Assembly: GCA_018434245.1 (NCBI GenBank)
Contig: JAHDPQ010000052.1
Coordinates: forward strand, 1-50,019
DNA from: Oscillospiraceae bacterium
GTDB taxonomy: Bacteria; Bacillota; Clostridia; Oscillospirales; Ruminococcaceae
DNA: 50,019 nucleotides
Reading direction: 5' to 3'
Numbering within the stretch: the first letter of the stretch is position 1; each line of letters starts with the position of its first letter. The notes beneath the pieces were generated by a model that was not told the DNA's origin, ran no database searches, and saw only the letters and a program-made list of their open reading frames with translations. Both the position numbers and the translations under genes were made by a program. Positions 1 to 50,019 of this stretch are shown piece by piece.

Positions 1-7
1 AATACGA

Positions 8-140
8 TAACCCGTTTACGGGTAGCAAGTAACAATCCCCTCGCAAGTGGCAGACCGTAAAAGGCGTCTTTAGACGCTGCTAGTACCATAGGGCTTTGCC
101 CGCATAAGAAATACCACCGGCTAAGCCGGTGGATTTTTAT
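8..140 (+). mobile_element. Hairpin-rich end resembling an IS200/IS605-type element (possible omega-RNA region)
   Basis: Four perfect short hairpins follow each other in about 120 bases: CCCG/CGGG (11-22), GCGTC/GACGC around TTTA (64-77), GGGC/GCCC (91-101) and a 9-bp stem CCACCGGCT/AGCCGGTGG (114-132) followed by ATTTTTATT. No protein is encoded here. A row of hairpins ending in a CCACCGGC-type stem is typical of the right end of IS200/IS605 (TnpB) elements, where the omega-RNA lies. The transposase gene would be left of the window, so this is an inference. The last hairpin with its T-run could also be an ordinary terminator of an upstream gene. Confidence 0.35.
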
Positions 141-190
141 TCATCAAACAAGATAAACTGTTTCTGGGAAGTGAATGAACCACACAAAAC

Positions 191-223
191 AAAAAAGCAA
201 ACAACCTTTCAGTTGCTTGCTTT
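191..223 (-). terminator. Terminator of the tRNA-Leu gene
   Basis: Read on the minus strand, an A/G-rich arm beginning AAGCAAGCAAC, a GAAA loop and the arm GGTTGTTTGCTT form a stem with a few wobble pairs, followed by a run of six Ts. It starts directly after the CCA end of the tRNA gene. Confidence 0.8.
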
Positions 224-310
224 TGGTGCGGATAAGAGGACTTGAACCTCCACCGAGTTGCCCCGACTAGAACCTGAATCTAGCGCGTCTGCCGATTCCG
301 CCATATCCGC
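224..310 (-). tRNA. tRNA-Leu, anticodon CAG
   Basis: The minus strand gives an 87-nt type II tRNA. The acceptor stem GCGGATA pairs with TATCCGC, then discriminator A and an encoded CCA (224-226). The anticodon arm CTAGA-TTCAGGT-TCTAG carries anticodon CAG, which reads CUG Leu codons. The long variable arm expected of tRNA-Leu is present (TCGGGGCAACTCGG), as is the GGTTCAAGTCC T arm. It has its own promoter and terminator, so it appears to be a single-gene transcript. Confidence 0.97.
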
Positions 311-322
311 GTAACGTTGTTT

Positions 323-351
323 ATTTTAGCACGGGAACGCAGGTTTGTCAA
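323..351 (-). promoter_or_regulatory. Promoter of tRNA-Leu
   Basis: On the minus strand TTGACA (346-351) and TAAAAT (323-328) are separated by exactly 17 bases, ending about 12 bases before the tRNA 5' end. The 175 bases from here to the stop of the next gene at 527 contain no gene that I can support. Confidence 0.8.
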
Positions 352-526
352 TAGGTGTTTAAGAAAAAACCCTCATCTGTATTGATATTCCAATATCATT
401 GCCGGGGTGGCAATTTTCTTATGGGTTATGACAAAGCGCTGGCGATCTGCTGCAAGCCTGCTGTACGGCCCAGAGGCTCCAAGGGGTATCTCTCTTTTCG
501 GCGGCGATGATGTAGCAAAGGCAGGG

Positions 527-721
527 TTACGGCAAAACCTGTTGTACCCGGCCCACCTGTCCGTCCGCTAGCATCACCTTGATGCCGTGGGGGTGAAAGC
601 TGCTTTTGGTCAGGATTCTGGCCACGATACCTTGTGTTTGCTTTCCGGTAGGCTGGTCGGCCTTGAGTACAATACTCACCGAAGCACCGATCTTGATGTC
701 GGCCCGGTTCTTTCTGTTCAT
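527..721 (-). CDS. ywbE: YwbE family small protein
   Basis: This 64-residue basic protein matches the YwbE (DUF2196) family in length and in its conserved plan: an ADIKIGASVSIVLKADQ segment, a G-IVARILT strand, then HPHGIKVMLADGQVGRVQ. The family occurs widely in bacteria and its function is not established; the small beta-rich fold may bind nucleic acid. I chose the ATG at 721 because GGGAGGGAG lies 5 bases upstream and because it overlaps the stop of the preceding GNAT gene by 4 bases (ATGA). The longer reading frame to 856 would run far into that gene. It is the last gene of the five-gene operon. Confidence 0.85.
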   Translation of the reverse strand: MNRKNRADIKIGASVSIVLKADQPTGKQTQGIVARILTKSSFHPHGIKVMLADGQVGRVQQVLP

Positions 722-1185
722 GAATCTCCCTCCCTTCTCTGCAGAGAACGTTTGAGCACCACCATATCCCGGAGCAGAACGCACTCCTCCACAATGGGAT
801 GGCGGTAATAATCGGTAAAAAAGTTCGGGATGCGGTGGCTCTCGGAAAATCCGCACTTGTGATAAAAAGACAAGGTGGCGGGGCTGTCCCCTGTCCCCAC
901 CAGCATGGTGTGGAAGGCGGCTTTGTAGTGGCTAGCCAGAAACTCCACCATCTGTTTGCCGTAACCCTGCCCCTGCACAGCAGGCTCCACGGCGAGATTC
1001 TTCAGCTCGCAGATGCCTTCCCCCTCATCAGTGACCACCGCTACGGCAAGGGTTTTATCCTCTTGAGTCAGTACAAACAAATGCCCCCGGTGCAGATACC
1101 GGTGAATCATATCCTCCTGCTCGTCGGCCAGCAGCAAAAGGTCCAGATAGCGCTGCTTGTCTTGGGTGATCTGCCGGATTTCCAT
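718..1185 (-). CDS. GNAT family N-acetyltransferase
   Basis: 155 residues with the GNAT acetyl-CoA fold. A beta strand ICELKNLAVEPAVQGQGYGKQMV contains the acetyl-CoA pyrophosphate loop (Q-G-Q-G-Y-G), and the C-terminal SPATLSFYHKCGF helix-turn is typical of motif B. It should transfer an acetyl group to an amine, but the substrate cannot be read from sequence. It sits 6 bases after thpR and overlaps ywbE by 4 bases, so it is translated within the same operon. Confidence 0.88.
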   Translation of the reverse strand: MEIRQITQDKQRYLDLLLLADEQEDMIHRYLHRGHLFVLTQEDKTLAVAVVTDEGEGICELKNLAVEPAVQGQGYGKQMVEFLASHYKAAFHTMLVGTGDSPATLSFYHKCGFSESHRIPNFFTDYYRHPIVEECVLLRDMVVLKRSLQRREGDS

Positions 1186-1191
1186 GAGCTG

Positions 1192-1713
1192 TTACCCCCT
1201 GCGGTGCAGTTCGGTATAGGTCAGCCTGCCCCCTATCTGCTGGGAGTGCATCAGGCTGATGGCGTGGATTTGAGTGGAAAAAGGCTCCCCCAGCAACTCC
1301 TTTGGGCAAGGAAAACCTGTCAGCCGCACCTGTCGGGCCAGTGTGATGTGGGGGGCAAAGGGGCGGCTTTCCAAGGGGAAGCCTTCGGTGGACAGATGTC
1401 CGGCCAGCTCCTGTTGCAGGGCCGTAAGAGCCTCATTTTCCCCAAGGCCTAGCCACCAGAGGTCGCCCCCCTCTTGTCGGAAGCGGCCGGTGTGGTCAAA
1501 GGTCAAGGAAAGGGGCGAAATGGCCGTGTGGTCCATGGCACGATGGATTGCCTCTACCCTGCCGGGGGGAACCTCGCCTAAAAACGCTAGGGTCAGGTGG
1601 AGGTTTTCCCGCCGGGTGAATTTTCCCTGCCCCTGTTCCCGCAGCCGATCCTGTACGGCGAGAATCTTCTCTTTGGTCTGCCCATCAAAATTTATGGCGA
1701 TAAATAGCCGCAT
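1192..1713 (-). CDS. thpR: RNA 2',3'-cyclic phosphodiesterase (2H family)
   Basis: 173 residues with the two HxT motifs of the 2H phosphoesterase superfamily: HLTLAFLG near residue 38 and HITLAR near residue 122. The N-terminus MRLFIAINFD is the classic start of ThpR/LigT proteins. The family opens 2',3'-cyclic phosphates on RNA (and in vitro ligates tRNA halves); the fold is cytosolic. Length is normal for the family. It lies 2 bases after the YaiI/YqxD gene and 6 bases before the GNAT gene. Confidence 0.93.
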   Translation of the reverse strand: MRLFIAINFDGQTKEKILAVQDRLREQGQGKFTRRENLHLTLAFLGEVPPGRVEAIHRAMDHTAISPLSLTFDHTGRFRQEGGDLWWLGLGENEALTALQQELAGHLSTEGFPLESRPFAPHITLARQVRLTGFPCPKELLGEPFSTQIHAISLMHSQQIGGRLTYTELHRRG

Positions 1714-1715
1714 GG

Positions 1716-2156
1716 TTATCCCTCCTTCAAAAGTGAGGCAAGGGCCTGCACAAAGGCTTGATTTTGCTGAGGGGTGCGCTTTTTCGGCCCCTTGAGCCGC
1801 CCGCCTGCGCTGCGAATCTTTTGGGCGGTATGGCGGGCCAATAGCAGACTGTCAATGTTTTGTGCCGTGTATTCCATGCCGTCCTGACTAACAGGCCGGG
1901 CTCCCCGGGCCAGACACATGGCTGCAAGTCCGTAATCCTGGGTCACCACAATGTCCCCCCGCTGCACTAGATTCACCAGAGCAAAGTCCACGCTGTCCGC
2001 CCCCTTGGAGCAGACAATGGTTTGGGCACCGGGCTTTTTAAAATGGTGGGAGGTGTCGCAGAGAATCAGACACCGGGCCCCAAATTGCCCGGCTAAAGAG
2101 ACGGCTTGGTCCACCACAGGACAGCCATCGGCATCCACCAGCACCCGGCGGGTCAT
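1716..2156 (-). CDS. YaiI/YqxD family protein (DUF188)
   Basis: 146 residues beginning MTRRVLVDADGCPV, the signature N-terminus of the YaiI/YqxD family, with a later DIVVTQDYGLAAMCLARGA segment. The Asp-rich strand ends resemble PIN-like nuclease folds, but no activity has been established for the family. Its ATG overlaps the stop of the MmcQ/YjbR gene by 4 bases (2153-2156), which indicates coupled translation. Confidence 0.93.
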   Translation of the reverse strand: MTRRVLVDADGCPVVDQAVSLAGQFGARCLILCDTSHHFKKPGAQTIVCSKGADSVDFALVNLVQRGDIVVTQDYGLAAMCLARGARPVSQDGMEYTAQNIDSLLLARHTAQKIRSAGGRLKGPKKRTPQQNQAFVQALASLLKEG

Positions 2157-2542
2157 TGAGCCCCCTCCAGAATTTGCGTTTGCAGCCTCTTGGTTAGTTT
2201 TTCAAACACCAGACGATAGGAGTCGTCGCACATTTGCCGCAGCAGCTCATCAGGCAAAGCGCCCTCCAGATCAATGGAGTTCCAGCAGCGCTTATCGGAA
2301 TAAAAACCGGGCAACACCTGGGGATGCTCCCGGCGCAGCAGCTCCGCCAGCATGGGATCGCACTTGAGGTTGAGCAGGTCCTTGCCCGCATAGGTGGGGT
2401 TGTACTGAGGGGATGGACACAGGATAGCGGCAAACAGCTTTCCCCCTACCTGATAGCGCCACCACTGCCATTCTTCCTTAAAATCCTTTACTGCGCCGGG
2501 TTTTGCCAGAAGGTATTGATCCAGCCACTGGTATTGGTTCAT
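2153..2542 (-). CDS. MmcQ/YjbR family protein
   Basis: 129 residues. The pattern of an N-terminal helix, FKEEWQWWRYQVGGKLFAAIL, a LLNLKCDPMLAELLRREHPQV-type segment, then W-x-x-I-D-L-x-G-x-LPDELL is the complete MmcQ/YjbR (CyaY-like fold) domain. These proteins have a double-wing DNA-binding-like fold, but no general function is proven. An ideal AAGGAGG lies upstream of the ATG at 2542. It is the first gene of the operon. Confidence 0.93.
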   Translation of the reverse strand: MNQYQWLDQYLLAKPGAVKDFKEEWQWWRYQVGGKLFAAILCPSPQYNPTYAGKDLLNLKCDPMLAELLRREHPQVLPGFYSDKRCWNSIDLEGALPDELLRQMCDDSYRLVFEKLTKRLQTQILEGAQ

Positions 2543-2580
2543 GAGGCATCCTCCTTGTTTGGCTTGGTTCCACTTCTGCT

Positions 2581-2609
2581 ATCATACTATAGGATGCCAC
2601 ACTTTTCCA
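2581..2609 (-). promoter_or_regulatory. Probable sigma-A promoter of the yjbR-ywbE operon
   Basis: On the minus strand TGGAAA (2604-2609), a 17-base spacer and TATGAT (2581-2586) lie about 30 bases before the SD of the first gene. The -10 is good; the -35 matches 4 of 6. Confidence 0.55.
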
Positions 2610-2649
2610 CCATTTTTCCCCACAGGTGGAATGTGGTCCACTTAAGCCA

Positions 2650-2693
2650 ACACCTCCATCGGTCCAAAGGATGTCCTTGGGCGATGGAGGTGT
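2650..2693. repeat. Perfect 12-bp inverted repeat between operon start and M24 gene end
   Basis: ACACCTCCATCG (2650-2661) and CGATGGAGGTGT (2682-2693) are exact reverse complements, and the 20-base interior is itself nearly self-complementary, giving one long hairpin. There is no T-run on either strand. It lies 36 bases downstream of the M24 gene and upstream of the divergently placed yjbR promoter, so it may help end the M24 transcript. Confidence 0.6.
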
Positions 2694-2729
2694 CTTACGA
2701 TGCAGAAAAGCTTGCCTTTTTGGACGATA

Positions 2730-3863
2730 CTAGAAGATCAAATCCTTAAGTTGGTTGGGGAAGGCGGTGGTGTTTTCCCGGCCATCGGGGGTGATGAGAA
2801 CCGTGTCGGAATGGCGGAATCCTCCCAGCCCGGGAATATAAATTCCCGGCTCGATGGTGAGCACCATCCCCGGCTCAATGACTAAATGGGAATTTGCGAT
2901 GAGGAAGGGCTCCTCGTGACGGCCCAGCCCCATGCCGTGGCCGATGCGGTGAATGGCGTAGTCCCCGTAGCCGTACCGGCGGAGGATATCCCGGCCCAGC
3001 CGGTCCATCTCCCCTGCGGTCACACCGGGGCGGATGGCCTCCATCACTGCGGTTTGAGCCTCCAGCATGGCACAAAAGGCCCGCTCCGTCTCGGGGGAGG
3101 GCTGCCCGATGAAAAAGGTGCGCTCCAGCTCGCCGTAATAGCCGTTTACCGCCGGCTTGCGTACGTGAATCACCATATCCCCCTGCTGCAGCCGCCGGGT
3201 GTTGGAGTAGACGTGGGGCATGACGGTGCGCTCCGGGCCGGAAGGGGTGATGCAGCCGGGGGAAGAAAAATGGTAGGGGTAATCGGTACCCAGATACTCA
3301 AAGAGGGCGGTGGTTCCCCGCTGCTCCAACTCCATCTCAGAAATACCTTCCCGGGCATGCTCCAGCGTCTTTTCAAAGGCGTAGACGCTCAGCCGCCCTG
3401 CTTCCCGGATATAGCCCTGCTCCTCCTCATCCTTGAGGTAGCGCATCTCCACCACATGGGGGCCGATGTCGGTCAGGGTGCATCCAAGGGCTTCCAGAGC
3501 TGCGGCGTTGCGCAGGGAAAGAGCCCCTGCCTCCACCCCGAGAGCAATCTGTTTGCCCTGTGGCAACACCTTGCCCACCAGTTCCATGGCCGAAGTGCCA
3601 AGGGACGCCTTTTCCGGATGCTCGTAATATACCAGCAGGCGGTCGGCTCCGGTGCTGTCCAGATGGGCATGGGCTTCCTCCAAAGCGGGAATAATCAGGG
3701 TGGTGGTGTCGGGACTGACCAGAAAAAAGATGGGCCTTGAGTAGGTGATGGCCTCAAAGCCGCTAAAATACTGCATGTTTTCCGGGGAGGTCAATAGGCA
3801 GAAGTCCAGATCCGTTTCCTCCATCAGGCGGCGCAGATGCCGGATGCGGTGCAAAGTTTTCAT
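2730..3863 (-). CDS. M24 (creatinase/aminopeptidase P-fold) family hydrolase with degenerate metal site
   Basis: 377 residues with a creatinase-like N-terminal domain (about 1-130) and a C-terminal pita-bread domain. Family landmarks are HRIGHGMGLGRHEEP and MVLTIEPGIYIPG. However, three of the five usual metal ligands are changed: the first Asp is Val (VIHVRKPAVNG), the second is Glu (GYYGELERTF) and the last Glu is Ser (GFRHSDT). This resembles metal-independent relatives such as creatinase or ectoine hydrolase more than aminopeptidase P. The ATG at 3863 is preferred over one at 3953 because the predicted transcript starts near 3919. It is divergent from the M20 gene and likely co-regulated with it. 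Confidence 0.85.
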   Translation of the reverse strand: MKTLHRIRHLRRLMEETDLDFCLLTSPENMQYFSGFEAITYSRPIFFLVSPDTTTLIIPALEEAHAHLDSTGADRLLVYYEHPEKASLGTSAMELVGKVLPQGKQIALGVEAGALSLRNAAALEALGCTLTDIGPHVVEMRYLKDEEEQGYIREAGRLSVYAFEKTLEHAREGISEMELEQRGTTALFEYLGTDYPYHFSSPGCITPSGPERTVMPHVYSNTRRLQQGDMVIHVRKPAVNGYYGELERTFFIGQPSPETERAFCAMLEAQTAVMEAIRPGVTAGEMDRLGRDILRRYGYGDYAIHRIGHGMGLGRHEEPFLIANSHLVIEPGMVLTIEPGIYIPGLGGFRHSDTVLITPDGRENTTAFPNQLKDLIF

Positions 3864-3925
3864 CTTATCACTCTCTTTCGCAAAAGGAGCTGCCACAAAC
3901 CCGGCGGCAGCGGTCCCAAGGGTTA

Positions 3926-3953
3926 ATTGTATATTGTATACATAGTGTACCAA
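3926..3953 (-). promoter_or_regulatory. Promoter of the M24 gene with embedded TGTATACA operator
   Basis: On the minus strand TTGGTA (3948-3953), 16 bases and TACAAT (3926-3931) form a promoter. The perfect palindrome TGTATACA (3935-3942), with a further GTGTAC half-site (3945-3950), lies inside the spacer, where a bound repressor would block polymerase. The same motif occurs at the divergent promoter. Confidence 0.6.
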
Positions 3954-4055
3954 AAGAAGTCTCGTCGATCAATAGCTACCTAATAAGGTTTTAGGCTGCC
4001 GCATCCAAAAAATCGGGTGCTTTTCTGTGGAATATGATAATTCACAAATTACATC

Positions 4056-4100
4056 TTGTATTCCCGCTCTCTACAACCTATAATTGTATACAGAATACAA
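4056..4100 (+). promoter_or_regulatory. Promoter of the M20 gene with operator at the start site
   Basis: TTGTAT (4056-4061), 17 bases and a perfect TATAAT (4079-4084). The near-palindrome TTGTATACAGAATACAA (4084-4100) covers the expected start of transcription. TTGTATAC-type palindromes are common operators of GntR-family repressors; no GntR gene is in the window. Confidence 0.75.
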
Positions 4101-4134
4101 ATGCCCCCACTCACCGAACGAAGGAGGAGCTACT

Positions 4135-5595
4135 ATGACTGCAAAAGAAAAGATTGTTTCCTTTATAGAACAGAACCGCCAGGATTTTATCCGGGTTTCC
4201 GACGGCATTTGGGATGCCGCCGAACTGGGCCTGCGAGAATATAAATCCGCCCGCCTGCTGATTGACGAGCTGGAAAAGCACGGCTTTACCGTCACCGCCG
4301 GCCTTGGGGGGATTCCCACCGCCTTTGAGGCCAAATGGGGCGAGGGCAAGCCTGCCGTGGGCATCTGCGGCGAGTTTGACGCCCTGCCCGAGCTGAGTCA
4401 GGTGGCGGGCTGCAATGTGCAGAAACCTCTGGTAGAAGGCGCGCCGGGTCACGGCTGCATGCATCATTTGCTGGGAGCGGGAGCCATGGCCGCCGCTATC
4501 GCGGTCCGCTACTACATGGAGGAAAACAAGATTCCGGGAAGCATCTCCTTCTTTGGTTGCCCGGGAGAGGAGCGGGGCAGCGGAAAGGTCTTTATGGCCC
4601 GAGCAGGAGCCTTCGACCATCTGGACGCAGCCCTTTCCTGGCATCCTGACGACTTTACCACCCCCTGGTCCACCGGAAACAGCGCCACCGTCAAGGCAGA
4701 CTTTACCTTCCGGGGAAAAGCGGCTCATGCGGCCCGGGTTCCTTTTATGGGGCGCAGCGCTCTGGACGCCGTGGAGCTGATGAGCGTGGGCTGCAACTAT
4801 CTGCGGGAGCATATGCCTCCCAACACCATGCTTCACTACGGTTATAAAAGCGCCGGAAACCCCTCCCCCAACATTGTGCAGGATTACGCCTGCGTCACCT
4901 ATGCGGTGCGGGGAGCCAACATCAGCGATGTCAACGATCTGCTGGAGCGGGTGGCCAAGGTAGCCAAGGGAGCCGCCATGATGACCGAAACCGAAGTAAC
5001 CTACGAAAACGGCGACGGAACCCCGGAATACAGTGCCAACCTCACCCTCAACCGGATTCTCTCCGATGCTCTCCACCAGATTGGGCCGCCCCCCTTCGAC
5101 GAGGAGGACATTAAGCTGGCGGCCTACATGCGGGAGGGCCTGACCGAGGAGCAGCTACGCTGCCGCAACTCTTTTATGACAGGGCTGACTCCCGAGGATG
5201 CCCCCGACTACTGCGTCACCCATCCTCTCAGCGATCTGGTGGCGGATATGCTGGAATCCACCCCTGTGGTGATTCCCAGCTCCTCCGACATCGGCGCTGT
5301 CAGCTATGTGGTCCCCACCGCTCAGGTGGCCGTGGCCTGCCGGGTGGTAGGAGGCCCCAACCATAGCTGGCTGGTCACCGCTCAGGGCAAGACCTCCTTT
5401 GCCCACAAGGGAATGCTCACCGCGGCAAAGGCACTGGGCCTTGGCGCTGTGATGATGCTGGAGCAGAATGCCCGGGAGGATGGCGCTCTCTTTCGCGCTG
5501 CCCGGGAGGAAATGATGAAGAAAACAGGGGGAAAACTGGTGGCCCCCTTCCCCGACACCCTCATGCCCGACGTGGAGAAAGACGTTACTCTTTAA
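4135..5595 (+). CDS. M20 family amidohydrolase, AbgB-like
   Basis: 486 residues, about the length of p-aminobenzoyl-glutamate hydrolase subunit B (AbgB). M20 landmarks are visible in order: GICGEFDALPELS near residue 80, GHGCMHHLLGAGA (metal ligands; usual form GHGCGHNLLG), the catalytic/metal Glu pair in CPGEERGSGK, and the RGKAAHAARVP dimerisation-domain motif. It should hydrolyse an amide bond of an N-acyl amino acid in the cytosol; the exact substrate is unknown. The ATG at 4135 has AAGGAGG 7 bases upstream; upstream in-frame starts fall within the operator. It is alone on its transcript, opposite the M24 hydrolase. Confidence 0.88.
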   Translation: MTAKEKIVSFIEQNRQDFIRVSDGIWDAAELGLREYKSARLLIDELEKHGFTVTAGLGGIPTAFEAKWGEGKPAVGICGEFDALPELSQVAGCNVQKPLVEGAPGHGCMHHLLGAGAMAAAIAVRYYMEENKIPGSISFFGCPGEERGSGKVFMARAGAFDHLDAALSWHPDDFTTPWSTGNSATVKADFTFRGKAAHAARVPFMGRSALDAVELMSVGCNYLREHMPPNTMLHYGYKSAGNPSPNIVQDYACVTYAVRGANISDVNDLLERVAKVAKGAAMMTETEVTYENGDGTPEYSANLTLNRILSDALHQIGPPPFDEEDIKLAAYMREGLTEEQLRCRNSFMTGLTPEDAPDYCVTHPLSDLVADMLESTPVVIPSSSDIGAVSYVVPTAQVAVACRVVGGPNHSWLVTAQGKTSFAHKGMLTAAKALGLGAVMMLEQNAREDGALFRAAREEMMKKTGGKLVAPFPDTLMPDVEKDVTL

Positions 5596-5619
5596 TATTG
5601 AATTTCCCCGATCAGAAAG

Positions 5620-5644
5620 CCCCGGAAGCTTTAGGCTCCCGGGG
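5620..5644. terminator. Hairpin between convergent M20 and symporter genes
   Basis: CCCCGGAAGC and GGCTCCCGGGG pair around TTTA with one mismatch. The T-run is poor on both strands, so termination efficiency is uncertain, but position between convergent genes fits a bidirectional terminator. Confidence 0.6.
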
Positions 5645-5654
5645 ATTCTTACTG

Positions 5655-7043
5655 TTACTTGAGGGTCTTTTCTGTTTTTGCGTTGTGCTTGCCGGTGTCC
5701 CGGGCGGCCTTGGCGACCACTCCGGACAGGGCCAGCAAGGCGATCAGGTTGGGGAACACCATCAAAGCGTTAAAGAGGTCGGAAAGGTTCCAGACCAGCT
5801 GGACCTTGAGGAAGGAGCCAAGGATGATAAACAGCACCACAATGAGGGCGTAAACCTTGGTAGCCTTGGCTCCGAACAGAGCCTTGACGTTGATTTCGCC
5901 AAAGAAGTACCATCCCACAATGGTGGAGTAGGCAAAGAACAGCAGGCAGATGGCCACAAAAATATTGCCGAAGGAGCCGAAGGCCTGACTAAAGGCCGCC
6001 TGCGCCAGGGCGGTTCCCTGGGGGGAACCTTCTACGCCGGGTTGAAGTTGTCCCGAGGTCAAAATCACCAGAGCGGTCATGGTGAGCACCACAAAGGTGT
6101 CGATAAACACGCCCATAATGGCCATTAGTCCCTGATCCTGAGGCTTTGCCACCTTGGCAAGGGCGTGGGCATGAGGGGTGGAACCCATACCGGCCTCGTT
6201 GGAAAAGAGTCCCCGGGCCACACCGAACCGCATGGCGTGGCGCACGCCGATTCCCGCGGCACCACCCACCACGGCCTGAGGGTTAAAGGCGCCTACAAAA
6301 ATAGATTGGAAGGCGGGAATCACGGCGGAGCGGTTGATCACCAAAGCGATCAGGCCAAAGAGGATATAGAAGATGGCCATAACGGGTACCAGCTTTTCGG
6401 TCAGAGAAGCAATGCGCTTGACGCCTCCCAAAAAAGTAAAGGCGGAGATGGCGGCAATCACAAGCCCTACATACAGGGGATTTATGTGGAAGGCCGTCTC
6501 AAAGGCCAGACCAATGGAGTTGGACTGCACCATGTTCCCGGTAAAGCCCAATGCAAAGATGATAGCCAAAGAAAAGAACCCTGCTAAAAATTTGCCGAAG
6601 GGCCCCTGAAAGCGGGCTTTAATGTAGTAGACGGGGCCGCCGGTAACCTCTCCGTTGGGGGTGACGGTTTTGTACTTTTGAGCCAGAACGGCCTCCCCGT
6701 AGTTGGTGGACATGCCAAAAAACGCCGAAAGCCACATCCAAAAGATGGCCCCGGGTCCGCCGGAATACAGGGCGGTGGCGCAACCGGCGATGTTGCCGGT
6801 TCCTACCTGAGCGGCAACGGCGGTGGCCAGTGCCTGAAAGGAGGACATTCCCTCCTTCCCCGCGTCTTCACCCTTGAGGCTAAAGCTTCCAAACAGGTGC
6901 CGAAGCCCGTTTCCAAACTCCCGGACCTGTACAAAGCGGGTGCGCAGCGTAAACAAAATCCCTGTTCCCACCAGCAGGAACAGAAGGATGTTATTCCAGA
7001 TAAAGCCGCTGACCTGGTCCACCAGTTGTGTGAATTGTTCCAT
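5655..7043 (-). CDS. Sodium:alanine/glycine symporter, AGCS family
   Basis: 462 residues with about ten to eleven membrane segments. The AGCS signature is clear: SSFQALATAVAAQVGTGNI followed by GGPGAIFWMWLSAFFGMSTNYGE, then GPVYYIKARF. These proteins import alanine or glycine with Na+ (rarely H+) across the cytoplasmic membrane. A glycine riboswitch and terminator directly upstream make glycine the likely physiological substrate or signal. SD and ATG (7043) lie just after the riboswitch terminator. Length is normal. Confidence 0.95.
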   Translation of the reverse strand: MEQFTQLVDQVSGFIWNNILLFLLVGTGILFTLRTRFVQVREFGNGLRHLFGSFSLKGEDAGKEGMSSFQALATAVAAQVGTGNIAGCATALYSGGPGAIFWMWLSAFFGMSTNYGEAVLAQKYKTVTPNGEVTGGPVYYIKARFQGPFGKFLAGFFSLAIIFALGFTGNMVQSNSIGLAFETAFHINPLYVGLVIAAISAFTFLGGVKRIASLTEKLVPVMAIFYILFGLIALVINRSAVIPAFQSIFVGAFNPQAVVGGAAGIGVRHAMRFGVARGLFSNEAGMGSTPHAHALAKVAKPQDQGLMAIMGVFIDTFVVLTMTALVILTSGQLQPGVEGSPQGTALAQAAFSQAFGSFGNIFVAICLLFFAYSTIVGWYFFGEINVKALFGAKATKVYALIVVLFIILGSFLKVQLVWNLSDLFNALMVFPNLIALLALSGVVAKAARDTGKHNAKTEKTLK

Positions 7044-7076
7044 TTGACAACATTCCCTTCTCCCCTTCCGACAAAT

Positions 7077-7108
7077 AAAAAAACCAAATCATGTTGTTCA
7101 TGATTTGG
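7077..7108 (-). terminator. Riboswitch-controlled terminator before the symporter gene
   Basis: On the minus strand CCAAATCATG (7099-7108) and CATGATTTGG (7084-7093) form a perfect 10-bp stem around AACAA, followed by seven Ts. It separates the glycine aptamer from the symporter, so glycine binding probably prevents its formation (ON switch). Confidence 0.85.
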
Positions 7109-7147
7109 CTCCAGAAAAGGAAGTACCAGGGCTTACAAAGCCCCAAT

Positions 7148-7314
7148 ACCTTTCACTCTGTCCTTTTGCCTGAGAGATTAACGCAAACTGGTCGCGTCTT
7201 GCACCTTCGGCACCCGATAGACGGGATTCTCCAGAGCCACATCCATTCATAGTCTTTGCCCGATACTTCAGGCGCCTGAGAGTGTTACTCCTTCGGCAGA
7301 CCGCAGTCATTTTC
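7148..7314 (-). ncRNA. Glycine riboswitch (tandem, first aptamer atypical)
   Basis: The minus strand contains a convincing 3' aptamer: GGAGA, a hairpin, GCCGAAGGTGCAA, a further hairpin, then CTCTCAGGCAAAAGGACAGAG (about 7150-7172). Upstream a second copy is recognisable by GCCGAAGGAGTAA and CACTCTCAGG (about 7275-7300), but its 3' half is diverged and lacks the normal AAAAGGAC segment. This is the known architecture of Firmicute glycine riboswitches upstream of AGCS symporters and glycine-cleavage genes. Confidence 0.9.
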
Positions 7315-7355
7315 CTACGAACTTCACTTGTCGGTATGTAATTTTGGTATCTTTC

Positions 7356-7384
7356 ACGGTAACACATATAGTTGTAAAAGTCAA
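7356..7384 (-). promoter_or_regulatory. Probable promoter of the glycine-riboswitch transcript
   Basis: On the minus strand TTGACT (7379-7384), 17 bases and TACCGT (7356-7361). The -35 is good and the -10 weak. The inferred start is about 35 bases before the first aptamer. Confidence 0.5.
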
Positions 7385-7463
7385 GGGCAAACTGTCGAAT
7401 CCTTCTGGGATAAAAAATGGGCAAAAACCATGAGAATAGCGCAGAGCATCCCGGCAAATCCGG

Positions 7464-7492
7464 TTGACAAATCTAGGGGTAGGTCTTATACT
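7464..7492 (+). promoter_or_regulatory. Promoter of the cobalamin operon
   Basis: Perfect TTGACA (7464-7469), 17-base spacer, TATACT (7487-7492). The start of transcription falls just before the cobalamin riboswitch. It diverges from the glycine-riboswitch promoter. Confidence 0.85.
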
Positions 7493-7507
7493 TAACACAA
7501 CAAGCAC

Positions 7508-7690
7508 TGTCAGGTGCGCAGGTGCTTTGCGTGGCAAAGCATCGGTGCGAGAATAGGGAAGTCGGGTGAAAATCCCGCGCGGTACCGCCGCTGTAATGGG
7601 TTAGCGGCATTCCAAGGTGTCACTGTGGTCATACACGGGAAGACGGAATGCGCAGCACAGCCCTAAGCCAGAAGACCTGCCTGATGGTTA
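7508..7690 (+). ncRNA. Cobalamin riboswitch
   Basis: The conserved core is visible in order: a CAGGTGC start, the GGGAA-GTCGGGTGAAAATCCC segment, GCGGTACCGCCGCTGTAA, then the B12 box AAGCCAGAAGACCTGCC (about 7664-7680). A terminator follows at 7791, so B12 should switch the operon off by termination. A second stem, CCCCTGAAAAA with TTTTTCGAGGGG (7693-7721), lies between them and may be the alternative (antiterminator) structure. Confidence 0.95.
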
Positions 7691-7790
7691 TACCCCTGAA
7701 AAACGCTGCTTTTTCGAGGGGAAGACGCACTGTCAACGAGCTATTGACGGGTGTGGATCAGTAACAGGCCGGCGTTGCTTGTGAACAGAA

Positions 7791-7823
7791 CCACTCTTTC
7801 TGTGCGGAAAGGGTGGCTTTTTG
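7791..7823 (+). terminator. Terminator controlled by the cobalamin riboswitch
   Basis: CCACTCTTTC (7791-7800) pairs with GAAAGGGTGG (7807-7816) with one wobble pair, followed by CTTTTTGTTT. It ends 28 bases before cbiM. Confidence 0.85.
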
Positions 7824-7851
7824 TTTGTCGGCTTAAAAAGGAGGAGTAGGA

Positions 7852-8607
7852 ATGAAGCGCTCGGAAAAAATGATCGTGACCTTCTCCGGTGTGGTGGCCC
7901 TATGTTTTGGTATGACACAAAACGTATACGCCATGCACATTATGGAAGGCTACCTGCCATTGGGGTTTTGCGTGGCATGGGGGGCCCTGTGTATTCCCTT
8001 TGTGGTAGCGGGGGTAATTGCGATCCGCAAAATTGTGGAACAACACCGCAAAACACTGCTGCTTCTGGCTATGGTGGGAGCTTATGCCTTTGTACTCAGT
8101 GCTCTTAAAATCCCCAGTGTCACCGGATCGTCCAGTCATCCCACCGGAACAGGACTGGGAGCCATTTTATTTGGGCCCACCCCCATGGCGGTGGTGGGGA
8201 TGATCGTACTGCTGTTTCAGGCGATTTTGCTGGCCCACGGCGGCTTGACCACTCTGGGGGCCAACACCTTCAGTATGGCTATTGCCGGGCCCTTTGTCAG
8301 CTTTGGAGTATACAAGCTCTGCCGCAAGCTGGGAGCCAATAAGCTGGTAGGGGTATTCCTTGCTGCGGCTCTGGGGGATTTGTTTACTTATTGTGTTACC
8401 AGCGTGCAGCTGGGTCTTGCCCACCCCAGCGCTACCGGGGGAGTGGGCGCTTCCATCGCGGCCTTTATGGGAGTCTTTGCGGTTACCCAAATTCCTCTTG
8501 CCATCATTGAAGGTTTGTTTACCATTGTGGTGTTGATGGGACTGGAAACCTATGCCAAACCGGAGCTTCTGGAGCTTGGGTATCTCAAGGAGGTCAGTGC
8601 GGTATGA
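7852..8607 (+). CDS. cbiM: Cobalt ECF transporter substrate-capture protein CbiM
   Basis: 251 residues. A cleavable signal-like N-terminus ends just before MHIMEGYLP, the mature N-terminus whose Met-His chelates Co2+ in CbiM proteins. Six or more membrane segments follow, with the family's [14 protein letters not shown] and [16 protein letters not shown] motifs. It is the cobalt-binding subunit of the CbiMNQO importer in the cytoplasmic membrane. AAAGGAGGAG precedes the ATG. It is the first gene after the B12 riboswitch and overlaps cbiN by 4 bases. Confidence 0.97.
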
Positions 8608-8903
8608 AACAAAAAAGATGGCCTTTGATGGTAGCTTTGTTGTGTGCCTGCGCCGTGATTGCCATCATCCCTTTGATGTCCATCAAGGATTCGGAATTTG
8701 GCGGAGCCGACGGTCAGGCGGAAGAGCTGATCGGCGAGATTGCTCCTAATTACGAGCCCTGGGCCGAGCCATTGGTAGAGCCCCCCGGCGGTGAGACGGA
8801 AAGTCTGCTGTTCTGCCTGCAGGCAGCTCTGGGCGGCGGTGTGCTGGGGTACGGATTCGGGTATCTGCGCTCCCGCCAGAAGCACAGCCCAGCAGAAGCA
8901 TAA
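8604..8903 (+). CDS. cbiN: Cobalt transport protein CbiN
   Basis: 99 residues with the CbiN layout: an N-terminal membrane helix (about 6-24), an extracytoplasmic acidic loop containing [22 protein letters not shown], and a C-terminal helix ending in RSRQKHSP. CbiN is an auxiliary membrane protein that helps load Co2+ onto CbiM. Its ATG overlaps the cbiM stop (ATGA). Confidence 0.95.
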
Positions 8904-8912
8904 CACTGTGGG

Positions 8913-8935
8913 TAAGCCCTGTATGCCAGGGCTTA
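8913..8935 (+). terminator. Intercistronic hairpin between cbiN and cbiQ
   Basis: TAAGCCCTG (8913-8921) and CAGGGCTTA (8927-8935) form a perfect 9-bp stem around TATGC, followed by TTCCCTTTTT. It looks like a weak terminator or RNA-processing site that could lower expression of cbiQO and downstream genes relative to cbiMN. Confidence 0.6.
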
Positions 8936-8962
8936 TTCCCTTTTTCAGCCGGAGAATAAAAC

Positions 8963-9883
8963 ATGATGTCATCCCTATTGCTTTCGGTTCTTTTAGCGGC
9001 TCTGCTCTTTGAAACCGTCTCTCCCGGGTTGTTGGCAGGACTCTGCGGGGGGATCTTCCTGCTCCTAACCGTGCTGCGCCGGAAAAACAGGCACAGTCCC
9101 AGCCCTTGGATGCAGATGGATGTTTTGGCCCAAAGCTCTCGGCTGTCCGGCTGGAACCCGGGGTTAAAGGTCTGTGCCAGCTTTGCTTTCCTGCTGCTCT
9201 GCGTGGGAGCCGACTCCCTGTATCTGGCAGCTTTTCTGACGGTGGTCATGACGGTGCTCAATCTGACAACCTCCCGCATTTCCATGGGTGATTACCTTGC
9301 CCTGCTGTGGGGGCCGGTGGCCTTTTTGTCCCTGAGCGGGCTGGTTCTCCTTGTGGAGGTGAGCTCCGCCCCCCAAGGCTATCTGGATATCCCCCTGTTT
9401 GCCGTCTGCCTCAGTATCACCCCCGCCACCCAGCAGGCCGCCCTTCTGGTTATCTCCAAAGCCGTGGGGGCGTTGTGCTGCCTCTATGCCTTGGGGCTTT
9501 CCACCACCATGTACGAGATCACCTCCTTTTTGCGCAGAGCCCGCCTGCCTGCCATTATGGTGGAGCTGATGGTGCTGATCTACCGGTACATCTTTTTGCT
9601 GCTGGAATCTCTGTACACTATGACCACCGCTGCCCATGCCCGGCTGGGATACCGAACCTACCGCAGCTCCTGGCGCAGCTTTGCGGGGATCGGCTCCAAC
9701 CTGCTCACCCGGGCCTTTGCCCGGGCGGGCCGCAGCTTTGACGCCATGGAAGCCCGGGGCTACGACGGTGAAATCCGCTTTTTGGAGGGGGAAAAGCCGG
9801 TCAAGGGGCTTCATGTGGCCCTGTCGGCGGGAGTGTTCATGGCAACCGCACTCATCTTGATTCTGGAAAGAGGGGTTTTGTGA
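8963..9883 (+). CDS. cbiQ: Cobalt ECF transporter T component CbiQ
   Basis: 306 residues, with four to six membrane helices in the first 200 residues and the coupling-helix region LLTRAFARAGRSFDAMEARGYDG near residue 235. Its A-R-G motif is the conserved contact with the ATPase in ECF T-components. It joins CbiM to CbiO in the membrane. Two adjacent ATGs (8963, 8966) follow GGAG. It is slightly longer than most CbiQ (about 225-270) through an extended N-terminus. The stop overlaps cbiO. Confidence 0.92.
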   Translation: MMSSLLLSVLLAALLFETVSPGLLAGLCGGIFLLLTVLRRKNRHSPSPWMQMDVLAQSSRLSGWNPGLKVCASFAFLLLCVGADSLYLAAFLTVVMTVLNLTTSRISMGDYLALLWGPVAFLSLSGLVLLVEVSSAPQGYLDIPLFAVCLSITPATQQAALLVISKAVGALCCLYALGLSTTMYEITSFLRRARLPAIMVELMVLIYRYIFLLLESLYTMTTAAHARLGYRTYRSSWRSFAGIGSNLLTRAFARAGRSFDAMEARGYDGEIRFLEGEKPVKGLHVALSAGVFMATALILILERGVL

Positions 9884-10725
9884 AGGCGACACCACTACTG
9901 GAGCTACGGCAGGTATCCTACTCCTACGATAGGGTCCGCCCGGCCCTGCAGGATGTCAGCGCCGCCATCTGCCCGGGAGAGCGGATTGTGGTGCTGGGCA
10001 ACAATGGCGCGGGAAAATCCACCTTCTTTCTCTGCTGCAACGGAATTCTGCGCCCCCAGAAAGGGACCGTGTACCTAGAAGGCAAGGCGATCACCTACCA
10101 AAAGCAGCAGCTGCTGCATCTGCGGGAGGCGGTGGGCCTTGTATTTCAGGACCCCGACGATCAGATTCTGGCCTCCACCGTAGAGGCGGAAATCTCCTTT
10201 GGCCCTCTGAATTTGGGGCTGGATGTTCCACAGGTCGGCCGCCGGGTGGAGGAGGCGCTGGACGCCATGGATTTGCAGGAGCACCGGGCAAGGCCGCCCC
10301 ACTACCTCAGCGGCGGGGAGAAAAAGCGGGTGACCATCGCCGATATTCTGGCCATGAAGCCCCAGCTTATTTTGTTTGATGAGCCCACCTCCTCTCTGGA
10401 CCCCCAGAACACCGCCCGCTTTCAGCAGATTCTGGAGGAGCTGAGCGGCCGGGGCATGGCCCTGATGGTGGCCACCCACGACATTGAATTTGCCTATGCC
10501 TGGGCGCATCGGGCCCTTATCTTCCATCAGGGAAGGCTGCTGGCCGACTGCTCCCCCCGGGAGGTATTTTCCAACGAGGCTCTGATGGAACAGGCAGGGC
10601 TGAAAAAGCCCATTCTCTACGCTGTATCTCAGGCCATCTGCGCCGCCAAAGGGGTGGCTCTGCCCGATGTTCTGCCCAAAACCATCGAGGAATTTCCCTC
10701 GTTTTTCAAGGAGATGAGTGAATGA
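9880..10725 (+). CDS. cbiO: Cobalt ECF transporter ATP-binding protein CbiO
   Basis: 281 residues, a single ABC ATPase: Walker A GNNGAGKST, Q-loop VFQDPDDQI, signature LSGGEKKRV, Walker B LILFDEPTSSLDP and switch His in VATHDIEFA. It powers CbiMNQ-mediated cobalt import on the cytosolic side. The start is GTG at 9880, overlapping the cbiQ stop by 4 bases (GTGA); the next gene again overlaps by 4 bases. The C-terminal tail from about residue 225 is the usual extension of ECF ATPases. Confidence 0.97.
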   Translation: MKATPLLELRQVSYSYDRVRPALQDVSAAICPGERIVVLGNNGAGKSTFFLCCNGILRPQKGTVYLEGKAITYQKQQLLHLREAVGLVFQDPDDQILASTVEAEISFGPLNLGLDVPQVGRRVEEALDAMDLQEHRARPPHYLSGGEKKRVTIADILAMKPQLILFDEPTSSLDPQNTARFQQILEELSGRGMALMVATHDIEFAYAWAHRALIFHQGRLLADCSPREVFSNEALMEQAGLKKPILYAVSQAICAAKGVALPDVLPKTIEEFPSFFKEMSE

Positions 10726-11495
10726 AAGGCGTTCTGTTTGCCAGCTTTGGAACCACCTATGCCGATGCGAGAGAGCGGCAGATTGACCGAGTGGCTAGGC
10801 AAATCAAAGAGGAGTTCCCCCACTGTGAGGTGGCTCAGGCCTACACCAGCGGCATGGTGCGCCGCATTCTGGAACAGAGGGGGGTTCTGATCCCGGATGT
10901 GGTACAGGCCCTCACTTCCTTTGCGCAAAGCGGGGTTACCCATGTGGTGGTACAGCCGGGGCATCTTCTGCCGGGGGAAGAGTGCGAAAAGCTGAAAACT
11001 CTGGCCGAAAGCTGCCGCAGTCTCTTTCGGACCATGGCCATTGGAGAACCCCTGCTGGATTCCACCCAGTCTCTGTTTCAAATGGCGGAGGTGCTGCAAA
11101 AGGAGCATCCCCCCAAAAACGGACAGGCTATTGTATGGATGGGCCACGGAACCGCTCAGTTTGCCAATATGGTGTATCCCACTCTGGACTACCGACTCAA
11201 GGAGATAGGGCGGAAGGATATGTACGTAGGCACGGTGGAAGCCTACCCCGGGCTGGAAACGGTGCTGGGGCTGCTCCGGGGCAAGGGGTATCAAGAAATT
11301 CTGCTGGCCCCTCTGATGCAGGTGGCGGGGGACCATGCCCTCAACGATATGGCAGGAGAGGAAGAGGACAGTTGGGCCTCCCGGTTCCGGGCAGAAGGCT
11401 ATGAGGTGGAGTGCAGTCTGGTGGGGTTGGGAGAGCTGCCCGCCATTCAGGCCATGTATCTGGACCGCATCCGCAGAGCCGGGCAGGAAGAGTAG
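10722..11495 (+). CDS. cbiK: Sirohydrochlorin cobaltochelatase CbiK
   Basis: 257 residues. MKGVLFASFGTTYADARE is the typical CbiK start. The two metal-handling His residues are in WMGHGTAQFAN and QVAGDHALNDMAGEEEDSW. It inserts Co2+ into sirohydrochlorin, the committed step of the anaerobic (early-cobalt) corrin pathway, and works directly downstream of the cobalt importer encoded just before it. The gene overlaps cbiO by 4 bases. Confidence 0.96.
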   Translation: MKGVLFASFGTTYADARERQIDRVARQIKEEFPHCEVAQAYTSGMVRRILEQRGVLIPDVVQALTSFAQSGVTHVVVQPGHLLPGEECEKLKTLAESCRSLFRTMAIGEPLLDSTQSLFQMAEVLQKEHPPKNGQAIVWMGHGTAQFANMVYPTLDYRLKEIGRKDMYVGTVEAYPGLETVLGLLRGKGYQEILLAPLMQVAGDHALNDMAGEEEDSWASRFRAEGYEVECSLVGLGELPAIQAMYLDRIRRAGQEE

Positions 11496-11529
11496 GACGC
11501 CACATTCACATCCAAGAGAGGAAAGCCAA

Positions 11530-12222
11530 ATGAGTCAGGGAGTTTTGTACGGCGTGGGAGTGGGCCCCGGCGACCCGGAGCTGCTCACCCTGAAAGCCCT
11601 TCGCATCATCGAGAGCTGCCCGGTCATCGCGTCGCCTCAAACGGCTTCGGGCGGCACACTGGCGCTGGATATTGTCCGGGGACAGGTAGATCTTTCCGAC
11701 AAGGAGATTCTGCCTCTGCACTTTGCCATGAGCCGGGACCCTGCAGTGCTGCAAAACAGCCACGCAGCGGCTGCTGCTTTGCTGATCGAGCGGCTGAGGG
11801 CGGGGCAGGACGTGGCCATGCTCAATCTGGGGGATGTGAGCATCTACGCCACCTTCCACTACATGAAAGGGGCGGTGGAGGCGGCGGGCTACTCGGCGGT
11901 GATGATTCCCGGTGTGCCCAGCTTCTGCGCTGTGGCGGCTGTGCTTGGAGAAAACCTCACCCCCCAGATGAACACCCCCCTGCACATTGTCCCCGCCGCC
12001 TTTGAGGACCTGGAGGCCACCTTGAATTTCCCCGGAACCAAAGTCATTATGAAGGCGGGGAGGCCTCTGGCACAGGTCAAGAAGACTCTGCGCCGGGCGG
12101 GGCTTTACCACAAGGCCAAGCTGGTGCAAAACTGCGGTCTTGCCGACCAGCAGGTGGCTCACACCCTGGACGAGGCGGAAGAAAACGGTGGATACTTCAC
12201 CACCATGGTAGTCAAATCGTAA
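11530..12222 (+). CDS. cbiL: Cobalt-precorrin-2 C20-methyltransferase CbiL
   Basis: 230 residues, a SAM-dependent tetrapyrrole methylase: GVGVGPGDPELLTLKA at the N-terminus, NLGDVSIYATFHYM around residue 98, and IPGVPSFCAVAAVLGENL. It adds the C20 methyl to cobalt-factor II. The ATG at 11530 follows AGAGGAAAG and starts the family's normal N-terminus; a longer upstream frame overlaps cbiK and is not real. Later corrin genes (cbiC, D, E-T, F, G, H, J and so on) are not in this operon. Confidence 0.94.
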   Translation: MSQGVLYGVGVGPGDPELLTLKALRIIESCPVIASPQTASGGTLALDIVRGQVDLSDKEILPLHFAMSRDPAVLQNSHAAAAALLIERLRAGQDVAMLNLGDVSIYATFHYMKGAVEAAGYSAVMIPGVPSFCAVAAVLGENLTPQMNTPLHIVPAAFEDLEATLNFPGTKVIMKAGRPLAQVKKTLRRAGLYHKAKLVQNCGLADQQVAHTLDEAEENGGYFTTMVVKS

Positions 12223-12247
12223 TGGCCCAGCGAAAGGAGCAGGTTCT

Positions 12248-13687
12248 GTGATCTTCACCCTTGGACTAGACTGGAAAAGCGCACCACTAAAGCTACGGGA
12301 ACAGCTTGCCGTGGAAGAGCAGGCGGTTCCGGCTCTGCTGCGGGACATAAGGCGCTTGCCCGGGGTATTCGGCTGTGTGCTGCTGCAAACCTGCAACCGC
12401 TTTGAACTGTACTGGGACGCCGCAGAGTCCTCCGACCCTGCCGGGCTGCGGGCAACTTTGGAGAAGCTTCTGGCAGGCTCTGGGGAACCCTGCCCCTTGG
12501 ATTACTTGGCGGGAAAGGAGGCCTGCCGCCATCTGCTGGAGGTTGCCTGCGGCCTTCACTCCCAGATTTTGGGGGAGGAGCAGATCCTCACCCAGGTGCG
12601 GGCCGCCGCCGAGACCGCACGGGAGGAAAAAGTGATGTCCTCCCCTCTGGAGACTCTGTTCCGGTTGGCAGTCACCGCCGGAAAGGAAAGCCGGACCAAA
12701 GTAAAGCTGCAGGCGGTGCCCCTTTCCTCGGCTGGGCGGGTGGTAGAGCTGGCCGCCCAAACCTTGGGGGAGCTTTCCGGAAAACGGGCACTGGTCATCG
12801 GTAACGGGGAGATGGGACGCCTTGCCGCCCGGCTTTTAGTGGAGGCGGAATGCTCCGTCACCGTCACCCTGCGCAGTTACCGCCACGGCCAGACCATTAT
12901 CCCCCGAGGCTGCGGAACCGTGGCCTACGAACAGCGTCTGGCCGCCATGGAGGGCTGCGATATTCTGGTCAGCGCCACCCGCAGCCCCCACTACACCGTC
13001 ACCCGCTCCATGCTGGACAGGCTGTCTGCCCCCCCTAGGTTGGCGGTGGATATGGCTCTGCCCCGGGATATGGAGCCGGAGTGCCGCCACAAACCGGGCC
13101 TTACCTTCTTTGATATGGACGACCTGCAGGCGGGGCAGGAGCTGGAGGACAGCCCCCAGCTCCATCAAATCCGGCAGATTATTGAGAAGCATTTGGTGGA
13201 TTTTGAACAGTGGAGCGCCTACCGGGAAAGGCGGACCCTGCAGGAGCAGCCGCCCCGGTTTCCCCTCTTTGTCAGTCTTGCCGAACGGCCCTGTCTTGTG
13301 GTAGGATGCGGTCCGGTGGGGCTGCGGCGTGCGGGGGTGCTCCAGGAATTTGGTGCAAGGGTGACGGTGATTGCTCCCCACTGCCACCGGATTCCGGAAG
13401 GAGCCCGGCTGCTTCGGCGCTGCTTTGAGCCGGGGGATACCAAGGGGATGGTGCTGGTGGTGGCGGCTACCGACAACCGGGAGGTCAACCGCCAAATCGC
13501 ATTGGAATGCGGGGGGAGCAACATCCCCGTCAGTGTGGCCGATTGCCCCGGGGAGTCCAGCTTTTATTTTCCCGCTATCTGCCAAAGCCAAAACTTGGTG
13601 GCGGGGCTGGTCTCTAAAGATTCCAATCACAGGCTGGTGGCCCAAAGTGCTGCGGCCCTGCGCCAATGGATGAAGGAGTTGAACTGA
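12248..13687 (+). CDS. hemA: Glutamyl-tRNA reductase fused to precorrin-2 dehydrogenase-like domain
   Basis: 479 residues with two enzymes in one chain. Residues 1-330 are glutamyl-tRNA reductase: catalytic Cys49 in LQTCNRFELY, HSQILGEEQIL at 104, KESRTKV at 146, and the NADPH loop VIGNGEMGRLA near 184. Residues 336-479 are a SirC/CysG-like NAD-dependent dehydrogenase: VVGCGPVGLRRAG at 351, VVAATDNREVNRQIA at 404 and PVSVADCPGESSFYFPA at 427. The normal C-terminal dimerisation domain of HemA (about 100 residues) is missing and SirC takes its place; SirC also lacks its usual C-terminal part. Start is GTG with AAAGGAG 9 bases upstream. It would make glutamate-1-semialdehyde and oxidise precorrin-2 to sirohydrochlorin. 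Confidence 0.93.
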   Translation: MIFTLGLDWKSAPLKLREQLAVEEQAVPALLRDIRRLPGVFGCVLLQTCNRFELYWDAAESSDPAGLRATLEKLLAGSGEPCPLDYLAGKEACRHLLEVACGLHSQILGEEQILTQVRAAAETAREEKVMSSPLETLFRLAVTAGKESRTKVKLQAVPLSSAGRVVELAAQTLGELSGKRALVIGNGEMGRLAARLLVEAECSVTVTLRSYRHGQTIIPRGCGTVAYEQRLAAMEGCDILVSATRSPHYTVTRSMLDRLSAPPRLAVDMALPRDMEPECRHKPGLTFFDMDDLQAGQELEDSPQLHQIRQIIEKHLVDFEQWSAYRERRTLQEQPPRFPLFVSLAERPCLVVGCGPVGLRRAGVLQEFGARVTVIAPHCHRIPEGARLLRRCFEPGDTKGMVLVVAATDNREVNRQIALECGGSNIPVSVADCPGESSFYFPAICQSQNLVAGLVSKDSNHRLVAQSAAALRQWMKELN

Positions 13688-14565
13688 TGAAGGTGATACG
13701 CATCGGAACCCGGGCCTCCAAGCTGGCCGTGATTCAGGCGGAACTGGTGGCCAAGGCCATAGAGGGTACCTTTCCCCAGCTTAAAACCCAGCTGGTTCCC
13801 ATGACCACAACGGGGGACCGGATTTTAGACCGGACACTGGATCAAATCGGGGGCAAGGGGTTGTTTGTCAAGGAGCTGGACGCCGCCCTGCTGGAAGGGC
13901 GGGTGGACATCACCGTTCACAGCTGCAAGGACCTGCCCATGGAGCTGGGCGAGAGGCTTCCGGTAGTGGCGGTTTCCCAGCGGGAGGACCCCCGGGATGC
14001 GCTGGTGCTGCCTATGGGAGCCCGGGAATGGGACCGCCAAAGGCCGGTGGGCTGCTCCTCCGCCCGGAGAAGGATTCAACTTTCCATCCTGCACCCCGGC
14101 ATCGTGGTGGAGCCGGTGCGGGGCAACGTCCTCACCCGGCTGGAAAAGCTGGACCGGGGGGAATATGGCGCACTGGTGCTGGCGGCGGCGGGACTGCGGC
14201 GCTTGGGGCTTACGGAGCGGATCAGCCATATCTTTTCCCCCGAAGAGATGCTCCCCGCGGCCTGTCAGGGCATCTTGGCGGTGCAGGCCCGTCAGGGAGA
14301 GGATACAAGCTACTTAAAAGGGTTCCACAGCCCCGAAAGTCTGTGGTGTATGCTGGCGGAGCGGGCCTTTGTCCGCAGGCTGGACGGCGGCTGCTCCAAG
14401 CCCTGCGCCGCCTATGCCGTGATGGAGCAGGGCCGGCTTCTGCTCCGGGGGATGTATGTCAGCGATGACGAGGGCACAGTGCGGTACGACAGTGTGACCT
14501 GCCTGCCCCACGAGGGGAAGGAGCAGGGGGCTGCACTGGCAGAAAGGATGAAGTATCATGGGTAA
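13687..14565 (+). CDS. hemC: Hydroxymethylbilane synthase (porphobilinogen deaminase)
   Basis: 292 residues, starting MKVIRIGTRASKLAVIQA. Other landmarks are GGKGLFVKELDAALLEG, the substrate-binding VHSCKDLPMEL and the dipyrromethane-cofactor Cys in LDGGCSKPCAAYA (the usual sequence is GGCQ-P; here S-K-P). It polymerises four porphobilinogens into hydroxymethylbilane. The ATG at 13687 overlaps the hemA stop by one base (TGATG) with GGAG 9 bases before it. The stop overlaps cobA by 8 bases. Confidence 0.96.
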   Translation: MKVIRIGTRASKLAVIQAELVAKAIEGTFPQLKTQLVPMTTTGDRILDRTLDQIGGKGLFVKELDAALLEGRVDITVHSCKDLPMELGERLPVVAVSQREDPRDALVLPMGAREWDRQRPVGCSSARRRIQLSILHPGIVVEPVRGNVLTRLEKLDRGEYGALVLAAAGLRRLGLTERISHIFSPEEMLPAACQGILAVQARQGEDTSYLKGFHSPESLWCMLAERAFVRRLDGGCSKPCAAYAVMEQGRLLLRGMYVSDDEGTVRYDSVTCLPHEGKEQGAALAERMKYHG

Positions 14566-16060
14566 AGGCAAGGTAGCTCTGGTGGGGGCAGGCCCCGGGA
14601 ACCCGGGACTGCTGACAGTCAGGGGCCGGCAGCTTTTGGAACAGGCGGATGTGGTGGTGTACGACCGCCTGATCTGCGACGATGTGCTTGACCACGCCCC
14701 CAAGGCCAAGAAAATTTACGTGGGGAAAGAGCGGGGCAACCACAGCGTTCCCCAAGAGGAAATCAACGAGATTCTGGTGCGGGAGGCGGGGGAGCATTCC
14801 TTGGTGGTGCGGCTCAAGGGAGGGGACCCCTACCTCTTTGGCCGGGGAGGAGAGGAAGCTCAGGTGCTCCGGCAAAACGGAATCCCCTTTGAGGTGGTCC
14901 CCGGCATCACCAGCGCTTTGGCGGCTCTGGCTTACACCGGTATCCCCGTCACCCACCGGGAGACGGCCTCCTCGGTGCATATTATCACGGGACACGCCAA
15001 AGCGGGAGAGCTGCCGGAGATTGACTTTGCCGCCCTGTACCGTACCAAAGGCACTCTGGTATTCCTCATGGCGGTGTCCACCATGGAGTTTATCACCACC
15101 GGGCTGCTGGATGCGGGGATGCCGGCCGATACCCCCGCCGCCGTGGTGGAAAACGGAACCCTTCCCACCCAGCGCAAGGTGACGGCTCCCCTGGGCCACA
15201 TGGCGGAAGCGGCCCAGCAGGCAGACGTCCAAAGCCCCGCCATCTTGGCGGTGGGCGGGGTCTGCGCCTTGGAGGAGGAGCTGGACTGGTTTTCCCGCCT
15301 GCCTTTGTTTGGCAAAACGGTGGTGGTGACAAGGCCCGCACGGCGAGGCGGAACCCTTGGGGACCGGCTGCGGGAGCTGGGCGCTCAGGTGATCTCCTTC
15401 CCCTGTATTGAAACCACCCCCGCCAACCTCCCTCAAGTATGTGATGTGCTGGAGCGGCTGGCATCCTATGGCTGGCTGGTGCTGACCAGTCCACAGGGGG
15501 TGGAAAGTCTCTTTCAGGCGCTGGATCAACTGGGGAAGGATGTGCGCCTGCTGGCCCCGGTAAAAATTGCCGTCATCGGAACCGGAACGGCCAAAGCTTT
15601 GGAAGCCCGGGGGCTGCGGGCAGACTACATGCCGGAGCAGTATGACGGCGTTCATCTGGCCAAGGGGCTAATTCCTCACATCCAGCCGGGGGAAAGGCTC
15701 CTGCTGCTGCGGGCTCAAGCTGGTACACCGGAAGTCACCAAAATTCTGGAGCAGTCCAGCATCGATTTTGACGACATCCCCTGCTACACCACCCAAACCC
15801 TCTGCCCCGAAAACCGGGAGGAGACCGAGGCCCTGCTGCGGAAAGGCAAGGTGGACTGGGTCACCTTTACCAGCGCTTCCACCGTGGAGGGCTTTGCCGC
15901 CTGCATCCCACAGGCCGACCGCTATCCCTTTACCGCCGCCTGCATCGGGGCATCCTCCCAAAAGGCCGCCGGGGAAAAGGGGTACGCTGCCATTCAAGCC
16001 CAAAACGCCACCATCGATTATTTACTAGCCGCCATATTGGAGGAAGAAAGCCATGAATGA
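14558..16060 (+). CDS. cobA-hemD: Uroporphyrinogen-III C-methyltransferase / uroporphyrinogen-III synthase fusion
   Basis: 500 residues. The N-terminal half (about 1-245) is CobA/SUMT: VGAGPGNPGLLTVRG, VYDRLI, LKGGDPYLFGRGGEE and VPGITSALAALAYTGIPVTHR. The C-terminal half (about 255-500) is HemD: VVVTRPARRGGTLGDRLRELGA, then SPQGVESLF, and VTFTSASTVEGFA. The chain cyclises hydroxymethylbilane to uroporphyrinogen III and methylates it to precorrin-2. The same fusion is common in Clostridia. It overlaps hemC and hemB by 8 bases each. Confidence 0.96.
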   Translation: MGKGKVALVGAGPGNPGLLTVRGRQLLEQADVVVYDRLICDDVLDHAPKAKKIYVGKERGNHSVPQEEINEILVREAGEHSLVVRLKGGDPYLFGRGGEEAQVLRQNGIPFEVVPGITSALAALAYTGIPVTHRETASSVHIITGHAKAGELPEIDFAALYRTKGTLVFLMAVSTMEFITTGLLDAGMPADTPAAVVENGTLPTQRKVTAPLGHMAEAAQQADVQSPAILAVGGVCALEEELDWFSRLPLFGKTVVVTRPARRGGTLGDRLRELGAQVISFPCIETTPANLPQVCDVLERLASYGWLVLTSPQGVESLFQALDQLGKDVRLLAPVKIAVIGTGTAKALEARGLRADYMPEQYDGVHLAKGLIPHIQPGERLLLLRAQAGTPEVTKILEQSSIDFDDIPCYTTQTLCPENREETEALLRKGKVDWVTFTSASTVEGFAACIPQADRYPFTAACIGASSQKAAGEKGYAAIQAQNATIDYLLAAILEEESHE

Positions 16061-17036
16061 ATCCATTTGTCCCCGCCGCCTGCGCAGCTTTTCTGCCCTG
16101 CGGGGCCTTGTGCGGGAAACCAGAGTCAGCCCCCAAAGCCTTGTTTACCCCCTGTTTGTAGTGGAAGAACAAAATGTAAGGCGGGAGATCCCCTCCCTGC
16201 CGGGGCAATTCCACTACTCCCCCGACCGGGTGTGTGAGGCAGTGGAGGAAAGCCTTGCCCATGGAGTAAACAAGTTCCTCCTTTTTGGCCTGCCCGCCCA
16301 CAAGGACGAAACGGGCAGCGGCGCATGGAACCCTCAGGGAGTGGTGCAGCAGGGGCTGTGGGCCATCCGGCAGCGGTATCCACAGGTGGTACTCATAGGG
16401 GATGTCTGCCTGTGCGAGTACACCAGCCACGGACACTGCGGCATTTTGGAAGGGGAGGTGCTGGACAACGACAAGACCCTCCCCCTGCTGGCCAAGACGG
16501 CCCTTTCCCAAGCTCAGGCGGGGGCGGATTTGATCGCTCCCTCCGCCATGGCCGACGGTCAGGTAAGGGCCATCCGCTCCGCTTTGGACCGGGAAGGCTT
16601 TGCCCAGACAGGGATTTTAAGTTACAGCGCCAAATATGCCTCGGCTTTTTACGGGCCCTTCCGGGATGCGGCAGGCTCGGCTCCTTCCTTTGGGGATCGG
16701 AAAAGCTATCAGATGGACCCCCACAACCTGCGGGAAGCTCTGCGGGAATGCGCTCTGGATGAGGCGGAAGGGGCCGATTGCCTCATGGTCAAGCCCGCCT
16801 TGAGCTACTTGGATGTTATTGCAAAGGTGCGGCAGTCCACTCATCTTCCTTTGGCGGCCTATTCTGTCAGCGGAGAATATGCTATGATAAAGGCAGCGGC
16901 CCGGGCGGGGCTGATTGACGAATACCCGGCCATGTGCGAAGCTACCGTCAGCATCTTTCGGGCGGGGGCGGATATTCTCATCACCTACTACGCCCGGGAA
17001 CTTGCAAAAGCGATTGTCAAAGGAGATATGGGATGA
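16053..17036 (+). CDS. hemB: Delta-aminolevulinic acid dehydratase
   Basis: 327 residues. The zinc-type metal site is visible in DVCLCEYTSHGHCG (three Cys), the two Schiff-base Lys in SYSAKYASAFYGPFRDA and CLMVKPALSYLDV. It condenses two 5-aminolevulinates to porphobilinogen. SD GGAGGAAG lies inside the end of cobA-hemD. It overlaps hemL by 4 bases. Length is typical. Confidence 0.97.
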   Translation: MNESICPRRLRSFSALRGLVRETRVSPQSLVYPLFVVEEQNVRREIPSLPGQFHYSPDRVCEAVEESLAHGVNKFLLFGLPAHKDETGSGAWNPQGVVQQGLWAIRQRYPQVVLIGDVCLCEYTSHGHCGILEGEVLDNDKTLPLLAKTALSQAQAGADLIAPSAMADGQVRAIRSALDREGFAQTGILSYSAKYASAFYGPFRDAAGSAPSFGDRKSYQMDPHNLREALRECALDEAEGADCLMVKPALSYLDVIAKVRQSTHLPLAAYSVSGEYAMIKAAARAGLIDEYPAMCEATVSIFRAGADILITYYARELAKAIVKGDMG

Positions 17037-18301
17037 TGGAGCACTCCCAAGCGTTGTTCGAGGAGGCAAAGCAGTATCTGCCCGGTGGAGTAAATAGCCC
17101 GGTGCGGGCCTTTGGATCGGTGGGGATGAAACCAAGGTTTATCCGGCAGGCCGACGGCTGCCGTATCACCGATCTGGACGGCAACACCTATGTGGATTAC
17201 GTGGGCTCCTGGGGGCCGATGATTTTGGGCCACAATCACCCCACAGTCCGACAGGCTGTTCTGGAGGCTGTGTCAGGGGGCCTCAGCTTTGGAGCACCCT
17301 GCCCGGCGGAGGTGGATGTGGCAAAGCTGATGTGCCAAATGGTCCCCGAACTTCAAATGGTGCGGATGGTCAACAGCGGCACCGAGGCGGTGATGAGCGC
17401 CCTGCGTCTGGCCCGGGCAGCCACCGGGCGGCATAAGATCATCAAGTTTGAGGGCTGCTATCACGGCCATGTGGATAGCATGCTGGTCAAGGCAGGGTCC
17501 GGGGTGATGACGGCGGGGATTCCCAGCTCCTCCGGGGTATCTCCCGCGGTGACACAGGACACTTTGTTGGCGGTGTACAACGATTTGGAAAGCGTAGAAG
17601 CCCTCTTTGCCGGAAACAAAGGGGAGGTAGCCGCCGTGATTGTGGAACCGGTGGCGGCCAACATGGGGGTAGTTCCCCCCCAGCCGGGATTCCTCCACGG
17701 GCTGCGGGCCTTGTGCGACGCCCACGGCAGCCTGCTGATCTTTGACGAGGTCATCACCGGGTTCCGGCTGGCAAGGGGGGGCGCCCAGGAATACTACGGA
17801 GTACGGGCCGACCTTGTCACCTACGGGAAGATCATCGGGGCGGGGATGCCGGTGGGAGCCTATGGGGGCAGCCGCAAGCTGATGGAGCAGGTAGCTCCCT
17901 GTGGGCCGGTCTATCAGGCGGGAACCCTTTCGGGCAACCCGGTGGCCATGGCGGCGGGTTACGCCCAGCTTTCCATCCTCCAGGAGCAGCCGGAGCTGTA
18001 CGCCCGCCTCAACGCCTTGGGGGAAAAGTTGGCGTCCGGTTTTTCTGAGATTGCCCCCAAAAAGGTGACGGTTCAGCGGGTGGGTTCTTTGGTTTGCCCC
18101 TTCTTCACCAAATCGGAGGTAAAGAACTATCAGGACGCTCTGAAAAGCGATACCAAAGCTTACGCCGCCTACTTTGCAAAAATGCTGGAACAGGGAGTCT
18201 ATCTGGCTCCCGCCCAGTTTGAGGCCATGTTTGTCAGCACCGCCCACACCGAGGAAATCGTCGGGGAGACGGTGGAAGCTATGGCCCGGTCCCTATTATA
18301 A
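17033..18301 (+). CDS. hemL: Glutamate-1-semialdehyde 2,1-aminomutase
   Basis: 422 residues, PLP enzyme of the class III aminotransferase family. Landmarks: PGGVNSPVRAFGSVG at the N-terminus, NSGTEAVMSALRLARAATGR, FEGCYHGHVD, DEVITGFR and the PLP Lys in TYGKIIGAGMPVGAYGG. It converts the HemA product to 5-aminolevulinate. The start is ATG 17033 (or the adjacent ATG 17036), overlapping the hemB stop, with AAAGGAG upstream. Last gene of the operon, followed by a strong terminator. Confidence 0.97.
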   Translation: MMEHSQALFEEAKQYLPGGVNSPVRAFGSVGMKPRFIRQADGCRITDLDGNTYVDYVGSWGPMILGHNHPTVRQAVLEAVSGGLSFGAPCPAEVDVAKLMCQMVPELQMVRMVNSGTEAVMSALRLARAATGRHKIIKFEGCYHGHVDSMLVKAGSGVMTAGIPSSSGVSPAVTQDTLLAVYNDLESVEALFAGNKGEVAAVIVEPVAANMGVVPPQPGFLHGLRALCDAHGSLLIFDEVITGFRLARGGAQEYYGVRADLVTYGKIIGAGMPVGAYGGSRKLMEQVAPCGPVYQAGTLSGNPVAMAAGYAQLSILQEQPELYARLNALGEKLASGFSEIAPKKVTVQRVGSLVCPFFTKSEVKNYQDALKSDTKAYAAYFAKMLEQGVYLAPAQFEAMFVSTAHTEEIVGETVEAMARSLL

Positions 18302-18307
18302 AAAGCT

Positions 18308-18351
18308 AAAAGCAACCCGGAGCCGTGTTAAGGCTCCGGGTTGCTTTTTTT
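18308..18351. terminator. Strong bidirectional terminator, hemL / aconitase
   Basis: AGCAACCCGGAGCC (18311-18324) and GGCTCCGGGTTGCT (18332-18345) form a perfect 14-bp stem, with TTTTTTT on the plus side and TTTT after the stem on the minus side. It serves both convergent operons. Confidence 0.93.
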
Positions 18352-18403
18352 AAACCCTTTCTCTTCCTTGAGACCCGTCTGCATCTCAAATGCTTACACG
18401 ATT

Positions 18404-20320
18404 TTATCCATGGTTTTTGATAAACCGTACCATCCCCCCGGCCAGAAGGACCTGCTGCTCCCAAGGAGTGACGGAAAGCTTCAGAGGTACGGTATTTCCG
18501 CCAATCTGAGCTTCCAAAGGGAGTCCCTGTTCTACCTTGGATAATAAGTCGGGGATGCTCACATCGTCCAGCTTTTTTACCGAGTTGTAATCGGCTGGGT
18601 TTGCGAATTCCAGAGGAAAGATGCCACTGTTGATGAGATTTGCCTTGTGAATCCGGGAAAAGCTCTTGGCGATTACTGCGCGGACCCCCAGATAGACCGG
18701 AGCCAATGCCGCGTGTTCCCGGCTGGAACCTTGCCCGTAGTTCTCGCCCCCCACAATGATGCCGCCGCCGTACTTCTTGGCGGTTTCGGGGAAATCGGGG
18801 TCGCAGCGCACCAGACAAAACTGGGAAAGGTGGGGAATGTTGGAGCGGTAGCGCATGACATCCGCCCCCCCGGGCATGATGTGGTCGGTGGTCACGTCGT
18901 CCCCTGTCACAATCAGAACCTTTCCCTGTAAATTCCCAGGCATATCCTCAAACATGGGAAAGGGTTTGATATTTGTTCCCCGGACAATCTCGGTCTCAGG
19001 GTCGGGGTCAGGGTAGATCAGCAGATTGTCCGACACCACAAAGCGCTGGGGCAGATCAATCTGGGGCGTGGGGCAGATGTCTTGCAGAGAAGTGATGGTT
19101 CCCCGCAAAGCAGTAGCCACCGCCGTTTCCACGCTGGAAAGATAGACCTGAGCGTCGGCAGTGCCGCTTCTCCGCTCAAAGTTACGATTAAAGGTCCGCA
19201 GAGAAACCCCTGCGCTTTTGGGGGCCTGCCCCACGCCGATGCAGGGGCCGCAGGTGCACTCCAAAATTCGGGCCCCCGCCTGAATCATGTGGGCAAGGGC
19301 TCCGTTTTCCGCCAGTGCCGTCAGAACCTGCCGAGAACCGGGAGAAATGGTGAGAGAAACACCGGGGTGAATCTGGCGCCCCTTAAGGACATGGGCCGCC
19401 CGCATCAAATCCGCGTAGGAGGAGTTGGTACAGGAGCCGATGCAGACCTGATCCACCTTGATGTGACTAAGCTCACTCACAGGTTTTACATTGTCAGGGC
19501 TGTGGGGAGCTGCCACCAGGGGTTCCAAAGCGGAAAGGTCGATTGCAATGGTCTTGGCGTAGCGGGCATCCTCGTCCGCTGTAAGGGGGATATACTGGTC
19601 CTCCCGCCCCTGTGCCTGCAAAAACCGCAGGGTTTGAGCGTCGGAGGGGAATACCGAACAGGTTGCCCCCAGCTCTGCCCCCATGTTGGTAATGGTGGCC
19701 CGCTCGTAAACGGAAAGAGTTTCCACTCCTTCTCCGGCATACTCCACGGCGTAGCCCACACCGCCCTTGACGGTGAGACGGCGTAGCACCTCCAGAATAA
19801 TGTCCTTGGCGGCGCAGCCGTCCTGCAGGCGGCCCTTGAGGAGCACCCGGATAACTCCCGGCATGGTGAGCCGGTAGGAGCCGGTTCCCATGGCCACCGC
19901 CACATCCAGTCCCCCGGCTCCGATGGCCAGCATCCCCAAACCGCCGCCGGTGGGGGTATGGGAATCGGAGCCAAGAAGGCTTCTGCCCGGGCGGCCAAAG
20001 CGCTCCAGATGCACCTGATGGCAGATGCCGTTGCCGGGGCGGGAAAAGTACAGGCCGTACCGTTTGCAGAAGGTCTGCAGAAACAGATGGTCATCGGCAT
20101 TTTCAAAGCCGGTTTGCAGGGTGTTGTGGTCCACGTACAGCACAGAAAGCTCCGTTTGGGGTTTGGTCAGCCCCATGGCCTCGAACTGAAGGCAGGCCAT
20201 GGTTCCCAGAGCGTCCTGCAGCAGAGTTTGATCGATGCGGATGGCAATCTGGCTGCCTGCCACCGCTTCTCCCTCCACCAAGTGGGAGGATATGAGTTTT
20301 TCTACTAGGTTTTGTCCCAT
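18404..20320 (-). CDS. Aconitate hydratase (Aquifex/mitochondrial-type)
   Basis: 638 residues, a full single-chain aconitase. The three 4Fe-4S cysteines are in VCIGSCTNSSY (one) and CTCGPCIG (two); SDSHTPTGGGLGMLAIGAGGLDVA is a substrate-binding segment, and the swivel domain has GGENYGQGSSREHAAL near residue 535. It interconverts tricarboxylates (citrate, cis-aconitate, isocitrate or methyl analogues) by dehydration/hydration. It is the last gene of the sigma-54 operon, 14 bases after the RraA-family gene, which suggests a catabolic role, possibly on the transporter's substrate, in addition to any TCA role. Confidence 0.93.
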   Translation of the reverse strand: MGQNLVEKLISSHLVEGEAVAGSQIAIRIDQTLLQDALGTMACLQFEAMGLTKPQTELSVLYVDHNTLQTGFENADDHLFLQTFCKRYGLYFSRPGNGICHQVHLERFGRPGRSLLGSDSHTPTGGGLGMLAIGAGGLDVAVAMGTGSYRLTMPGVIRVLLKGRLQDGCAAKDIILEVLRRLTVKGGVGYAVEYAGEGVETLSVYERATITNMGAELGATCSVFPSDAQTLRFLQAQGREDQYIPLTADEDARYAKTIAIDLSALEPLVAAPHSPDNVKPVSELSHIKVDQVCIGSCTNSSYADLMRAAHVLKGRQIHPGVSLTISPGSRQVLTALAENGALAHMIQAGARILECTCGPCIGVGQAPKSAGVSLRTFNRNFERRSGTADAQVYLSSVETAVATALRGTITSLQDICPTPQIDLPQRFVVSDNLLIYPDPDPETEIVRGTNIKPFPMFEDMPGNLQGKVLIVTGDDVTTDHIMPGGADVMRYRSNIPHLSQFCLVRCDPDFPETAKKYGGGIIVGGENYGQGSSREHAALAPVYLGVRAVIAKSFSRIHKANLINSGIFPLEFANPADYNSVKKLDDVSIPDLLSKVEQGLPLEAQIGGNTVPLKLSVTPWEQQVLLAGGMVRFIKNHG

Positions 20321-20334
20321 AGAGGTAAGCCCCT

Positions 20335-21009
20335 TTAAATAATCTCGCAGCCCAGCCGGGTCAGAGTCTGATCCACCCAGGATTTATTCAGGGTGCCTTC
20401 CTCGATGTTGCGGAACTTGCCTTCTTCCATCTCGTGGTGCTTTTTCGCCTTGAGATACACTTCTTCCGCGTCTGCCGGGCGGATAACCACCACGCCGTCG
20501 GTGTCTCCCACCAGAATATCTCCCGGCAACACTGCCTGTCCGCCGATGCAGATGGGGACGTTAATTTCCCCGGGGCCATTTTTGTAGGGGCCTTTGGGCT
20601 GGACTCCTCTGGCGTAAACGCTCAGGTTGAGGTCTCGCAACGCCTCTACATCCCGGATGCAGCCGTCGATCAAAAATCCTGCTACTCCCCGCTTGATGGC
20701 CTCTCGCATCATGATCTCCCCGCAGAGGGAGTGGTCAATGCAGCCTTCACCGTCCACGGCGATGATGTCGCCGGGCTGGGCCATGCCGATGGCTTTGTGG
20801 AACATCAGATTATCCCCCAAGGGGGCCTTGACTGTCAGGGCTGTTCCCAGCAGGGGAATGCTGTTGTAGGGCTTAATATCTTTATGTACGCTGTAAATTC
20901 TCCCCATATTGTCGCAGATATTGGCCACGGGGATGCCCCGGAAGCGCTCTACCAGAGAGCGCTCGGGGCGGTTGATTTCGGTAAAAATACGAAAACCTAT
21001 GTTTGCCAT
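20335..21009 (-). CDS. RraA-family aldolase (4-hydroxy-4-methyl-2-oxoglutarate aldolase type)
   Basis: 224 residues. Hallmarks: VANICDNMGR near the N-terminus, PGDIIAVDGEG, a DGCIRDVEAL segment with the metal/substrate Arg-Asp pair, and GDILVGDTDGVVVIP-like GDTDGVVVIRP. True metal-dependent members split 4-hydroxy-2-oxo acids such as 4-carboxy-4-hydroxy-2-oxoadipate into pyruvate plus a second acid; other family members are RNase E regulators. The catabolic operon favours an aldolase. ATG 21009 is preferred to the TTG at 21018, which would sit on top of the SD AAAAAGGA. Confidence 0.85.
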   Translation of the reverse strand: MANIGFRIFTEINRPERSLVERFRGIPVANICDNMGRIYSVHKDIKPYNSIPLLGTALTVKAPLGDNLMFHKAIGMAQPGDIIAVDGEGCIDHSLCGEIMMREAIKRGVAGFLIDGCIRDVEALRDLNLSVYARGVQPKGPYKNGPGEINVPICIGGQAVLPGDILVGDTDGVVVIRPADAEEVYLKAKKHHEMEEGKFRNIEEGTLNKSWVDQTLTRLGCEII

Positions 21010-21028
21010 GGTAATCAATCCTTTTTGG

Positions 21029-22090
21029 TTAGTCGACGAGCCCGATTTCTTTGAGAAGCTTTTCGATCATTTCGCACTGTTCCCGGTACATTTTGTCAAA
21101 ATCGGCAGCGTTGGCATAGACCGGGGGCTCGCCCAGGGTTTCGCCGCGGCGGGCATAATCTTCGCTGGTGATAATTTTTTCAAAGGCTTCGTCCAGCACA
21201 GCCAGCACTTCGGGAGGGGTGCTCGCAGGAGCAAAGATGCCCCGGGTAGAGGTGAGGGTGGCGTTGTAGCCCTGCTCGATAAAGGTGGGGGCATCAGGCA
21301 GATCATCGATTCGCTCGGGGCTGGAAACACCGATGATCTTCAGCTCTCCCGCCTTGACCTGCTCGGTGAGGGAAGCGGGGAAGCAGACGGCACCGCCAAT
21401 ATGTCCGCCCAGCACAGCGCTGATGCTCTCAGAGGTGCCAGCAAAGGGGATTTCGGTGACATCGCCTACAATATCCATGGCGTAGAGCATGTTGGCTCCC
21501 AGTACGTGTAGGGTGGAGCCAACACCGGGATGCCCCCAGGAAAACTCGCCGGGATGTGCTTTTGCATACTCCACCAGCTCTTCGGCGGTGTCGAAGGGAG
21601 CGTCTGCGCGGACCGCCAGAGCGGGAGCCACATCGCTGGCCAGAGCAACCCCTACAAAGTCGTCGGCGTCAAAATCAACAGAGTCCATGTACAGGGAAAT
21701 GGGCAGGGACATGGTGGCGTACAGAAGGGTGTAGCCGTCCGCCTTGGAGGTGGCCACCGCTGTGGCTCCCACCGCGCCGCCGGCACCGGGTTTACAGGTG
21801 ATCTGAATGGGCTGCCCCAGAAAATTGGGGGCCTCGGGGGTCAGCAGCTCCGCTGCCAGATGAGTGCCGCCGCCGGCGGAAAAGCCAACAATAATTTCCA
21901 CCGGCTTGGTGGGAAAATCAGTAGCAGGCAGTGGTTCTGCTTCCTGAGACTGGGCGGGGGCCGCTTCCTGAGACTGGGGAGCGCTGGCCGCAGGGGAAGA
22001 AGCGGGAGCACCGCCGGAAGCACAACCGGTAAGAGCCAAAAGCAGAGCAAATACAAGGGCGGAAATGCGGGTAAAAACAGACCGTTTCAT
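21029..22090 (-). CDS. Tripartite tricarboxylate transporter substrate-binding lipoprotein TctC-like
   Basis: 353 residues. A lipoprotein signal ends in ALTGCASGG, followed by a Ser/Ala/Pro/Gln-rich linker and a TctC (Bug) domain starting DFPTKPVEIIVGFSAGGGTH, the usual carboxylate-loop region. It captures a carboxylate outside the cell for TctA/TctB. ATG 22090 follows AAAGGAG. It lies 68 bases after tctA, with a 16-bp palindrome in the gap. Confidence 0.92.
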   Translation of the reverse strand: MKRSVFTRISALVFALLLALTGCASGGAPASSPAASAPQSQEAAPAQSQEAEPLPATDFPTKPVEIIVGFSAGGGTHLAAELLTPEAPNFLGQPIQITCKPGAGGAVGATAVATSKADGYTLLYATMSLPISLYMDSVDFDADDFVGVALASDVAPALAVRADAPFDTAEELVEYAKAHPGEFSWGHPGVGSTLHVLGANMLYAMDIVGDVTEIPFAGTSESISAVLGGHIGGAVCFPASLTEQVKAGELKIIGVSSPERIDDLPDAPTFIEQGYNATLTSTRGIFAPASTPPEVLAVLDEAFEKIITSEDYARRGETLGEPPVYANAADFDKMYREQCEMIEKLLKEIGLVD

Positions 22091-22130
22091 AAAGGGACTC
22101 CTTTCATCAATCACTGACTGTTTTATTGTT

Positions 22131-22146
22131 ATGGAGCATGCTCCAT
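22131..22146. repeat. 16-bp perfect palindrome between tctA and tctC
   Basis: ATGGAGCATGCTCCAT is fully self-complementary. In a transporter operon it could form a small RNA hairpin that stabilises or processes mRNA so that the binding protein is made in excess. Confidence 0.5.
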
Positions 22147-22158
22147 TGAGGCTATAGG

Positions 22159-23682
22159 TTAAAGGACTTCCTCTTCACCGGCGTCGTTGATCACGACCAC
22201 TTCCTTCATTGCCATTTTTCGGTTGCGCCGCACCATAAAGGCTGCAAAGACAACGGCACCTATAATCAAAACGCAGGAAAGGGGGCGGGTAAAGAAGATT
22301 ACCGGGCTGTTGTTGGAAAGCAGAAGGCTTTGCCGCAGGCTGGTTTCCAGCTGGGAGCCTATAACGAAGGCAATAACCATAGGGGGAATAGGGAACCCGT
22401 TTTTGTTAAGGATAAAGCCTAAAGCGCCAAAACCAACCATCATCATCGTGTCAAAAACATTGGCCCGGGTGCTGTAGGTACCCACAACACAGATGATAAA
22501 GATAAGGGGCAGCAGCACGGCCTTGCGCAGTTTGACAATCTTGGAAAAGACGGGAATGCCCAAGCGCCCGATGATCAGCAGGGCCACAACGGAAAGCATC
22601 AGGGCGATGTACACCTTATACACGCTGCCAATGTCATCAATAAACAGCAGGGGCCCGGGTTTGATGCCGTGGGCGATAAGAGCTCCTACCAAAATGGCAG
22701 TGACCACATCACCGGGAATACCAAGGGTGAGCATAGGCACCAATGCACCGCCGCAAACTGCATTGTTGGCAGCTTCGGGAGCGGCCACACCGTCAATGAT
22801 GCCGGTTCCAAATTTTTCTGGATACTTGGAGCGGCGCTGGGCTTCTGCATAGGCTACAAAGCAGGCGGTGCTTCCGCCGATGCCGGGCAGCACACCAATC
22901 AGAGCACCCATCACACCGGAAATAACCATATTATACTTTTGGCTCCAGTATTCGGCAAAGCTCAGTTTGTCGTTCACCGTCAAAGTGTTGGGCTTTTGGT
23001 ACAATTCTGTCTTGCCCTTGGAAAGCTGGCTGAGCACTTCCGCCAGTGCAAAGAGGCCAATAAAAATCGAAAGAGTCTGGATACCGTCGCCCAGATTGAT
23101 GTTGCCAAAGGTAAAGCGTTTGCTGCCGTAGATGGGGTCCATACCCACCGTGGCAAAAAGCAGTCCGATGGAAGCGGAGATGACACCTTTGAGCAGGGAA
23201 CGGCCGGAAATACCGGCAATCAGCGCTAGAGAAAGAAGCATAAGCCCGAAATATTCTGGTGGGCCAAACTTGAGGGTGACGGCCGACAGGGGCTTTGCCA
23301 TGGCCAGCAGAATCACGGTGCCGATAATGCCCCCGGTGCAGGAGGCGTACAGAGCCATTAGCAGGGCTTTGCCCGCCTGGCCGTTAAGAGCCATCTTGTA
23401 GCCGTCCAAAGTGGTGGCTGCGGCACTGGCGGTGCCCGGTGTGTTGATAAGGATGGCCGACACCGAACCACCGAACATGGCTCCCTGATAAGCGCCCATC
23501 ATCAGGGCAATGGCTACGGTAGTGGGCAGATAAAGGCTAATGGGCAAAAGCAAAGCAATCGTCATGCTGGGGCTGATACCCGGCAGGCCGCCGCCGATGA
23601 TTCCCACGGCAACTCCCACCAGCAGAGCAAATACCACCTGAATGGAAAAGAAGCCTGCAAGTGTTTCCAATATTAAAGACAT
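22159..23682 (-). CDS. Tripartite tricarboxylate transporter large permease TctA-like
   Basis: 507 residues, about 11-12 membrane segments. Family motifs include GIIGGGLPGISPSMTIALLLP near the N-terminus and LPGIGGSTACFVAYAEAQR in the second half, the paired conserved loops of TctA. It is the main Na+-coupled permease. The ATG at 23682 starts the family's normal N-terminus and follows GGGGGGAAAG; an in-frame extension to 23781 lies within tctB and is not real. Confidence 0.94.
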   Translation of the reverse strand: MSLILETLAGFFSIQVVFALLVGVAVGIIGGGLPGISPSMTIALLLPISLYLPTTVAIALMMGAYQGAMFGGSVSAILINTPGTASAAATTLDGYKMALNGQAGKALLMALYASCTGGIIGTVILLAMAKPLSAVTLKFGPPEYFGLMLLSLALIAGISGRSLLKGVISASIGLLFATVGMDPIYGSKRFTFGNINLGDGIQTLSIFIGLFALAEVLSQLSKGKTELYQKPNTLTVNDKLSFAEYWSQKYNMVISGVMGALIGVLPGIGGSTACFVAYAEAQRRSKYPEKFGTGIIDGVAAPEAANNAVCGGALVPMLTLGIPGDVVTAILVGALIAHGIKPGPLLFIDDIGSVYKVYIALMLSVVALLIIGRLGIPVFSKIVKLRKAVLLPLIFIICVVGTYSTRANVFDTMMMVGFGALGFILNKNGFPIPPMVIAFVIGSQLETSLRQSLLLSNNSPVIFFTRPLSCVLIIGAVVFAAFMVRRNRKMAMKEVVVINDAGEEEVL

Positions 23683-23695
23683 ATTCTTTCCCCCC

Positions 23696-24190
23696 TTAAA
23701 AACCCAGCGGTCCCATTGGAAACCGGATGCGAAAGCCATAGCTGAAGATAAGATACACAATGGGCACATAAACCACAGCAATCACCAGATTCTTACCCCA
23801 ACTGGGGCTGCCAAAGTGCCAAAGCAAAAAGATCAGGAAGGGAATGCTGCTGAGGACAAAGCCCAGATGTTGCAACAGAACCAGATACACAATGGCGCTG
23901 ACCAGAAAGATGACGTGAGGCAAAAACACCTTGTAATCTGTCTTCCAGGCGCCTTCGGCCCGCTCTTTGGTCGCTTGTTCCCGGTGGCGGTACAGGTCGT
24001 AGGCACTGGTTGCTGCCAAAAGCAGTCCGCAAAGGCCAAAGACAATTACCATCAGCTTGGGGAAAAAGTCGGCGGCCAGATTTTTGCCAGCCTTTACACT
24101 GATTTGAGCGGGAATCAGCACAAAGTACATCAACAGGGAAATTACAAACAAAAGAATACCAGAACGTAAATCAGAGTAGATTTTCTTCAT
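23696..24190 (-). CDS. Tripartite tricarboxylate transporter small permease TctB-like
   Basis: 164 residues with four membrane helices (about 10-30, 42-62, 85-110, 118-150) and short charged loops, as in TctB. It partners TctA. AGGAGG lies 7 bases upstream of ATG 24190; the preceding codon is GTG. It sits between prpF and tctA with 13- and 20-base gaps. Confidence 0.88.
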   Translation of the reverse strand: MKKIYSDLRSGILLFVISLLMYFVLIPAQISVKAGKNLAADFFPKLMVIVFGLCGLLLAATSAYDLYRHREQATKERAEGAWKTDYKVFLPHVIFLVSAIVYLVLLQHLGFVLSSIPFLIFLLWHFGSPSWGKNLVIAVVYVPIVYLIFSYGFRIRFPMGPLGF

Positions 24191-24210
24191 CACACAACCT
24201 CCTCATATGG

Positions 24211-25362
24211 TTATAGTTCAAGGCAGGCGCGGGGAATATAGGCGATGCCGTCCATCAGAAGGCGGGCGGTGCGGTATACTCCCTCACAGGTTATTTTGCC
24301 GTCTTCCCGGTAGATATCCACCTCCATGGCGCCGTAGGGTTGCCCGATGAGCAGAGTTTCCTTTCCTCTGGCCTCAGGGCGCATCACATCCCAGATCACC
24401 GTGCCGGGAATGGTAGCCGCCGCTCCTGTGCTTACCGCTCCGCCGATCATGTAGGCCCGGTGCATCTTCTGCATGGAACCCAGACGGGCCACAAGATCCA
24501 CCTCCTCCGCTTTGACAAGCTTTCCCTCGGGATTGACATAATCCCGAGGTGCGGAGACAAATCCAACCTTGGGGAAGGCGGGGCTGTGCTCGGTAGCATC
24601 CTCCTTGCGCTTTACAATGCCCGCCAGCACGGCCGCATGGCTGCGCAGCTCCTCCATCAAAGCAAGCACTTCGGGCATGGCCTCCACTTGGGTAGGCAGC
24701 TCGGTGCCGGCAAGCCCCAGCTCGTGAGCTAGCAGATATACCACCGGAGTTACAGAATCCACAACGGACAGGGTAAACTTCCCTTTTTCCCCCAGATCAA
24801 TGACGTCCTTGGGGTTTCCTGTGGGGAGCAGCTTGCCGGTCACCCCTCCGGCGGGATCAAAAAACTCCACCCGTAGCTTCGCGCCGGTACCCGGCACCCC
24901 CGGAATGGCGTAATCCCCTTCCGAAATCGCCCGGCCGTCCTTCACCGGAACCCGGACCTTCAGGTGCTTGTTGGTGTTGGTGTTAAACACCTGTACATCG
25001 GTGTAGAGCTCTGTGGCCTTGACATAGTTTTTGTCTACGGCATAAATGCCCACCGCTGCACTGAGGTTGCCGCAGTTGCCCTGCCAGTCGATCTTGGCTT
25101 TATCTACCGACACCTGGCCAAAGGTATAGTCCACATCCATCCCCTCCCGCTGGGAGGGGCCGATGATGCAGACTTTGCTGGTAAGGGAGTTGGCTCCCCC
25201 CAAACCATCGATTTGCCTTGCATCGGGGCTGCCCAGAAGCTTCAGGATAATTTTATCCCGCAGTTCCCCCGGTGGCGGAAGCTCGTTTTCTCGCAGAAAC
25301 AGCCCTTTGCTGGTTCCTCCCCGGACAATGGAACAGCGAAAGCTCAAGGTATCTTCCCGCAT
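24211..25362 (-). CDS. PrpF-family isomerase (2-methylaconitate / 4-oxalomesaconate type)
   Basis: 383 residues. RCSIVRGGTSKGLFL at the N-terminus and GNCGNLSAAVGIYAVD near residue 97 (containing a conserved Cys) are the PrpF/DUF453 signatures; the second half repeats the diaminopimelate-epimerase-like fold. Characterised members move a double bond or flip cis/trans in aconitate-like acids: PrpF on 2-methyl-trans-aconitate, GalD on 4-oxalomesaconate. With TctABC and aconitase beside it, a (trans-)aconitate-like substrate is the natural guess. SD AAAGGAG precedes the ATG; 14 bases after the dehydrogenase gene. Confidence 0.9.
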   Translation of the reverse strand: MREDTLSFRCSIVRGGTSKGLFLRENELPPPGELRDKIILKLLGSPDARQIDGLGGANSLTSKVCIIGPSQREGMDVDYTFGQVSVDKAKIDWQGNCGNLSAAVGIYAVDKNYVKATELYTDVQVFNTNTNKHLKVRVPVKDGRAISEGDYAIPGVPGTGAKLRVEFFDPAGGVTGKLLPTGNPKDVIDLGEKGKFTLSVVDSVTPVVYLLAHELGLAGTELPTQVEAMPEVLALMEELRSHAAVLAGIVKRKEDATEHSPAFPKVGFVSAPRDYVNPEGKLVKAEEVDLVARLGSMQKMHRAYMIGGAVSTGAAATIPGTVIWDVMRPEARGKETLLIGQPYGAMEVDIYREDGKITCEGVYRTARLLMDGIAYIPRACLEL

Positions 25363-25376
25363 ATACTCACACTCCT

Positions 25377-26351
25377 TTATATCGTCGGATAATCACAGGT
25401 TGCGCTGTTGACCAGCTCCCGACTTGATAGGGGCCGGTTTTCGCAGACAGCCAGAACGTTTTCGCACACCCGCCTTGCCATATGAAGGTTCAGCTCCACC
25501 ACCGTGCCCGCCACATGGGGGGTGATGATCAGGTTAGGAGCCTGCCGCAGGCATCCGTCGGCGGGGTAGGGCTCCTGAGAAACGCTGTCCAGAGCGGCAC
25601 CCAGCAGCTTTCCTTCCCTGAGGGCGTCTGCCAAAGCCTCCTCGTCAACCAGCCCTCCCCGGGAGGTATTGACGAGAATGGCTGTGGGTTTCATCTGCCC
25701 CAGAAGCCGCCGGTCTATCATGCCCTTGGTCTCCTCCATCATGGGCAGATGGAGGCTGATAACATCGCTTTGGAGAAACAGCTCGTCCAGCTCCAGATAA
25801 GTAAGGCCAAGTGCTTCCTCCGCGCCCCGGTCCAGCCGGAAGGCATCGTAGTAGAAAACGTTGGCCCCCAGTCCTTTTAGCAGCCCGGCCACATGTCGGC
25901 CGATGGCTCCGCAGCCCACCAGACCCACCTGTTTTTCCGCCAGCATATGGGTCCTTCCGGCATAGCTGTTTCGGTCCCAACCGCCAGCTGCGGTATTGGT
26001 GGCAATGGGCACCAAATTGCGCAGGGCAGCCAGCATGAGCAAAATGGTGTGCTCCGCCACCGCATGGGAATTGACTCCTGCCGCCACCGCCACCGGAATG
26101 CCCCGCTCCCCTGCCGCTGCAATATCCACGGTGTCAAACCCTGCCCCCCACCGCTGAATCATCCGCAGCCGGGGATTGGCCGCAATCAGAGCAGCGTCCA
26201 TTTTAAAGGTGCGCAAGATGACAAATTCAAGGTCGGTTTGCGTGTCCAGTTCCTGCTGGGTGTCGATTCGTGTGACCTCCCAGCCCGGCAGTAGGGCACA
26301 TACCTGCTCGTATACCCCTGCAGGATAGGGGCCTGCCAATGCGAGTTGCAT
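25377..26351 (-). CDS. D-2-hydroxyacid dehydrogenase (NAD-dependent, SerA/phosphoglycerate dehydrogenase family)
   Basis: 324 residues. Rossmann loop GLVGCGAIGRHVAGLL near residue 145; catalytic Arg in LVNTSRGGLVDEEAL; Glu in DSVSQEPYPADG; His in ITPHVAGTV. It interconverts a 2-hydroxy acid and a 2-oxo acid with NAD(H). First gene of the sigma-54-type operon: the SD AAGGAGG and ATG lie about 36 bases after the predicted start site. Its oxo-acid would be a suitable substrate for, or product of, the RraA-type aldolase in the same operon. Confidence 0.93.
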   Translation of the reverse strand: MQLALAGPYPAGVYEQVCALLPGWEVTRIDTQQELDTQTDLEFVILRTFKMDAALIAANPRLRMIQRWGAGFDTVDIAAAGERGIPVAVAAGVNSHAVAEHTILLMLAALRNLVPIATNTAAGGWDRNSYAGRTHMLAEKQVGLVGCGAIGRHVAGLLKGLGANVFYYDAFRLDRGAEEALGLTYLELDELFLQSDVISLHLPMMEETKGMIDRRLLGQMKPTAILVNTSRGGLVDEEALADALREGKLLGAALDSVSQEPYPADGCLRQAPNLIITPHVAGTVVELNLHMARRVCENVLAVCENRPLSSRELVNSATCDYPTI

Positions 26352-26396
26352 AAAAAACCCGCCTCCTTGTTTTTTCTTTTGCCAATCTTACTAACT

Positions 26397-26412
26397 AGCA
26401 AATCCCGTGCCA
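26397..26412 (-). promoter_or_regulatory. Sigma-54 (-24/-12) promoter of the tricarboxylate operon
   Basis: The minus strand reads TGGCACGGGATTTGCT, matching the sigma-54 consensus TGGCACG-N4-TTGCW at every defined position, with GG and GC exactly 10 bases apart. It drives the operon that ends with the aconitase gene. The adjacent gene encodes a sigma-54 activator. Confidence 0.92.
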
Positions 26413-26425
26413 ACATGGGAATTCG

Positions 26426-26447
26426 CTTGTTTTTGGCTAAAAACAAG
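26426..26447. promoter_or_regulatory. Palindrome upstream of the sigma-54 promoter
   Basis: CTTGTTTTT and AAAAACAAG are perfect 9-bp arms around GGCT. Its centre lies about 50 bases upstream of the predicted start site. It could be an operator of a second regulator or an activator site; too A/T-rich in the stem to be a normal terminator. Confidence 0.5.
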
Positions 26448-26495
26448 GGGGCGGGCATTCCAAACACCAATTCATCTATTCAAACTAAAAGGGTT

Positions 26496-26524
26496 ATTTC
26501 AATTTGACACATTCACATTGAAAT
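26496..26524. promoter_or_regulatory. Candidate activator site (UAS) overlapping the end of the regulator gene
   Basis: ATTTCAAT (26496-26503) and ATTGAAAT (26517-26524) are perfect arms 13 bases apart, 110-140 bases upstream of the sigma-54 start site, the usual place for binding sites of sigma-54 activators. It includes the stop codon of the activator gene (26513-26515). Confidence 0.45.
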
Positions 26525-28423
26525 ACTCTCATCCTTTAGTCTGCGCCACAGGGTGGACTGGCTGATGCCTAGCATGCGGGCGGCTGCGCTCTTGTTTCCC
26601 CGGCATTGGGCCAGGGCATCGAGAATGGCATCCCGCTCCATCTCGGAAAGGCTGCGCACCTTTCGCCGGGGCGGTTCCGGGGGAATGGAGCCGCCTTGCT
26701 GTCGGATTTTGCTAAGAACATCCTCAAGGCACTTTTGGTCCAGGCGGGAAAATTCTCCCACCACCAACGCCCGCTCCACCAGATTGGCAAGCTCGCGGAT
26801 ATTTCCCTGAAGTGGCAGGCGGCAAAACAAATTCAGTGCTTCTTCCGGTATGGAAGGGGGCGGGAACCCGGCCTGCCTGCATGTTTGTTCCACAAAATAC
26901 CGGACCAGCAGGGGAATATCCTCCCTGCGCTGGTTCAGGGAGGGAAGGTGCAGCTCCAAAACGTTGAGCCGGTAGTACAAATCCACCCGGAAGCGTTTTT
27001 CCGCCACCTCCTGTGCAAGGTCCCGGTTGGTGGCAGTGAGAATGCGCACATCCACCGGGATCACCCGGTCGTCACCCACGCGGGTTACCTGTTTTTCCTG
27101 AATTACCCGCAGCAGCCGGGACTGAACCTCTAAAGGCAGCTCCCCGATTTCATCCAGAAAGATAGTGCCGGTGTGAGCCAGCTCAAAGATTCCGGCCTTG
27201 CCTTCGTTGCGGGCGCCGGTAAAAGCGCCTTTGACGTATCCGAACAGCTCGCTTTCCAAAAGACTGGGAGATAAAGCAGCGCAGTTCACCGCCACAAAGG
27301 GGCGGTCGGCCCGGCCGCTCAGGTTGTGAATGCTTTGGGCAAACAGCTCTTTTCCGGTTCCGGTTTCCCCCAGAATTAGCACGGTGCTGTCCACTCCGGC
27401 ATAGCGTCTGGCTTTGTTTTTGCACTCGAGAATGGCGGCGCTCTCACCGATGACGTCCTCTAGGGTTTTAACCGCCACATGTCCCCGCTGCATATACTTT
27501 TTGCGGATTTTATAGTCCAGCTTTTGAATCTTGTCCGCTTCCTGTATGGTAAAGACAGCGCCCCTGGACATTCCCTCCACCAGAATGGGAGCGGAACTGA
27601 CGGCGAAAATACTCTCCCCCAAATGAATCAGTTCATCGTTGACGGGGCGGCCTGATTCCAACGTGTGGGCCGACATGGATTTTGGCATCAGCTGATGGAT
27701 GGTTCTGGTTTGCCAGGAAGCGTCCACCTTTCCCAAAATCAACTTGGCGATGGGATTGGAAATGGTAATGGTTCCGGTGGAATCCACGGCAAACATCCCG
27801 TTGGATGCGCTGTTGAGGATGGAGCGGATCAGTATAAAGCGCTCCTCCCGTTCGTAGCTGAGTCGCAGCTCATACAATGCCTCCTGCAAAGCGTCCTCCA
27901 CCGCTTTTTCATCCGCTTCCACCAGCACAGCCTCAAAGCCCAGCCGATGGGCGGTATCCACCACAAGAGACCCCCCGACAAAAGTAGTGATTCCCATACG
28001 GCTTAAACGCTGTACCTCCTGCTCCACCAATTGGGCGCCGGGCAAAATCTCCACATGAATTTGCTCCTGGTTTTCCGACACATACCTCTTGGCCCGTTCC
28101 GCCAGAGTGTATTGTTCGATAAACCCGATGACGGCAATGCGGTCACTGATGGCAAGAGCTTTTTCCATGGCGGTAGCAAAGTGAAAAAAGTCGTATTTGA
28201 TCTCGCAAACCGGGATATTCAGCCGGGCCCGCAGATAGGCGGCAGTCATTCCCCGGCTGACAATGGCCTGGGCCCCCTGTTCCATGCGCTTTTTGGCAAG
28301 CTCTAGGGCGGCCTGCGTCTGAAGCTGATAGACCGGGAAGTCCAGATCCATCCGGGCCAGAATTTCCTCCACCGAACGGACCAAAACATCGTTGGGTAGA
28401 ATAATTGCAATGCGGTTATCCAT
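26513..28423 (-). CDS. PrpR-type sigma-54-dependent transcriptional activator
   Basis: 636 residues. Domains: PrpR_N effector-sensing domain (about 1-185), PAS domain (about 195-300, [17 protein letters not shown]), AAA+ domain (about 320-545) with Walker A GETGTGKE, the sigma-54-contacting loop GAFTGA, Walker [12 protein letters not shown], and a C-terminal Fis-type helix-turn-helix ([20 protein letters not shown]). PrpR_N domains sense small carboxylates such as 2-methylcitrate; here the ligand is unknown. It should activate the operon just downstream from the sigma-54 promoter at 26397. SD GAGGTGG precedes the ATG. Confidence 0.95.
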
Positions 28424-28445
28424 AATCCCACCACCTCGCAGTAAA

Positions 28446-28463
28446 CCGGGAAAGCATTCCCGG
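28446..28463. promoter_or_regulatory. Inverted repeat in the leader of the activator gene
   Basis: CCGGGAA and TTCCCGG pair around AGCA, 23 bases before the activator ATG. It may be an autoregulatory operator or an mRNA hairpin; nothing more can be said. Confidence 0.4.
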
Positions 28464-28593
28464 CCTATTTATACCTTGCAATATAAAAAAATATGATACC
28501 GATAGTCTATCACAACCCTCTCGGCCTTTTCAAGAAATGAGAGGGAGGCAAACTCCATGGCCGATACTGTTTTTCTCAAAGGGATACAAAATA

Positions 28594-28621
28594 ACACGGT
28601 TTTCTTGCCTGAAAACCGTGT
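28594..28621 (-). terminator. Terminator of azlCD
   Basis: ACACGGTTTTC and GAAAACCGTGT form a perfect 11-bp stem, followed on the minus strand by TATTTTG. It is 66 bases beyond the azlD stop. Confidence 0.8.
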
Positions 28622-28686
28622 CTTGGAAACCGTTGAAAAAAGAAGTTGATACACAGCTGCCGCAAAGAGAAATTAACGGGGCTATC

Positions 28687-28998
28687 TTATTGGCCAATCA
28701 GGTATACCACCATGACTGCTCCTATGGAGCCGAGCACAGTAACCGCAAGCGGGAGTTTTCTCCACGCCAATACAATTGCTGCCAATCCCCCGATGACACC
28801 GATGTATGGGTGGCTTTCGTCCACAAAGAAGATAGAGGGAAACACCAAAGCCGACATGGCGGTAAAGGGGATGAGCTTGAGGAACTTTTCCACCCTAGCG
28901 CGAAAGTGCAGCTTGTCCGTTAAAACAGCGGGAATGGCCCGGGGAATATAGGTGACAGCGGTCATGCCCAGGATCAGGGCAAGGATTTCGGCTCTCAT
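28687..28998 (-). CDS. azlD: Branched-chain amino acid transport protein AzlD
   Basis: 103 residues, three membrane helices (about 4-22, 40-62, 68-101). The AzlD hallmarks are LGMTAVTYIPRAIPAVL at the N-terminus and KLIPFTAMSALVFPSIFF. It forms the small subunit of the AzlCD exporter of branched-chain amino acids. Its ATG overlaps the azlC stop by 4 bases. Confidence 0.9.
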   Translation of the reverse strand: MRAEILALILGMTAVTYIPRAIPAVLTDKLHFRARVEKFLKLIPFTAMSALVFPSIFFVDESHPYIGVIGGLAAIVLAWRKLPLAVTVLGSIGAVMVVYLIGQ

Positions 28999-29717
28999 AG
29001 TTCCTCAGTCTCCTCCTCATTCAAACTTACAAATACAACGCCAACACCTGCGCACAGCAGGGTAGAGAGAATCAGTGCCCAGCTAAACGGGATCACCTGG
29101 GACAAAGCGGAGTTAACCACCGCTGTCAGCACTACCAAAAAGCCCAGGTGGAAATTCTCCCTGACGCCGGGAATCATTAGGCCGATGAACATGGCATACA
29201 GGGCGATTCCAAGGCTGGCGGAAAGGATGGAGGGCAGCAGGGTGGCGGCAATGGCTCCCAGAAAAGAACCGGTCACCCAAGAGGTATAGGTCACGGTAAT
29301 CAGGCCCAGGAAAAACCACGGGGTGGCCCGACTTTCGGACTCGGTGGTGAAGAGAGCAAAGGATTCGTCGGTGACTCCAAAGGCAGCCAACAGCTTGAAC
29401 CCGATACCGCAAGGCTTTATTCGGTTCATGACACAGGTGCTCATGATGAGATGGCGCAAATTCAGCATCAGAGTCGCCAGAATAATGGCCGCAAACCCAG
29501 CCCCCTGCCCATACATACCCACAGCCATCATCTGACTTGCCCCGGCAAACACAAAAATGGACATGGCGATGGTTTCCCCGCCCAGCAGTCCCGCCTGCTG
29601 GGCCATGATGCCGTAGGCAATCCCAACGGGAATAAACCCAAAAATCACCGGGATGCCTGTTTTCATCCCACAAAGATATTGCTGCTTACGTGTCAACGCT
29701 ACACCCCATCTTTCCAT
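28995..29717 (-). CDS. azlC: Branched-chain amino acid exporter permease AzlC
   Basis: 240 residues with about five to six helices. FGFIPVGIAYGIMAQQAGL, FAGASQMMAVGMYGQGAG and NLRHLIMSTC are AzlC motifs. With AzlD it exports branched-chain amino acids or analogues. The ATG at 29717 is chosen because the promoter at 29772 starts transcription near 29765, excluding the longer frame to 29900; its ribosome site is weak (AGAGG 14 bases upstream), so the start could also be slightly downstream. Confidence 0.88.
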   Translation of the reverse strand: MERWGVALTRKQQYLCGMKTGIPVIFGFIPVGIAYGIMAQQAGLLGGETIAMSIFVFAGASQMMAVGMYGQGAGFAAIILATLMLNLRHLIMSTCVMNRIKPCGIGFKLLAAFGVTDESFALFTTESESRATPWFFLGLITVTYTSWVTGSFLGAIAATLLPSILSASLGIALYAMFIGLMIPGVRENFHLGFLVVLTAVVNSALSQVIPFSWALILSTLLCAGVGVVFVSLNEEETEEL

Positions 29718-29771
29718 GGTAAGGATATGTTGTACCTCTTGGAGAGTGAGCTCCACGAGAGGCGTTGCTAT

Positions 29772-29800
29772 ATTATAGCGTAAAATCGGTCGGCATACAA
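29772..29800 (-). promoter_or_regulatory. Promoter of azlCD
   Basis: On the minus strand TTGTAT (29795-29800), 17 bases and TATAAT (29772-29777); the -10 is a perfect match. The start of transcription would be near 29765. Confidence 0.8.
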
Positions 29801-29874
29801 TTAGCCGGTGTGTATCACTGTTGGGCTGCCTTATTGGGAATGGGAGGCTATGTCGCAACGGTAAAGCAGGCAGA

Positions 29875-29906
29875 AAGGCCTTGGATGCTACGGTATCCAA
29901 GGCCTT
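29875..29906 (-). terminator. Terminator of the metF-metH operon
   Basis: AAGGCCTTGGAT (29875-29886) and ATCCAAGGCCTT (29895-29906) form a perfect 12-bp stem, with TTT on the minus-strand side. It lies 107 bases past the metH stop and also insulates azlCD. Confidence 0.75.
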
Positions 29907-30012
29907 TTATTGCCATTGCTTAGTTAGAAGGAAGCTGCAAGTGCTGTATCTAGAGCTGTTCACATGATGCCGTCCGGTAGTGGAGCCTCTGGCCGAAGGA
30001 AAGGCACCCTGC

Positions 30013-32421
30013 CTACCGGGCAAACACCAGACCTGCATAACGCACCGTTTCCATGGCGTTTTTGGCATAGCGGTCGGCACCGATCTGGTCGGCGTATTCC
30101 TGAGTCAGAACGGCGCCACCCACCACCACCTTGCAGCCCGGGCACTGCTGCCGCAGCAGGGCAATGGTCTGAGCCATGGCCGGGACGGTGGTGGTCATCA
30201 GGGCACTGAGCCCTACCAGTCGGACGTCGTGGTCCAAGGCTGCCTGCGCCACTCTCTGAGCCGGGACATCCCGCCCCAGATCGATGACCCGGTAGCCGTA
30301 GTTTTCCATAAGAGCCTTGACGATGTTCTTGCCGATGTCGTGAATATCCCCCTTGACGGTGGCCAGCACCACGGCAGGCCCGGAACCTTGGGTGGCAGGC
30401 ATGGCCTCCCGCACCACCTCAAAGGCGGCTTTGGCGGCTTCGGCACTCATCAGCAACTGGGGTAAAAACACCGTCTTGTTTTCAAACCCTTGCCCCACCA
30501 CATCCAGTGCCGGAACAATTTGCTCGTTGATCAGAGTCAAAGGCTCTATGGTGGCAAGGGCCTCCCGGGCCAGATGGGCCGCGTCCTCCTGCAGGCCGCG
30601 GATGATGGCTCCCTGCAGGCCCTCCCGGGAGGGGGGACGCTGGCCTAGGGCGGCGGGAGCAGAACTGGCGGTTTCCACCGTCAGGTTCTGGGCAAAGGCA
30701 ATGTAGGAGCTGCAGTTGGGGTCCATCCCCGCCAGCGCCAGATAACTGTGGTAGGCCTTCATCATCTCGGTGGAGTAGGGGTTTAAAATGGCGGCGTCCA
30801 GCCCCCGGCTCAGCGCCATGGTAAAAAAGGTGGCGGTGATAAAATCCCGGTGAGGAAGGCCAAAGGAGATGTTGGAAACTCCCAGAGAGCAGCAGGCCCC
30901 CAGCCCCTCCCGAATGAGGGGGATGGTGTCCAGTGTGACCTGAGCTGCCGCAGAATCGGAAGAAATAGTCAGCGCCAGAGGATCAAAGATCAAGTCGTGG
31001 ACCCCAATGCCATACTCCGCCGCCCGCCGGGCAATCCGCTTGGCAACGGCAAAGCGGTCCTCTGCCGTTTCGGGAATCCCCCCTTCGTCCAGAGTCAGGC
31101 AGACCACAAGGCCTCCATACTTCTTTACCAGGGGGAAGACGGCGTCCATGCTTTCGGCGCTGCCGTTGACCGAGTTGACCATGGGCTTTCCGTTGTAAAT
31201 CCGCATGGCCCGCTCCATGGCCATGGGGTTGGAGGTATCCAGCTGGAGGGGCAGGTCGCAGACTCCCTGCAGCTCCCGGACGCAGTCCACCAGCATGGCG
31301 GGCTCGTCGATTTCCGGAAGGCCCACGTTTACATCCAATACGTGGACTCCCTGCTCCTGCTGATCCAGCCCTTCCTTGAGAACATAACCCATGTCCCGGG
31401 CGCGAAGGGCTTCCTTAAACCGCTTCTTCCCGGTGGGGTTAATCCGCTCGCCGATGAGCACCGGGGCCTTACCAAAGCTGATCGCCCGGGTGTAGGAGCT
31501 GATGACGCTGCGGCTTTTTTGGGTGACGGGAAGGGGAGCAATCCCCGACGCAGCCGCCACCAGTTCCCGGATATATTCTGGGGTGGTGCCGCAGCAGCCT
31601 CCCACAACCCGAGCGCCCCGTCCCACCATTTCCTCCATCACTTGGGTGAACTCCTCGGGGCCTACATCAAAGACAGTGTGCCCCTGTTCCGGCCGGGGAA
31701 GGCCGGCGTTGGGTTTGACCAGCAGTGGCGTGGAAGAGCAGGCGGTAAACCGGGGGAGCAGCTCCAGCATCTGACGGGGACCCAAAGAGCAGTTAAGGCC
31801 GATGACATCGGCTCTCAGCCCCTCCAGCATGGCCACCATGGCCTCGGGGCTAGCGCCGCTCATCAGCTGTCCGTTCTCGTCGTAGACATTGCTGACAAAC
31901 ACCGGGAGATCACAGTTTTCCTTGGCGGCCAACACTGCTGCCTTGGTCTCGTAGCAGTCGTTCATGGTCTCGATCAGCACAAGGTCAGCTCCGGCTTTGG
32001 CTCCTGCCCGGATCACCTGAGCAAAGAGCTCCACCGCCTCTTCAAAGGCAAGGTCCCCCAAAGGGGCCATCAGGCGGCCCAGAGGGCCCACATCCAAGGC
32101 GATGAACTTGTGGGCTTGCCCTCCCACAGCAGAGCTACGGGCTGTTTGGAGGCAGCTGACCGCAGCGGTGACCACCGCCTCCACAGTGGGGCGGCCCTCG
32201 TTGCCGTCAAACTTCAGGGCGTTGGCTCCAAAGGTATTGGTGCAGACAGCGTGGCTGCCTGCCTCGTAATAGGCTTTGCCGACAGCGGTGATTTCCCCTG
32301 GGTGGCTCAGGTTCCACAGCTCGGGCAGCTCCCCGGGAGCAAGGCCCCGCTCCTGCAGCAGGGTTCCCGTACCGCCGTCCAGAAAAAAAATCCCCTGCCC
32401 GATACAATCTAAAACATTCAT
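30013..32421 (-). CDS. metH: Cobalamin-dependent methionine synthase, short form
   Basis: 802 residues. Order of domains: homocysteine-binding barrel (about 1-300; zinc Cys pair in VVGGCCGTTPEYI), methyl-tetrahydrofolate pterin-binding barrel (about 315-580; PVLIGERINPTGKKRFK), B12-cap helices (about 590-680) and cobalamin-binding domain (about 685-800; VKGDIHDIGKNIVKALMENYGYRVIDLG with the cobalt-ligating His). The C-terminal AdoMet reactivation domain of long MetH is absent; the adjacent gene supplies an activation protein. It methylates homocysteine. SD AGGAGA, 9 bases after that gene. Confidence 0.96.
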   Translation of the reverse strand: MNVLDCIGQGIFFLDGGTGTLLQERGLAPGELPELWNLSHPGEITAVGKAYYEAGSHAVCTNTFGANALKFDGNEGRPTVEAVVTAAVSCLQTARSSAVGGQAHKFIALDVGPLGRLMAPLGDLAFEEAVELFAQVIRAGAKAGADLVLIETMNDCYETKAAVLAAKENCDLPVFVSNVYDENGQLMSGASPEAMVAMLEGLRADVIGLNCSLGPRQMLELLPRFTACSSTPLLVKPNAGLPRPEQGHTVFDVGPEEFTQVMEEMVGRGARVVGGCCGTTPEYIRELVAAASGIAPLPVTQKSRSVISSYTRAISFGKAPVLIGERINPTGKKRFKEALRARDMGYVLKEGLDQQEQGVHVLDVNVGLPEIDEPAMLVDCVRELQGVCDLPLQLDTSNPMAMERAMRIYNGKPMVNSVNGSAESMDAVFPLVKKYGGLVVCLTLDEGGIPETAEDRFAVAKRIARRAAEYGIGVHDLIFDPLALTISSDSAAAQVTLDTIPLIREGLGACCSLGVSNISFGLPHRDFITATFFTMALSRGLDAAILNPYSTEMMKAYHSYLALAGMDPNCSSYIAFAQNLTVETASSAPAALGQRPPSREGLQGAIIRGLQEDAAHLAREALATIEPLTLINEQIVPALDVVGQGFENKTVFLPQLLMSAEAAKAAFEVVREAMPATQGSGPAVVLATVKGDIHDIGKNIVKALMENYGYRVIDLGRDVPAQRVAQAALDHDVRLVGLSALMTTTVPAMAQTIALLRQQCPGCKVVVGGAVLTQEYADQIGADRYAKNAMETVRYAGLVFAR

Positions 32422-32430
32422 ATCTTTCTC

Positions 32431-33111
32431 CTATATCCGGAATTGGCAATCCGTTTTATCGCATAGCTGGCAGTCGTGAAGAGCGGTCTCGCAGCCGGTG
32501 GATCCTATCCCCACCATAGCGGAAACCGACTTTTGGGGAACCATTAACAGGGACTGGGTCAAAGTGATGCCTGCCTTGCGGTGGCTGTCCAGACAGGACA
32601 GCAGGGTTTTTTGCAGCTCCAGGGGAACATCCCCGTAGCCGGGGCTGAAGCGGGGGCGCAGTCGTTGCCCCGGGAACTGCGCCGCCCATCTGCGGCAGAG
32701 GGTGTCGCAAAAATGCTCGATGGCCGCCGTGCCTAACGCATCCAGCACCACTGCCTTGGCGGGAGAGGTAATTGCGGTTCGCTTTTGCAGCCGCTCTCCC
32801 TCTGCTCCGGTGGTGGCGGCAAACAAAATGGCCTGCCGGCAACCAGACAGGTTTTTGGAAAGGCTTTTGCTGGAAAGGGAAAAGACGCCAAAATCTACCA
32901 GCTCTCCCTTTACTGCAACAGGAAGCACCAGCCGGCAGGCCCGGTATCGGGCAACGGCCTGAAATTCTCCGGCACACTGCTCCGCCAGAGAGGTTAGCGC
33001 TGCATCCGGCTGTGTGCGCCCCATCCCCAGATAGCGGTAGACACTGAGCAGGGGGACTTCCAGCTGCGAAGCCGGGTATTCGATGGACTCTACCCTTCCA
33101 TTTGCCTTCAT
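32431..33111 (-). CDS. Methionine synthase activation domain protein (stand-alone reactivase)
   Basis: 226 residues. The central RPRFSPGYGDVPLELQKTLL segment corresponds to the RxxPGYxxxP AdoMet-binding motif of MetH activation domains, and the C-terminal CETALHDCQLCDKTDCQFR cluster is typical of the stand-alone TM0269-like proteins. It probably returns oxidised cob(II)alamin of MetH to the active state using AdoMet. It overlaps metF by 4 bases and precedes metH by 9, so all three proteins are made together. Confidence 0.9.
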   Translation of the reverse strand: MKANGRVESIEYPASQLEVPLLSVYRYLGMGRTQPDAALTSLAEQCAGEFQAVARYRACRLVLPVAVKGELVDFGVFSLSSKSLSKNLSGCRQAILFAATTGAEGERLQKRTAITSPAKAVVLDALGTAAIEHFCDTLCRRWAAQFPGQRLRPRFSPGYGDVPLELQKTLLSCLDSHRKAGITLTQSLLMVPQKSVSAMVGIGSTGCETALHDCQLCDKTDCQFRI

Positions 33112-33974
33112 TTGATGATCTCCGAAAGATTCTCTTGAATTTTTTGGGCTACCGAGGCGTTGTTCATAGAGTACACATGCACTGCCGGAACGCCGTTGGC
33201 AAACAGGTCCACAATTTGCTCGGTGGCGTAGGCGATGCCGGCCTGCTTCATGGCTTCGGGGTTTTGGCCGAAGCGGTCAAGAATATAGCGGAACCGCTGG
33301 GGAAGCACCGTACCGGACAGAGCTGTGATCCGGGCAATTTGCCGGACGTTGGTCACCGGCATGATGCCCGCCACCACCGGCACCTGAATTCCCGCTTCCC
33401 GCACTTTATATAGGAAATTGTAGTAAATATTGTTATCAAAAAACATTTGGGTAGTGAGAAAATCGCAGCCGGCATCCACTTTCTTCTTCAGGTTGGCGAT
33501 ATCCTCCGCTTGATTGGGGGATTCTATATGGCCTTCGGGATAGCAGGCGCCGCCAACGCAAAAGCCGCCATACTCCCGAATCTCCCACACCAGCTCACTG
33601 GCATAATGGTAGTCCCAGTCTTGCTCCACAGCGGCTCCGGGAGCCAGATCCCCCCGCAGAGCCAGTATGTTCTGGATCCCCGTTTGGCGCATGGTATCCA
33701 GCTGATGGCGCACCCCCTCCCGGGTGGAGCTGATGCAGCTGAGATGGGCCATCACCGGTACCCGGAACTGGTTCTGAATCCCCGCAGCAATAGAGACGGT
33801 GTAGGCGCTGGTTCCGCCGCCGGCCCCATAGGTGACGCTCATGTAGCTGGGGGCAAGCTGGGCGATGGACTGGGCCGTCGCCTGAATGCTCTCGTAGGCG
33901 GCGCTATTTTTGGGCGGAAAAATCTCGAAGGAAAGGGAAGGCTTTTTGTCTTCTATCACTTGAATCAGTTTCAT
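33108..33974 (-). CDS. metF: Methylenetetrahydrofolate reductase
   Basis: 288 residues, TIM barrel of the MetF family: SFEIFPPKN near the N-terminus (catalytic Glu), YMSVTYGAGGG, a NILALRGD motif near residue 105, and a CDFLTTQMFFDNNIYYNF segment. It makes 5-methyl-THF for MetH with reduced flavin. The ATG at 33974 follows GAGGTG 6 bases upstream; longer in-frame starts lie in the leader terminator. First gene of the operon. Confidence 0.96.
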   Translation of the reverse strand: MKLIQVIEDKKPSLSFEIFPPKNSAAYESIQATAQSIAQLAPSYMSVTYGAGGGTSAYTVSIAAGIQNQFRVPVMAHLSCISSTREGVRHQLDTMRQTGIQNILALRGDLAPGAAVEQDWDYHYASELVWEIREYGGFCVGGACYPEGHIESPNQAEDIANLKKKVDAGCDFLTTQMFFDNNIYYNFLYKVREAGIQVPVVAGIMPVTNVRQIARITALSGTVLPQRFRYILDRFGQNPEAMKQAGIAYATEQIVDLFANGVPAVHVYSMNNASVAQKIQENLSEIIK

Positions 33975-34018
33975 CTCTATCACCTCATATTCCATAGTGA
34001 GAAAGGGCGCTTCCTCAT

Positions 34019-34058
34019 AAAAAAGTGCCCGGAGCATTTGAAAAAAGCTCCCGGACAC
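34019..34058 (-). terminator. Attenuator terminator in the metF leader
   Basis: On the minus strand GTGTCCGGGAGC (34047-34058) pairs with GCTCCGGGCAC (34025-34035), followed by TTTTTT. It lies 45 bases before metF, downstream of a dedicated promoter with no gene between, so it must act as a regulated terminator. Confidence 0.88.
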
Positions 34059-34130
34059 CGGCGGATTTCCCTGCGATTAAAAATCGGTACCTGTAGGCAG
34101 ACAAAAAGCGCCCGCCAAAGCACGACAAAA

Positions 34131-34217
34131 TCACCCGCACCAATAATGTGTCCGGGAGTAGAGCATTCGTCTGCAGCAAAAGGTATGTTGTAAGTTTTTG
34201 AGCAAAAACCGCTTCAT
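34131..34217 (-). CDS. Candidate Cys-rich leader peptide of the metF operon
   Basis: 28 codons starting ATG at 34217, with GCAGGA 7 bases upstream and TGA at 34131. The peptide begins MKRFLLKN, has adjacent Cys codons 14-15 (HTFCCRRM), a Met at 18, a further Cys at 27 and ends YWCG. Codons 20-24 contain the segment 34148-34158 that is perfectly complementary to the 5' arm of the leader terminator. A ribosome waiting at the two Cys codons would leave that segment free to pair and stop the terminator forming; a ribosome reaching the stop codon would cover it. This mimics amino-acid-operon attenuation. I infer function from layout only. Confidence 0.6.
   Translation of the reverse strand: MKRFLLKNLQHTFCCRRMLYSRTHYWCG
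34148..34158 (-). promoter_or_regulatory. Antiterminator segment of the metF leader
   Basis: CTCCCGGACAC on the minus strand is an exact 11-base complement of the 5' arm GTGTCCGGGAG of the terminator about 90 bases downstream. It lies inside the leader peptide ORF. Confidence 0.75.
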
Positions 34218-34261
34218 CAGTATTTCCTGCTTTATAAACCTTTTTTATGGATATTAGGTAA

Positions 34262-34294
34262 ATTATACCTGTTAACCCTGTCAGTGTCAACAGG
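34262..34294 (-). promoter_or_regulatory. Consensus promoter of the metF operon with overlapping inverted repeat
   Basis: TTGACA (34285-34290), 17 bases, TATAAT (34262-34267): both hexamers are perfect. The inverted repeat CCTGTTGAC/GTTAACAGG (one mismatch, 34268-34294) covers the -35 and spacer, a likely repressor site. It starts just 24 bases beyond the speD stop. Confidence 0.9.
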
Positions 34295-34314
34295 GTGCGG
34301 GGCTGGCACCCCGG

Positions 34315-35079
34315 TTAAAAGACGTTCCGGCCCGAAAAAATTTCGATCATTTCCCGGCGCAGGTTATCGTGAATTTCCAGCCGCATCTTGGGGGGCAGCT
34401 CATACACATCGGTGTTGAACAGGTAGTTTTGCAGGTCAATCTCCTTGATCAGCATCTTGGTGTGAAAGAGATTGGCCTGATAGACGTTGATGTCCACCGC
34501 ATCGTATTTGCGCAGGGTGGCTTTGTCGATATAGTTCTGAATAGAGGTGATCTTGTGGTCGTAAAATAGCTTGCGCCCTTCTACATCTCTGGTAAAGCCC
34601 CGCACCCGGTAATCCATAGTGATGATGTCAGAATCAAAACTGCCGATGAGGTAATCCAGTGTGGAAAGGGGAGTGATCTCCCCACAGGTGGCGACATCAA
34701 TATCCACCCGAAAGGTGGCGATGCTGTTTTCTGGATGGTATTCCGGGTAGGTGTGAACGGTGACATGGCTTTTGTCCAGGTGCCCCAGAATGGTTTCCGA
34801 GCGGGGGGTGGGAAACATAGGCCCCTCGGCAATGAGGATGGTGACACTGGCTCCCTGAGGCTCGTAATCCTGCCGGGCAATGTTGAGCACCTTGGCCCCG
34901 ATCATATCCGTCACATGGGTGAGGATGCCGGTCAGCCGCTCGGAGTTGTACTGCTCGTCAATATAGGCGATATAGTCCAGTTGCTCCCGGGCCGTTTTGG
35001 CGTAGCACACATCGTAAATATTAAAACTCAGTGACTTAGTCAAGTTGTTAAATCCGTAAAGTTTGGTTTTTTCAGACAT
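34315..35079 (-). CDS. speD: S-adenosylmethionine decarboxylase proenzyme
   Basis: 254 residues, the enterobacterial (class 1A) type: [22 protein letters not shown] at the N-terminus region, [19 protein letters not shown], and the self-cleavage site [11 protein letters not shown], whose Ser becomes the pyruvoyl group. It makes the aminopropyl donor for spermidine. I use ATG 35079 (another ATG precedes it at 35082); GGCAGGGTGG lies upstream. No spermidine synthase is adjacent. The gene has its own promoter and a long structured leader. Confidence 0.95.
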
Positions 35080-35146
35080 CATCCACCCTGCCTTTCCAGC
35101 AAAGATATAAGTCCCGTTCGCCGGCACCCGAGGGGCGGGCAGCGCG

Positions 35147-35200
35147 GAAAAAATAAAAACACAAGGAACAATGCAGCGTAACTGCACCATTACTTGTGTT
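35147..35200 (-). terminator. Terminator within the speD leader
   Basis: On the minus strand AACACAAG (35193-35200 side) and CTTGTGTT (35158-35165 side) close a long, partly paired stem around GTGCAGTTACGCTGCA, followed by a T-rich tract. It ends 68 bases before speD and more than 300 bases after the promoter, so it likely serves as a regulated attenuator of speD. Confidence 0.75.
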
Positions 35201-35250
35201 TACTGACTTTGTTTTATTGCGAAAGCGGACAAAGGAAATACCGCTTTGTT

Positions 35251-35298
35251 TTATTCAAAATGCAGACACGGGATCTCAGAGTCTATCCAAGCAAACAT
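35251..35298 (-). CDS. Possible short upstream ORF in the speD leader
   Basis: 15 codons, MFAWIDSEIPCLHFE, preceded by GAGAGTGAAA. It ends 50 bases before the leader terminator stem. Short upstream peptides control SAM decarboxylase in eukaryotes, and a leader peptide controls ornithine decarboxylase in enterobacteria, but no sequence similarity is claimed. It could be chance. Confidence 0.25.
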   Translation of the reverse strand: MFAWIDSEIPCLHFE

Positions 35299-35542
35299 TT
35301 TCACTCTCAGCACTCTTATTGACCGTTTCACAAGTTTTGGTGTGCCGCGCACACTGGTTATAAGTAACCAACTTATAAAATTCGAGCTTTTAACTCAATC
35401 AATAAGGCAACCAATTGCCAATCGGCATTTGACCCGGCTGTCCGCATGGCCTTGACTTTCCCCCAACGAAACCTTGGAGAAAGTGGTCAAAAAAATATTT
35501 GCATGGAAAGCTGTTTGTCCCCGTTTTCCATACTGTCAAGAA

Positions 35543-35571
35543 AGTATAGCATACCGCCTAAGCAAAGTCAA
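35543..35571 (-). promoter_or_regulatory. Promoter of the speD leader
   Basis: TTGACT (35566-35571), 17 bases, TATACT (35543-35548) on the minus strand. This gives a leader of about 457 nt. Within it I see stems TATAAGT/ACTTATA and GTGTGC/GCACAC (about 35343-35378) and AAAGCGG/CCGCTTT (about 35222-35247), but no riboswitch class I know. Confidence 0.75.
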
Positions 35572-35624
35572 TCCATGGCAAGACCTTTTTTATTAGGAAT
35601 ATGTTGGCAAACTGTTAGGCCAGG

Positions 35625-35653
35625 TGGAAAGATGCCCTAACTTGTGGTATGAT
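35625..35653 (+). promoter_or_regulatory. Possible promoter of the chromate transporter genes
   Basis: TGGAAA (35625-35630), 17 bases, TATGAT (35648-35653). The leader of about 150 bases to the first gene contains nothing I recognise. Confidence 0.45.
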
Positions 35654-35813
35654 AACCAAAAAGGCGGTTGTCAGATCGCGCAGTCGGGCGGGAAAAGTGA
35701 GCGGACAGCACGCTTTTTTTCTGCTGTATTACATCAAAATGGGGTAGCCCATTCCGGTCCCTTGTTGGGGAGCAATGTGCAGGAGGTCAACTACCCGGAA
35801 GTGGAGGAAATTG

Positions 35814-36368
35814 GTGAATTCTTTGTGGGAACTGTACGTCTCTTTTTTTAAGATTGGGGCGGTCACCTTTGGGGGCGGATACGCCATGCTGCCCATCATT
35901 CAAAAGGAGATTATCGAAAAGAAGGGCTGGGTTAGCAACGAGGATGTGGTGGACTACTACGCAGTGGGCCAATGCCTGCCGGGGGTCATCGCCGTCAATA
36001 CCGCGTTGTTTATCGGCAACAAAATCAAGGGGAAGCAGGGCGGTATCGCCGCCGCTCTGGGAGTGGCCACCCCCTCTATCCTTATCATTACAGTGATTGC
36101 CGCGTTTATCCAAAACTTTTTGGAGTATCCCATGGTGCAGTACGCTTTTTATGGCATTCGAGTGGTGGTCTGCGCCCTGATCACTCAGGCCCTTCTCAAA
36201 CTTTGGAAAACCGCTATCAAGGATATCTTTGGCATTACGGTCTACCTTGCGGTTCTGGTTTTGGCTTTGTTTGTCAAAGTACCTACCGTCCTGCTGGTGA
36301 TTCTGGCGCTGGCGGCAGGTCTTGTGGCCCACAGCCTTCAGGGGAAAAAGGAGGGGGCGAACCAGTGA
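35814..36368 (+). CDS. Chromate transporter family protein, N-terminal-type half
   Basis: 184 residues, about six hydrophobic segments. FFKIGAVTFGGGYAMLPIIQKEIIEKKGW is the CHR family signature, and QCLPGVIAVNTALFIGNKI the second. It is one half of a split ChrA-like anion transporter. I choose GTG 35814, which has GGAGG 6 bases upstream, over an ATG at 35775. The stop overlaps the second half gene by 4 bases, so the two polypeptides probably form a heterodimer. Substrate in an anaerobe is unknown (chromate or sulfate-like oxyanion). Confidence 0.9.
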   Translation: MNSLWELYVSFFKIGAVTFGGGYAMLPIIQKEIIEKKGWVSNEDVVDYYAVGQCLPGVIAVNTALFIGNKIKGKQGGIAAALGVATPSILIITVIAAFIQNFLEYPMVQYAFYGIRVVVCALITQALLKLWKTAIKDIFGITVYLAVLVLALFVKVPTVLLVILALAAGLVAHSLQGKKEGANQ

Positions 36369-36931
36369 TTTATCTGCTGCTTTTTCTGGAGTTTTTTAAA
36401 ATCGGTCTCTTTGCCATTGGGGGAGGCTTGGCCGCCCTGCCCTTCCTTTATGAGCTGGCCCCCAAGTACGACTGGTTTACCGAGGCGGACATCACCAACA
36501 TGATCGCCATCTCCGAGTCTACCCCCGGGCCCATTGCCGTCAACACGGCCACCTATGTGGGGTATCATACGGCAGGTTTTTGGGGAGGGATCATTGCCAC
36601 GCTGGGCAACATTATGCCGGCGATTATTATTGTGCTCATGGTGGCAAAATATCTGGAAAAATTTAAAAACAACTCTCTGGTTCAGGCAGGCTTTTACGGC
36701 ATTCGCCCCGCGGTAGCTGCTCTGATTACCGTCGCCCTGTTTGCGGTGGTGAAGGTGTCCATCCTCCATGGGGATGTTTTTGCAGCAACGGGGAACTGGC
36801 GCTCTTTGGTGGACTGGCGGGCAACCGCTCTGTTTGCCGTCTCTCTGGCCCTGATTTTGAAGGGGAAGAAGCACCCGGTGCTCTACATTGCCGCCGGAGC
36901 TTTGGCAGGGATTTTGATTGCGCCCCGGTAA
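36365..36931 (+). CDS. Chromate transporter family protein, C-terminal-type half
   Basis: 188 residues, the second half-size CHR protein: FFKIGLFAIGGGLAALPFLYELAPKYDW and ESTPGPIAVNTATYVGY repeat the same two motifs. GTG start (36365) overlaps the first half gene (GTGA), with AAGGAGG 11 bases upstream. It pairs with the preceding gene product. Confidence 0.9.
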   Translation: MIYLLLFLEFFKIGLFAIGGGLAALPFLYELAPKYDWFTEADITNMIAISESTPGPIAVNTATYVGYHTAGFWGGIIATLGNIMPAIIIVLMVAKYLEKFKNNSLVQAGFYGIRPAVAALITVALFAVVKVSILHGDVFAATGNWRSLVDWRATALFAVSLALILKGKKHPVLYIAAGALAGILIAPR

Positions 36932-36941
36932 CGGGTCCTGC

Positions 36942-36970
36942 TTGTGAAACCCTAGGATTTCTGATACAAT
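36942..36970 (+). promoter_or_regulatory. Promoter of proBA
   Basis: TTGTGA (36942-36947), 17 bases, TACAAT (36965-36970), 56 bases before proB. Confidence 0.7.
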
Positions 36971-37025
36971 ATTAAGAGCAAAAATTCCGGCCAGAACACC
37001 GGGCCGGGCATGGGAGTGAGCGGTA

Positions 37026-37823
37026 ATGGAAACCTTTCGGGACGCCCGCCGCATTGTGGTTAAGGTGGGCACCTCCACCCTGACATACGACACGGGCCTC
37101 ATCAACATACGCAGGCTGGAGCAGCTGGTGGAGGTTCTTTCCGACCTGAAGAACTCCGGCAAGGAAATTGTACTGGTCACCTCGGGAGCCATTGGGGTAG
37201 GCAAGGGCAAGCTCCGGCTCAGGGAACGGCCGTCCACCATTCCCGAGCGGCAGGCCACCGCCGCCGTGGGCCAGTGTGAGCTGATGTACCTTTATGATCA
37301 GAGCTTTACTCATTATAATCATATAGTGGGGCAGATGCTCCTCACCCGGGATGTGACGGAAAATCCCATCCTGCGGCGCAACGCCGTCAACACCTTTGAG
37401 CAGCTCTTTGAAATGGGAGTGATTCCCATTGTCAACGAAAACGACTCAGTGGCCACCGACGAGCTGGAAGGGGAAAACTTTGGGGATAATGACACCCTTT
37501 CCGCTGTGGTTGCCACCTTGGTGCAGGCCGATGCTCTGGTGCTCCTCTCGGACATTGACGGGCTCTATACCTCCGATCCCCGCAAGGATCCGCAGGCCCG
37601 CTTGATTCCGGTGGTGGAAGCCATCGACGATTACGTTCACTCCATCGCTTCGGGGGTGGGGTCTAACCGGGGTACCGGTGGCATGGTCACCAAAATCCAC
37701 GCCGCCCAGATTGCAACCGCTGCCGGAATCGATATGGCTATCATCAACGGCGAAAAGCCGGAGCTTCTCTACGATCTGTTTGGAGGAGTCTCGGTGGGCA
37801 CGGTGTTCAAAGCTCAGGCATAA
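37026..37823 (+). CDS. proB: Glutamate 5-kinase (without PUA domain)
   Basis: 265 residues, amino acid kinase fold: KVGTSTLTYDTGLINI, LVTSGAIGVGKGKL, VNENDSVATDELEGENFGDNDTLSA and GTGGMVTKIHAAQIA. It phosphorylates glutamate in proline synthesis. The C-terminal PUA domain of E. coli ProB (total about 367) is absent, as in many Firmicutes; feedback control by proline resides mainly in the kinase domain. It is followed by proA after a 126-base gap. Confidence 0.95.
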   Translation: METFRDARRIVVKVGTSTLTYDTGLINIRRLEQLVEVLSDLKNSGKEIVLVTSGAIGVGKGKLRLRERPSTIPERQATAAVGQCELMYLYDQSFTHYNHIVGQMLLTRDVTENPILRRNAVNTFEQLFEMGVIPIVNENDSVATDELEGENFGDNDTLSAVVATLVQADALVLLSDIDGLYTSDPRKDPQARLIPVVEAIDDYVHSIASGVGSNRGTGGMVTKIHAAQIATAAGIDMAIINGEKPELLYDLFGGVSVGTVFKAQA

Positions 37824-37949
37824 GATAACAGTCATGAGGCAAAGGAAGACCGGGTGTTTTGGCCCGGACTTCCGGCCTTAAAGAATGAAGGGGAGCCCAA
37901 AGGCAAAGACTACTGGCAAAAGGCTTCCCAGTCAGAAAGGAATGGGCTG

Positions 37950-39194
37950 ATGGATGTGTTAACGGCGCTGGGTATGCGGGCCAAACAGGCAGGAGCGGTA
38001 CTTTCCCAGCTTTCGTCGGCGGAAAAGGATGCCGCCCTGCTGGCCATTGCCGATGCTCTGGAAGCAAACGCCTCCCAAATTCTTTCCGCCAACCAGAAGG
38101 ATTTGGCCGCCGCCGAAGAAAGCGGCATGACCAAAGCCATGCAGGACCGTCTGCGGCTGAGCGGGGAGCGAATTGGCGGCATAGCCGCCGCTGTCCGGGA
38201 GCTGGTTGCCCTGCCCGACCCGGTGGGCCTGGTGCGGGAGGGCAGTCGCCGGCCCAACGGCCTTTCCATCACCAAGGTCACGGTGCCTTTGGGGGTGGCA
38301 GGGATTATTTTTGAATCCCGCCCCAACGTGACGGTGGACTGCGCCGCCCTCTGCCTCAAAAGCGGCAATGCCTGCATTCTGCGGGGCGGAAAAGAGGCCA
38401 TCCACTCCAACCTTGCATTGACTCAGGTGATGCAGGCGGCTCTCAAAGAGACTGCCGTTCCCGCCGACTCGGTGCTGCTGATTGAGGACACTGCCCGGGA
38501 AACCGCTACGGCTTTGATGAAGCTCAACCAATATGTGGATGTGCTCATCCCCCGGGGAGGGGCAGGCCTCATTCAGGCTGTGGTGCAAAACGCCACCGTC
38601 CCGGTGATCGAAACCGGGGTAGGCAACTGCCACGCCTTTGTGGACGAGAGCGCCGATTTGGAGATGGCGGTGCGAATTGTGGAAAACGGAAAGACCCAGC
38701 GGCCCAGCGTCTGCAACGCCCTGGAAACGCTGCTGGTCCATCAGAACATTGCGGGGGAGTTTTTGCCTCTGGTCAAGGCACGGCTGGATCAATACAGCGT
38801 GGAGCTGCGGGGCTGTGAAAAGACCCGGGAGATTCTGGGCGGCGTGACTACCGCCACCGAGGAGGACTACGCCACCGAGTTTCTGGACTACATTCTCGCG
38901 GTGAAGGTGGTAGCCGATTTAGACCAAGCTGTTGCCCATATCGCCCGTTATTCCTCCCACCACTCGGAGGTTATTGTCACCAAGGATTTGGACAGCAGCC
39001 GGAAGTTTACCTCCATGGTGGACAGCGCGGCGGTATACGTCAATGCCTCCACCCGCTTTACCGATGGCGGAGAGTTTGGTCTGGGGGCGGAGATCGGCAT
39101 TTCCACCCAAAAGCTTCATGCCCGGGGCCCCATGGGCCTGGGGGAGCTGGTCAGTTATAAGTATATCATCGGCGGTAACGGTCAAATCCGCTGA
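37950..39194 (+). CDS. proA: Gamma-glutamyl phosphate reductase
   Basis: 414 residues, aldehyde-dehydrogenase fold. The catalytic Cys lies in KTQRPSVCNALETLL near residue 250, with GVGNCHAFVDESAD just before and a HARGPMGLGELVSYKY C-terminus. It reduces glutamyl-5-phosphate to the semialdehyde. The ATG at 37950 (MDVLTALGMRAKQAG) follows AAAGGAA and matches the family start; an in-frame upstream ATG at 37854 would add 32 unrelated residues. Confidence 0.96.
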   Translation: MDVLTALGMRAKQAGAVLSQLSSAEKDAALLAIADALEANASQILSANQKDLAAAEESGMTKAMQDRLRLSGERIGGIAAAVRELVALPDPVGLVREGSRRPNGLSITKVTVPLGVAGIIFESRPNVTVDCAALCLKSGNACILRGGKEAIHSNLALTQVMQAALKETAVPADSVLLIEDTARETATALMKLNQYVDVLIPRGGAGLIQAVVQNATVPVIETGVGNCHAFVDESADLEMAVRIVENGKTQRPSVCNALETLLVHQNIAGEFLPLVKARLDQYSVELRGCEKTREILGGVTTATEEDYATEFLDYILAVKVVADLDQAVAHIARYSSHHSEVIVTKDLDSSRKFTSMVDSAAVYVNASTRFTDGGEFGLGAEIGISTQKLHARGPMGLGELVSYKYIIGGNGQIR

Positions 39195-39231
39195 TGGAAT
39201 CCATCCTGTAAGCAGAGAACGGAGAATTTAC

Positions 39232-39930
39232 ATGCCTGCTGCAAGACCTAAAAGACGCAGATACGCAGCCCCCATAGGCGGACTATTCCTTCTGCTGGCG
39301 TTTATCGGGCTGGCTGTCGTGGTGGTAGCCAGCATCTTCCTCACCGGGCGGGTGCTGGACAATTCCCGGGAAAAAGATAAACTGGAGGACGTTGTCCGTC
39401 CCCTGGTGATGTTTGATACGGTGCCTTTTGAACGGGCTACCGACATCGATAAAACACAAATGCTCTACATCTGCATGTGGCATGCCCTGCTGGACGCCAA
39501 GGGGCAGGTTTATGGCATTGATGAAAATCAGGAAATGCTGGTGCCCGCTTCGGATTTGGATGTGGCAGCCGCCAAGCTCTTTGGTTCCGAGGTGACCCTG
39601 GAGCACAAAACCATCGGCGAATACGAAAATACCTACTTCTACGATGGGGAACGGCAAACCTACAGTGTACCCATCACCATTCAGCTTTATGTCTACTCTC
39701 CCCGGGTGGAGAGCATCGAAAAAAACGGTGAGCTCTATCACGTCCGGGTGGGGTATATTCCTCCCACCGGCGCCTATACCGCCAATTTACGGGGAGACCG
39801 GGAAAACCCTCAGCCGGATAAATACATGGTGTATGTCATGAAGAAGGCAGGGGACTCCTATCAGGTGGTAGCGGTGCGGGACGACGCCAGCGGAGAAGGC
39901 CAGACCCACGCAGTTTTGCCCAATCCATAA
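39232..39930 (+). CDS. Membrane-anchored protein of unknown function
   Basis: 232 residues. A very basic N-terminus (PAARPKRRRYA), one membrane helix (about 16-40, GGLFLLLAFIGLAVVVVASIF) and an extracellular soluble domain of about 190 residues rich in Tyr, Val and Asp, including GEYENTYFYDGERQTYSVPITIQLYV-like beta strands. I do not recognise the domain. It starts 37 bases after proA with GGAG before the ATG and shares the proBA transcript up to the strong terminator. The topology suggests a cell-envelope role, not a proline enzyme. Confidence 0.8.
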   Translation: MPAARPKRRRYAAPIGGLFLLLAFIGLAVVVVASIFLTGRVLDNSREKDKLEDVVRPLVMFDTVPFERATDIDKTQMLYICMWHALLDAKGQVYGIDENQEMLVPASDLDVAAAKLFGSEVTLEHKTIGEYENTYFYDGERQTYSVPITIQLYVYSPRVESIEKNGELYHVRVGYIPPTGAYTANLRGDRENPQPDKYMVYVMKKAGDSYQVVAVRDDASGEGQTHAVLPNP

Positions 39931-39947
39931 CATCCATTGCATTGAGT

Positions 39948-40000
39948 CCGCCCCCGGAAAGCAACTTTCTGAATCGTTGCTTTCCGGGGGCGGTTTTTTT
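39948..40000 (+). terminator. Terminator of the proBA transcript
   Basis: CCGCCCCCGGAAAGCAAC and GTTGCTTTCCGGGGGCGG form a perfect 18-bp stem around a 10-base loop, followed by seven Ts. Confidence 0.97.
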
Positions 40001-40289
40001 GCCCGGAAATTCGTTCCCTGCTTTATTTATGAAAAGAATGCGAGAAAGGGACATAACCCTTGCCAAAATGTGGCTGACGATTTCTTTTTAAAAAGCAAGG
40101 CGGTCCCACTGTTATGGGATCGCCATAACAGTTCCAAGCAAGGGGGAAGCCCAGCATGTAAGGGGGTTGCTTTCATATTTTCAGGGAAGACGTTGATTTC
40201 GCCTTATTTTTTACCTTGGTGATATCGCTGAAAGAAATTGCTTAAATTCGTACGATTGACTAAAAATAGATATTTTATAATAGCTACCA
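40001..40289. other. Non-coding gap with one palindrome
   Basis: No gene is supported in these 289 bases. ACTGTTATGG (40108-40117) and CCATAACAGT (40123-40132) form a perfect 10-bp hairpin around GATCG; there is no T-run after it. The AT content rises toward the next promoter. Confidence 0.6.
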
Positions 40290-40317
40290 TTGATTTTTTT
40301 AGGATGAATAGTATAAT
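40290..40317 (+). promoter_or_regulatory. Probable promoter of the sugar-uptake operon
   Basis: TTGATT (40290-40295), 16 bases, perfect TATAAT (40312-40317), 60 bases before the binding-protein gene. A second T/A-rich candidate lies 40 bases upstream (TTGACT at 40256). No regulator gene is within the window. Confidence 0.65.
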
Positions 40318-40376
40318 AGACCTAACGGACAGGATAATGGATCCAAAATCCGATTATTGAACTGGAGGGGCCAACG

Positions 40377-41516
40377 ATGAAAAAGATATGCATCATTCTT
40401 CTATCAGCAGCGCTTTTAATCACGATGTTTACAGCATGCTCCACTCCACCGGCATCCGGAAAGGCATCTCAGGACTCCAAGCCGCCCGCTCAAAGCAGCG
40501 CAGCGCCTTCAGCCCCAAGCAGCGCGGAACCTCATGCATCCTCTTCCCAGGCGTCCCCCTCGCAGGGTGCCGACATTGAACTGCCTACCACCGGAATTGG
40601 CGCAAGCATTTCAACAAACCTGAAAGCCAATGAAAAATATACCATTGCCTGCATTGTCAAAAACTCCACCAACCCCTACATGGTCGGCTGTTTAAACGGT
40701 GTTCAAAAGGCCGCTGAGGATATGGGGTTTGAGGCAGTCCTGATGGCTCCTTCTACCAACGATTCAGTGGAGGAGCAAGTCAAGATTATGGAAGACCTGA
40801 TCCAAAAAGGCGTGGACGGCTTTGTACTGGTTCCCGTTGACACCAACGGCATTATGCCCGGCGTTCGAAAGGCGATGGAACAAAATATTCCCATTGCAAC
40901 CATTGGAACCCCTGCCGCCGTGGATACCTTCCTGCGCACCGGCGTTGATTACACGGAAACCGGCCGCCTGGTTGGAAAAGCGGTTGCCGAAAAAATTGGC
41001 GGAAAAGGTGAGGTCATTATTCTGGAGGGCCCTCCCGGTGCCCAAAATGCCCAAGAGCGCCTGGCCGGTATCAAGGAAAGCTTTGAAGAGTTTCCCGATA
41101 TCAAAATTGTCGCGTCTCAAACTGCAAACTTTAAGCGCACCGAAGGCATGCAGGTAACTGAAAACCTGCTGCAAAAACACAAGAGCGTCAGCGCTATTAT
41201 CGGCTGCAACGACGAAATGGCCATTGGCGCCATTCAGGCCATTAAAGCCGCCGGCCTTGAAGGCAAGGTAACGGTAGGTGGGTTTGACGGCAACCAGGAC
41301 GGCAGCAGCGCCATCTATGACGGCAGCTTGTACATCTCCTACAACACCGACCCTTTTGGCTCCTCCTACCTTGCAGCCGTGTACATTGCACAGTTCTTGA
41401 ACGACGGCACCGAGCCGCCCCAGTACTTTATCCCGTTCCCGTCTGAGGTAGACAAGCCGCTGATCACCGCAGAAAATGTGGTGGAGTATATGGCGGATAT
41501 TGCTTGGTGGAACTAG
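40377..41516 (+). CDS. Sugar ABC transporter substrate-binding lipoprotein (ribose-type)
   Basis: 379 residues. Lipoprotein signal with Cys near residue 21 (MFTACSTPP), a Ser/Ala/Pro-rich linker of about 45 residues, then a type 1 periplasmic-binding domain: YTIACIVKNSTNPYMVGCLNGVQKAAEDMG, GVDGFVLVPVDTNGI, and CNDEMAIGAIQAIKAAG. It captures a pentose-like ligand (CUT2 class) for the downstream ATPase and permeases. SD CTGGAGGGG. It starts the operon and is followed by a hairpin that probably raises its mRNA level. Confidence 0.93.
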   Translation: MKKICIILLSAALLITMFTACSTPPASGKASQDSKPPAQSSAAPSAPSSAEPHASSSQASPSQGADIELPTTGIGASISTNLKANEKYTIACIVKNSTNPYMVGCLNGVQKAAEDMGFEAVLMAPSTNDSVEEQVKIMEDLIQKGVDGFVLVPVDTNGIMPGVRKAMEQNIPIATIGTPAAVDTFLRTGVDYTETGRLVGKAVAEKIGGKGEVIILEGPPGAQNAQERLAGIKESFEEFPDIKIVASQTANFKRTEGMQVTENLLQKHKSVSAIIGCNDEMAIGAIQAIKAAGLEGKVTVGGFDGNQDGSSAIYDGSLYISYNTDPFGSSYLAAVYIAQFLNDGTEPPQYFIPFPSEVDKPLITAENVVEYMADIAWWN

Positions 41517-41575
41517 GCACAATAGGTAACTTGTTGATTTGATATCGCGCAAACACGCACAGTAACGGCACAGCC

Positions 41576-41599
41576 GGCGGGACAATGCGTTGTCCCGCC
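41576..41599 (+). repeat. Intercistronic hairpin after the binding-protein gene
   Basis: GGCGGGACAA and TTGTCCCGCC are perfect arms around TGCG, without a T-run. Such stems commonly stabilise binding-protein mRNA in ABC operons. Confidence 0.65.
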
Positions 41600-41629
41600 C
41601 CGCCTGCTGCGCGACGGAAGGGGATTGGG

Positions 41630-43153
41630 ATGGACACAATTCTTACGGCACACGGCATCAGCAAGCTGTTCCCCGGCGTAAAAGCGCTGGATAGCGTGGA
41701 CTTTGATTTGCGCGCGGGGGAGGTACACATTCTGGTTGGCGAAAACGGTGCGGGCAAAAGTACGCTTTCCAAATGCCTTTTAGGGGCATATATTCCCGAG
41801 GAGGGCGAGATTGTCTTTCAGGGAGAAACGATGCACTTTCAAAGTGCCCGCGACGCGTTGGAAAAAGGGATCGCAGCCGTGTATCAGGAATTTACCCTGG
41901 TGCCATATCTCAATGTAGCGCAGAATATTTTCCTAAATCGGGAATATAAAACAAAGCTGGGCCTTACCGACCACAAACGCATGGAACAGGAAGCCCGCGC
42001 ATTGCTGAAAACCCTGAACTGCGACTACATAAACGTCACGCAAATGGTAAAAAAGCTCTCGGTGGCGCAGCAGCAAATGGTGGAAATCGCAAAGGCGCTG
42101 TCCTTCCGGCCCCGAGTAATTATCTTCGACGAGCCCACAGCCACACTGTCCGAGCGGGAAATCTGCTCCCTGTTTGAACAGATTCATAAGCTTAAAGCGG
42201 CGGGGATCGGCATTGTATACGTATCCCACCGCATGCAGGAGTTTGCCCGCATCGGGGACCGGATCACCATTCTGCGGGACGGAAAAAAGATTGCCACTGT
42301 AGGCATTTATGAAAAAACAAGCGAGCAGCTTGTCAACATGATGGTGGGCCGGGATATCTCGCAGGTGTACCACCGCTCGGAAAACCAGCGGGGCGGTATC
42401 GCCCTGAAAACCACCGCCCTTTGCGATAAGGCAGGGCGTGTTAAAAACGTGAATATCCATGTGCGCCACGGTGAAATTGTAGGTGTTGCCGGGCTGGTAG
42501 GGGCTGGGCGTACCGAGCTTGCTAAGCTGATTTTCGGAATCGACCCCATTGCGTCGGGCACCTTGGAAATTGACGGCAAACAGCTTACCGGAAAACATAC
42601 CCCCCTTCGCATGGTGAAATACAACGTGGGCATGGTTTGCGAGGATCGCAAGCGGCAGGGCCTGGCCCTGAAGGACAGCATTGCGTGGAACATTATGGCG
42701 GTCAGTCTCCGGCGCTATTTCCCGCGCCAGTTCATCAACCACAAAAAAATGTACGGCATCTGCGGGGAATACCGCAAAAAATTCCGCATCGCTTCTCCGG
42801 ACATATATCGCCCCTGCCGCCTCTTAAGCGGCGGTAACCAGCAAAAAGTGGTGCTAGCCAAATGGCTGAGCAACAACCCGGAAATTATTATTTTTGATGA
42901 ACCCACCCGGGGAATTGACGTCGGCGCTAAAATGGAAATTTACGCCCTGATGGACCAGCTTGCCGTGGAGGGAAAAGCCATTTTGATGATCTCGTCAGAG
43001 CTTCCTGAGGTGATCGGCATGAGTGACCGCATTTATGTCATGTACAACGGCAGTATCGTCAACGAGTGTGTGCGCGGTTCCGGCGATTTTAACGCCGAAG
43101 CCATTGGAGCTATGATGCTGGGCATCAAGGAGGGAAGCTGCTGTGAATGCTAA
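41630..43153 (+). CDS. Sugar ABC transporter ATP-binding protein (RbsA-like, two ATPase domains)
   Basis: 507 residues. First domain: Walker A GENGAGKST, signature LSVAQQQM, Walker B VIIFDEPTATLS. Second domain: degenerate Walker A GLVGAGRTEL, signature LSGGNQQKV, Walker B IIIFDEPTRGIDVGAK. This is the RbsA/MglA plan with one impaired site. ATG 41630 with GAAGGGG upstream; the frame extending to 41585 runs through the hairpin and is not used. It overlaps the permease gene by 11 bases. Confidence 0.96.
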   Translation: MDTILTAHGISKLFPGVKALDSVDFDLRAGEVHILVGENGAGKSTLSKCLLGAYIPEEGEIVFQGETMHFQSARDALEKGIAAVYQEFTLVPYLNVAQNIFLNREYKTKLGLTDHKRMEQEARALLKTLNCDYINVTQMVKKLSVAQQQMVEIAKALSFRPRVIIFDEPTATLSEREICSLFEQIHKLKAAGIGIVYVSHRMQEFARIGDRITILRDGKKIATVGIYEKTSEQLVNMMVGRDISQVYHRSENQRGGIALKTTALCDKAGRVKNVNIHVRHGEIVGVAGLVGAGRTELAKLIFGIDPIASGTLEIDGKQLTGKHTPLRMVKYNVGMVCEDRKRQGLALKDSIAWNIMAVSLRRYFPRQFINHKKMYGICGEYRKKFRIASPDIYRPCRLLSGGNQQKVVLAKWLSNNPEIIIFDEPTRGIDVGAKMEIYALMDQLAVEGKAILMISSELPEVIGMSDRIYVMYNGSIVNECVRGSGDFNAEAIGAMMLGIKEGSCCEC

Positions 43154-44111
43154 TGTGCAAGCTGTAAAAACACCTCTTGGCCCACGGTTGCGGGCGCTGC
43201 CTCCTGTTGTTTGGATGCTGGTGGTATTGGCTCTTGTGTTTAGCATCACCACGCCCCAATACTTTGCCCTTGCCAATCTGCGCAACATTCTTGTTCAGTC
43301 CTCGGCGCTGATGATTCTGGCCTTTGCCCAGACGCTGATCGTCCTCACCCAAGGCACCGACCTATCCCTCGGGGCACAGGCAAGCCTTGTCACCGTTTTG
43401 TGGGTCAGCCTTGCAAAAGCGGGGATCAACATCTATTTGGCCGCCACACTGTCGGTCTGTGCCACAGTCATTGTGGGGATGTGCAACGGCCTGCTGGTAT
43501 CCAAAGGGAAAATTCCGCCCTTTATTGCCACCTTTGGCATGCAGAACGTTGTGAGCAGCATTGCACTACTGACAACCGCAGGTTCTTCCATCTATTTTTC
43601 TCACTACATCTTTCAGTTTGTCACTGAAACCCGCTTCCTCTTTGTGCCACTACCGGTCTGGATTGCAGCGCTGATGTTTGCGCTGACCTGGCTGCTGTTA
43701 TACCGGACCAAGTTCGGCGTAAACATCTTTGGCCTTGGCGGCAATCCGGAAGCCTTGGTGCTGGCCGGTGTAAACACAGTCAAGAGCTATGTTAAGGTGT
43801 ACGCCTACGCTGGATTTTTAGCGGGTATTTGCGGGCTGATTACAGCCTGCCGGGTGGAATCCGGCCAGCCGGTAGTTGGCATGGGCTGGGAGTTTGAAGC
43901 TGTGGCTGCCACACTGCTGGGGGGAACCTCCCTGCGGGAAGGCCGGGGCGGCATTTCCGGAACCATCGCCGGTGTGCTGCTGCTCACCGTACTGCGCAAC
44001 GGCCTCAATGTCTCCGGTATTTCGGCCATGTATCAAAATGCAATTATCGGTGTCATTGTCATGCTGGCCATTGTGATTGATGCCATGGTCCGCCGTGTGC
44101 GCGGCGACTAA
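43143..44111 (+). CDS. Sugar ABC transporter permease 1 (RbsC-like)
   Basis: 322 residues with eight to ten membrane helices. The RbsC-like sequence ALTGGTDLS-type loop appears as VLTQGTDLSLGAQASL, and the coupling region as EFEAVAATLLGGTSLREGRGGISGT. GTG start at 43143 inside the end of the ATPase gene, with AAGGAGGG upstream. Together with the next gene it forms a heterodimeric pore. Confidence 0.94.
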   Translation: MNANVQAVKTPLGPRLRALPPVVWMLVVLALVFSITTPQYFALANLRNILVQSSALMILAFAQTLIVLTQGTDLSLGAQASLVTVLWVSLAKAGINIYLAATLSVCATVIVGMCNGLLVSKGKIPPFIATFGMQNVVSSIALLTTAGSSIYFSHYIFQFVTETRFLFVPLPVWIAALMFALTWLLLYRTKFGVNIFGLGGNPEALVLAGVNTVKSYVKVYAYAGFLAGICGLITACRVESGQPVVGMGWEFEAVAATLLGGTSLREGRGGISGTIAGVLLLTVLRNGLNVSGISAMYQNAIIGVIVMLAIVIDAMVRRVRGD

Positions 44112-44127
44112 AGGAAGGGTGAGGATA

Positions 44128-45132
44128 ATGAATTACATTGCAAAGCAAATTCGAGGTTCCCGCTCGTTCTTCTGCCTGGCCGGACTTATGACGCTGCTCA
44201 TTCTTTCTTCCATTGCATCGCCGGACTTCCGTACCCTGGACAATATGATTACCATTCTGCGCCAGGCAAGCACGCTGCTGATTCTCAGCACAGGACTTAC
44301 TGCGGTGATTATTACCGGCGGCATGGACCTTTCCGTAGGCGCCACCTCTGCGTTTATCGGCTGTGTCTGCGCCCAGTTCTTAAAGATAGGAGTGCCTGTG
44401 GCAGCTATTTTGCCCATCGGGTTGCTGATCGGTGCGGCCGTAGGCGCGCTCAACGGCTTTTTGGTTTCCGTGGTAGGGCTGCCGGCCTTTGTGGCGACCT
44501 ACGCCACCAACTGGGTGGTAAAAGGAATGTCCATCATCGTCATGAACGGCGCCGTCATTTTTGGCCTGCCAGAGGGATTTACCTGGTTTGGTACCGGGTA
44601 CATTGGTTACATTCCGGTCATATCAGTCATTGCCCTGATTGTTGTGGTGATTGCGTATTTTCTGCTGCAAAAAACCACCTGGGGCCGCGACATTTATGCC
44701 TATGGCTCCAACGCCGAAGCCGCCCGCTACTCTGCCGTAAACGTCTATAAAACTGTCTTTGGTGCATTTATGCTTTGCTCCATGTCTGCCGCCGTGGGAG
44801 GGCTTTTGATGACTGCCCGGCTGAATGCGGCGGAGGCCGCCATGGGAGATGCCTACGGCCTGCAAACCGTAGCGGCCGTGGTGGTGGGCGGAACCTCGAT
44901 GCTGGGCGGAGAGGGCGGTGTTTCCGGAACGGTGATCGGTGCCATTTTGCTGACGGTGATAGTAAACATCATGAACCTGCTGGGGATTCCATCCTCGGCG
45001 CAGCCTATGGTGGTGGGCGGTGTGATCATTACCATGGTGCTGGTGGATTCCGCTTCCAGAAGACGGGACGAAACCGTAAGCAAAAAATCCCGCAACCTGC
45101 TGAAAACTCCACAGAAGGGAGAGGTAGTATGA
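44128..45132 (+). CDS. Sugar ABC transporter permease 2 (RbsC-like)
   Basis: 334 residues, same fold: IITGGMDLSVGATSAFIGC and DAYGLQTVAAVVVGGTSMLGGEGGVSGT. ATG 44128 with GTGAGGA upstream; overlaps the UroD-family gene by 4 bases. Two different permease genes side by side are unusual for simple ribose systems but common in CUT2 systems for other sugars. Confidence 0.94.
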   Translation: MNYIAKQIRGSRSFFCLAGLMTLLILSSIASPDFRTLDNMITILRQASTLLILSTGLTAVIITGGMDLSVGATSAFIGCVCAQFLKIGVPVAAILPIGLLIGAAVGALNGFLVSVVGLPAFVATYATNWVVKGMSIIVMNGAVIFGLPEGFTWFGTGYIGYIPVISVIALIVVVIAYFLLQKTTWGRDIYAYGSNAEAARYSAVNVYKTVFGAFMLCSMSAAVGGLLMTARLNAAEAAMGDAYGLQTVAAVVVGGTSMLGGEGGVSGTVIGAILLTVIVNIMNLLGIPSSAQPMVVGGVIITMVLVDSASRRRDETVSKKSRNLLKTPQKGEVV

Positions 45133-46145
45133 CTTCACGCCAACGGATCCAGGCGGTACTGGCCGGAGAAACGCCAGACCGCACGCCGATATTCCCCAAG
45201 ATTGCCTTTTCCAACACGCTGGCCTGCCCGGATATGACGGTGCTGGATTATATGACCGACCCGGCCTGTATGGCAAAGGCCTGTATCGAGGCCTACCGGC
45301 GCTTTGGCTGGGACGGCGTATCCCTGCACACCGATATCGGCAGCGAGGGGATGGCCCTGGGCAGTGTTTACCAGCGCCCGGTGTCCGGGCCGGCCGAGCT
45401 GCAAAAGCCACTCCTTGCAACCGCCGACGAGTACCAGCGCATTGACATTCCCGACCCCCTTTCTACCGAGCCGATGAAGACGGTGATTCAGGCAGTCAGG
45501 CTGGTAAAAGAGCAAATCGGCGACGAGGCTTATATTCTGGCCTGGACAAACGGCCCACTGAATGTGGCAAGTCAGGTGTTGGCGCTGGACGAGTTGTTGA
45601 TGACGTTACTGGATGAGCCGGAAACGGTGCATCTGCTGCTAGAGCGCTGCACTCAGGTTGCCATCACCTACGCCCGGGAGCTGATCCATGCCGGTGCTGA
45701 CGCCATAGCATTTGGCCATGCCACCGCCTCAAACAACGTTATTTCTCGCAGCCACTATGAGGAGTTTGCCTTGCCCTATGAAAAAAATCTGATTGCCGCC
45801 ATTCATCAATTGGGTGCAAAGGCTGTCACGCATATTTGCGGCGATATTGTGCCTACAGTGGATCTGATCGCCCAGAATGGTTCCGACATCATTGATTTTG
45901 ATCATGTCTGCGACATTAAAATCCTGCGGCAAAAAGCTCCCGGTAAGGTGTTCCGCGGCAACATCGACCCCGCTCTGCTGGCAATGGGAACACCGGACCA
46001 AATTCGCGCCGCAGTCCGGGAGCTGCTGAAAGACGTTGGAAAGGATCCCCGCTTTTTGTTGGGATCCGGCTGCGAAATTGGCCTGAATACCCCGCTGGAA
46101 AATCTCCACGTCTTTGTGGATGCCGGTAAAGGCTACACAGGTTAA
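45129..46145 (+). CDS. Uroporphyrinogen decarboxylase (UroD/MtaA) superfamily protein
   Basis: 338 residues, TIM barrel of the UroD superfamily. It starts MTSRQRIQAVLAGETPDRTP, like methyltransferases of the MtaA/MtbA/CmuA branch, and has His and Cys in THICGDIVP and a Cys in GSGCEIGLNTP, the zinc-site pattern of those methyltransferases. True UroD arginine-rich substrate site is not evident. It is translated with the permease (ATGA overlap), so it acts on or near the imported compound, perhaps a methyl or carboxyl group transfer. It is not a heme gene. Confidence 0.88.
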   Translation: MTSRQRIQAVLAGETPDRTPIFPKIAFSNTLACPDMTVLDYMTDPACMAKACIEAYRRFGWDGVSLHTDIGSEGMALGSVYQRPVSGPAELQKPLLATADEYQRIDIPDPLSTEPMKTVIQAVRLVKEQIGDEAYILAWTNGPLNVASQVLALDELLMTLLDEPETVHLLLERCTQVAITYARELIHAGADAIAFGHATASNNVISRSHYEEFALPYEKNLIAAIHQLGAKAVTHICGDIVPTVDLIAQNGSDIIDFDHVCDIKILRQKAPGKVFRGNIDPALLAMGTPDQIRAAVRELLKDVGKDPRFLLGSGCEIGLNTPLENLHVFVDAGKGYTG

Positions 46146-46263
46146 AAGCTGCTAAACCCCATGCTTGCCCATAAATAATTTGATGACAATCCGGAGCGTG
46201 GTTTGAGACCTTGGCGGGCTTCCAAACACACTCTGGCGAAATACTTACAAAGGAATGATTGTT

Positions 46264-47076
46264 ATGTCTCAACTTACCATTCGCCCTCTCAATACCGGAT
46301 ATGTGCCCACCAATCCCTTTCAGTATCACTATCACCACTCCGCTCAGCCGTTTTTGAAAAACGTTCCCAACGAAAAGGTACCTCTGCCGGTGTTTACCTT
46401 TCTGGTAGAGGGCGGCGAAAAGCTGCTGCTGGTGGATACGGGAATGGCCTGGACGGAGCGTGCAAGTGATTACCATCATCCGGGTTCGTGGCAGGAGCCG
46501 GGCCAGGATATTGAAAGCATGCTGAAAAGCGTAGGCTATCAGTGCAGTGACGTGGACATTGTTGTCTTTACCCACCTGCACTGGGACCACATGTTCTATA
46601 TGGAAAAGTTCACCAACGCCAAGTTCGTCGCTCATAAACGGGAGTGGAAATTTGCCAACAATCCTATCCCTCTGTATTACAAATCCTACGAGCATCCGGT
46701 GCTTGGGGTCACGGCGCCCTTTACCGGCCTTTCAGTAGAAACGGTGGAGGGGGAATGCGAAATCATGCCCGGGGTACGTGTCTTTGAATCCTTTGGCCAC
46801 TCGCCGGGCCACATATCGGTGGAGGTGGACTGTGCAGACGGCGATAGCTACATCTGCTGCGGTGATTCCATCTTTGTGCTGGGCAACCTGAATCCCATTC
46901 CCGAAATGCACTACGACATCACACCTCCCGGACGTTTTTACAACATTGTAGAGGCCTGGAACAGCATTGCCTATCAAAAGCAACGCGCCAAAAGCAATCA
47001 GCACCTGCTGCTCTGCCACGATGTGGCCTTGCTGGAGCGCATCAAGAAAAATCCTCTGATTGGAGCGACGAAGTAA
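46264..47076 (+). CDS. Metallo-beta-lactamase-fold hydrolase (lactonase-like)
   Basis: 270 residues. The dinuclear zinc site is visible in THLHWDHMF (HxHxDH), SPGHISVEV (His), CCGDSIF (bridging Asp) and a late LLCHDVAL (His). This pattern matches N-acyl-homoserine-lactonase-like members that open lactones or esters. In a sugar operon a sugar-lactone hydrolase is a reasonable guess. ATG 46264 lies 7 bases after AAAGGA; an ATG at 46255 overlaps the SD. A gap of 118 bases precedes it. Confidence 0.88.
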   Translation: MSQLTIRPLNTGYVPTNPFQYHYHHSAQPFLKNVPNEKVPLPVFTFLVEGGEKLLLVDTGMAWTERASDYHHPGSWQEPGQDIESMLKSVGYQCSDVDIVVFTHLHWDHMFYMEKFTNAKFVAHKREWKFANNPIPLYYKSYEHPVLGVTAPFTGLSVETVEGECEIMPGVRVFESFGHSPGHISVEVDCADGDSYICCGDSIFVLGNLNPIPEMHYDITPPGRFYNIVEAWNSIAYQKQRAKSNQHLLLCHDVALLERIKKNPLIGATK

Positions 47077-47081
47077 GGGTC

Positions 47082-48308
47082 ATGAAAACAATCGCGATTA
47101 TCGCCAGCTGTGATACAAAGCATCAGGAAGTCCGCTTCATGCGGGAGCGCCTTGCCCTTGCGGGAATCAAAGCCTTGGTGGTGGATATGGCCATCGGGCC
47201 CGGTGCTTCCCGGGAGGCCGACATTTCCCGGGAGGAAGTGGTGCTTGGGGCAGGGGTGTGCTGGGATGAGGTCAAAGACCGCTCCAAAGGTGAGCTGATC
47301 GAGCTGATGACAAATGCGGTGAAGCTCTGTATTTTGAACCTGTATCATCAGGGCCGTATCCACGGAGTTTTGGCGGCAGGCGGCGTACAGAACACCACTG
47401 TTGCGGTGGCGGCCATGCAGGCGCTGCCCATCGGCTTTCCCAAGGTAATGGCCACCACCATTGCCAGCGGTGCAAAGACCTTTGGCAGCGTTGTAGGGGA
47501 TCGCGACATTATAGTTATCCCGTCTATCTGCGACTTTACCGGTCTGAACAGTATGACCCGGGTGATTTTGACAAACGCCTGTGCCTGTGTGGCCGGGCTT
47601 TGTACCCATGGGGGGCAGGCAGTGGAAAAGCCGACACGTCCGCTGGTAGGTATCACCTTGATGGGTGTGACCAACACCGGAGCCTGTGCCGCCGTGGAGG
47701 AGCTGGACCGCCTCGGCATCGAGGCGGTGGGTTTCCACGCCACCGGGGTTGGCGGCCGAATTATGGAGGAGCTGGCGGAGGAGGGGATGCTGGACGGCAT
47801 TCTCGATCTTACCACCCACGAAATCACGGCAGAGTTTTTTGGAGGCGGCTTTTCCTACGGCGCAGCCGATCGCCTGATCAGGCCCGCAAGGCTGGGGGTT
47901 CCCATGGTGGTATCAGTGGGAGGCCTTGACTTCATCGATTTTGACAAGGACCATTTTCCACCCCGTATGGAGCAGAGGGTCAGCAACATGCACAACGCCA
48001 CACTGGCCCACATTAAAATTCTGCCGGACGAGGCGGTGCAGATTGGAACCATTTTTGCGCAGAGGCTCAACCTGGCTCGAAAAGGCGTCCGGTTGCTGTT
48101 GCCTACCCTTGGTATGCGCAGCAATACTCGCCCGGGGGAAAACCTCTACAGCCCCGAAACCGACAATGCTCTTCTTTCCGCCATCTGCGGGCAGATCGGC
48201 AATGGAGTGCGGGTGCAGCAAATTGAGGGCAATGTAAACGATGCAGCCTTTGGCATACAGGCTGCCCGAGCCATGGCGGACGAACTGGCACGCCGCAGAA
48301 AGGAGTAG
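47082..48308 (+). CDS. Tm-1-like ATP-binding domain protein (UPF0261)
   Basis: 408 residues. KTIAIIASCDTKHQEVRFMRE at the N-terminus is the Tm-1-like ATP-binding domain; the AAGGVQNTTVAVAAMQALPIGFPKVMATTIASG segment and the C-terminal TIM-barrel-like half (HATGVGGRIMEELAEEGMLDGILDLTTHEI) are characteristic of UPF0261. The biochemical role in bacteria is unknown; ATP binding suggests a kinase or ligase. It lies 5 bases after the hydrolase and 2 before the RuBisCO-like gene, so the two probably act in sequence. Confidence 0.9.
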   Translation: MKTIAIIASCDTKHQEVRFMRERLALAGIKALVVDMAIGPGASREADISREEVVLGAGVCWDEVKDRSKGELIELMTNAVKLCILNLYHQGRIHGVLAAGGVQNTTVAVAAMQALPIGFPKVMATTIASGAKTFGSVVGDRDIIVIPSICDFTGLNSMTRVILTNACACVAGLCTHGGQAVEKPTRPLVGITLMGVTNTGACAAVEELDRLGIEAVGFHATGVGGRIMEELAEEGMLDGILDLTTHEITAEFFGGGFSYGAADRLIRPARLGVPMVVSVGGLDFIDFDKDHFPPRMEQRVSNMHNATLAHIKILPDEAVQIGTIFAQRLNLARKGVRLLLPTLGMRSNTRPGENLYSPETDNALLSAICGQIGNGVRVQQIEGNVNDAAFGIQAARAMADELARRRKE

Positions 48309-48310
48309 CC

Positions 48311-49561
48311 ATGCCCGGATACTTTTGTTACCCCTTTGACCGCATGGAGCATCTGCAGGGGGATTACGCCGTGGCAACCTACCTGGTCTACGGCGCTGAC
48401 TACGGCAATATCCTGGACAAGGCAGGGGCGTTTGCCGTGGGGCAGAGCGTGGGCACATGGATTCAGGTGCCCGGCATCACCGCCGAAATGGTGGAGCGCT
48501 CCCAAGCGCGGGTGCTGGATGTTATTCCCGCCGGTGAAGTCTGCGGCGAGCAAGTATTCCTGTTGCGGCTGGCCTTTCCCTGTGTCAATTTTGGGGGCAG
48601 CCTTGCCATGCTGCTGACATCCCTTGTGGGCAATGATGTTTCCACTGCGCTACATACCCGCCTTATGGATCTTTCCTTTACCGGAAGCAGCGGCTTTGCG
48701 GGCCCCAGGCAGGGAATGGCCCAACTCCGCCAGCTAACCGGTGTGACGAATCGCCCATTGGTGCTGAATATGATCAAACCCTGCCTTGGGTTTTGCCCTA
48801 ATGAGGGCGCGAAGTTATTTTTTGAAGTGGCAAAGGGCGGCATGGACCTGATTAAGGATGATGAGCTGCTGGGTTCTCCCAATTATAATACGGTGGCCGC
48901 ACGGACGAAGGCGTATTTAAAGGCAGCGGACGCTGCGTCCCAGTATTCTGGGAAAACCACGGTTTACCTGCCCAACATCACCGCGTCGCCAAGCAAAATG
49001 CGGGAAAATGCCAAGGCGGTATTGGATGCGGGGGCAAAGGCTTGTCTGGTCAACTTTGTATTTGCGGGGCTGGATACTCTGGCTGAACTGTGTGAGGAAT
49101 TTGGCGACCGGCTGTTTATCATGGCCCACTACGCAGGGGTGGGGGTACTTGGCTGGGAGCACGGCGGCATTGCCAACAGCGTTTTTCTGGGTACGCTGCC
49201 CCGTCTGGCTGGAGCTCATGCCATGATGACTATGTACCCCAACCACGGGGACTGCGCTGCCATGTACGATTTTTTTCGCACGGTACAGGCCCAACGTCTG
49301 CCAATGGGTGATATTCCTCCGCTGTTGACCACAGTGGGAGGAGGAATTACCCCCCGCAATCAGGCGCTTGTGCAGAATGAACTGGGAAGTGATGTTGTAA
49401 TCGGCATCGGCGGAGGAGTGCAAGGTCATCCACAGGGAGCCTGCCAGGGTGCCAAAGCAGTTATGGCAGCCGTCACCGCCACTTCAAACAACATCCCTCT
49501 GGAGGAAGCAGCCCGCGAAAATGAACCGCTCCAAATTTCCTTATCCAAATGGCCGGATTGA
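48311..49561 (+). CDS. RuBisCO-like protein (form IV-related)
   Basis: 416 residues with both RuBisCO domains. MIKPCLGFCPNEGAKL (first Lys kept, second Lys position is Cys) and GGMDLIKDDELLG, in which the carbamylated Lys and the Asp/Glu metal ligands are intact. The phosphate-binding glycines are kept in TVGGGITPRNQ and IGIGGGVQGHPQGACQG. The loop-6 Lys of carboxylases reads Asp (NHGD). It is therefore not a CO2-fixing enzyme; it should enolise a phosphorylated keto compound and may transfer or remove a carboxyl group. SD AAAGGAG, 2 bases after the Tm-1-like gene. It is followed by an RpiB-family isomerase. Confidence 0.93.
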   Translation: MPGYFCYPFDRMEHLQGDYAVATYLVYGADYGNILDKAGAFAVGQSVGTWIQVPGITAEMVERSQARVLDVIPAGEVCGEQVFLLRLAFPCVNFGGSLAMLLTSLVGNDVSTALHTRLMDLSFTGSSGFAGPRQGMAQLRQLTGVTNRPLVLNMIKPCLGFCPNEGAKLFFEVAKGGMDLIKDDELLGSPNYNTVAARTKAYLKAADAASQYSGKTTVYLPNITASPSKMRENAKAVLDAGAKACLVNFVFAGLDTLAELCEEFGDRLFIMAHYAGVGVLGWEHGGIANSVFLGTLPRLAGAHAMMTMYPNHGDCAAMYDFFRTVQAQRLPMGDIPPLLTTVGGGITPRNQALVQNELGSDVVIGIGGGVQGHPQGACQGAKAVMAAVTATSNNIPLEEAARENEPLQISLSKWPD

Positions 49562-49612
49562 GCACCCAAGGTGATTACGGCTGCAAACCAGTAACGAGAA
49601 GGAGGCCATACC

Positions 49613-50019
49613 ATGACAATTGTCATCGGCTGCGACAACGCAGCGGTTGATATGAAAAACGCTCTGATTGCACTGTTGCAGGAGAAAGGCGTAACGGTGG
49701 AAAACATGGGCTGCGATAGTGCCGAGGACCCCACCAACTACCCCACCATTGCCAAGTGCGTTTGCCAGCGGATTGCAGAAAGCGGTTACCAGAAGCGGGG
49801 CATCCTTGTCTGCGGCACCGGTATCGGCATGGCCATGGCCGCCAATAAATTTAAAGGAATTCGCGCAGCGGTCTGTCACGACAGCTTTTCTGCCGAGCGC
49901 TCGATTCTTAGCAACAACGGCAATGTATTGTGTTTAGGCGAGCGTGTAATCGGTATAGAGCTTGCTAAAAAAATTGTAAGCGAATGGATTACGCTGCACT
50001 TTCAGGATGGAAGCTCCAC
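49613..50019 (+). CDS. RpiB/LacA/LacB-family sugar-phosphate isomerase (3' end outside window)
   Basis: 135 codons visible, no stop before the window end. TIVIGCDNAAVDMKNALIALL is the RpiB N-terminus (usual DHAG is DNAA here), catalytic Cys in VCGTGIGMAMAANKFKGIRAA, then CHDSFSAERSI and NVLCLGERVIG. These enzymes isomerise ribose-5-P, galactose-6-P, allose-6-P or four-carbon ketose phosphates (DerI type). SD AGGAGG. It lies 51 bases after the RuBisCO-like gene; next to an RLP, a tetrulose- or pentose-phosphate isomerase step is suggested. Confidence 0.93.
   Translation, partial: MTIVIGCDNAAVDMKNALIALLQEKGVTVENMGCDSAEDPTNYPTIAKCVCQRIAESGYQKRGILVCGTGIGMAMAANKFKGIRAAVCHDSFSAERSILSNNGNVLCLGERVIGIELAKKIVSEWITLHFQDGSS

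Follow-up and report, generated by a model that had tools for sequence, protein, structure and literature searches.

In Firmicutes, methionine and cysteine genes are controlled through premature termination of transcription by the S-box (SAM-I riboswitch) and the T-box. Attenuators of the trp/his type combine a leader ORF containing regulatory codons, alternative antiterminator and terminator structures, and amino-acid genes downstream. A Firmicutes representative of these ribosome-mediated systems is Rli60 of Listeria (PMC5864092), and a His leader has been predicted in bacilli: according to that 2010 survey, until then leader-peptide systems were known only in Proteobacteria and Actinobacteria, the atypical ermC apart (PMC2965389). 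As to cysteine, short ORFs that contain runs of Cys codons have been described in front of sulfur genes in Actinobacteria; in Mycobacterium a conserved terminator hairpin was not found and Rho was suggested (Seliverstov 2005, PMC1262725). The first-pass annotation of the locus treated here placed Cys-responsive leaders mainly in Actinobacteria. This needs qualification, as terminator-bearing ones are also predicted outside that group: uORFC-8-2 of Rhodobacterales has a tandem pair of Cys codons, as a rule at positions 14 and 15, a terminator and predicted control by tRNA-Cys charging (PMC8632094).

The locus lies in a window of 50,019 nucleotides, the whole stretch of DNA analysed, from an Oscillospiraceae bacterium, and sits between speD and metF on the minus strand. 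The 5' leader of the metF-metH operon is probably a ribosome-mediated transcription attenuator that senses charged tRNA-Cys, a reading derived from sequence; confidence is high for the attenuator itself and moderate for cysteine as the input of the metF operon. The architecture shared by trp/his-type systems recurs here, with the differences that the regulatory codons are Cys/Met, that the antiterminator strand lies within the ORF a few nucleotides past a CGA-ATG dicodon, and that homologous leaders occur across 11 families of one class. The actinobacterial leaders share the Cys codon runs in short ORFs ahead of sulfur genes. The mycobacterial polycysteine ORFs are reportedly leaderless, going by the title of a 2020 paper by Canestrari, whereas the window ORF is led by a Shine-Dalgarno sequence, has its predicted start 44 nt past the -10 element and is followed by an intrinsic terminator. 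S-box and T-box systems have in common with it the control of sulfur genes by premature termination, but neither is present at this metF. With uORFC-8-2 the window leader shares the tandem Cys codons at 14-15, the terminator and the predicted tRNA-Cys input; the description of uORFC-8-2 places it only upstream of cysS in Rhodobacterales (PMC8632094), whereas the leaders here precede metF, metY, metN-like and transporter genes, and none of the downstream genes identified by HMM is cysS. The features are as follows.

34275..34296, minus strand: inverted repeat ACCCTGT-8-ACAGGGT spanning the -35 element, possible operator
34262..34290, minus strand: sigma-70-type promoter TTGACA-17-TATAAT, 12/12 consensus match
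34225..34228, minus strand: Shine-Dalgarno AGGA of the leader ORF, 7 nt 5' of the ATG
34131..34217, minus strand: leader peptide ORF MKRFLLKNLQHTFCCRRMLYSRTHYWCG, 28 codons, with homologous leaders
34173..34178, minus strand: codons 14-15, TGC TGC, a Cys pair with a putative regulatory role
34164..34169, minus strand: conserved CGA-ATG dicodon, codons 17-18
34148..34158, minus strand: segment 1, antiterminator strand CTCCCGGACAC, ORF codons 20-24 (from pairing and covariation)
34134..34137, minus strand: segment 2, CGGG, able to pair with CCCG of segment 1 as a competing hairpin (from consensus pairs)
34048..34058, minus strand: segment 3 GTGTCCGGGAG, terminator 5' arm, exact complement of segment 1
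34025..34035, minus strand: segment 4, terminator 3' arm (from the computed fold)
34019..34024, minus strand: U-run of the intrinsic terminator, T6
33108..33974, minus strand: metF, methylenetetrahydrofolate reductase (TIGR00676, 315.6 bits against a cut-off of 293.7)
32431..33111, minus strand: MetH activation-domain-like protein (weak TIGR02082 match, E 0.00029, positions 1125-1171)
30013..32421, minus strand: metH, methionine synthase lacking the C-terminal activation domain (TIGR02082 match over positions 8-840 of 1182, under the cut-off for full length)

The genes follow in the order metF, MetH activation-domain-like gene, metH, the first two overlapping by 4 nt. Most of the leader's parts had been read correctly in the first-pass annotation: the perfect promoter, the 28-codon ORF, the TGC pair with a third Cys codon (TGC, codon 27), the terminator just ahead of metF (hairpin and T6, with a measured gap of 44 nt from T-run to the ATG at 33974) and the exact 11-base complement of its 5' arm within codons 20-24 all stand. 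The Shine-Dalgarno sequence, there called good, is acceptable, not strong, consisting of AGGA only. Promoter-like sites of at least 9/12 average 0.5 in shuffles of the region, and an 11-nt complement to the terminator arm never arose when the ORF was shuffled 20,000 times by mononucleotide. Computed folding energies are -18.1 kcal/mol for the 3:4 terminator and -24.1 kcal/mol for the rival 1:3 duplex. A simple terminator scan does not list the window hairpin because its loop is longer than the 3-8 covered by the scan; the weaker hairpin that it does list at 34123-34108 compares with 0.8 expected by chance. A 91-aa ORF whose TTG start coincides with the first base of the -35 element was rejected, since that start would precede the transcript.

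Known regulatory RNAs do not account for the leader. Rfam gave the window leader no match at gathering score and, at E <=10, three matches, all far below gathering scores; RF00162 (SAM riboswitch) and RF00230 (T-box) were not found in it, which confirms the absence of S-box and T-box motifs noted on first inspection, and the proposed check for an aptamer that would explain the antiterminator returned none above gathering score. As Rfam matches are lacking, a SAM riboswitch, a T-box and other Rfam families were rejected; the leaders of 14 related loci are likewise without a match, and leader peptides gave only chance-level matches to NCBIfam and Pfam. Elsewhere the same genome has one SAM riboswitch, 5' of a metK-like gene (named by eye), and 10 T-box matches outside the leader, 6 of them over cut-off. 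Two further observations concern the window at large. An Rfam SpF59_sRNA (ldcC RNA) match lies upstream of speD at 35422-35489 (minus strand) and another near the end of a sister contig (L003:1-78, plus strand); this RNA, described as a streptococcal sRNA, is perhaps a speD leader element here. A glycine riboswitch (7148-7244, minus strand) and a cobalamin riboswitch (7495-7698, plus strand) stand ~250 nt apart on opposite strands.

A blastn search with the metF leader through 396 genomes of the family returned its own genome, one other (G331) and eight short chance-like matches. The G331 leader, MNQLFNVNFCCGRMLYSRTSSMYGCFAVPPSVHGLAN, has a perfect promoter, a strong Shine-Dalgarno sequence and a terminator, and stands ahead of an O-acetylhomoserine sulfhydrylase-like gene (metY); another copy in this genome (L242) precedes metF. 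An exact DNA pattern for CCxRMLYSR matched 2/396 genomes, with one reversed-pattern control match, and was too narrow. Profile R1, made from the leaders of the window, of G331 and of a same-genus metF (L003), was searched over 394 genomes of the order: 121 were listed at E <=1 and 13, own included, were accepted after reading of the loci. Profile R2, with 15 members, listed 73 of 391 genomes of the class at E <=0.05, of which 13 terminator-type (own included) and five terminator-less (L195 among them) were accepted. Reading of the loci dismissed the R1 matches L138, L139 and L142-L148 and the R2 matches L168, L172-L174, L176, L178-L181 and L183-L186 as false, and found L191 to lack a leader ORF. 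The R1 filters were strict and members were possibly missed: L207, L219 and L225 came from a survey of metY, in which the upstream regions of the top 30 metY loci from 79 genomes were read without a model and further members were gained, and were found by R2. In the organism itself the only accepted copy is the one at metF; a second R1 match is weak (C94, E 0.2), and at its metY (L202) a leader copy was not found.

The family so assembled comprises 28 non-redundant terminator-type leaders from 11 families of the class, in-frame CGA-ATG being a condition of the search for this type. The metY-leader script kept one leader per identical peptide, with exact CGAATG, in 60 rows that included spurious ORFs later removed. 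Counts out of 27 omit the near-duplicates L137, L140, L166 and L171, and L242, found later, is in none of them; pairing counts on 26 leaders are the 31 registered rows, a set without L189, minus the four near-duplicates and the wrongly registered L242. A Cys/Met leader family in Clostridia was not recognised in searches of the open-licence PMC literature, from which the conserved peptide strings are absent save CCRML, in six papers with unrelated titles. The window leader is thus a member of a class-wide family absent from the RNA and protein libraries searched, undescribed in the sense of not being found in the literature searched, Rfam 15, Pfam and NCBIfam 20.

A complement of segment 1 follows CGA-ATG at a distance of 82-117 nt in 31/31 terminator-type leaders, with a second arm and a T-rich tail behind it (weak in L134 and L225). 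The 1:3 duplexes span 6-21 nt, the longest with mismatches and the shortest, of only 6 nt, in L189. Leaders pair better with their own segment 3 than with permuted partners (mean score 28.4 against 24.8; 0/20,000 permutations reached it), and at least one foreign segment 3 outscores the own one in 22/27 rows. Among the 26 leaders, paired cells amount to 85.5% against 81.1 in shuffles, and the covariation score is 0.210 against 0.134 (sd 0.018; 0/500 reached it), with at most 0.151 and 17.5-49.7% paired in slid registers; the register was chosen by best pairing, which favours the unslid structure in paired percentage and slides, and the shuffles ignore relatedness. Cells changed on both sides number 24 against 15.4 in shuffles (6/500 reached). 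Two other counts do not stand out from the shuffles: 5 pairs are changed on both sides (reached in 264/500 shuffles), and there are 17 further pair types (reached in 178/500). Segment 1 and a downstream CNGGG form a consensus competing hairpin, extended to CGAAUG/CGUUCG in several members; the hairpin is no more stable than shuffled sequences (mean z -0.38). Sequence and covariation together point to a mutually exclusive antiterminator and intrinsic terminator.

The peptide is conserved around the dicodon. Arg(CGA)-Met, required by the script, is present in 27/27 terminator-type leaders, followed by Leu in 23/27, by Ser at +4 in 23/26 and by Arg at +5 in 25/26. Cys stands at -2 from CGA, the place of window codon 15, in 21/27 leaders and at -1 in 12/27; Met stands at -3 in 12/27. 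At least one Cys occurs at -3 to -1 in 23/27, and Cys or Met in 25/27 when L167, which has two CGAATG, is read at the second (24/27 at the first). Cys residues fill 36/81 places at -3 to -1 against 2/177 at -10 to -4 (Fisher p 4e-19). In L129 and L167, before metN-like genes named by eye, Met-Met without Cys occupies -3 to -1, Met codons in the place of Cys, which makes cysteine and/or methionine the more fitting name for the input. The best reading is that in some members the input is tRNA-Met and that Cys codons, Met codons or both serve as the regulatory ones. Neither residue is found at -3 to -1 in L003, L207 (Phe at the key position) and L242, which keep the other parts. The locus L194 has, after its first attenuator, a second leader ORF dense in Met/Cys codons (MMCMCCMMCCENRIFGVPCLCLMR; L194:1810-1884), and ORFs recognised by eye as metN- and metI-like lie downstream of it.

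Translation was assessed on 21 leaders selected by NF[RC]xGRM; since the motif fixes Asn, Phe and Gly, the absence of nonsynonymous changes at these residues is forced. Outside the motif, Arg at -7 is kept in 20/21 by five different codons, and Leu at -9 in 18/21; Arg at -3, a selected residue, also varies synonymously (CGT, CGC, CGA, CGG, AGG). Such synonymous variation argues that the leader ORF is translated and its product preserved as a peptide. With homologous leaders, covarying pairing and conservation at the protein level, leader-peptide attenuation, and with it the trp/his-type layout first proposed, is strongly supported as a prediction from comparative sequence data.

The predicted mechanism runs as follows. 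When Cys-tRNA(Cys) is scarce, the ribosome on the leader peptide would wait at Cys codons 14-15 (positions -3 and -2). Once codon 15 has entered the A site, the leading edge of the ribosome would lie just past CGA-AUG, leaving segment 1 (CUCCCGGACAC) exposed and the upstream flank covered; segment 1 would pair with segment 3, the 3:4 terminator would be blocked and transcription would enter metF. With plentiful cysteine, the ribosome would cross segment 1 to the stop codon, 3:4 would form and transcription would end. We infer the stalling, the footprint edge, the switch and the signal. A ribosome normally covers about nine nucleotides beyond the codon in its A site (toeprint geometry), and with about nine covered beyond a Cys at -2, this is the right place for induction by shortage of Cys-tRNA. 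The ORF stop lies 20-35 nt before segment 3 in 21/27 leaders, where the ribosome would cover segment 1 and finish short of segment 3, so that the terminator could form; in the window it lies 75 nt before segment 3, and in L161 inside segment 1, 92 nt before.

The genes behind the leaders are metY, metN-like, MetQ/NlpA, amino-acid ABC permease, transsulfuration-type and metF. NCBIfam and Pfam HMMs were run on ten downstream genes in each of two rounds; other metY assignments were made by eye. The gene behind L130 is an O-acetylhomoserine sulfhydrylase over cut-off, and those behind L128 and L133 have MetN as best family, below cut-off. NlpA lipoproteins over the Pfam cut-off, with MetQ models below theirs, follow L162, L163 and L188; amino-acid ABC permeases, with a cystine permease model among the matches, below cut-off, follow L136 and L141; and Cys/Met-metabolism PLP enzymes nearest cystathionine lyase/synthase models, below cut-off, follow L187 and L189. 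Inverted repeats with arms of at least 5 occur at 15/48 leader promoters against 2.06 expected from shuffles, which suggests a shared repressor, perhaps, as a guess, of the Rrf2/CymR kind. Repeats of the type ACCTA-TTGACATAG-TAGGT overlap the -35 element in L141, L162, L163, L166, L169, L171, L188, L189 and L225.

The metF leaders themselves are few and diverse. In a genome of the same genus (G005), with MetF 87% identical, L003 keeps the 12/12 promoter, the ATGAAGCGG start, CGAATG, antiterminator and terminator; the codons before CGA encode DNGK, against FCCR in the window, and its Cys codons sit after the antiterminator (MKRLTDNGKRMLDSRTECCGCFVVPWRSLLACCLGVEE). At the second G331 locus, L242 (metF by sequence), promoter, ORF, pairing and terminator are kept and Cys before the antiterminator is absent. 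The first-pass annotation had proposed aligning orthologous metF leaders and regarded pairing kept without the ORF or its Cys codons as contrary evidence: promoter, ORF, pairing and terminator are indeed conserved in both, and the Cys codons are not, so that the objection applies in part. In L003 and L242 the Cys codons coincide with the antiterminator or follow it, and a ribosome stalled there would be expected to promote termination; such downstream Cys is partly forced, because segment 2 (TGCGGGTG) reads Cys-Gly. Regulatory Cys/Met codons before CGA-ATG are therefore confined to the window among three metF leaders, and the metF Cys signal rests on the family and the window. Cysteine supply as the input is accordingly supported at family level, through Cys at -2, and is not borne out by the other two metF leaders. 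Among 80 named metF loci, where some contigs end close to metF, a match ahead of metF was found only in L035, the contig holding L003, with weak matches L096 and L097 also listed; in a set of 33 metF loci only the window and L003 match. The named contigs whose metF matches best belong to Bacillota, for the most part to Clostridia. A terminator-like hairpin occurs in 26/80 named loci, accompanied by a CC-containing ORF in 3, of which two have weak GTG ORFs and L035 is real. In two family genomes (L008, L009) metF lies, by eye, directly 3' of an apparent cysK-type gene end, which looks like another cysteine/one-carbon gene linkage.

Many metY genes are preceded by leaders without a terminator, of the form NFR[F/Y/C/N]GRM followed usually by UGA or Cys, which R2 finds weakly or not at all. 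Examples ahead of metY-like genes are MQKFFKELLRENFRFGRMC (L101, Oscillospiraceae isolate RGIG4672), MKLLFEKLLRQNFRYGRMCHC (L177) and MTAIFEELVRRNFRFGRM (L209); they stop right after CGA-AUG or soon past a Cys codon, and no terminator before metY was seen by eye in leaders of this type. Terminator-less uORFs were noted at L101, L170, L175, L177, L182, L190, L195, L198, L201, L209-L211, L215, L217 and L223. Of 30 metY loci, 17 have CGAATG in the 330 nt ahead of the gene, where shuffles predict 2.3 (at most 8 in any of 300); the antisense word is found at 1/30. As the profile seeds and the metY-leader script contained CGAATG, the unconditioned test of the codon is the motif-only metY search: all nine NF[RC]xGR leaders found in it, three of which (L209-L211) represent one genus, use CGA. 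Three ideas were dropped on inspection by eye: that CGAATGTG is an RNAP pause consensus, that UGA and Cys interchange as selenocysteine, and that there is read-through into metY.

These metY data lend some weight to an alternative attenuator in which the main signal is not Cys supply but the behaviour of the ribosome at CGA-AUG together with the nascent peptide, an arrest or slow decoding that would sense methionine, SAM or the general translation rate. It would account for the fixed CGA beside another Arg of the peptide using five codons, for the excess of sense over antisense CGAATG before metY, for the frequent RM-UGA and RM-Cys ends, and for L003, L207 and L242, which keep the rest without Cys or Met at -3 to -1. 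Yet it leaves the Cys/Met enrichment before CGA in 25/27 terminator-type leaders unexplained, and outside R-M several peptides (L197, L206, L220) differ widely, in contrast to known arrest peptides; it appears unlikely. An Arg codon kept as CGA beside AUG, while the other Arg codons of the peptide vary, poses a sharp puzzle. A wider and speculative idea, doubtful at present, takes the family beyond the mere counting of codons: CGA-AUG and the preceding peptide may be a dedicated ribosome-pausing device for sulfur amino-acid control, tuned by Cys/Met codons where the pause precedes an antiterminator, or ending a uORF (RM-UGA/RM-Cys) before metY, whose expression it would control where there is no intrinsic terminator.

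Conservation of CGAATG and CTCCCGG at the nucleotide level might instead reflect a protein-free riboswitch or T-box-like aptamer in which the ORF is incidental, but the want of Rfam matches in the window leader and in those of the 14 related loci, the synonymous variation that points to translation, a consensus fold of only 5 pairs and the enrichment of Cys codons make this very improbable. The window leader might also be a copy that has decayed or does not regulate, with a constitutive terminator, control being exerted at the promoter through the operator-like -35 palindrome (34275-34296). The window stop is early compared with its relatives, and the Cys codons are not conserved among metF leaders; however, the 11-bp 1:3 pairing, the ORF start and the terminator persist in L003 despite the divergence around them, and we regard such decay as distinctly improbable.

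On the preferred reading, attenuation by a Cys-sensing leader peptide, a short gene with two Cys codons probably lets this bacterium switch its methionine genes on when sulfur amino acids are scarce. Ribosome-mediated attenuation as such is known; what is new, as predicted from the leaders compared, is a sulfur amino-acid leader-peptide family spanning 11 families of the class. This Cys/Met family would amount to a sulfur regulon that the searched libraries lack, and many short uORFs would gain a likely function. If the pausing device is real, the class would possess a sulfur regulon governed by uORF translation, beside or in place of the S-box and T-box.
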